In this document: one piece after another, positions 1 through 34,052 of the stretch
Numbering within the stretch: position 1 is the stretch's first letter
How the letters are laid out: each line of letters opens with the position of its first letter
From: an uncultured Actinomycetes bacterium
Lineage (GTDB): Bacteria; Actinomycetota; Acidimicrobiia; Acidimicrobiales; RAAP-2
Assembly: GCA_903918025.1 (NCBI GenBank)
Contig: CAIXCS010000072.1
Location: 1-34,052, forward strand
Direction: 5' to 3'
Length of the DNA: 34,052 bases
Notes under the pieces: generated by a model
Told to the model about the DNA's origin: nothing
Databases searched by the model: none
The model's input: the letters and a program-made list of their open reading frames with translations, nothing else
Translations under genes and position numbers: made by a program

Positions 1-589
1 CTGCTGGGGTCAAGAACGATGTTGACACCACTGCCGCTGTTGATGCCGATGGATTGGCCACAACAAGCGTCGAACCCGTGCGAAGTGTCGTGACCCCATC
101 GGCGAAATACCAGTGATTCTGAACCGTTGAGGTGCATGGGGTCGTCGACCAAGCGCTTTCACCAGCCAGAGCTTCTGTGACGGCGATCCCGCCGGATGTG
201 AACTGCAACATTGCCGTCGACCACGCGTGATGCGTCCGGACCTCTACGCCAAAGCGAAGCACCGAATTCGCCGGCACGACAATGGGTTGCTTTCGAAAGA
301 GCCCATGTTGGCCAAGGAGCGACATCGTCCCGGATGCAGCGACAGCGGTGGTGTTCGTCACGATGACCCCAGAACTCAGCCCCTCACGCAATCCTGGACA
401 GTAAAACGTTGAACTGGTGGCGTCCGCCGCTGCAACTGCATCGGCAGCGACGAGCGGCGTTGCGCCAATGCCATGGTGAGGACGGAACGTACCGAGCCCA
501 ATGAGGACAGCAACAAGAACCACCAACAGCGCAATCGCTCCCGCTCGACGTGGTTCATTCGTTGAACGGCGCCCGTGCACGCGGCTCAT
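1..589 (-). CDS. DUF5719-like exported protein (partial, runs off left edge)
   Basis: I translated this frame by hand because the ORF track misses it: it has a start but no stop inside the window. It begins MSRVHGRRSTNEPRRAGAIA with a basic stretch followed by one hydrophobic segment (about residues 18-32), so a signal anchor or signal peptide is likely. The exported part has YCPG near residue 61 and the pattern WYFADG...NPSAS near the break, which resembles the repeated W-F-G...NP units of actinobacterial DUF5719 proteins. The start ATG overlaps the stop of the upstream glycosyltransferase as ATGA, so the two should be co-translated. DUF5719 proteins are commonly found beside this kind of large GT2 protein in actinobacteria. 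The molecular function is unknown. The family call is from memory of the pattern and not from a search. Confidence 0.75.
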   Translation of the reverse strand, partial: MSRVHGRRSTNEPRRAGAIALLVVLVAVLIGLGTFRPHHGIGATPLVAADAVAAADATSSTFYCPGLREGLSSGVIVTNTTAVAASGTMSLLGQHGLFRKQPIVVPANSVLRFGVEVRTHHAWSTAMLQFTSGGIAVTEALAGESAWSTTPCTSTVQNHWYFADGVTTLRTGSTLVVANPSASTAAVVSTSFLTPA

Positions 590-3500
590 GGCGCTTCTCC
601 TTGAGCGGTCTTGGTCGATGCCGCTTGTAACTGTTGCGTCGCGTTGAAACGCCGCTTCGCTACCAGTCCCTCTGCCCTCCGTCGAATTGCGCTCAACCTG
701 CCGGTCAGGAGAAGCACCACCAAGAGCCAAACGAAGGCCTCAACGAGCACCAAGAACGGAACAATCCCACTCGTCTTCACCGAGACTTGCGCGAGACCAT
801 TTGGAACGGTGAACTGCGCAATGGAAGCCGGTCCGGCAACTTGCGACACCGAGACCCCATCAACCGTGAGTTGGAGTGAGCCTGCCGGTGCGGCGGCTAC
901 AAGAACCGACCCAGCACCGACTGGACCAGCACTTCCAAGGCCATCGGGTTGAGGCGTGAGCGCAGGAGCCCATCCGCTGAGCGTTGCGCTGTTCTCGATC
1001 GGCCCTGCAGGTGCTGGGGTTGACCGGTTCGCCGCCAATGCCAAGCCATCATCCACCGAAAAGACCTCAAGGCCACCCGAACCGCTCAACTCCGTCAAGT
1101 CACCTTCTGACCGAAGGCTCTTCACGAGCTCGGGTGGAGCCGGCTTTGCGCCATGGACTTGAACCTCAGCAATCGAAGGTGCCGAAGACTCAATCACCAC
1201 GATGAACCGTATTGCTCCAACGGCAAGTTCTCGTCCGAGGGAGGACGTTCTTCCCTGAAGAAGGTCATGAATCGATGCACCAAGTACGGCACCAGTTCCA
1301 GGGTTACCAGCTGGAACGGCAGCCCAGCTGGAAGTAGTCGTAGACGTGGTGGTGGCATAGGCAAGGCCAGGTTCGAGTGACGCTCCAGCCACAGGCAGCA
1401 CGGCTGGGTCCCCCAGCCACAACACCCTTCCTCCGCTCGTGGCAAGTGCCTTTTGTACTTGGTGGAGCGACTGGTCAACGCCGATTGTTCCAAGACCCCA
1501 TGTACCAGTTGGCAGGGCGACAGCCATCGTGAGGACGCTGAGTGTTGAGAACGCGAGCCCGCCAACCACCACGAGTTGTCGCCATCCAAACGCAAGCTCA
1601 CCGAGTTCAACTTCAAAGCCAGACAGCGCGAGGCCAACGAGACAAGCCACACTGACCGCTGCGGGGGCCAAGATCACTTCCGGTCGGGGCGAAAAGCCTG
1701 CAAGGAGATGCCAGCTGCTTGCGGCTGCCAGTGCCCACGAACAAAGAGCAATCGACGTGAGTCGGGTGGCAAAGGCAAGTCGCTCACCGCGAAGCACCAG
1801 AAGCGGCAACACGGCTCCGACCAACAATGCCCATGACCACCACGTAGGCGAAGCGCCGCCAATGGAGAACGTCACGATTGCCGACAGGCTCGGTGCGGTG
1901 GCTGGATTCGACGGCAAGCCGAAGACCGACAACACCGTTGCTGGGTGGAGGAACATTCCCGCAATCCATGGTCCGAGCAGAAGTGCGGAAGCCCCGATGG
2001 TGATGAGGGCTGTGCGGAACATGCGAATGCCTCCGGCTGCTCCGAATGGCAAGTCCCCGAGAATCACACCAATGACAAGCAGCACCACGACGACGAGCAG
2101 CGCCGGTGCGAAGGTGGCGCTCGCCGCAAGCATCACCGAAAGACCCAGCAGCCGGCCTCGAGTTGTCCACGCCCATCCACGACTTCCTAGGGGAACCTCC
2201 AAGACCGGGACGGCAAACGGCGCAACGCCAGCGGTTCGAAGCAAGCCAAGCAAAAGCCATGGCGAGATAGCGACAGCAACCAGTCCATCAAACCAACCAA
2301 GCGCAACCGCACTTGGCCACAGACCGAGACAGGCATAGGCCAAGCTCGCCACCAAGCGGGAGCGAGGACTGACAAAGGGCCCAACGAGTCGGCGAATCCC
2401 AATGACGCCAATTGGGAGTGACAGAAGAATTGCGAGGTCTTGGGCAAGTCCCATGTGCCCAAAGGTCGGCACGGCAAGCAATGCCATCGTGGCGAAGGTG
2501 GTCGGTGCTGGGTCAGTGCCACCAAGAAATGTTGGATGCCAATTCGAGAACCAGTTTGCGATCGACGTCGTGAATGATGGCCAAGGGGCAAATTGTCCAA
2601 GATAGGGAACGGGGGCGAAGAGGAGGTTCCGAGATCCAACGAGGAAGAGGGCTATGGCAATGCCATAGACCGCCGCCCTGCCGCTCCGCGTCGAGAGCGG
2701 AGAACTTCGCTTTCCTCGGCGAGACGTTGCATGGTGACCAAGATCGTCGAGATCGTCAAAGTCTTGATTCTCGCTAAACGCCTCACCAATCGTTGCGGTG
2801 AGCTCAAGGTCCTTGGCATCGTGATCCTCAAAGCCAACAACTCCTCGTGCTGCCGCAAGTCCTTGATAGAAGAGCCGAGAGGCAAAGGTTCGAAGTCGAG
2901 TGGTGCCTTTTGATTGCCGCTCTTTCAGGTCTCGGTCGGCGACCCGACGACTTGCCTGAACCGTTGCTCTTCGACGAAGCAACTCTCGTCGCTGGACCAG
3001 ATTGAACTTCCACGCTCCAACGATGCTGGCGACTCTTGGTTCGTCTCGCCCAATCATCGCAACAAGCCACTCATTGAAGGAAAGCACTACGAGAAGCGGA
3101 AGAATGAAGAGCAGCGTCGCCTTGCTGGAATTCACCAGCACGGTTCGTAGTTCGTGACGGCGCTGAAGCTGTTGCAGGCTCGCGTCATCAACGATGCTTG
3201 TTCGCAGTTCTTGGACATGCACGTGACGAACACGGGCCGCAGGGGCAACAACAACTCGCGCACCTGCAACTTGAGCCCGCCAAGAAAGTTCAAGATCCTC
3301 ACCCATTGCCAAAATGCCCGGGTCATAGCCACCGAGTTCTGCGAAAAGATCTGCTCGAATCAAATTTGCCCCACCGGGTGCAACGAAGACGTCACGGACG
3401 GCGTCGTGTTGTCCATGGTCAATTTCGCCAGGAGTAATCCGCTCAATGACTGCTCCGGTCCGGTCCGCACTTTGCCCGACGTGCAACAGCACCGTTGGGT

Positions 3501-3876
3501 CATCAATTGCCACCAGCTTTGGCGTAATGATCCCTGCATTCTCACGGAGGGCCACCTCAACCAACCGTGAGACCGCATCGCCATCGAGAACGACATCATC
3601 GTGACAGAGAAGGAAAAAAGCTGCTCCATCCACCATCTCAAGTACCAAGTTGGTGGTCGGGCCATAGCCGAGACTCGGATCAGTCGATCGTACAAAGGCA
3701 AGTGGCGCGGCGGCCGCAACTCGGGCGAGGACCTGAGGATCATCATTGGCGACGAGCACGAGGACGCTGAACTCGGCATAATCCTGAACTGCCAGCGAAG
3801 CCAGGGTCGCGTCGAGCCAAGGTCCCGCATCACGGGTCACCACCACCGCAACGACGGAAGGTACAGAAGGATCCAT
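586..3876 (-). CDS. Large GT2 glycosyltransferase with C-terminal polytopic membrane region
   Basis: The N-terminal 250 residues are a GT-A family 2 glycosyltransferase: the fold starts at VVAVVVTRD, the metal and nucleotide-sugar site is HDDVV near residue 92, and the acceptor-side motif MGEDLELSW lies near residue 191. One hydrophobic segment follows at about residue 250, then a charged cytoplasmic stretch, then many membrane helices from about residue 405 to 780, an exported Ser/Gly/Ala-rich part and a last helix near the C terminus. It probably transfers a sugar to an envelope or lipid-linked acceptor; donor and acceptor cannot be read from the sequence. The track starts at a TTG at 3912. 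I prefer the ATG at 3876, which sits just before the fold and gives about 1096 aa. The stop overlaps the DUF5719-like gene by four bases. Confidence 0.85.
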   Translation of the reverse strand: MDPSVPSVVAVVVTRDAGPWLDATLASLAVQDYAEFSVLVLVANDDPQVLARVAAAAPLAFVRSTDPSLGYGPTTNLVLEMVDGAAFFLLCHDDVVLDGDAVSRLVEVALRENAGIITPKLVAIDDPTVLLHVGQSADRTGAVIERITPGEIDHGQHDAVRDVFVAPGGANLIRADLFAELGGYDPGILAMGEDLELSWRAQVAGARVVVAPAARVRHVHVQELRTSIVDDASLQQLQRRHELRTVLVNSSKATLLFILPLLVVLSFNEWLVAMIGRDEPRVASIVGAWKFNLVQRRELLRRRATVQASRRVADRDLKERQSKGTTRLRTFASRLFYQGLAAARGVVGFEDHDAKDLELTATIGEAFSENQDFDDLDDLGHHATSRRGKRSSPLSTRSGRAAVYGIAIALFLVGSRNLLFAPVPYLGQFAPWPSFTTSIANWFSNWHPTFLGGTDPAPTTFATMALLAVPTFGHMGLAQDLAILLSLPIGVIGIRRLVGPFVSPRSRLVASLAYACLGLWPSAVALGWFDGLVAVAISPWLLLGLLRTAGVAPFAVPVLEVPLGSRGWAWTTRGRLLGLSVMLAASATFAPALLVVVVLLVIGVILGDLPFGAAGGIRMFRTALITIGASALLLGPWIAGMFLHPATVLSVFGLPSNPATAPSLSAIVTFSIGGASPTWWSWALLVGAVLPLLVLRGERLAFATRLTSIALCSWALAAASSWHLLAGFSPRPEVILAPAAVSVACLVGLALSGFEVELGELAFGWRQLVVVGGLAFSTLSVLTMAVALPTGTWGLGTIGVDQSLHQVQKALATSGGRVLWLGDPAVLPVAGASLEPGLAYATTTSTTTSSWAAVPAGNPGTGAVLGASIHDLLQGRTSSLGRELAVGAIRFIVVIESSAPSIAEVQVHGAKPAPPELVKSLRSEGDLTELSGSGGLEVFSVDDGLALAANRSTPAPAGPIENSATLSGWAPALTPQPDGLGSAGPVGAGSVLVAAAPAGSLQLTVDGVSVSQVAGPASIAQFTVPNGLAQVSVKTSGIVPFLVLVEAFVWLLVVLLLTGRLSAIRRRAEGLVAKRRFNATQQLQAASTKTAQGEAP

Positions 3877-3917
3877 CAGGGTTGAAAGGCTACTCTCCTC
3901 AGCGAAAAACAAAGTGC

Positions 3918-3946
3918 TTGCAAATGTTTAACAAGAGGTATACAAT
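3918..3946 (+). promoter_or_regulatory. Predicted sigma70-type promoter of the Lys/Ala/Thr-rich protein gene
   Basis: TTGCAA (3918-3923, four of six matches to TTGACA) and TACAAT (3941-3946, five of six matches to TATAAT) are separated by 17 bases. This would place the transcription start near 3953, about 28 bases before the ATG at 3981. It is the best-looking promoter in the window. It lies in the short divergent gap shared with the large glycosyltransferase gene. Confidence 0.6.
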
Positions 3947-3980
3947 GATGTCACCAACCTGAACAAAGGGAGTTGCCATC

Positions 3981-4697
3981 ATGGCCACCAACACCACCAA
4001 GACCACCACCGCGAAGAAGGCCACCAAGAAGGTTGCCGCACCAAAGGTGACCGCCACCGTGAAGACCACCCCATCAGTTGCCGCAAAGGCCACTGCTGCC
4101 AAGGCTGCAACAACTGCCAAGACGGCAGCGACGAAGGCGACTGACGCCGCCAAGGTGACGACGGTAAAGGCAGCTTCGACCGCCAAGATCGCCGCCACCA
4201 AGGCCGCTACCTCGGCAAAGACCACGACAGCAAGCGCCACCACCAACGCCAAGTCAGCAGCCAACAAGGCGACGGATGCGGCAAAGGCCACAACTGCAAA
4301 GGCGACCAGCACCATGAAGCAAGCGACAAATGCACCGATCTCGAAGGCCAAGGAAGTCGGCTACACCGCTGTTGGCCTTGGCGTCATGGGAGCACAGAAG
4401 CTCGGCCAGCAGGGCAAGGCCCTGCTTGACGCTTCGCCAGTTGACCTCCACTTGTCAGAGAACCTCAGCATGATCAAGGATCAGGCCAAGACGTTCGAGG
4501 GCAAGGTTGTTCGTCAGGCAACGAAGCTCGATGATGCCATGGAGCAGTTCGCCATGAAGGTTGAAACTGCGGCTCGTCCGCTCGAAGCCAAGCTTCCAGC
4601 CAACGCACGTGAGCAGCTCAACAAGGCAAAGACGGGAGCATCGAACTTCCACCGTTTGGTTCGCAGCACCCTGCTTGAGTCTTCAACCAAGCGCTAG
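3981..4697 (+). CDS. Lys/Ala/Thr-rich histone-H1-tail-like protein with phasin-like C-terminal domain
   Basis: This 238-aa protein has two halves. Residues 1 to about 115 are almost only Lys, Ala, Thr and Ser in degenerate units such as AKAAT, AKTAATKATDAAK and KTTTA, with hardly any acidic residues. That resembles histone H1 tails and the basic tails of actinobacterial HupB or HBHA. Residues about 120-238 form an ordinary amphipathic, probably helical region (KEVGYTAVGLGVMGAQKLG, then KLDDAMEQFAMKVETAARPL), with phasin- or HBHA-like character. AAGGGAG lies eight bases before the ATG. The gene is monocistronic, with a good promoter and a hairpin after it. Binding to DNA, RNA or anionic polymers through the basic half is a reasonable inference. 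The C-terminal half is not a family I can name. The basic half is in the normal frame with strong codon regularity, so it is not an artefact. Confidence 0.8.
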   Translation: MATNTTKTTTAKKATKKVAAPKVTATVKTTPSVAAKATAAKAATTAKTAATKATDAAKVTTVKAASTAKIAATKAATSAKTTTASATTNAKSAANKATDAAKATTAKATSTMKQATNAPISKAKEVGYTAVGLGVMGAQKLGQQGKALLDASPVDLHLSENLSMIKDQAKTFEGKVVRQATKLDDAMEQFAMKVETAARPLEAKLPANAREQLNKAKTGASNFHRLVRSTLLESSTKR

Positions 4698-4712
4698 GCC
4701 TACTCCCCCACG

Positions 4713-4743
4713 AAGCCGCCGTCTCGATCAGGGGCGGCGGTTT
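4713..4743. terminator. Hairpin between convergent genes, possible bidirectional terminator
   Basis: AAGCCGCCG (4713-4721) can pair with CGGCGGTTT (4735-4743), giving a nine-pair stem with one G-T pair and a 13-base loop. It sits between the convergent ends of the Lys/Ala/Thr-rich gene and the epimerase gene. There is no extended T run, so it is a weak intrinsic terminator at best. Confidence 0.45.
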
Positions 4744-4750
4744 CGTCGCG

Positions 4751-5644
4751 TCAGGGGGCGAGCCGCCACGACGCCAACACATCATCAAGCGTTTGGCTGA
4801 ACGCAACCGTTGGCGTCCAACCGGTTGCTTGAAACAATCGTTGGGCACTCCCAAGCAGCACCGGAACGTCAACTGGGCGAAGGAGTGCTGGGTCAACGAC
4901 GAGGTCCCCGTCAACCTCGGACCGCTCGAGGAGAGACGTCACGACGTCTTCCATGGATCGGTCGATACCTGAACAGACGTTGTAGACCGTTCCGGCTACC
5001 CCGCTCAGGCCCAAGAGTCGATAAGCAGCAACGACATCTCTCACGTCGGTGAAATCGCGACGACTTGAAAGGTTGCCGACAATGAGTGAGGTGCTGCCGA
5101 GCCGCTCCGCTTGAACAATGCGCTGCGCAAACGCAGAAACGGCAAAAGCTGGACTCTGACCAGGTCCAATGTGATTGAACGGTCGCACCACGACGACGTC
5201 TTGTCCAAAACCTTCTGCTGCTTGAATCGCGACGAGTTCTGCAGCCGCCTTCGATGCCGCGTAGGGCGAAGCGGGATGCACCGGTGAGAACTCCGTCAGC
5301 GGCAGATCTTCCGGCGTCACCTTGCCATAGACCTCCGCAGAGGAGATCACGAGCACCTTTGGAGGGTTCCGAAGTGCACGGGCTGCAGCGAGAACCACGC
5401 CAGTTCCGACGACGTTGACCGAAAGCAGCGACGCCGGATTTCCCCAGGAATCGCCGACGTGTGCAAGCCCGGCGAGGTGATAGACGACTTCAGGTTGCGA
5501 CGCTTCAAAAGCCGCCAACACTTGGTCGAAGTTCGTGACGTCGACTTCAAGATCAGTCACAGAGACGTCGTCGCCATGCGAGGTCAAGTGGCTGGTCAAG
5601 TGACCGCCTACAAAGCCTCGACCTCCAGTAATCAGCGCACGCAC
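4751..5644 (-). CDS. NAD(P)-dependent epimerase/reductase, GDP-6-deoxy-D-mannose reductase-like
   Basis: This is a 297-aa extended short-chain dehydrogenase. The Rossmann glycine motif GGRGFVG is at residues 7-13, the catalytic Ser lies in SSAEVYG, and YAASK carries the Tyr/Lys pair. The stretch RPFNHIGPGQ is typical of GDP-4-keto-6-deoxymannose reductase (Rmd) and related enzymes, which use the product of GDP-mannose 4,6-dehydratase to make GDP-rhamnose-type sugars. No dehydratase partner lies in the window. The gene is the last of a minus-strand run and starts about nine bases after the stop of a GT4 gene, so it probably supplies a deoxysugar donor to these transferases. Other sugar-nucleotide epimerases of the same superfamily remain possible. 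Confidence 0.8.
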   Translation of the reverse strand: MRALITGGRGFVGGHLTSHLTSHGDDVSVTDLEVDVTNFDQVLAAFEASQPEVVYHLAGLAHVGDSWGNPASLLSVNVVGTGVVLAAARALRNPPKVLVISSAEVYGKVTPEDLPLTEFSPVHPASPYAASKAAAELVAIQAAEGFGQDVVVVRPFNHIGPGQSPAFAVSAFAQRIVQAERLGSTSLIVGNLSSRRDFTDVRDVVAAYRLLGLSGVAGTVYNVCSGIDRSMEDVVTSLLERSEVDGDLVVDPALLRPVDVPVLLGSAQRLFQATGWTPTVAFSQTLDDVLASWRLAP

Positions 5645-5653
5645 GATGCCACC

Positions 5654-6820
5654 TTACTGATGGTGCTCTGTCGTACCCAACCGATTGGCCGCCGCTCGAT
5701 AGGAAGCAACGTGCCCTTCAACACATGCTTGCCACGTGTAACCCCGTGCAACGTTGATGCCTTTCGCAATCCGAGCCAGTCGTGCAGCAGGTTCCTCGCT
5801 GAGTGCAGCTGCCAACGTTGCTTGCAAACTCGGAGCGTCTTGTGGAGGAGTGAGCCACGCCGATCCCATGACCAACTCATCCATCACCGAACCACTCGTC
5901 GTGACGAGTGGCGTCCCCGAGGCAAGGGCCTCAATGGCAGGCAGTCCGAATCCTTCCGCCACTGATGGGTAGGCAAGCACTGCAGCACACCGCATGAGTG
6001 CCGGGAGAATCTCATCGTCGACGTAGCCGGTCTGCAGGACTCGGTCTGCGTGGCGGAGCGATTGCACGACAGGAGCCACGTCCTCGCCCCAACCAACTTG
6101 GCCAACGAGCACGAGGCGAAGGTCCTGGTCTTCCTCGGCTAATTGATCAAAGGCAGTGAGCAACTCGAGAATTCCCTTTCTCGGCTCAAGTGTCGACACG
6201 AAGAGGAGGTACTTGGCATTCGGCGGAAGTCCAACGTTCGCGAGCGCTTGCTCATCGACATGGGGATTGGGTTCTTCAGGTTGAAACCGTTCGAGATCGA
6301 CCCCAAGGTGCACGACGTCAACAGGCACTCTGACCTCCACCCGATCAACAACCTGGCGAGCGGTCATCTCGCTTAAGGCAATGAGGCGGGCAGCTCTTTT
6401 GGCCGAACGGGCAATCGTGCGGGTAAAGAACGCGACCTTGGTCGACTGATGGAACTGAGGGAAATCAAAGAACGTCGTGTCGGGGATCGTGACCACCGCC
6501 GGAGTCCGCATTCGACCAGGCATCGTGTAATGGGGTCCATGGTGGACGTCCACGCCACAACGATCGATCGTTCTCCCAAGCTGGAATCGCTCAGCAAGAA
6601 GACGGAGGGGGCGAGACGACGGAAGCGCCACAGCGACCCTTGCTTGACCGCCGAGCAAGGCTTCCCATCGTTCGCGATCGTTCTTCCGAGTCAAGACAAG
6701 GAGGTCAACGTCATCTCTCTGCGACAGCAGCAGCGCAAGTTGCACGATGTACCTCCCTGCACCGGCTGGATGTGGCGGCACTGCACTCACATCAAGCGAG
6801 ACCTTCAGACAGTCAGCCAC
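5654..6820 (-). CDS. GT4-family glycosyltransferase (third of three)
   Basis: This 388-aa protein has the two-domain GT-B architecture of family GT4. The N-terminal half has GAGRYI near residue 20. The C-terminal domain begins at FVSTLEPRKG and contains the nucleotide-sugar-binding EGFGLPAIE (E-x7-E). It should be a cytoplasmic or membrane-associated retaining transferase acting on an envelope glycan; donor and acceptor are unknown. The start is a GTG inside GTGGCTGA, which overlaps the stop of the preceding GT4 gene by eight bases. The next gene begins about nine bases after its stop. It is clearly paralogous to the two upstream GT4 proteins, sharing the TLEPRK and EG(F/Y)G motifs. Confidence 0.88.
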   Translation of the reverse strand: MADCLKVSLDVSAVPPHPAGAGRYIVQLALLLSQRDDVDLLVLTRKNDRERWEALLGGQARVAVALPSSRPLRLLAERFQLGRTIDRCGVDVHHGPHYTMPGRMRTPAVVTIPDTTFFDFPQFHQSTKVAFFTRTIARSAKRAARLIALSEMTARQVVDRVEVRVPVDVVHLGVDLERFQPEEPNPHVDEQALANVGLPPNAKYLLFVSTLEPRKGILELLTAFDQLAEEDQDLRLVLVGQVGWGEDVAPVVQSLRHADRVLQTGYVDDEILPALMRCAAVLAYPSVAEGFGLPAIEALASGTPLVTTSGSVMDELVMGSAWLTPPQDAPSLQATLAAALSEEPAARLARIAKGINVARGYTWQACVEGHVASYRAAANRLGTTEHHQ

Positions 6821-7910
6821 GTTGTCTCCAGAAGTTCAAGTGTGCCGTCGCAGAGCGCGCCCACGTCAACGATGCGGTGGCTTGAGCGGCATGAACTTGA
6901 GCAGCACGTCGCCGACCATCATCATGAAGGAGCGCAATGATTCCAGCCGCAATTGCGTCAACATCGAGTGGGTCAACGAGCACGCCAGCTCCGAGCTCGA
7001 CCGCACTTGGTGTGGTGGTCGAAGCGACGACTGCGCAACCGAGCGCCATTGCTTCCGCCACGGGAAGCCCGTAACCCTCCGCCAACGCAACGTGGGCAAC
7101 CAGCGAGGCACCAACGAGGAGTCCCGAGAGGGTCGAAGATGGGACGTGCCCAACAGCAACGACGGTTGCGTCGGCATTGATGAGACCAGCATTTCCCCAT
7201 CCAGTTGGACCAACCACCACGAGCGAGAGATCAAATCCGGCGGCCCGAACGCTGCGGTGGGCTTCGACCAAGCGAGCCAGGTTTTTGCGTGGCTCCAGGG
7301 TTGAAGCCGTCACGATGTAGGGGCCCGTGACGCCACAGGCTTCCAAGAGCGTTCGTGCCGCATCAAGATCAGGGGCAGCCACGTGGTCAGTTCCGTGAGG
7401 AATGACGACGACGTCCTCTGACGGCCACCCGTCCGCAATGAGCTCGTCGCCAACAGATCGGGCGCCGGTGATGACGCCGGCGCATTGTTTTCTCGCTCGA
7501 AGATACGCGCGTTCGTGCCAACGAATGCCACGTCGAGTGAGCGTCATCTCAGGACTCCGCCACAGCAAGTCATGAACAGCGAGCGTTGCAAGTTGGCCGT
7601 TCCGAGGCCGAGGACCACCAAGCGTCACGGTGTGGAGGAGGGCAGTTTCGTGACCAGCTCGAAAAAGGCCGACGTCAACAAGCGGTTGTGACCACGGTTG
7701 GCGGAGCGGCCATGTCGAAAGGGGAAACGGCAGGCCTTCAAGCGGATCGGGTTCCGTCGCTTTCCGACTGGCTCTCAGTGTGATCGCGACGTCATGGGTT
7801 CGAGCCGCAACCAGTCCTTGAACAAGGCCAAGGGCGTAGGTGCCGGTTCCTCCCGGAACCGGTCGTCGCAGTTGATCAATGACCACGTCAATGGCGAAGC
7901 CATCAGCCAT
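6813..7910 (-). CDS. GT4-family glycosyltransferase (second of three)
   Basis: The track begins this ORF at 8105, but that extension lies inside the upstream gene and has no glycosyltransferase character. The ATG at 7910 (MADGFAIDVV) gives a normal 365-aa GT4 protein and forms an ATGGCTGA overlap of eight bases with the upstream stop. PVPGGTGTYALG near residue 20 is the N-terminal glycine loop. TASTLEPRKN and EGYGLPVAE mark the donor-binding C-terminal domain. The downstream GT4 gene overlaps its end by eight bases in the same way, so the three should be translationally coupled. Substrates cannot be deduced. An alternative ATG six codons upstream (7928) is possible. Confidence 0.87.
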   Translation of the reverse strand: MADGFAIDVVIDQLRRPVPGGTGTYALGLVQGLVAARTHDVAITLRASRKATEPDPLEGLPFPLSTWPLRQPWSQPLVDVGLFRAGHETALLHTVTLGGPRPRNGQLATLAVHDLLWRSPEMTLTRRGIRWHERAYLRARKQCAGVITGARSVGDELIADGWPSEDVVVIPHGTDHVAAPDLDAARTLLEACGVTGPYIVTASTLEPRKNLARLVEAHRSVRAAGFDLSLVVVGPTGWGNAGLINADATVVAVGHVPSSTLSGLLVGASLVAHVALAEGYGLPVAEAMALGCAVVASTTTPSAVELGAGVLVDPLDVDAIAAGIIALLHDDGRRRAAQVHAAQATASLTWARSATAHLNFWRQRG

Positions 7911-9051
7911 GGGCAAGGACCCGTCCATAGAGTTCAACCATTGATGAGGCGGTGGTCGACCAGTCAAACGCCGCCACTCTCCGCCGTCCTCGAATTTGCA
8001 GATCTCGGTGAAGAGCGGAGCTATGGAGCAGCGACTCCATTGCGTGAGCGAGCGCACCGGCATCGAGCGGAGGCACAAAGAGCGCTGCATCGCCAGCAAC
8101 CTCACGAAGGGTTGGGATGTCGCTCAAGACAACTGGAATACCTGCCGCCATGGCTTGGAGTGGCGGAAAGCCAAAACCCTCATACAGCGAGGGGAATGCC
8201 AAGAGCGTCGCCCCGCCAACGAGTGTTGCGACCTCGGGGCTGCTTAAGACGCCCGTCCAGGTAATGCGACTGCGGTGCCGAATCGTGGAGGATGCGCTGC
8301 TTGAAGAACGCGCCGGATCATCATTTCGACCGATCACGATCAACCCCAGCCCATGATCTTCATCAGCAAGCTGGTCAAAGGCGGCAACGAGTGTCGTCAA
8401 ATTCTTTCGAGGAATATTTGGCCCGAGGGCCACGATGTAGCGGTCAACCCCGGCAGGGAGCCAGCGGTCAACTTCCACTGGATCTCGCATCTCGAGCGCG
8501 GGCACTCCCCAGGGAATGACCACAACTCTTGCTTCTGGCACCCGCAGGTGTTCCATCACCTCGGCCTTGACGGCTTCGGTGGGCGTATGAAGAATTGCTC
8601 CTTCTCGAACAGCCCGCCGAAGACTCCCTACCCCTTGCCGAGCAAGGGGACTCTCAAATTCTGGAGCGACGAAGACCGCAGCGTCGTGCACGGTGACCAA
8701 CTGTTTCAACGAGCCACGGGGCGGCACCAACGTTCCAAAACTGTGGACGAGGTCCACATTTCCAACGAGATGCCCGACGTGAGGTCGCCCAAGGTTTGTC
8801 CATCCCCACTGCGTGAGGCGTGCGGGGACTCGACGTTGGCGATGCTGGACGCGAGAAGGCAAGCGAGCTGACAAATCTCCCGAACGAAGTCCAAGCGCAA
8901 AGACCGAGAGGTCGAGCGAACCATGCTCCTGCAAGCTACCCAAGAGATGTCGAAACGCAATCCCAGGTCCGCCAAGGGGCCCGATGAGCACCGAGGCGTC
9001 AAGGGAGATCTTCGGCGACGTCAACTTGCTCTCAGATCGCGACGTCCCCAC
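7903..9051 (-). CDS. GT4-family glycosyltransferase (first of three)
   Basis: This protein of about 382 aa has GT-B features. The N-terminal domain runs KISLDASVLIGPLGGPGIA and includes the region VTVHDAAVFVAPEF. The C-terminal domain begins at VALGPNIPRKN and carries YEGFGFPPLQ, where the usual second Glu of the E-x7-E motif is Gln. The Gln may matter for activity or donor specificity. The start is uncertain: the GTG at 9051, nine bases after the SDR stop, has no clear ribosome binding site, and a TTG at 9024 would remove nine residues. It opens the tightly packed run of three GT4 genes plus a reductase, which suggests one envelope-glycan assembly unit. Confidence 0.85.
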   Translation of the reverse strand: MGTSRSESKLTSPKISLDASVLIGPLGGPGIAFRHLLGSLQEHGSLDLSVFALGLRSGDLSARLPSRVQHRQRRVPARLTQWGWTNLGRPHVGHLVGNVDLVHSFGTLVPPRGSLKQLVTVHDAAVFVAPEFESPLARQGVGSLRRAVREGAILHTPTEAVKAEVMEHLRVPEARVVVIPWGVPALEMRDPVEVDRWLPAGVDRYIVALGPNIPRKNLTTLVAAFDQLADEDHGLGLIVIGRNDDPARSSSSASSTIRHRSRITWTGVLSSPEVATLVGGATLLAFPSLYEGFGFPPLQAMAAGIPVVLSDIPTLREVAGDAALFVPPLDAGALAHAMESLLHSSALHRDLQIRGRRRVAAFDWSTTASSMVELYGRVLAHG

Positions 9052-9060
9052 GTCGCGAGG

Positions 9061-9876
9061 CTACGCGCTAAGCGCTCCATCGAGGGACAAAATTGAACCA
9101 CTGGCATAGGAAGCTTCATCAGAAGCGAGGTAGCAAATTGCTCCCGCGACCTCTGCAGGTGAGCAGAATCCCATTGGGGTCATGAGTCGATCAAGCTGCT
9201 TTGGATTTGCACCTTCGGGCAGGTTGAACTTCCATGCCAACGGAGTGTCAACGCCTCCTGGCGCCACGCCATTGACTCGAACGCCCTTCTCGACGTACTC
9301 AACGGCGAGGGCCTTCGTCAGCTGAACAACCGCTCCCTTCGATGCGCAGTAGGCAGCGGAGTAGGGCTGGCCCATCACCCCTGCGGTCGAGATGGTGTTG
9401 ACGATGACGCCTCCGCCATCAAGGAGATGCGGCAGCGAGGCCTTAGAGATGAGGAAGGTGCCGGTGAGGTTGACCCCAATGATCCGGTTCCAGCCTTCGA
9501 GACTCTGTTCGGTTGTGTGGCTGAAGCCACCAATTCCAGCGACGTTGCACACCACCGTGATTCGGCCGAACGTTGCAACGGTGTCAGCAATGACGGCATT
9601 GACTGCGGCCTCGTCAGTGATGTCGCAGGTATAGGCCTTGGCCTTCCCACCCTCGCTGGCAATTTCTTGTGCAACCGCTGCGACGCCATCAGCGTCGACG
9701 TCAATGCAGCAAACTGCAGCTCCTTCGGACCCGAGCCGTCGAGCGGTGGCCCGTCCGATTCCCGATCCTGCGCCAGTCACGACCGCAACATGTTGGTCAA
9801 AGCGTCCTGGGAAAAAAACTTCTGCTCCGGTGCCACGCTCGGCATCTGGCATTCCAAGATTCTTGCTCGGGGTCAT
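9061..9876 (-). CDS. Short-chain dehydrogenase/reductase (SDR)
   Basis: This classical SDR has TGAGSGIG at about residue 35, NVAGIGG, the active-site Tyr and Lys in YCASKGA, and a C-terminal LSLDGALSA typical of the family. It should interconvert an alcohol and a ketone using NAD(H) or NADP(H). CIDVD at the end of the second beta strand has an Asp that favours NAD(H). The track starts at a TTG (9879), but AGGAGG at 9881-9886 sits correctly only for the ATG at 9876, giving 271 aa. The first 25 residues extend beyond the usual SDR start. The upstream acyl-CoA synthetase ends about 54 bases before it, so lipid or side-chain metabolism is a reasonable guess. The substrate is unknown. Confidence 0.87.
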   Translation of the reverse strand: MTPSKNLGMPDAERGTGAEVFFPGRFDQHVAVVTGAGSGIGRATARRLGSEGAAVCCIDVDADGVAAVAQEIASEGGKAKAYTCDITDEAAVNAVIADTVATFGRITVVCNVAGIGGFSHTTEQSLEGWNRIIGVNLTGTFLISKASLPHLLDGGGVIVNTISTAGVMGQPYSAAYCASKGAVVQLTKALAVEYVEKGVRVNGVAPGGVDTPLAWKFNLPEGANPKQLDRLMTPMGFCSPAEVAGAICYLASDEASYASGSILSLDGALSA

Positions 9877-9880
9877 CAAT

Positions 9881-9886
9881 CCTCCT
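9881..9886 (-). promoter_or_regulatory. Strong ribosome binding site of the SDR gene
   Basis: AGGAGG on the minus strand lies four bases before the ATG at 9876 and only one base before the TTG used by the track. It therefore fixes the ATG as the start. It is one of the few perfect Shine-Dalgarno sequences in the window. Confidence 0.65.
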
Positions 9887-9933
9887 CATCGGGTTCGGTC
9901 TGTTCTAGTCCACTTCGACCATGTCGGGCCAAG

Positions 9934-11502
9934 TTAGACGGGGCGTCGCCTTTTCTGCGCTGCTTCCTCCGCTGCGGGCTTGAGTGCATTGCGATCAACC
10001 TTCAACATTGCCGTCACAGGAATTTGGTCAACAACAACAAGGACATCGGGTCTCTTGTAGTCCGCAATCAGTGGAGAAAGTTCCTGCCGAATCTCCGCAA
10101 TGGTTGGTCGCAGTGAGGGGTCGGTAGGGACCACAAACGCCACACCAACTTCACCAAGAATTTCATCTGGAGCGCCGACGACACAGGCGTCCTTCACCGC
10201 TGAAAGTGTTCTCAATGCCTCTTCGACTTCGGCCGGATAGATGTTGTAGCCGCCTCGCTGAAAGAGCTCGTGGCGGCGACCAACGAGTTCAAGATTTCCC
10301 AGCTCGTCGAGCCGCCCGAGGTCACTTGTGCTGATCCATCCATCGTCGGACTTTGCTGCACGCGTTAACTCCTCATCCATCTCAATCGTCGATGTTTCTG
10401 GCCCACGAACTACTCGACTGACGTAACCAAGCATTGCTGCGTTCGTTCGGAGGCGCACATTGCCCACCTCCCCCCTGTCGACTGAATGCCCAAGGTCATC
10501 GCAAAGGTCGAGCTCAACACCTGCAACCGGTCGCCCAACCGTCATCGCCACGACATCGTCAGGATCTCCAGGAAGCGTCCCGCAGCCAAGCGATGATTCT
10601 GTTGAGGTGTACCGAACGATCACTGGAACCTTGAGGGCGTTTCGTAATGCTTCGACTCTGCTCGCTGGCATCTTCGCTGCACCGGTTCCTGCGACTCGGA
10701 GCCTCGACAACTCTGCGGTGTTCAACGAAGGGTGATCGAGCATCAGTGCCCACTGCGTTGGGACGCCTTGTGCAACGGTCACGCGTTCAGACGAAAGGAC
10801 CGAAATTGCGCTCGCCGCACTCCAGGGCGTCGGCGTGATGACGGTCGAAATGCCAAGTGCCATCTCACTGGCAACCCGGGTCATGTAGCCAACATGGGAG
10901 AACGGCAACGGGGAGAGTCGAATATCTCCGGCAGCGCCCAAAACATCGACTCCAGCCACAACGGCATCAAGGCACCGGTGACTGAAGAGCGCACCCTTTG
11001 GGCGAGCCGTCGTGCCACTCGTCCAGACGATTGCCACGGGCTCATCGGGTTCTGCAAGGTAGGCGGGTCGAGTTGAGGAAGTGGGAAGTGTGCCAAGAAC
11101 ACTTCGCTGAAGAACATTGCCCCCAAACTGCTGCTCGAGGTCATCTTCGACAATGGTGAGCGCTGGTGCGCAACGCTCAAGGAGTTCCGCCATCTGCGTG
11201 CTCCCGAGGCGGGGGTTCATGCCGGTGGTTACGGCCCCCAACCATTGGGCGGCCAAGTAACACCTTGCGTAGTCAATCGACGACTGCAGGACGAGGGCGA
11301 GGACATCGCCAGCTCGGAGCCCTCGGCGAGCGAAGGCTTCACTCAATTGAGGGGTCGATGCCGCCAATTGACCGAACGTAACGGTGCGACGTTCCCGAGC
11401 GTCAGTTGCTGGTTCGACGTAGGCCTCTCGGTCTGGAAACAATGAGGCAGCCGCAAGAAGATGTTCAATCGTCGTGAGGACTCTCGTTGGCTGGGCAGGC
11501 AC
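9934..11502 (-). CDS. Acyl-CoA synthetase / AMP-dependent ligase
   Basis: This is an ANL-superfamily adenylating enzyme that should activate a carboxylic or fatty acid to its acyl-CoA through an acyl-AMP. WTSGTTARPKG (about residues 160-170) is the AMP-binding loop, STSDLGRLDE carries the ribose-binding Asp, GRRHELFQRGGYNIYPAEVEE is the hinge and A8 region, and PVTAMLKVDRNAL holds the catalytic Lys. RGGYN replaces the more common RGGEN. The track ORF extends to 12033, but that part lies over cofD and looks random. The GTG at 11502 gives 522 aa, the normal family length. A TACCTT hexamer six bases before that GTG suggests leaderless transcription. It is divergent from cofD. Substrate class cannot be determined. 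Confidence 0.88.
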   Translation of the reverse strand: MPAQPTRVLTTIEHLLAAASLFPDREAYVEPATDARERRTVTFGQLAASTPQLSEAFARRGLRAGDVLALVLQSSIDYARCYLAAQWLGAVTTGMNPRLGSTQMAELLERCAPALTIVEDDLEQQFGGNVLQRSVLGTLPTSSTRPAYLAEPDEPVAIVWTSGTTARPKGALFSHRCLDAVVAGVDVLGAAGDIRLSPLPFSHVGYMTRVASEMALGISTVITPTPWSAASAISVLSSERVTVAQGVPTQWALMLDHPSLNTAELSRLRVAGTGAAKMPASRVEALRNALKVPVIVRYTSTESSLGCGTLPGDPDDVVAMTVGRPVAGVELDLCDDLGHSVDRGEVGNVRLRTNAAMLGYVSRVVRGPETSTIEMDEELTRAAKSDDGWISTSDLGRLDELGNLELVGRRHELFQRGGYNIYPAEVEEALRTLSAVKDACVVGAPDEILGEVGVAFVVPTDPSLRPTIAEIRQELSPLIADYKRPDVLVVVDQIPVTAMLKVDRNALKPAAEEAAQKRRRPV

Positions 11503-11508
11503 GTCGTA

Positions 11509-11514
11509 AAGGTA
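11509..11514 (-). promoter_or_regulatory. Candidate -10 element for a leaderless acyl-CoA synthetase transcript
   Basis: TACCTT on the minus strand ends six bases before the proposed GTG start (11502). No Shine-Dalgarno sequence precedes that GTG, and no convincing -35 is visible. The call rests on the spacing shared with several other genes here. Confidence 0.35.
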
Positions 11515-11544
11515 ACAGCGCGAGAACAGGGTGAGCCGACCACG

Positions 11545-11550
11545 TAGGCT
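11545..11550 (+). promoter_or_regulatory. Candidate -10 element for a leaderless cofD transcript
   Basis: TAGGCT ends six bases before the GTG start of cofD (11557), which has no ribosome binding site. The divergent gap to the acyl-CoA synthetase is only 54 bases, so both promoters must overlap or abut. Confidence 0.35.
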
Positions 11551-11556
11551 GCCCCT

Positions 11557-12486
11557 GTGCTCGTGACCCTTTGTGGCGGTGTCGGTGCTGCTCGATTTCT
11601 CAGCGGGCTGGTTCAGGTCGTGCCACCAACGTCCATTACCGCCATTGTCAATACCGGTGATGACCTTGTTCTTCATGGACTCACGATTTGCCCGGACCTC
11701 GACACCATTTCCTACACGTTGGCTGGACTTAACAACGAGGAAACTGGCTGGGGTGTCGTGGGCGAAAGCTGGCGCACCATGGAGCGCCTCCGGTCCCTTG
11801 GAGGGGCGGCATGGTTTGCCCTTGGTGACCTCGATCTCGCAACGCACTTGTTTCGGTCGGAGCTCCTTCGTCAAGGAGCAACGCTCACCGAAGCAACACA
11901 GCAGTTCACGGAGGCGCTTGGGATTGAGGTCACGGTTCTTCCTGCGACCAATGATCCTGTTGCAACCAAGGTCACGCTTGCAGAGACCGGCGAGGAATTG
12001 GATTTCCAGGACTACTTCGTTGGTCGACACCACGAGCCACGGCTCCGTGACGTTCGTTTCGAGGGAGTCGATTCCTCGACACCGGGGCCTTCAGTGCTCT
12101 CGGCGATTGCGAATGCTGAACTGCTGATCATTGCGCCATCGAACCCGATCGTGTCGCTTGGCCCCATCCTCGCGATCCCTGGTCTTCGAGATGCCGTCGA
12201 GGAACGTCGCTCGACCAACGTTGCGATTTCACCAATCGTTGCAGGCGCCGCCTTGAAAGGCCCTGCAGCCGACATGCTGAGCGACCTCGGGCATGAACCA
12301 ACTGCAGTTGGCGTTGCACGGCTCTATGCGCCGCTCGCAGCAACGTTCATCTTGGATGAAGCAGATGCAGTGCATGCTCCAGAAATCGAAGCACTTGGCA
12401 TGACGTGCCGCATCACGAACACCGTCATGTCGTCTCCCGCTGCATCAAGCAATCTCGCCTCGGTCGTGCTCGGAGTGACACAGTGA
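11557..12486 (+). CDS. cofD: 2-phospho-L-lactate transferase family (F420 biosynthesis)
   Basis: CofD (FbiA in mycobacteria) joins the deazaflavin Fo to the phospho-lactyl or phosphoenolpyruvyl-guanosine precursor, making (dehydro)F420-0. The 309-aa protein has the family hallmarks: LCGGVGAARF at residues 5-14, NTGDDLVLHGL with the metal-binding Asp residues, PDLDTISYTLAG, and WFALGDLDLATH. The start GTG at 11557 puts the glycine motif at the normal distance from the N terminus. Its last codon and stop overlap the GTG of cofE as GTGA, so the two enzymes of consecutive steps should be made together. Presence of this pair implies F420-dependent oxidoreductases elsewhere in the genome. Confidence 0.95.
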   Translation: MLVTLCGGVGAARFLSGLVQVVPPTSITAIVNTGDDLVLHGLTICPDLDTISYTLAGLNNEETGWGVVGESWRTMERLRSLGGAAWFALGDLDLATHLFRSELLRQGATLTEATQQFTEALGIEVTVLPATNDPVATKVTLAETGEELDFQDYFVGRHHEPRLRDVRFEGVDSSTPGPSVLSAIANAELLIIAPSNPIVSLGPILAIPGLRDAVEERRSTNVAISPIVAGAALKGPAADMLSDLGHEPTAVGVARLYAPLAATFILDEADAVHAPEIEALGMTCRITNTVMSSPAASSNLASVVLGVTQ

Positions 12487-13199
12487 GCGGCATCTCACTC
12501 CTTCCTATTCTCAGAATCGGTGAGGTCATCCCAGGGAACAATCTTGCTGACGTCATCTGCGATGCCCTCGGCTTGGAAGGCTCTCCAGGCCTCGTCGATC
12601 ATGACGTCGTCGTCGTGACCCAGAAAATTGTCTCGAAGGCTGAAGGGCGACTCGTGGCGATTGATCCTGATGATCAAGATGCCAAGGTGGCATTGGTTGA
12701 ATCCGAGGCCGTCAGGGTGCTCCGTCGGCGAGGAGAGCTCCGCATCACCGAAACCACACACGGATTTATTTGCGCGAATAGTGGCGTCGATCTCTCCAAT
12801 GTTGATGCAGGGACCGCCGCACTCCTTCCAATCGACCCTGATCGTTCTGCTCGACGTCTTCGGGCAGACCTCAAGCGCCGCCTTGGCGTCGAGGTTGCCG
12901 TGTTGATCTCAGATACCTTCGGACGTCCTTGGCGGCGAGGCGTTACCGACATTGCCTTGGGTTGCGCGGGAATAGCGGCGGTCATTGACCTCCGAGGGAC
13001 GCCGGATGCGACCGGTCGAATTCTCGCTGCGACGGAAGTGTGCGTCGCCGACGAACTCTGTGGTGCAGCTGAACTCGTCATGGGCAAGGATCGTGGTGTT
13101 CCCGTTGCCATTGTCCGGGGTGTGCCACGGGAGTGGTTCCGCGATGGTTCAGTCAGCGGAGAAATTGTTCGGACCTCGGGTGAGGATCTGTTCCGCTGA
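12483..13199 (+). CDS. cofE: Coenzyme F420-0:L-glutamate ligase
   Basis: CofE adds L-glutamate residues to F420-0 using GTP. The track start at 12405 lies inside cofD. The GTG at 12483, overlapping the cofD stop as GTGA, gives a normal 238-aa protein beginning MSGISLLPILRIGEV. Family motifs are HDVVVVTQKIVSKAEG, TTHGFICANSGVD, SDTFGRPWRRGVTDIALG and DLRGTPDATGR. The protein ends after the CofE domain, so it lacks the C-terminal FMN-binding nitroreductase-like domain that mycobacterial FbiB uses to reduce dehydro-F420-0. If this organism makes dehydro-F420, that reductase must be encoded elsewhere. The gene converges on galE with six bases between the stops. Confidence 0.95.
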   Translation: MSGISLLPILRIGEVIPGNNLADVICDALGLEGSPGLVDHDVVVVTQKIVSKAEGRLVAIDPDDQDAKVALVESEAVRVLRRRGELRITETTHGFICANSGVDLSNVDAGTAALLPIDPDRSARRLRADLKRRLGVEVAVLISDTFGRPWRRGVTDIALGCAGIAAVIDLRGTPDATGRILAATEVCVADELCGAAELVMGKDRGVPVAIVRGVPREWFRDGSVSGEIVRTSGEDLFR

Positions 13200-13210
13200 G
13201 GTTCCTCAGC
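13195..13210. terminator. Perfect hairpin spanning both stop codons of convergent cofE and galE
   Basis: GCTGAG-GTTC-CTCAGC is a six-pair stem with a four-base loop. It contains the TGA of cofE on the plus strand and the TGA of galE on the minus strand. There is no T tract, so termination is unproven. It may protect both 3' ends or simply reflect the mirrored stop codons. Confidence 0.4.
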
Positions 13211-14186
13211 CGTGATTGAGCACGCGGTAGGCGGCCCAGGCATCGCCAAGGAGTTGGTCAAGTGCGCTCTTGACCGGCACCCACCCGAGCACCTCACGAG
13301 CAAGTTCGTTACTTGCGACAAGGACGGCCGGATCTCCTGCACGGCGAGCAGCAACAACGACTGGAACCGGGAGCCCGGTGACTCGCTCAATACCTTCGAG
13401 TACTTCCTTGTTCGAGAATCCCTTTCCTGATCCGAGATTCACCACCGATTCCTTCGTTCCGCGATCGAGTGCAGCAAGAGCGGCCAGGTGCGCTGTTGCC
13501 AAGTCCTCGACGTGCACGTAGTCACGGATACAGGTTCCATCCGGAGTTGGATAGTCATCACCAAAGAGGCGCAGGGTAGGTGCATCGCCAGCCGCAGCGG
13601 CAAGCGCGAGTGGAATGAGATGAGTCTCGACGGCGTGACGTTCAATGGCCTGTGGACTTCCCCCCGCGGCGTTGAAGTACCTCAGCGCCGCGTACTGCAA
13701 CGTTCCTTGGCGCGCCATCCAGCTGAGTGCCTCTTCAATGTGGAGCTTCGTTGCCCCGTAGACACTCGTGGGAGCCGTCCGATGGGTCTCGGGAATCGGG
13801 AGGAACTGCGGTTCGCCATAGACCGCAGCCGAGGACGAAAACACAAACTTCTCAACTCCTGCAGCGATCAAGGCGTCGAGAAAGACAAGCGTCTCGCCAA
13901 CATTCGTGGCGAAGTATCGACCTGGTTGCTCCATTGACTCACCTGTCGCGATGAGGCCAGCGAAATCTATGCACGCGTCTGGTTTGAAGGAGGACAGCAA
14001 TGAAGCAACGGCTGCTCGATCACCAATTGACGCCTCAATGAGCGTTGCTCCTGCTGGAATCGCATCGGCATGCCCCGTCGACAAGTTGTCGAGAACGACT
14101 ACCTCGTCGCCACGAGCAAGTAAGTGGGCGGTTGTGGCGGCTCCGATGAATCCTGCGCCGCCAGCGACGAGAATTCTTGGTGCCAT
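13206..14186 (-). CDS. galE: UDP-glucose 4-epimerase
   Basis: GalE interconverts UDP-glucose and UDP-galactose with tightly bound NAD. The 326-aa protein matches the family length and has GGAGFIG at residues 8-14, SSSAAVYGEP with the catalytic Ser, SVYGATK with the Tyr/Lys pair, YFNAAG, and GTCIRDYVHVEDLA, a strong GalE signature. The ATG overlaps the stop of the upstream sugar-nucleotide pyrophosphorylase by one base (TAATG), so the pair is coupled. In this block it most likely supplies UDP-galactose or UDP-GalNAc for surface glycans. Epimerisation at C4 of other UDP-sugars cannot be excluded. Confidence 0.92.
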   Translation of the reverse strand: MAPRILVAGGAGFIGAATTAHLLARGDEVVVLDNLSTGHADAIPAGATLIEASIGDRAAVASLLSSFKPDACIDFAGLIATGESMEQPGRYFATNVGETLVFLDALIAAGVEKFVFSSSAAVYGEPQFLPIPETHRTAPTSVYGATKLHIEEALSWMARQGTLQYAALRYFNAAGGSPQAIERHAVETHLIPLALAAAAGDAPTLRLFGDDYPTPDGTCIRDYVHVEDLATAHLAALAALDRGTKESVVNLGSGKGFSNKEVLEGIERVTGLPVPVVVAARRAGDPAVLVASNELAREVLGWVPVKSALDQLLGDAWAAYRVLNHG

Positions 14187-15259
14187 TAGGCAGGTACGCG
14201 AACGCCGGAAAGAAGTTCCCCGGCACCAACGTTGACCGACGAGCCAACAACGCTCACGTCATCAATTTTCGCGTTCGGGCCAATTGATGCCCCTGGACCA
14301 ATGATCGATCGGTCAATGACCGCTCCGGCAGCAATGGTCGCGCCAGCCATGACAACAGAGTTTGTGACCTTTGCACCACGTCCAACGGTCGATCCTTCAC
14401 ACAACATCGACGTCGAGACCACCGCAAGTTCTTCAACAACAGCATTCTTCGAGACGTAGGAGTCACCGGTCACTGAACCATGGATGACTGCGCCTTCTTC
14501 CAGCCACCGACCACCTTCGTGCGTTGCCCAAGAAGACGGAATTGCGTTCCGCGTTCCATCAAGGAGGTCGTAGTGCGCTCGAAGAAATGCCTCTGGAGTC
14601 CCTGCGTCAATCCAGTAGCAGTCACCCGGCATCGCATAGAGACTTCCCTGAGCAACCAAGGCAGGGAATGTCTCTCGTTCAACCGAAACCTTCCGTCCCG
14701 AAGCAATGAGCTCGAGGACTGAGGGCTCAAACACATAGGTTCCGGCATTGATGCACCGTGTTGGCGCATCCTCAAGCTTGGGCTTTTCAATGAAGTCAAG
14801 CACCCGCCCGTCAGAATCAGTTGGCACCACGCCGAATGCTGAAGGGTCATCGACCTCGTGGAGCGCCAGCGTTGCCGCAGCCCCATGTGACTTGTGAAAT
14901 GCCATGAGCGACGTGAGATTGAGATCCGTCATGACATCACCGTTCAGCACCACGAAGGTTTCATCAATGCCCGCGTACTCGGCGGCAAACTTGATTGCTC
15001 CGGCGGTATCAAGCCGCTCGGGCTCCACTGCATAGTTGAGGCCAACACCTGCAAGTGACCCTTCCGGATAGGCCTCGACAAAGGCATCCGGAAGGTAGCC
15101 AAGTGACAAGGTGACGTCAGTGACGCCGTGAGTCCGGAGATTTGCGAACACCCACTCGAGCATTGGGCGGCCGAGAATTGGCAACATTTGCTTCGGCGTG
15201 GCATACGTCAACGGTCGAAGGCGCGTCCCTTCTCCCCCGACAAGAATGACCGCCCGCAC
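14186..15259 (-). CDS. Sugar-1-phosphate nucleotidylyltransferase, probably mannose-1-phosphate guanylyltransferase-like
   Basis: The N-terminal 235 residues are a nucleotidyltransferase with VGGEGTRLRPLT and the substrate Lys in PKQMLPI, a second catalytic Asp in LNGDVMTD, and the sugar-site motif DFIEKP. The remaining 115 residues form a left-handed beta helix of hexapeptide repeats (VGRGAKVTNSVVMAGATIAAG). This arrangement is that of GDP-mannose and related NDP-sugar pyrophosphorylases of the ManC/GMPP type. The nearby GDP-deoxymannose reductase-like gene makes GDP-mannose a plausible product, but glucose-1-phosphate activation is also possible. The start is a GTG two bases after the stop of the preceding gene. 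The stop overlaps galE by one base. Confidence 0.85.
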   Translation of the reverse strand: MRAVILVGGEGTRLRPLTYATPKQMLPILGRPMLEWVFANLRTHGVTDVTLSLGYLPDAFVEAYPEGSLAGVGLNYAVEPERLDTAGAIKFAAEYAGIDETFVVLNGDVMTDLNLTSLMAFHKSHGAAATLALHEVDDPSAFGVVPTDSDGRVLDFIEKPKLEDAPTRCINAGTYVFEPSVLELIASGRKVSVERETFPALVAQGSLYAMPGDCYWIDAGTPEAFLRAHYDLLDGTRNAIPSSWATHEGGRWLEEGAVIHGSVTGDSYVSKNAVVEELAVVSTSMLCEGSTVGRGAKVTNSVVMAGATIAAGAVIDRSIIGPGASIGPNAKIDDVSVVGSSVNVGAGELLSGVRVPA

Positions 15260-15261
15260 AA

Positions 15262-16002
15262 CTACTTCTTGACGGTGGTGGTTGTCGTCGGAGCCGGCAC
15301 ACTGCCACCACTCAGCACCGAGTTTGCAACTGCCTCAGAAGGCTTCGGAATTGGAGTGGTAACTGGCTGGTAGGCAACGGTAATGAAGGAGTTCTGCTTG
15401 AACAAGACGTTGGTCGGGTCGAGGTAGACCTTCGGAGACGTCGCAGCCTTGTAGTCGGCGTAATTCCTCCAGAAGCCAATGGAGACAATTGCCTTCTTGC
15501 CGGCATACGGCGTATTCGATGGGCACGTATCGCCGCTCTTGTACGAAACCGGTCCGAGAATCAACTGCGTCTTTGAGACAACGATGCTCGTTGCACCCTT
15601 GGTCGCCTCATACTCGGAAAAGAAGCGGGCCAGATTTGCGTTCTTGCCTGAATTATTGGTCGTCGTCGGGGCGATCTTGATGACGCCACCTCCGAGAGTT
15701 GTAAGCCCAGTTGCGGTCGAAGGACTTGCGGCGAGAGGAGGCTGATCGGTTCCACAGACGCTCACAAGAAGGCCAGAGAACCATGTCGTTCCAACGGCCG
15801 GTGCCGTTTTGTCCGTCGAGGTCTTCGGCTTGGCGTTGTTGTAATCAACCTTGGCCCACGCAACCGACAAAAGACCCAACACGACAATGGCCGCCAAGAG
15901 CAGCTGAAAACGCGAGGGGCCGCCTGTGCTCCCGGAACGGCGACGAACACCACCGGTCGCTGCTGCTCGACTGACCACACTGCCGGTATTGGAACGTGCC
16001 AC
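15262..16002 (-). CDS. Membrane-anchored exported protein of unknown function
   Basis: I do not recognise this 246-aa protein. It has a basic N terminus (about residues 1-31), one hydrophobic helix at about residues 32-50, then about 195 residues that should lie outside the membrane. The exported part starts with a Thr/Lys/Pro-rich linker, has two Cys residues (VCGTD and DTCPSN) that could form a disulfide, and ends with a Pro/Thr tail (PAPTTTTTVKK). Central segments such as GFWRNYADYKAAT suggest a small folded domain. The gene lies between a BTAD regulator and a sugar-nucleotide pyrophosphorylase, with only two bases to the latter, so a role at the cell surface is likely. The start is a GTG without a clear ribosome binding site. 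Confidence 0.75.
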   Translation of the reverse strand: MARSNTGSVVSRAAATGGVRRRSGSTGGPSRFQLLLAAIVVLGLLSVAWAKVDYNNAKPKTSTDKTAPAVGTTWFSGLLVSVCGTDQPPLAASPSTATGLTTLGGGVIKIAPTTTNNSGKNANLARFFSEYEATKGATSIVVSKTQLILGPVSYKSGDTCPSNTPYAGKKAIVSIGFWRNYADYKAATSPKVYLDPTNVLFKQNSFITVAYQPVTTPIPKPSEAVANSVLSGGSVPAPTTTTTVKK

Positions 16003-16030
16003 GGTTCGATACCTTACTCAACCAAGTGCT

Positions 16031-16810
16031 TCAGTCTGGACGGGGTCTTCTGAAGGACCTCAGCGTCTGATAGCGATCCCAGGTCATTGGGTGCACCATG
16101 TCCGCCACTTCGTCAATCACGACATGATTCGGTGCACCCACCATTGCCCCAAGCACTGCGCCCAGTTCGACCATGACCAAATCAAGCCCCGCCGCGTTGC
16201 CCAATGCAAAGGTCGCGTCAAGAAGTGCCCGCCACAACGCTTCGTCATAGGGGTTGACGCTGAGGCCCTTTCGAAGAATTGGCACAACGGACGCTGAACC
16301 CTCAAGCGAAAGAAGTTCTTCGACAACCGAAAGCGTCAAGGTGCTGGCGATCTCACAGGCTTTGGTCATGTGGCCCTCGGCCAGGATCCAGTCGAATCGG
16401 CGCAATCCTTCGAATGGTCGACCACGAAATTGCTGGACTCCATTGAGTCGCTCCGCAAGGTCAGAAGTGAGCGTTCGCTCCAGTCGATCAAGGTCGCACT
16501 GAACACTCGATGCCACCTTGAGCCGACGGTGACCATGAGGAAGATGGTCGCTGCCACTCGCATCAACACCGAGACTCCGTCGTGCGGCCGACGAGGTCGA
16601 ATGGATGGTTGCTGGCGCCATGAGCCGGTCGGGCCACAGCGCCGTCACCCATTGGTCGGTGGAGACGCCATCTCGATGCAGCACAAGGTGCGTGACGAGG
16701 TCGAGGGTGTACGCACGATGAAGCGGTCGAGCCGCACCAACAACACGAACGGGACCAAAAACCTGGACCTCAATTGGGGGCGGCTCACAGTTTTGAGAAG
16801 AAACAGTCAT
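16031..16810 (-). CDS. Stand-alone BTAD/SARP-like regulator
   Basis: This 259-aa protein has the layout of the DNA-binding plus BTAD core of SARP/AfsR regulators. EVQVFGPVRVVG opens an OmpR-like winged-helix region that includes ALWPDRLMAPATIHSTSSAARRSLG, the usual ALWP...N.L....S.LRR.LG pattern. The second half is a helical BTAD-like domain with the signature EALWRALLDATFALGN. There is no NB-ARC ATPase, TPR or LysM part. Such proteins activate biosynthetic or cell-wall genes by binding direct repeats near -35 sites; here its targets are unknown. It is the first gene of a minus-strand run with a membrane protein, a pyrophosphorylase and galE, 74 bases downstream of the unusual tRNA. I read most of its leucine codons and saw no TTA. 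Confidence 0.75.
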   Translation of the reverse strand: MTVSSQNCEPPPIEVQVFGPVRVVGAARPLHRAYTLDLVTHLVLHRDGVSTDQWVTALWPDRLMAPATIHSTSSAARRSLGVDASGSDHLPHGHRRLKVASSVQCDLDRLERTLTSDLAERLNGVQQFRGRPFEGLRRFDWILAEGHMTKACEIASTLTLSVVEELLSLEGSASVVPILRKGLSVNPYDEALWRALLDATFALGNAAGLDLVMVELGAVLGAMVGAPNHVVIDEVADMVHPMTWDRYQTLRSFRRPRPD

Positions 16811-16883
16811 GCTCTCAACGGTCGCTGCTTCCGGCCTACCGACACATGTTCAGCAACTTCAACGACCTACAGCACTGGCCGAG

Positions 16884-16956
16884 TGGGGACGGAGGGAGTC
16901 GAACCCTCACTGAAGGCGGTTTAAGCGCCCTGCCTCTGCCATTGGGCTACGTCCCC
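16884..16956 (-). tRNA. tRNA with anticodon UAA (Leu codon UUA) but class I-length variable loop
   Basis: A complete 73-nt cloverleaf is present. The acceptor stem GGGGACG pairs with CGTCCCC. The D arm is a three-pair GCC/GGC stem with loop CAATGGCAGA. The anticodon stem GGGCG pairs with CGCCT around loop CTTAAAC. The variable loop is TCAGT. The T arm is GAGGG-TTCGACT-CCCTC, and base 73 is A. CCA is not encoded. The anticodon is bases 16923-16921 (TAA), which reads the leucine codon UUA. The D loop with its A-G-A insertion and A73 are leucine-tRNA-like, but bacterial tRNA-Leu normally has a long variable arm of ten or more bases; this one has five. All conserved tertiary positions (T8, G18, G19, T54, T55, C56, A58) are intact, so it does not look like a decayed gene. 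Its amino acid is uncertain. Confidence 0.85.
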
Positions 16957-17023
16957 TGACCCCTCCATGGTGACAGATTCAGGCCCAGGCGGCAGATGCC
17001 ACGGCAATCTACGCCCAAGCCAT

Positions 17024-17029
17024 TACGAT
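17024..17029 (+). promoter_or_regulatory. Candidate -10 element for a leaderless NlpC/P60 transcript
   Basis: TACGAT ends six bases before the GTG at 17036, where the signal-peptide-bearing reading frame begins sensibly. No -35 is obvious. It lies in the 79-base gap that also has to hold the promoter of the divergent tRNA. Confidence 0.4.
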
Positions 17030-17035
17030 GGAAGG

Positions 17036-18268
17036 GTGAACACTGTGCCATGTCGGGGTACAGCCCATCGTCGACGATCCCAGATTGTCGGCATGGTCGC
17101 AGCGGCGGCGCTGCTCACCGCGATAGCGGTGCCTGTCGGCGCGTCTCCAAACAAGGCTCGCCCGTCGTTGCCAACGCTTCAGGCAGAGGCGCAGCGCTAT
17201 TCAACACTCTTGGCTGCCCACTATGCGACGTCAAATGCGCTGACCAATCGGTACGACACCGCAATGGTTGCCAGTGAGCAACTCGCCCGAGAAATCGCCT
17301 CAACCAAGAAGCGGACCGCCATCATGACGAAGGCACTCGACGCAACGAGGGCCACGCTGACTGAAGTGGCGATCAATGCGTATGTCCTCGGTCAAACCGA
17401 CCAACCAACCGAACAGTTGTTCTCGACAACCGCAACGGCACACGACCACCAAAAGATCTACCGAGACACGGTCACTGGAAACCTTGCAGCGGCCGCGACC
17501 GCTTACGAGGAGCAACGTGCTGCCCTTGACCAAGCGCTTGCGACGCTTCAGCGTCAAAAGCAAACTGCGGATCGAAACGCAAAGTCCATTGAGGCGCTTG
17601 CGGCAAAGGAACGGGCGATCACTGCGTCGACCCAGCAACTTCTCGATTCAATCTCTGGTCAACTCCGAGCGGCCATTGCTGCCGCGGCACTTGCAGAAGC
17701 TCGAGCTCAAGCTGCTGCGGCCGCCGCAGCGAAATCTCAGGCAGCCGCAGCTGCTGCAGCAGCCGCCGCAGCTGCGGCTGCTGGGGTTGCAAGTTCCGTC
17801 GGTGATGGGTCAGCGGCGACGAGTGCCGCAAATGGTGCCGCTGGATCCGCTGGCGGGGTCTCCTCGGTCTCGGGATCAGCAACGGGAAATTCAGCAGGGA
17901 TGAATGCTGCATCAAAGGCGCTCAGTCAGCTTGGCGTGCCCTATGTCTGGGGTGGAACCACTCCCAATGTTGGATTCGATTGCTCAGGCCTCGTGCAGTG
18001 GGCTTGGGCCAAGGCGGGAGTCACCATTCCGCGCGTGACGATGTCGCAGTGGGCTGCGCTCCCCCACGTTCCTCTGACCGCGTTGCAACCCGGAGATTTG
18101 TTGTTCTATTACAACCTCGACAATGACCATGAGGTTGACCATGTGTCGATGTACGTCGGCTCTGGGGTGTTCGGTTCGCAAACCGTGATTCATGCACCGC
18201 ACACCGGTGCACTCGTTCGACTTGCACCGGTGTGGACCTATGGACTCATTGGCGCTGCGCGTCCATAG
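17036..18268 (+). CDS. Exported NlpC/P60 peptidoglycan hydrolase with coiled coil and poly-Ala linker
   Basis: This is a 410-aa secreted wall enzyme, probably a D,L-endopeptidase of the RipA type. From the GTG start, a basic N terminus (HRRRSQ) and hydrophobic segment ending VPVGAS form a signal peptide. Residues about 40-220 are an Ala/Gln/Lys-rich coiled coil. An almost pure alanine linker follows. The C-terminal NlpC/P60 domain (about 290-410) has YVWGGTTP, the catalytic Cys in DCSG (near 316), and His residues in HVSMYVG (near 369) and IHAPH (near 386). Coiled coil plus NlpC/P60 is the usual form of division-associated endopeptidases. The track start at 16967 would overlap the tRNA promoter region and place extra residues before the signal peptide. 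Confidence 0.9.
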   Translation: MNTVPCRGTAHRRRSQIVGMVAAAALLTAIAVPVGASPNKARPSLPTLQAEAQRYSTLLAAHYATSNALTNRYDTAMVASEQLAREIASTKKRTAIMTKALDATRATLTEVAINAYVLGQTDQPTEQLFSTTATAHDHQKIYRDTVTGNLAAAATAYEEQRAALDQALATLQRQKQTADRNAKSIEALAAKERAITASTQQLLDSISGQLRAAIAAAALAEARAQAAAAAAAKSQAAAAAAAAAAAAAAGVASSVGDGSAATSAANGAAGSAGGVSSVSGSATGNSAGMNAASKALSQLGVPYVWGGTTPNVGFDCSGLVQWAWAKAGVTIPRVTMSQWAALPHVPLTALQPGDLLFYYNLDNDHEVDHVSMYVGSGVFGSQTVIHAPHTGALVRLAPVWTYGLIGAARP

Positions 18269-18314
18269 TCCAGCCGTCACCAACGCCACCTAGGGCTCTG
18301 GGAGACTGACTGAC

Positions 18315-19331
18315 GTGGAGCCCACGGTCCGACGGAAGAAGAGAGCTGCTTCAGCCCAGCCGAGGTTGACGCTCATCATTCCCTCCTTCAACGAGGTGAC
18401 CCGCATTGAGTCTGGGCTCATTCGACTTCGAACTGCCGCTGCCATGGGCGCAGTCGACCTCGACGAAACCGAAGTGCTCTGGGTCGACGATGGGTCGACT
18501 GACGGCACAGCCGCTGCTGCGGAATTGGCAGCTGCGTCGCTGCCCAATGCTTCCGTGCTGCAACTCAAGACGAACCGCGGCAAAGGCGGTGCCGTTCGGG
18601 CCGGAGTGGAAATCGCCAAGGGGAAGTTGATCATCTTCTGCGATGCCGACTTCTCGATCGATGCCAAGCACATTGCAGATCTCGTTGCGGCACTTGAGAC
18701 AAGCGATGTGGCGATTGGATCTCGAGCTGTAAGTGGATCGGTCGAATACGGACATGGTCTCCGGACGCTCGGCGGTCGAGCTTTCAATCGACTCGTGAAC
18801 GCAATTACCCACCTCGACCTTCGTGATACCCAATGTGGGATGAAAGGGTTTCGTGCCGATGTTGCCCGACTCTTGTTTGCGACAACCTCAATCGATCGAT
18901 TTGCCTTCGACGTTGAACTCTTGACGAGATGTCGTCAATTTGGCTTCAGCGTCAAAGAGGTTCCAGTTGCGTGGGACGAAATCGAAGGGAGCTCAATCCG
19001 CCCCTTCGCTGACCCAATGTCAATGCTCCTCGATCTGACCAAGAGCCAATTTGGAGGACGCATTCGTCCCGTCGCTGGCTATCTCGTTCGGACGCCAACA
19101 ACCTCGTCACAGCTCGCCGCTCGGATTGCGAACGTCACGGCTACACCTCGACCGATTGTGGTGGAAGGAAAGGGACAACTCCTGGTCCTCTTTCCTTTTG
19201 CGCGTGGCGCAGAACTCTCGTCACTCAATGCGCATGTCAGGGCGGCGCTCTCGCCCCTTCAGCTGAAGACTGATGCCTTCACGGTGACCACCTTGTCTGA
19301 TCTGGCCCCGCTCCACCTCAGTCAGGAGTAA
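18315..19331 (+). CDS. GT2 glycosyltransferase, dolichyl/polyprenyl-phosphate sugar synthase type, with extra C-terminal domain
   Basis: The core, residues about 15-245, is a GT2 enzyme of the type that loads a sugar onto a polyprenyl phosphate: LIIPSFNE, VDDGSTDGT, NRGKGGAVRAG, FCDADFSID (DXD) and DTQCGMKGFR. That would supply a lipid-linked sugar donor for exported glycosylation. About 80 more residues follow (250-338, containing GKGQLLVLFPFARGAE), which the usual soluble enzymes lack and which I do not recognise; they are not transmembrane. GGGAG lies about ten bases before the GTG start. The gene follows the NlpC/P60 gene after 46 bases, probably in one transcript. Its 3' end overlaps the convergent acetyltransferase gene by 14 bases. 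Confidence 0.87.
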   Translation: MEPTVRRKKRAASAQPRLTLIIPSFNEVTRIESGLIRLRTAAAMGAVDLDETEVLWVDDGSTDGTAAAAELAAASLPNASVLQLKTNRGKGGAVRAGVEIAKGKLIIFCDADFSIDAKHIADLVAALETSDVAIGSRAVSGSVEYGHGLRTLGGRAFNRLVNAITHLDLRDTQCGMKGFRADVARLLFATTSIDRFAFDVELLTRCRQFGFSVKEVPVAWDEIEGSSIRPFADPMSMLLDLTKSQFGGRIRPVAGYLVRTPTTSSQLAARIANVTATPRPIVVEGKGQLLVLFPFARGAELSSLNAHVRAALSPLQLKTDAFTVTTLSDLAPLHLSQE

Positions 19332-19926
19332 GCCACGCAGACCGGAGTGCGTCTCCGCGATCCATCCATTCTTCAGCCACGATGGCGAATCGCATGTGGT
19401 CCTCCCACGTGCCATCAATTTCGAGCATCTTGACGGCAATGCCTTCCTCTCTGAGCCCAAGCTTCTCAACAACGCGTCTACTTGGACGATTGCTCGGCAC
19501 GATGTTGATTTCAACTCGATGCAGCCCGAGTGAACCAAAGGCAAATTCAAGCATCGCGACCACCGACTCAGGCATGAGACCTTGACCAGCAACCTCTCGA
19601 TCAATCCAATACCCAATGACCGCACTTTGAAATGGACCACGTTGGATTGAGGACAAGGTGATTTCTCCACAAAATCTCGTACCGACAAAGATCCCAAAAC
19701 CGAAGCCATAGCCGAGCTGGCGTTCCCGTTCTCGCCCTGCACACCTACTGAGGTAGCTGGCTCGATCTTCTGCAAGGGCTCGTGCACCAGCAGGTCGTGG
19801 CTCCCACCGAACGAGCCAATGTCTTGATCCCTCACGAACGGCAATCCATGCGTCGTAGTCCGCCTCAGTCATTGACCGGAGCGTGACTCTCTTTCCGACA
19901 AGGACTGCCGGCGCCGCCCTACTCAC
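19318..19926 (-). CDS. RimJ/RimL-type GNAT N-acetyltransferase
   Basis: The protein is a GNAT enzyme of the ribosomal-protein alanine acetyltransferase type, transferring acetyl from acetyl-CoA to an N-terminal or small-molecule amine. Motifs are VTLRSMTEADYDAW at the N terminus, IGYWIDREVAGQGLMPE (the acetyl-CoA loop, here VAGQGLMPE) and HRVEINIVPSNRPSRRVVEKLG. The track ORF reaches 20232, but the upstream part lies inside ppx. I place the start at the GTG at 19926 (202 aa) because the family fold begins about a dozen residues later; a GTG at 20001 is the main alternative. It is the last gene of the long housekeeping run. Its stop lies inside the end of the convergent GT2 gene. The substrate is unknown. 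Confidence 0.83.
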   Translation of the reverse strand: MSRAAPAVLVGKRVTLRSMTEADYDAWIAVREGSRHWLVRWEPRPAGARALAEDRASYLSRCAGRERERQLGYGFGFGIFVGTRFCGEITLSSIQRGPFQSAVIGYWIDREVAGQGLMPESVVAMLEFAFGSLGLHRVEINIVPSNRPSRRVVEKLGLREEGIAVKMLEIDGTWEDHMRFAIVAEEWMDRGDALRSAWLTPD

Positions 19927-20047
19927 GGGGTGACCGACTGAAGTAGGAGTTCGGCGAAGCCACGTACTGAACTTTTCGAGTGAACCCTGACGATTCGGCA
20001 CGCTTGCATATTCGCACGACCTCCACGTGCCCGCCACTGGACCACCG

Positions 20048-20962
20048 TCATTGCTGGGAGGCGATGAGGCCGTCCAAGATGTCGGCCTCCGAGGTAAGGA
20101 GCGATGTTGCTCCGACATAGCCAAGCACCCGACGCAACACCAGTAATCCCCCGAGCAGCACATCTGCTCTTCCCGGCTCCATGCCGGGAAACGAGCGACG
20201 TACTGCAACTGGATCCTTCGAGAGGCGCTCAATCCACTTTTGGACCGTAGGAAGCGTCACTACCTGATGATGAACGAGGTCACGGTCATAGACCGTCATG
20301 GCTCGCTCCAACAAGACAATGGAAGCAACGGTGCCTGCGAGACCAATGACCGTTGGTGGCTCCGCCTTGGAGAGACTTGGGAGCGCGGAAGCAACTCGAC
20401 TGAACTGGTGCTCGATGGCATCGTTTGCCTCACTCAGCTCATCTGACGTAGGGGGATCACTCAGCAAACAACGTTCGGTGAGGCGAACACACCCAAGTTG
20501 GAGTGACACCGCTTCGAGCCCCGTCTCGGTTGACAGAACGAGTTCGGTTGATCCGCCTCCAATGTCGACAACCAGCAAAGGGCCGCTCACCTCGTCGAGA
20601 TCCGCAGTTGCTCCAGCAAAGGACAGGGCAGCTTCCTCGTCACCGGAAAGAAGTTCTGCTGGTGAGCCGATCACTTTGCTCGCGCGCTCAAGGAAATCAG
20701 CGCCATTGTTCGCGTCACGAACTGCAGAGGTGCACGCCATTCGAGCCCGATCGACTTCATGATCGTTCATGAGTGCCTTGTAGCGACGGAGCGCTGTCAG
20801 CACGCGCTCAATGGCTTCTTCACGCAAGGCCCCGTCTGCATCAACGCCTTGGCCGAGTCTCGTGATGGTCATCTCTCGTACGAGTGGTTTTCCATCGTGC
20901 GTGGTAATGAGGAGACGAGTCGAGTTCGTTCCACAATCAAGTGCAGCAATTGCGCTACGCAC
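20048..20962 (-). CDS. Ppx/GppA exopolyphosphatase / pppGpp phosphohydrolase family
   Basis: This 304-aa protein of the ASKHA fold hydrolyses terminal phosphates from polyphosphate or from pppGpp; sequence alone does not separate the two. ALDCGTNSTRLLI at residues 7-19 and VVDIGGGSTEL are the two phosphate-binding loops, and GLAGTVAS is the family's third motif. The track starts at 21061, but the normal N terminus is MRSAIAALDCG, beginning with the GTG at 20962. That start overlaps the stop of the upstream DUF501 gene by eight bases (GTGCGTAG). The short, single-module form is usual for actinobacteria. Its place after eno, ftsB and DUF501 is a conserved actinobacterial order. Confidence 0.92.
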   Translation of the reverse strand: MRSAIAALDCGTNSTRLLITTHDGKPLVREMTITRLGQGVDADGALREEAIERVLTALRRYKALMNDHEVDRARMACTSAVRDANNGADFLERASKVIGSPAELLSGDEEAALSFAGATADLDEVSGPLLVVDIGGGSTELVLSTETGLEAVSLQLGCVRLTERCLLSDPPTSDELSEANDAIEHQFSRVASALPSLSKAEPPTVIGLAGTVASIVLLERAMTVYDRDLVHHQVVTLPTVQKWIERLSKDPVAVRRSFPGMEPGRADVLLGGLLVLRRVLGYVGATSLLTSEADILDGLIASQQ

Positions 20963-21439
20963 TCGTTCGCTCGATCCCATCAAGGTCAACGCCAACTTCA
21001 TGAAGTTGCGCTGCGGTCCAGGCTCCGACAGGGTCCTCGCCATCAATGAGGAACACGGCAAGGTGTGCGTGGAGACATTTCACTCCAGTTCGCGTGCCTC
21101 CAATGCCGCCAGATGGGCGCGGTGCTCCAGTGTCAGGACCGAGTGTCTTTACTCGCTCGACCTCAGATCGAGCGTGGGCCGCCTCAATGGCAGACGCGTC
21201 AACCTCTCGCTCAGCCTGTCGCACGCCACCACCTGACTCCAGACGACTGACTGCAGCTCGTAAGAGCGGGTCCACCAACCAGTATCGAGTCGGCATTGGT
21301 CGACCGTCGCGGAGAAATGGCGCGTTTTCAATCACCACAATTCCGCCAGTTTTTCTCTTTGCTGCAACGCTGAACTCCCCTTCAAGGACTCTGCCAAGAA
21401 GGAGTTCAACCTCGGCGAGTTCAGCTGAAGTTGGCCCAA

Positions 21440-21443
<4 letters not shown>
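20955..21443 (-). CDS. DUF501 family protein
   Basis: The 162-aa protein belongs to DUF501, a widespread actinobacterial family without an assigned function. Recognisable parts are PMPTRYWLVDPLLRAAVSRLE and the metal-site-like GGTRTGVKCLHAH, which has one Cys and two His residues. The GTG start overlaps the stop of ftsB as GTGA, and its own stop overlaps ppx by eight bases, so it is locked between the two in translation. The conserved linkage eno-ftsB-DUF501-ppx argues for a role tied to growth or division. I cannot say more about activity. Confidence 0.93.
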
Positions 21444-24690
<3,247 letters not shown>

Positions 24691-24693
24691 GCG

Positions 24694-25743
24694 TTAAGCC
24701 TTTGGTGGGGTTGGCGGTACGACGCGAAAGCCATTGCTCGCCGTACTCCAACTGCCGTAGGCGGTATTGACCGAAACGACTGCCTTGGCAAGATCCCCCG
24801 AAATCACATTGCTCGCCATTTGTTGGGAATAGCGCTGGGCAAGGCTCTGCGCAAAAGCAGCGACAGACTCATAACTCGCTGCAGGAACTCGATGATCTAC
24901 ATGGATGATGGCGTAGACACCCTGGCTTGCTTGGAAGGGCTTTCCAGTCTCGCCAGTCTTCAATTGTTGTACATAGTTCTGCACTGCCGTATAGGAAGGC
25001 GAGTCCGGCGTGTAGCAGCCAATCGAGCCACCTTTGCTTGCACCGGCGTTCTGCGAGTACTTGCGGGCGGCATCGGCAAACGACATGCCTTGCTGCAGTG
25101 CAGTCTCGGCCGACACGATGTTCTGAGCGGCTCCAACAATTGCCGAAAGGCATAGGGTGTCAAAGTCTCGTGGGTGGGCCGCAAAAAATGCCTGACCAGC
25201 CTCAGCCGGAGTCTTGGTGTCGACCGTCCGAAGAATGGCTTCGTGGGCAGCTTGCACTTGCACTTGCTCGGCCACGAAAGCCTTCGGAAGTTCCTTCAAA
25301 ACCTGATTGCCATCGGCTTGGCAATTGGTGGGATTTGCCTGCGTTGGCTGGGTGACTTCGGTGATTGAGGTTGCGAGGTTCTTCTCGGCCGTCGCAGTAT
25401 CTGCGGCGGTAACCGTAAGGTGGTGGTCGGCGACATACTGCTCGGCTGCAGCCCCTGAAATCTTTTCGCTCAACCAATACGCAGCAAATGCCGTGTCATA
25501 CGTACCAGCACTTGCACCGTTCACCCCAGTCAGAGTCGTTCCGCCACCTTGTTGCGCGGCCGCCACGACATAACAGGTGAATGAGGAATTGCCACCGATC
25601 GCATCGAGATCTGCGTTGAGCATCTTCTTCGTGATGTGACTTCCATTGACCGACGCTGCGTCAGAAGGTGACTGTGGAAAGAGGGTCACCGTCGCTACAA
25701 CAGCAATGGCAAGTGCAGCGAGGACGCCAAGGAGTTTCTTCAC
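24694..25743 (-). CDS. Exported SurA/PrsA-like peptidyl-prolyl isomerase
   Basis: The 349-aa protein starts with a signal peptide (KKLLGVLAALAIAVVATVTLF) and has the SurA/PrsA layout: an N-terminal SurA_N-like part opening with SVNGSHITKKMLN and a parvulin (PPIC) domain around residues 200-295, including FADAARKYSQNAGASKGGSIG. It would assist folding of exported proteins. No lipobox Cys follows the signal peptide. Four Cys residues (TCYVV, TNCQ, TLCLS, IGCYT) could form disulfides outside the membrane. The start is a GTG with TAAGAT seven bases before it and no ribosome binding site. It lies between mfd and mazG, as in other actinobacteria. Confidence 0.88.
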   Translation of the reverse strand: MKKLLGVLAALAIAVVATVTLFPQSPSDAASVNGSHITKKMLNADLDAIGGNSSFTCYVVAAAQQGGGTTLTGVNGASAGTYDTAFAAYWLSEKISGAAAEQYVADHHLTVTAADTATAEKNLATSITEVTQPTQANPTNCQADGNQVLKELPKAFVAEQVQVQAAHEAILRTVDTKTPAEAGQAFFAAHPRDFDTLCLSAIVGAAQNIVSAETALQQGMSFADAARKYSQNAGASKGGSIGCYTPDSPSYTAVQNYVQQLKTGETGKPFQASQGVYAIIHVDHRVPAASYESVAAFAQSLAQRYSQQMASNVISGDLAKAVVSVNTAYGSWSTASNGFRVVPPTPPKA

Positions 25744-25750
25744 GAGGTGG

Positions 25751-25756
25751 ATCTTA
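25751..25756 (-). promoter_or_regulatory. Candidate -10 element for a leaderless surA-like transcript
   Basis: TAAGAT on the minus strand ends seven bases before the GTG at 25743. It lies in the 42-base gap after mfd. I see no good -35. Confidence 0.35.
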
Positions 25757-25785
25757 CCGAACGCCGGGGAGGTAACCCAGCCGGT

Positions 25786-28700
25786 TCAGCTCTGCGGTGG
25801 CGCAAGCTCAACGAGGAGTTCGGTGAGGAAGGTTGCGCTCTCTGCAGGCTTCGGAATAACGACGAGGAGTTGACCAAGGTCTTCTTTGAAGGTCGAACCA
25901 GGAGCAAGTCGACGAAGTTTTACCTGTGAACTTACCGACAGCGAGATTGGAAGCAGCTTGGCGATGGTCTTTGACGGTCCACCAACCCTCGCCGAGGTCA
26001 CAATGCACTCATCGACACCCAATCGCAACAGTTCGGCGCGAAGGTGCCCAACTGCAACCAGTCCTTCTGCGGACGTTGGGAGGGGGCCGTAGCGATCAAG
26101 CCATTCCGCCTCGACATCGGCAACTTCTTCGTGGGTCGTTGCACCTGCGAGCCGTCGATATGCCTCAAGTCGAGCATCGGCTGCCTCGACGTAGGTCTCC
26201 GGAAGGCTGGCTGAACCAGGAACGTCAATCTTGACGACAACGGCTTGCTTCAGCGGCTCACCCTTTGCTGCGGCAACCGCTTCAGCGACCAATTGCACGT
26301 AGAGGTCGTAACCAACCGCCGCAACGTGTCCCGATTGGTCAGCACCGAGGAGGTTGCCGGCACCTCGAATCTCGAGGTCCCGCATCGCAATCTTGAAGCC
26401 ACTGCCGAGCTCGGTGTGTTCTCCAATGGTTCGAAGGCGCTCATAGGCAGTTTCCGAGAGGACTTTGTCGGCAGGATGGAATAGGTAGGCATACGCGCGC
26501 TGTCCGCCACGACCGACGCGACCTCGAAGTTGGTGCAATTGACCAAGTCCAAGCAAGTCGGCGCGATCGCAAATGAGCGTGTTCACCGTCGGCATGTCAA
26601 TGCCCGATTCAACAATGGTTGTGCAGAGCAAGACATCAGCACGCCGCTCCCAAAACTCTTGGACGACTTGCTCAAGTGTCCCCTCATCCATTTGCCCGTG
26701 GGCAATGGCAATCCGGGCTTCTGGGACAAGCTTTCGAAGCTTTCGAGCAACCTCGTCAATGTCGGCCACTCGATTGTGCACGAAGAAGACCTGACCTTCA
26801 CGAAGCAGTTCTCGACGTATCGCCTCTCTCACGGCAGCTTCTTCATACTCTCCGACATAGGTGAGGATTGGTCGGCGCTCAACCGGAGGCGTTGTGACCA
26901 TTGACAAATCACGAATCCCAGTGAGTGCCATTTCAAGCGTTCTTGGGATCGGGCTCGCTGACAGCGTGAGCACGTCAACACCGTTCGTCAACTGCTTGAT
27001 CGATTCTTTGTGGCTCACGCCAAATCGCTGTTCTTCATCAACGACGAGCAGTCCAAGTTTCTTGAACTGCAACGTCGGTGAAAGCAAGCGATGTGTTCCG
27101 ACGACGACATCCACAGAGCCATCCGCCAGACCAGCCATGACCTCGAGTGCAGCGGCGTCAGTCAAGAAACGAGACAGCATCTCCACGCGAATTGGAAAGC
27201 CCGCAAATCGATCAGTAAAGGTCTGAAAGTGCTGGCTTGCAAGGAGGGTCGTTGGAACGAGCACCGCGGCTTGCCGTCCATCTTGAACGGCCTTGAACAC
27301 CGCTCGAACCGCAATTTCCGTCTTCCCAAACCCAACGTCAGCGCAGATGAGGCGGTCCATGGGTCGTTCGGCTTCCATGTCAGCCTTCACCTCAGCAATC
27401 GCTCGCAACTGGTCCGGAGTCTCGTGATGAGGAAAGAGCGCCTCCATCTCTTCTTGCCAGGGGGTATCGGGGCCAAATCCGTACCCGGTTGCCGTCAGGC
27501 GGTTGCGGTAGAGCTCAACGAGTTCCGCAGCGACTTCCGCAGCTGCAGCTCGTGCTTTGGCTCGGGACCTCGTCCACTCAGCTCCGCCCATCTTCGAGAG
27601 CGAAGGCGAGGTGCCGCCGGAGTAGGCGGTGATTGCCTCAATTTGGTCGACGGGCAGGTACAGCTTGTCGGTTCCTTTGAAATCAAGAATCAAGTAGTCC
27701 CGAGTTGCACCACCCATGGTTCGGGTAGTCACACCACTAAACCTCGCTACCCCATGCTGACGGTGGACGACGTAGCTCCCGATTGCAAGGTCATCAAAGA
27801 ACCCATCAACGTTCTTTGGGCGCGCTCTCGCCACCTTGTGCGCGAGTCGACGACCAGTGAGATCTCCCTCAGCAATCAGTGCCACCTTTGCATCAGGTGC
27901 AATGAATCCTCGAGCCACTAACGCGAGCACCACCTCCACGCCTTTGCTCGCCGTCGCGATGGAATGTTCAATAAGTTGAACGCCTTGACCAACCAAGAGG
28001 TCACCAAGGCGACGGACGCCTGCAGGCGTCGATCCAGCAACCGTGACGCTGAACTGCTGAGCAACGAGCTCGGCGACCTGATCGGCAAACTTCTCGTCAT
28101 CACCAAGTACTGGAAGCAGCTGACGTGTGGCGAGAACCGACGTCGCTGGACCATCGGGCACTGAAACGAGAGAGAGCACCGGTGCACTGGTCTTTGCCAA
28201 CAGGCGATCGAACGAGGCGTGCAAAAGGAGTCCACTTGATTGATCAGCAGCAATTTCCTCAAGGTTCCACGTCTCAAGCAAGGTGGCGACGAGGGCCGAT
28301 TCTTCATCATTCAGTTCAATGGCGTGATCACGAATTGCCCGCGGTTCAAGCAGCACAATCTGCGAAGCTCGATCGAAGAGATCGACCACGAGTTCGTCGG
28401 TTTCGACAAGCCAAGGAAGCCAACCCTCCATGCCGTCGACCAATTCGCCATTGGTCACTCGCTCAAGCAGTTGTTTTCCAAGCCCGGACCGCGGCGCAAG
28501 CGTCTCCGCCAGTCGTTTAACGGACTCCGTTGGCTGAAACTCTCTGCAGGGAAAGAGCCACGCAGTCTCGACCTCTGCGATTGATCGCTGATCAGTCGGG
28601 TCAAAGGAGGAAATCTGATCGACCTCGTCGCCGAAGAGATCGAGGCGGACGGGCAAGGTAGCGGTCGAAGGATAGATATCCAAGATTCCACCTCGCACCG

Positions 28701-29271
28701 AAAACTCTCCCCTTGCTTCAGTGCGATGCTCACGTCGGTAGCCAGCTGCAACGAGGTTACGAATCAGGACTTCTGGATCAATGGTGTCGCCAACCGTGAC
28801 GACGATTGGCTCGAGCACCGAAGCTTCGCCAAGGTGCTGCAATGCAGCACGCACCGATGCGACGACCATCAATGGCTGATGGTCTGGTTGCGAAAGGCGC
28901 CATCTGGCCGCACTTCGTCTTCCCATGGTTTCAACGTCAGGGCTGACCCGTTCGAGTGGCAGCGTGTCCCAAGGTGGCAGGACGACCACTGACGAGGTTG
29001 GCGCGGCGATCTCTCGTCCTTCTTGCCAAGGCTCAAAGAATGCTTCGAGGTCGGTGCCGAGGCGTTCGGCCTCACTCTGGCTCGACGTAATGACCAGGAG
29101 CGGAAGCCGCTCGCCTCGTCTCGCTGCGCCGGCAAGGAACGCCGCTTGGGCTCCTGCAGCAATCGCCAAGGTCTTGCTCGTGCCGGTGAGCGCATTCGTG
29201 GCTTGGGGATCAGCCAGAAGGGCGTCCGCAACTGCTCCCAATGGTGCGCCAACCTCGAGATGAAGGTTCAT
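25786..29271 (-). CDS. mfd: Transcription-repair coupling factor
   Basis: Mfd pushes stalled RNA polymerase off damaged DNA and recruits UvrA. The 1161-aa length is normal. Domains in order are the UvrB-like N-terminal part (TLPLERVSPD, RGGILDIYPS), the RNA-polymerase-interacting CarD-like domain (HQHGVARFSGV, DKLYLPVDQI), the RecG-like translocase with Walker A DVGFGKTE (near residue 640), Walker B VVDEEQRFG, motif III TLSASPIPRTL and motif VI QLRGRVGRGGQRAYAYL, then the C-terminal TRCF domain (ADARLEAYRRLA). The ATG is four bases after the stop of pth. I see no missing element. Confidence 0.97.
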   Translation of the reverse strand: MNLHLEVGAPLGAVADALLADPQATNALTGTSKTLAIAAGAQAAFLAGAARRGERLPLLVITSSQSEAERLGTDLEAFFEPWQEGREIAAPTSSVVVLPPWDTLPLERVSPDVETMGRRSAARWRLSQPDHQPLMVVASVRAALQHLGEASVLEPIVVTVGDTIDPEVLIRNLVAAGYRREHRTEARGEFSVRGGILDIYPSTATLPVRLDLFGDEVDQISSFDPTDQRSIAEVETAWLFPCREFQPTESVKRLAETLAPRSGLGKQLLERVTNGELVDGMEGWLPWLVETDELVVDLFDRASQIVLLEPRAIRDHAIELNDEESALVATLLETWNLEEIAADQSSGLLLHASFDRLLAKTSAPVLSLVSVPDGPATSVLATRQLLPVLGDDEKFADQVAELVAQQFSVTVAGSTPAGVRRLGDLLVGQGVQLIEHSIATASKGVEVVLALVARGFIAPDAKVALIAEGDLTGRRLAHKVARARPKNVDGFFDDLAIGSYVVHRQHGVARFSGVTTRTMGGATRDYLILDFKGTDKLYLPVDQIEAITAYSGGTSPSLSKMGGAEWTRSRAKARAAAAEVAAELVELYRNRLTATGYGFGPDTPWQEEMEALFPHHETPDQLRAIAEVKADMEAERPMDRLICADVGFGKTEIAVRAVFKAVQDGRQAAVLVPTTLLASQHFQTFTDRFAGFPIRVEMLSRFLTDAAALEVMAGLADGSVDVVVGTHRLLSPTLQFKKLGLLVVDEEQRFGVSHKESIKQLTNGVDVLTLSASPIPRTLEMALTGIRDLSMVTTPPVERRPILTYVGEYEEAAVREAIRRELLREGQVFFVHNRVADIDEVARKLRKLVPEARIAIAHGQMDEGTLEQVVQEFWERRADVLLCTTIVESGIDMPTVNTLICDRADLLGLGQLHQLRGRVGRGGQRAYAYLFHPADKVLSETAYERLRTIGEHTELGSGFKIAMRDLEIRGAGNLLGADQSGHVAAVGYDLYVQLVAEAVAAAKGEPLKQAVVVKIDVPGSASLPETYVEAADARLEAYRRLAGATTHEEVADVEAEWLDRYGPLPTSAEGLVAVGHLRAELLRLGVDECIVTSARVGGPSKTIAKLLPISLSVSSQVKLRRLAPGSTFKEDLGQLLVVIPKPAESATFLTELLVELAPPQS

Positions 29272-29275
29272 CGTG

Positions 29276-29881
29276 TTAGTTGAACTGGTTCATTGCGGCT
29301 TCAAGGCCGGACGTGATGAGAAGTTCCACGGCATCAGCTGCTTGGGCAATCGAAACTTCCATTTCTGTCCTTGCCGCGCTTGAGAGCTTCTTCAAGACGT
29401 GCTGTGCCCCTTGTTCTTTTGATGGTGGCTTCCCGATTCCAATTCTGACCCTGACATAGTCTTGACTTCCAAGGACTTGAGAGAGTGACCGAAGGCCATT
29501 GTGTCCGGCGAGTCCGCCGCCAGCCTTCAGCTTGACGAGGCCGGGCACAAGGTCCAACTCATCGTGAACCACAATGAGCTTTCCCAGATCGTCGATGCCC
29601 GTTCTCTTCAGCAATGGCTTGATCGCAGCGCCCGACTCATTCATAAAGGTGGTCGGAATGGCAAGCGCAATCTTCAATCCAGAAATGGTGACTTCTGCAA
29701 GGCGACAACGTTGTCCACGTTCAATCTTGAATGATCCTCGGTGGCGCTCAGCTAAGAGACGAACGGCATCGGCACCAACATTGTGACGAGTGTGTTCGTA
29801 CTCGACACCTGGATTGCCGAGACCAAGGACGAGGTACTCCGCCGAGGACCCGACGCGCGCGCTTGCGCCGGTCAACCGCAT
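29276..29881 (-). CDS. pth: Peptidyl-tRNA hydrolase
   Basis: Pth frees tRNA from peptidyl-tRNA that drops off ribosomes. The 201-aa protein has VLGLGNPG with the substrate-binding Asn, EHTRHNVG with the catalytic His, PTTFMNESG, VHDELDL with the catalytic Asp, and GGGLAGHNGLRS. The ATG at 29881 gives about 15 extra residues before the fold. The gene sits between rplY and mfd, its usual neighbours. Confidence 0.96.
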   Translation of the reverse strand: MRLTGASARVGSSAEYLVLGLGNPGVEYEHTRHNVGADAVRLLAERHRGSFKIERGQRCRLAEVTISGLKIALAIPTTFMNESGAAIKPLLKRTGIDDLGKLIVVHDELDLVPGLVKLKAGGGLAGHNGLRSLSQVLGSQDYVRVRIGIGKPPSKEQGAQHVLKKLSSAARTEMEVSIAQAADAVELLITSGLEAAMNQFN

Positions 29882-29898
29882 AGAAAAACCGGGAAGAC

Positions 29899-30489
29899 CT
29901 AGGCCTCTGCCGGTGCTTCAGGATCGGCGACAATCCGGCTGGCGTGACTGGCGACAACCACAACATCGCCTTCAGTGACCGCGGTAACGCCAGAAGGCAG
30001 AACCAAGTCAGCAACTCGAATTGCGGCGCCGACGGTGAGATCAGAGATGTCCACCTCGATGAACGACGGAATGTCTGATGGCTTTGCCGAGACATGAAGG
30101 TTGAAGACCTGCTGGTCGATCGACCCAGCATGGTGCCGAACTTCAACGGCGTCGCCGATCAGGTTGAGCGCAACATCGGCCGAGATGAGTTCATCGCGCT
30201 GGACGATTTGGAAGTCAATGTGGGTCACCGTCCCGCGAACTGGGTGGCGCTGCAACTCACGAGCCATTGCCAAGTAACTCTTGCCATCAGCATGGAGTTC
30301 GAGCAACTGGTTCAGTCCAGCTTCGGTGGAAAGTGCTGAGCGCAGAGCCTTGGCCTCGACCGAGATTGCCATGGCTTCCATGCCATGCCCATAGAGGACC
30401 GCAGGAATCTGCCCGGCAGTCCGGAGACGGCGTGAGTCTGATGATCCGATCTTGCGACCAAGTTGGGCGTTGAGGGTGATCTCCGGCAT
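29899..30489 (-). CDS. rplY: Ribosomal protein L25 (TL5/CTC type)
   Basis: This 196-aa protein binds 5S rRNA. The N-terminal L25 domain runs from residue 1 to about 95 (RRLRTAGQIPAVLYGHG, RHPVRGTVTHIDFQ), and the C-terminal TL5 beta domain from about 96 to 185 (SFIEVDISDLTVGAAIRVADL). It is the two-domain CTC form, longer than E. coli L25. AGGAGA lies five bases before the ATG. The gene is between prs and pth. Confidence 0.95.
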   Translation of the reverse strand: MPEITLNAQLGRKIGSSDSRRLRTAGQIPAVLYGHGMEAMAISVEAKALRSALSTEAGLNQLLELHADGKSYLAMARELQRHPVRGTVTHIDFQIVQRDELISADVALNLIGDAVEVRHHAGSIDQQVFNLHVSAKPSDIPSFIEVDISDLTVGAAIRVADLVLPSGVTAVTEGDVVVVASHASRIVADPEAPAEA

Positions 30490-30589
30490 TGACGTCTCCT
30501 AGTTGCGAGGTTTCACGGCGCGTCGGGCCATGAGGGCTTTGCAATCCTAGCCGGTTGAGAACCCGAGACCAAATGGGCCTCCGCAGAAC

Positions 30590-31564
30590 TCAGGCGAGGT
30601 TCTCGCCGCCGAAAATTTCCGAAACACTCGTCTCTTCGAAGACGGCACCGATCGTGTCGGCGATCAGACGTGAAACGGACAGCACTTCGAGCTTCTCAAA
30701 GTGACGAAGTGGACTCATTGGGAGCGTGTCGGTAATGACGACTTTGGTAATCGCCGTTGAATTACTCAAGCGTTCACAAGCTGGGTCAGAGAGAACCCCG
30801 TGGGTTGCCAGTGCCCATACCTCTGCTGCACCGGATTGCTTCAGAAGATCAGCAGCGGCGCAAATTGTCCCAGCCGTGTCGATCATGTCGTCAATCAGGA
30901 TGCACTTCTTGCCTTCAATGTCGCCGACCACCTGAAGAGCTTGGACTTGGTTCGCCGTGCCCTTTGGACGCGTCTTGTGCACAAGTGCCATGTCCACACC
31001 GAGGTGGTTGGCATAACGCTCGGCGACTTTGGCCCGTCCGGCATCTGGCGTCACGATGACGGCATTGTCGCCCATGCGGTCGCGCAGGTAGTCGAGGAGC
31101 ACTGGAGCAGCCGTGACGTGATCAAACGGGCAGTCGAAGAAACCTTGGATTTGACCAGAATGCAGGTCGACGGAGAGAACTCGATCGACGCCCGCGACCT
31201 GGAGCATGTCCGCAACCAACTTCGCGGTGATTGGCTCTCGGCCCGTCGCCTTTCGGTCTTGGCGGGAGTAGCCGTAATACGGAATGACTGCGGTAATGCG
31301 CTTTGCTGACGCTCGCTTCGCTGCATCGATCATGATCATCTGCTCCATGATCGTCTCGTTGACGGGATCGCAATGCGTCTGAATGATGAAGACATCTGCA
31401 CCACGGATGGAGTTGTCATACCGGCAATGGATCTCACCGTTGGCGAACTTGCGAATATTGGCCCCGCTTGGGACCACACCGAGGTGACCAGCGATGGACT
31501 CTGCCAACGCGGGGTGTGCTCGGCCGGAGACGATTTGTAGGTGGCGTGTCGAGACGAGGTCCAT
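30590..31564 (-). CDS. prs: Ribose-phosphate pyrophosphokinase (PRPP synthetase)
   Basis: Prs makes PRPP from ribose 5-phosphate and ATP for nucleotide, histidine and tryptophan synthesis. The 324-aa class I enzyme shows KFANGEIHCRYDNSIRGADV, YYGYSRQDRK, the PRPP signature VDLHSGQIQGFFDCP, TPDAGRAKVAERYA and the ribose-5-phosphate loop CILIDDMIDTAGTI. It follows glmU after 52 bases. TAGCGT ends six bases before the ATG, so a leaderless transcript is likely in addition to read-through. No Shine-Dalgarno sequence is present. Confidence 0.97.
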   Translation of the reverse strand: MDLVSTRHLQIVSGRAHPALAESIAGHLGVVPSGANIRKFANGEIHCRYDNSIRGADVFIIQTHCDPVNETIMEQMIMIDAAKRASAKRITAVIPYYGYSRQDRKATGREPITAKLVADMLQVAGVDRVLSVDLHSGQIQGFFDCPFDHVTAAPVLLDYLRDRMGDNAVIVTPDAGRAKVAERYANHLGVDMALVHKTRPKGTANQVQALQVVGDIEGKKCILIDDMIDTAGTICAAADLLKQSGAAEVWALATHGVLSDPACERLSNSTAITKVVITDTLPMSPLRHFEKLEVLSVSRLIADTIGAVFEETSVSEIFGGENLA

Positions 31565-31570
31565 GGGGTC

Positions 31571-31576
31571 ACGCTA
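31571..31576 (-). promoter_or_regulatory. Candidate -10 element for a leaderless prs transcript
   Basis: TAGCGT on the minus strand ends six bases before the ATG at 31564. The prs gene has no Shine-Dalgarno sequence, which supports a leaderless start. Confidence 0.4.
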
Positions 31577-31616
31577 CCAATGGCAGACCATGCGCACCTG
31601 CGGTCAGTTTTTGCCC

Positions 31617-32693
31617 TTATTGAAAGCTGGCAGCAGTGACGGTTGCGCCAGCGGGAACTTCGTAGCCGGGCGGCAGCGAAACATATGGACCAACAGTTGC
31701 ATCGTCGCCAATGACCGCCATCTCCGCGGTTGTTGACCGCACCGTCGCCCCTCGCCCAATCACCGTGTCAGTGAGAAGGACGTCGGGACCAAGCTCTGCG
31801 CCGCTTGCCACGGTCGTTGCCCCACGAAGGATGACGCCAGGCATCAGCACGACATCTGGATCGAGCTCAACATCTGCATCGATGTAGGTGTCCTCGGGGT
31901 CCCACATCGTCACCCCTCGAGCCAACCATTGCCGATTGATTCGGCGCCGCATTGCTCGCTCAGCCTCGGCGAGCTGGCCGCGGTCATTGACACCTGCAAC
32001 TTCGGCCGCGTCCTCAACGATGACGGATCCAACGAGGTGCCCCGCTCCCGCCAGTACCTCAATGGCATCAGTGAGGTAGTACTCGCCTTGGACATTGCTC
32101 GGCTGGAGACGCCGAAGCGCTGGGGTCAACAGGCTCCGCTTAAAGCAGTAGATCGAAGTGTTGACTTCGGTAACGGCTCGCTCTTCTGCTGTGGCGTCAC
32201 GATCTTCAACAATTCGAACGACCGAGCCTTCTCGGTTTCTGATGATGCGTCCATAGCCCGTTGGGTCTGGTAGGACAGCCGTCAGCACGGTCGCGGCTGC
32301 ACCCGACCTTCGATGCACGTCAACGAGTGTTGCCAGCGTCTCGGTTCGAAGGAGCGGGGCGTCGCCTGGAAGGATCAGCACATCGGCTTCTCCATCGTCG
32401 AGTCCCGTTAAACCAACGCCGGCGGCATCTCCAGTTCCCAATTGATTTGGCTGATCGACAAAGGTGAGATCAATTCCCGAGGGCGCACGATCAATCATCA
32501 CCTTCGTGACCCAATCGCCCCGGTGTCCAACGACCACAACGACGGCGCTTGGTTGAAGGCCTGCGAGTGCGTCAACAATGTGCTGCAGCATTGGGCGCCC
32601 GCAGAGGTGATGCAGCGGCTTTGGGCGACTCGAGCGCATTCTCGATCCCTCGCCGGCTGCGAGGACAATTGCGGCCAATGGGTCTTCTCGCAT
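31617..32693 (-). CDS. glmU: GlmU-type N-acetylglucosamine-1-phosphate uridylyltransferase with shortened C-terminal beta helix
   Basis: The N-terminal uridylyltransferase domain is complete: LAAGEGSRMRSSRPKPLH with catalytic Arg and Lys, LPGDAPLL with the metal Asp, GYGRIIRN, GEYYLTDAI and GVNDRGQLAEAE. QLGTGDA replaces the usual QLGTGHA. The left-handed beta helix starts normally (GVTMWDPEDTYIDADVELDPDV) but stops after four or five coils at residue 358, whereas full GlmU has about 450-480 residues. The acetyltransferase region with the catalytic His and the NYDG motif is absent. The enzyme probably makes UDP-GlcNAc from GlcNAc-1-phosphate only, so glucosamine-1-phosphate acetylation would need another protein. 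No frameshifted remainder fits in the 52-base gap to prs. Confidence 0.88.
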   Translation of the reverse strand: MREDPLAAIVLAAGEGSRMRSSRPKPLHHLCGRPMLQHIVDALAGLQPSAVVVVVGHRGDWVTKVMIDRAPSGIDLTFVDQPNQLGTGDAAGVGLTGLDDGEADVLILPGDAPLLRTETLATLVDVHRRSGAAATVLTAVLPDPTGYGRIIRNREGSVVRIVEDRDATAEERAVTEVNTSIYCFKRSLLTPALRRLQPSNVQGEYYLTDAIEVLAGAGHLVGSVIVEDAAEVAGVNDRGQLAEAERAMRRRINRQWLARGVTMWDPEDTYIDADVELDPDVVLMPGVILRGATTVASGAELGPDVLLTDTVIGRGATVRSTTAEMAVIGDDATVGPYVSLPPGYEVPAGATVTAASFQ

Positions 32694-32721
32694 GGCTCTT
32701 CTCTAGCACTCACACCTCCAC

Positions 32722-32727
32722 TACGGT
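32722..32727 (+). promoter_or_regulatory. Candidate -10 element for a leaderless hydrolase transcript
   Basis: TACGGT ends six bases before the GTG at 32734. It lies inside a small hairpin-forming palindrome (CTCCAC-TACG-GTGGAG, 32716-32731) in the 40-base divergent gap shared with glmU. Confidence 0.38.
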
Positions 32728-32733
32728 GGAGTT

Positions 32734-33633
32734 GTGGAGAACATTTTCTACGACGAATTCTCGATGTTGCATGAAAATGCTGAGGAGTTCGGTCTTCCCT
32801 TCGAGCAGGCACCGGTTCTTCGCCGCGAAGAATTTGCCCTCAGCGATGGGCGATTGCTCTCGGGACTTCGTTGGGGTGATCAACCAGTTTCCATGACGCT
32901 CTTGCACGGCGGAGCGCAGAATGCGCACACCTGGGACACGGTCTGTCTTGCGCTTGGACGCTCCGTCTTGGCTCTTGATCTTCCAGGACACGGCCATTCC
33001 GATGGAGGAGCTCGGGGTGCCGGAGATCCTGTCAGCAATGCACTCGATATTGCACAAGTTCTCGAAGGTTTGCAGCCCAAATCGCCTCTCCTCGTCGGCA
33101 TGTCGCTCGGTGGCCTCACCGCAATCTCGGTTGCTGCGACGAAGCCTCACCTTGTGGCTCGCCTCGTACTCGTTGACATCACTCCCGGCGTCAATCGAGA
33201 GAAGGCGAATCACATCACCGCGTTCGTCAATGGACCTGCAACGTTTCCGAGTTTCGATGAATTGCTGAAGCGAACCAAGGAATTCAATCCAACCCGTTCA
33301 GAGTCGTCGCTTCGACGAGGCATTCTCCACAATGCCCTCCAGCTCGAAGACGGCAGTTGGCAGTGGCGCTATGCGCGCCACCGCGACGTTGAGGCACCAC
33401 TTCCCCTTGATCACGGTTCTCGTTGGGACGACCTTGCGTCACTCAAGATTCCGGTGCTGCTCGTTCGTGGGATGAGTTCCGGCTCGGTGGTCGACGATGA
33501 TGACGAGGCCAAGTTTCTCGAAGTAGTGACGGACGCAACGGTCATTCGAGTTGAAGGTGCCGGGCATTCCATACAAGGAGATCGACCGGTCGAACTGGCC
33601 AAGATTCTGGCCACTTTTGCCGACGAGGCATGA
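32734..33633 (+). CDS. Alpha/beta hydrolase fold protein
   Basis: The 299-aa protein has the hydrolase fold from about residue 35: LLHGGAQNAHTWD with the oxyanion HGG, LALDLPGHGHSD, the nucleophile elbow GMSLGG with the catalytic Ser, IPVLLVRGMSSG near the acid position, and GAGHSIQGDRP with the catalytic His. It could be an esterase, lipase or C-C hydrolase; the substrate is unknown. About 30 residues precede the fold. The GTG start has no ribosome binding site but has TACGGT six bases upstream, suggesting a leaderless transcript. It overlaps the next gene as ATGA. Together they interrupt the usual tRNA-Gln-glmU neighbourhood on the other strand. Confidence 0.87.
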   Translation: MENIFYDEFSMLHENAEEFGLPFEQAPVLRREEFALSDGRLLSGLRWGDQPVSMTLLHGGAQNAHTWDTVCLALGRSVLALDLPGHGHSDGGARGAGDPVSNALDIAQVLEGLQPKSPLLVGMSLGGLTAISVAATKPHLVARLVLVDITPGVNREKANHITAFVNGPATFPSFDELLKRTKEFNPTRSESSLRRGILHNALQLEDGSWQWRYARHRDVEAPLPLDHGSRWDDLASLKIPVLLVRGMSSGSVVDDDDEAKFLEVVTDATVIRVEGAGHSIQGDRPVELAKILATFADEA

Positions 33634-33950
33634 GCGACACACCTCGAACAACCAAACGCATTGTCGCAACGCTCTCCATGCTGGTGGTCTTAGTCGCCCT
33701 CTTTACCGCTGCGTTTATCTGGCAACTCTCTCGGGCACTTGGTGGCAATACTTTGAGTTGGGCCTACGTCATTGAATGGCCGTTCCTCATTGGCTACGCG
33801 TGCTTCTTTGCGTACCGTGACCTCACCGGTACGAAGCCCAAGAAGCGGCCATCAAAGCGTCGTTCATTGACGGCGACTCAAGAGGAAGAGGCAGCAATGG
33901 CCTCGTATAACGAGTACCTCGCGCAACTGCAACGAGAAGACCAGCCGTAA
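33630..33950 (+). CDS. Small membrane protein with two transmembrane helices
   Basis: This 106-aa protein has hydrophobic helices at about residues 11-33 and 44-62, with a short loop between (SRALGGNTLSW) and a basic then acidic C-terminal tail (KPKKRPSKRR, then EEEAAMASYNEYLAQLQRE). Both ends are probably cytoplasmic. The ATG overlaps the stop of the hydrolase gene as ATGA, so the pair is co-translated and may act together. WPFLIGYACFFAY resembles small actinobacterial membrane proteins of unknown function. I cannot assign a role. Confidence 0.8.
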   Translation: MSDTPRTTKRIVATLSMLVVLVALFTAAFIWQLSRALGGNTLSWAYVIEWPFLIGYACFFAYRDLTGTKPKKRPSKRRSLTATQEEEAAMASYNEYLAQLQREDQP

Positions 33951-33979
33951 ACGGTGCGGTTGGCTGTTCCGGTCGATCG

Positions 33980-34052
33980 CTGGCGGGAGAGGACTCGAAC
34001 CCCTAGCATCCGGGACCAAAACCCGGCGTTCTGCCAATTGAACTACCCGCCA
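33980..34052 (-). tRNA. tRNA-Gln (anticodon UUG)
   Basis: A full 73-nt cloverleaf reaches the last base of the window. The acceptor stem TGGCGGG pairs with CCCGCCA, the D arm is GTTC/GAAC, the anticodon stem CCGGG pairs with CCCGG around TTTTGGT (anticodon TTG), the variable loop is ATGCT, the T arm is AGGGG-TTCGAGT-CCTCT, and base 73 is G as in bacterial tRNA-Gln. CCA is not encoded. In actinobacteria this tRNA commonly precedes glmU. Confidence 0.95.

Follow-up and report, generated by a model that had tools for sequence, protein, structure and literature searches.

A class I-shaped tRNA-Leu(UAA) that probably stands in for the long-armed isoacceptor in many Actinomycetota

The window, by which we mean the whole 34,052-nt stretch of uncultured actinomycete DNA that was analyzed, carries on its minus strand a tRNA gene that ARAGORN called as tRNA-Leu(taa) at positions 16883–16956 and that matched the full Rfam model RF00005 at positions 16884–16956, scoring 58.5 bits where the cut-off is 29. 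The letters of the tRNA, read along the minus strand, are GGGGACG UA GCC CAAUGGCAGA GGC A GGGCG CUUAAAC CGCCU UCAGU GAGGG UUCGACU CCCUC CGUCCCC A, and its ten-base D loop is CAATGGCAGA. The following features were assigned:

16884–16956, minus strand: class I-shaped tRNA-Leu(UAA) gene of 73 nt without an encoded CCA (ARAGORN, Rfam RF00005, conservation in 22 of 25 family genomes)
16932–16947, minus strand: leucine-type D arm with a 3-bp stem, G10-C25, C11-G24, and C12-G23 (sequence; compensatory changes at 10-25 and 11-24)
within 16932–16947, minus strand: D loop C13 A14 A15 U G18 G19 C20 A20a G20b A21 (sequence)
16919–16925, minus strand: anticodon loop CUUAAAC (sequence; CUUAAA invariant in 25 homologues)
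16921–16923, minus strand: anticodon UAA (sequence)
16909–16913, minus strand: variable loop UCAGU, 5 nt (Rfam alignment; U48 is the expected partner of A15)
16884, minus strand: discriminator A73 (shared by every class I and class II leucine sequence examined)

In the textbook scheme, tRNAs fall into two classes according to their variable arm, and bacterial leucine tRNAs belong to class II. The variable loop of the window tRNA (UCAGU, 5 nt) lies within the 4–5 nt of class I, and the 5 nt found in this copy and in all of its class I homologues fall short of the 10 nt or more that define a class II arm. The cloverleaf is based on the covariance model and on covariation; plain single-strand energy folding puts the D arm and the anticodon arm in the wrong place. 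ARAGORN and Rfam bore out the anatomy given in a preliminary description of this sequence (a 73-nt cloverleaf with anticodon TAA, A73, a three-pair D stem with its loop, and a five-base variable loop), with the corrections that the gene lies on the minus strand and that the group to which it belongs is much wider than one genome. The flanking genes encode an NlpC/P60 protein and a protein with a weak match to a bacterial transcriptional activator domain, and enolase and an Mfd-like protein (UvrB-interaction, CarD/TRCF, and TRCF domains) are encoded farther away, a setting that is that of an ordinary chromosome. Searches with simple consensus sequences found no promoter- or terminator-like sites near the gene.

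A search of 41 genomes identified the same tRNA in 22 of the 25 genomes of the family, with 88–97% identity and the anticodon UAA in all of them, and in one further family at 88% identity, also with UAA. Short-armed leucine-type tRNAs with the anticodons UAG and CAA were found in other families of the order. When 25 diverse homologues were compared, all 20 stem pairs were formed in every one of them (500 stem cells, 100% paired), and the D-stem pairs 10-25 and 11-24 changed in compensatory fashion. Double changes occurred in 115 cells compared with 28.6 in shuffled alignments, and the covariation score was 0.745 versus 0.205 for the shuffles, none of the 500 shuffles reaching 0.745. Because the family retains these copies so widely and the stems are fully paired with covariation, the window tRNA is far beyond chance; it is neither decayed nor unique, and the preliminary description's question of whether relatives keep it with compensatory stem changes is answered in the affirmative.

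Among the 397 Actinomycetota genomes sampled, 93 carry a short-armed leucine tRNA (75 have one with the anticodon UAA, about 20 one with CAA, and 5 one with UAG), and all stems together with many tertiary consensus bases are retained across the phylum. Two groups of carriers were placed by their RNA polymerase beta subunits: the nearest PDB chains to that of G512, which has short UAA and CAA forms, are from M. tuberculosis RNA polymerase, and those nearest to that of G571, which has a class I CAA form, are from Streptomyces. The named records with the short UAA form comprise Nocardia farcinica, an Arthrobacter, a Coriobacteriia MAG, and several actinophages. A match in Thermomicrobium was rejected, as it is a tRNA-Lys. 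One short-armed leucine-like tRNA with the anticodon UAA (G139:C360:1997–2044) has C instead of U at position 33 (loop CCTAAAC).

Both the short and the long form of tRNA-Leu carry A73, A14-A15, U48, and a D loop that ends in GGYAGA. The two forms are told apart at position 9 (A in class I, G in class II), at pair 12-23 (C-G versus G-C), at position 13 (C versus mostly G), and in the length of the variable region (5 nt versus 13–18 nt). Each of the 80 distinct class I leucine sequences has a 5-nt variable loop, with U48 in 78 and C48 in 2. The combination of AA at positions 14-15, U48, and A73 is present in all 53 distinct class I UAA sequences, as is a D loop ending in GGCAGA or GGTAGA, with G18G19, A20a, and a 3-bp stem. 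The exceptions are class I CAA sequences, two with G15 and two with C48. In the Streptomyces-like genomes G571 and G600, the class I tRNA-Leu(CAA) genes (L239 and L240) have G15-C48 instead of A15-U48, and these are possibly accessory copies whose leucine identity is perhaps different. For the leucyl-tRNA synthetase (LeuRS) of E. coli, a review of tRNA identity reports A73, A14, A15-U48, G18G19, and A20a as essential elements, and leucylation as uncorrelated with how the variable arm of tRNA-Leu is composed or folded (PMC9976931). By these identity data, the bases that the short form has kept are those that are recognized, and the arm that it lacks is not. The statement in the preliminary description that a long arm is typical of bacterial tRNA-Leu holds, but the role in LeuRS recognition that it gave to the arm is too strong in light of the same E. 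coli results (PMC9976931).

The genome that contains the window (G000; 2.19 Mb in 278 contigs, 92% complete, 41 tRNA genes) has further leucine tRNA genes with the anticodons CAA, CAG, and GAG, all of class II. Neither a class II tRNA-Leu(UAA) nor a class II UAG gene was found in this 92% complete assembly, the leucine set of which is not a closed census; the missing UAG gene probably reflects an assembly gap, since the sister genome G002 carries a class II UAG. In G002 and G024, UAA is short and CAA, CAG, GAG, and UAG are long. The same set is seen in G433, which is a single contig, with UAA short and the other four long. Also on one contig each, G026 has a short UAG with the other four long, and G030 has short CAA and UAG with long CAG, GAG, and UAA.

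Mutual exclusion of the two UAA forms was assessed across the 397 genomes, of which 75 matched the short form and 164 the long form (about three of these class II matches are unlike tRNAs), with an overlap of 0 versus approximately 31 expected. The corresponding hypergeometric value of about 1e-20 is not to be taken literally, as related genomes are non-independent. Neither UAA pattern matched in the other 158 genomes, and with the patterns used no tRNA-Leu(UAA) of either form was found in the family genomes G003, G014, and G019, two of which are 93–95% complete. The exclusion test covers UAA; in the Streptomyces-like genomes, a class I CAA occurs alongside a class II UAA. To the question, raised in the preliminary description, of whether a normal class II tRNA-Leu(UAA) also exists, the answer is that none was found in the window genome and that no co-occurrence was seen among the 397. 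The best explanation of these sets is that the short form replaces the long form rather than adding to it, one isoacceptor at a time.

In family f81, short and long forms of tRNA-Leu(UAA) both occur within single genera, beside the same upstream neighbor gene, which from its sequence (RTKIVATLGPATSS) we take to encode a pyruvate kinase. In full sequence, the two forms agree in the acceptor stem (GGGGGCG, CGCCCC) and have identical or nearly identical T arms, and the differences lie mainly in the D arm and the variable region. A tree was built from a long open frame over the upstream neighbor. Its starred branches force at least five switches of form, one example being G612 (short) and its well-supported sister G631 (long). 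Contamination of the metagenome-assembled genomes was rejected as the source of the mixed forms, because the tRNA and the gene used for the tree share a contig.

How the two forms came to alternate at one locus is a separate matter from what the tRNA does. The long forms in f81 have similar variable arms in common and the short forms mostly have a CAGT-like variable loop, as two alleles would, and a tree with all alignment columns recovers the class II leucine tRNAs as one group (support 95). These observations are consistent with a history in which two old allelic lineages have recombined between strains without repeated new mutation, the short form having perhaps arisen once and reached UAG and CAA by anticodon change. 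A tree without the core columns, in contrast, places short UAG in one group with long UAG, CAG, and GAG, and joins the short to the long forms of UAA and CAA in another (0.946 and 0.976), which favors separate conversions, with the qualification that the trees have at most 70 alignment columns and that anticodon-arm tuning could give the same grouping. We put the allelic history, which is compatible with our preferred reading of the tRNA's function, at slightly below even odds. We are more doubtful of the idea that the variable arm of bacterial tRNA-Leu is labile, such that one resident gene would have changed between the class II and class I forms at its own locus, repeatedly within single genera, via coordinated changes of core and arm, with some force such as tRNA-targeting toxins or phage factors that bind long variable arms perhaps favoring one form at times.

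The meaning of UUA was examined in 125 reading frames matched between G013 (short UAA, 97% complete) and G035 (long UAA). The UUA codons of G013 are opposite Leu in 54% of 130 aligned cases, versus 60–66% for the other leucine codons. A single one of the 130 faces another UUA, and the aligned codons are mostly CTG and CTC. The genes of the window contain 13 UUA among 8204 codons; of the 11 UUA columns that could be aligned, 7 have a Leu consensus. Recoding of UUA was rejected on both data sets, and judged from these alignments UUA is leucine here.

The preliminary description had raised the option of a tRNA charged with another amino acid, for instance Ile, so that UUA would be miscoded, recoded, or ambiguous. 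Ile is found opposite UUA in 14% of the G013 cases compared with 6–8% for the other leucine codons, and the nearest class I tRNA in the window genome (76% identity) has a CAT anticodon and is probably tRNA-Ile2. The excess of Ile may, however, be the usual exchange of similar residues at less conserved sites, and Leu remains by far the commonest residue at UUA. In the CAT tRNA, the D stem has 4 bp and the additional base of the D loop is missing, whereas the D arm and the Levitt pair of the window tRNA are of leucine type and the f81 gene occupies, as an ortholog, one locus with class II tRNA-Leu(UAA). Charging with a different amino acid is thus very improbable, although occasional misreading of UUA may occur. 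Descent of the window tRNA from the CAT tRNA was rejected on the D arm, the Levitt pair, and the same-locus orthology with class II. That the gene might prove to be an ordinary tRNA of another class, an outcome that the preliminary description had foreseen, was not upheld when ARAGORN and Rfam rather than isotype models were used, given that its nearest class I relative differs in the D arm.

The LeuRS of the window genome (L196) is of the ordinary bacterial type with its C-terminal domain present and is most like 1h3n, the Thermus enzyme. It is without the leucine-specific insertion that precedes the KMSKS motif, and this insertion is missing in part of the order. Judged by profile coverage, the insertion is also absent in G033 and G035, which have no class I tRNA, and is apparently kept in G026 and G030, which have class I forms. 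The six pairs of LeuRS sequences compared in f81 are 75–86% identical, and one column separates short-form from long-form genomes versus a mean of 2.1 after relabeling; in four f81 sequences, RMSKS takes the place of KMSKS. A change in LeuRS as the cause of the short form was rejected, since the insertion does not track the tRNA form and the f81 columns show no excess.

We favor, with a probability of about 0.9, the reading that the window gene encodes a genuine leucine tRNA that reads UUA, is charged by the ordinary LeuRS, and goes back to a class II tRNA-Leu(UAA) whose arm was lost and whose core was rebuilt, the short form having replaced the long one. The tRNA probably also reads UUG via wobble. 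A tRNA-Leu that lost its arm was one of the options in the preliminary description, and it is now strongly supported by the identity elements, the mutual exclusion, the same-locus orthology in f81, and the use of UUA at leucine positions. A further option was use outside ordinary translation, that is, a tRNA-like gene engaged in cell-wall or lipid aminoacylation or in regulation, or else a pseudogene. The shape is indeed unusual for the anticodon UAA, and short-armed leucine tRNAs also occur in phages and in a plasmid accessory tRNA cluster, but the carriers use UUA and yielded no other tRNA-Leu(UAA), and the stems and many tertiary consensus bases have been kept across the phylum, leaving this option with hardly any likelihood.

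For the favored reading, the proposed mechanism is that a class II tRNA-Leu(UAA) lost its long variable arm and that its central core was rebuilt, with G9 changing to A9, G12-C23 to C12-G23, and G13 to C13, and with acquisition of a CAGU-type 5-nt variable loop. The change of shape would be tolerated because bacterial LeuRS would read the elbow together with A73, A14, the Levitt pair A15-U48, G18G19, and A20a, but would leave the arm unread. The short form would then take over one isoacceptor slot, and the other leucine isoacceptors would retain their arms. We infer the charging with leucine, the tertiary contacts of the core, the loss of the arm as the usual direction of change, and any selective reason for it from sequence data.

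The window tRNA is most likely an ordinary carrier of leucine and in this respect less strange than the alternatives in the preliminary description. The rule that bacterial leucine tRNAs are of class II is broken, one isoacceptor at a time, in many families of one phylum, apparently including Mycobacterium. With a short form that is conserved and, by its sequence, functional-looking in so many families, the lability of a textbook structural class would be of real interest. The sister genomes with both forms at one locus offer a natural experiment on the function of the arm in near-identical backgrounds, in which recognition and editing by LeuRS, discrimination against SerRS and other synthetases, binding to EF-Tu, and targeting by toxins could be compared. 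Isotype models that rely on the variable arm may mislabel short-armed tRNA-Leu genes.

Compared with bacterial class II tRNA-Leu, the window tRNA has the same A73, A14, A15-U48, G18G19, A20a, 3-bp D stem with an AA..GGYAGA loop, and anticodon UAA, and in f81 its type is orthologous to the class II gene; it differs in its 5-nt variable loop instead of 13–18 nt and in having A9, C12-G23, and C13 in place of G9, G12-C23, and mostly G13. Human mitochondrial tRNA-Leu(UUR) has no long arm yet is recognized by LeuRS, with A73 and A14 as the main determinants (PMC9976931), but its anticodon stem is weak, whereas the window tRNA is fully paired, bacterial, and found beside long-armed sister isoacceptors. 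Isolated short-armed cases are already in print or annotated, in a mycobacterial tRNA-cluster paper and in phage records. The former, from 2019, mentions in passing that a tRNA cluster in strains of the M. mucogenicum clade encodes a tRNA-Leu(TAG) whose variable loop is short (PMC6582537). This tRNA resembles the window tRNA in its leucine anticodon, its short variable loop, and its phylum, but it supplements a normal long-armed isoacceptor, while the window tRNA is the only one found for UUA. The part of a 2024 study of the M. tuberculosis tRNA-Leu set that was considered does not discuss short forms (PMC11541572). The Mycobacterium-like G512 has short UAA and CAA forms, and we infer that the corresponding M. 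tuberculosis genes can be equated with these. Bacterial class I tRNA-Leu was likewise not found in the part considered of a review of non-canonical tRNAs (PMC7609411). No account of replacement isoacceptor by isoacceptor or across a phylum, or of form switching, was found in the open-access literature, and subscription papers may hold one.

Short-armed leucine tRNAs are also carried by mobile elements. On the Mycolicibacterium alvei plasmid pJCM12272 (L380, 196–609), an accessory cluster has a class I-shaped tRNA-Leu(CAG) after a class II tRNA-Leu(CAA); no tRNA is annotated at this place in the gene table used, which contains no RNA genes. The same CCCAA..GGTAGAGGC D arm is found outside Actinomycetota, in a short-armed tRNA-Leu(taa) of Vibrio phage phiKT1024 (L375, 196–273), which infects a gammaproteobacterium. 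The tRNAs of Mycobacterium phage Kykar, Rhodococcus phage Trina, and Streptomyces phage Genie2, annotated in their deposited records simply as tRNA-Leu(taa), have the same short-armed shape and D arm as the window tRNA, but these are supplementary phage genes, whereas the window tRNA is the resident isoacceptor of its host.
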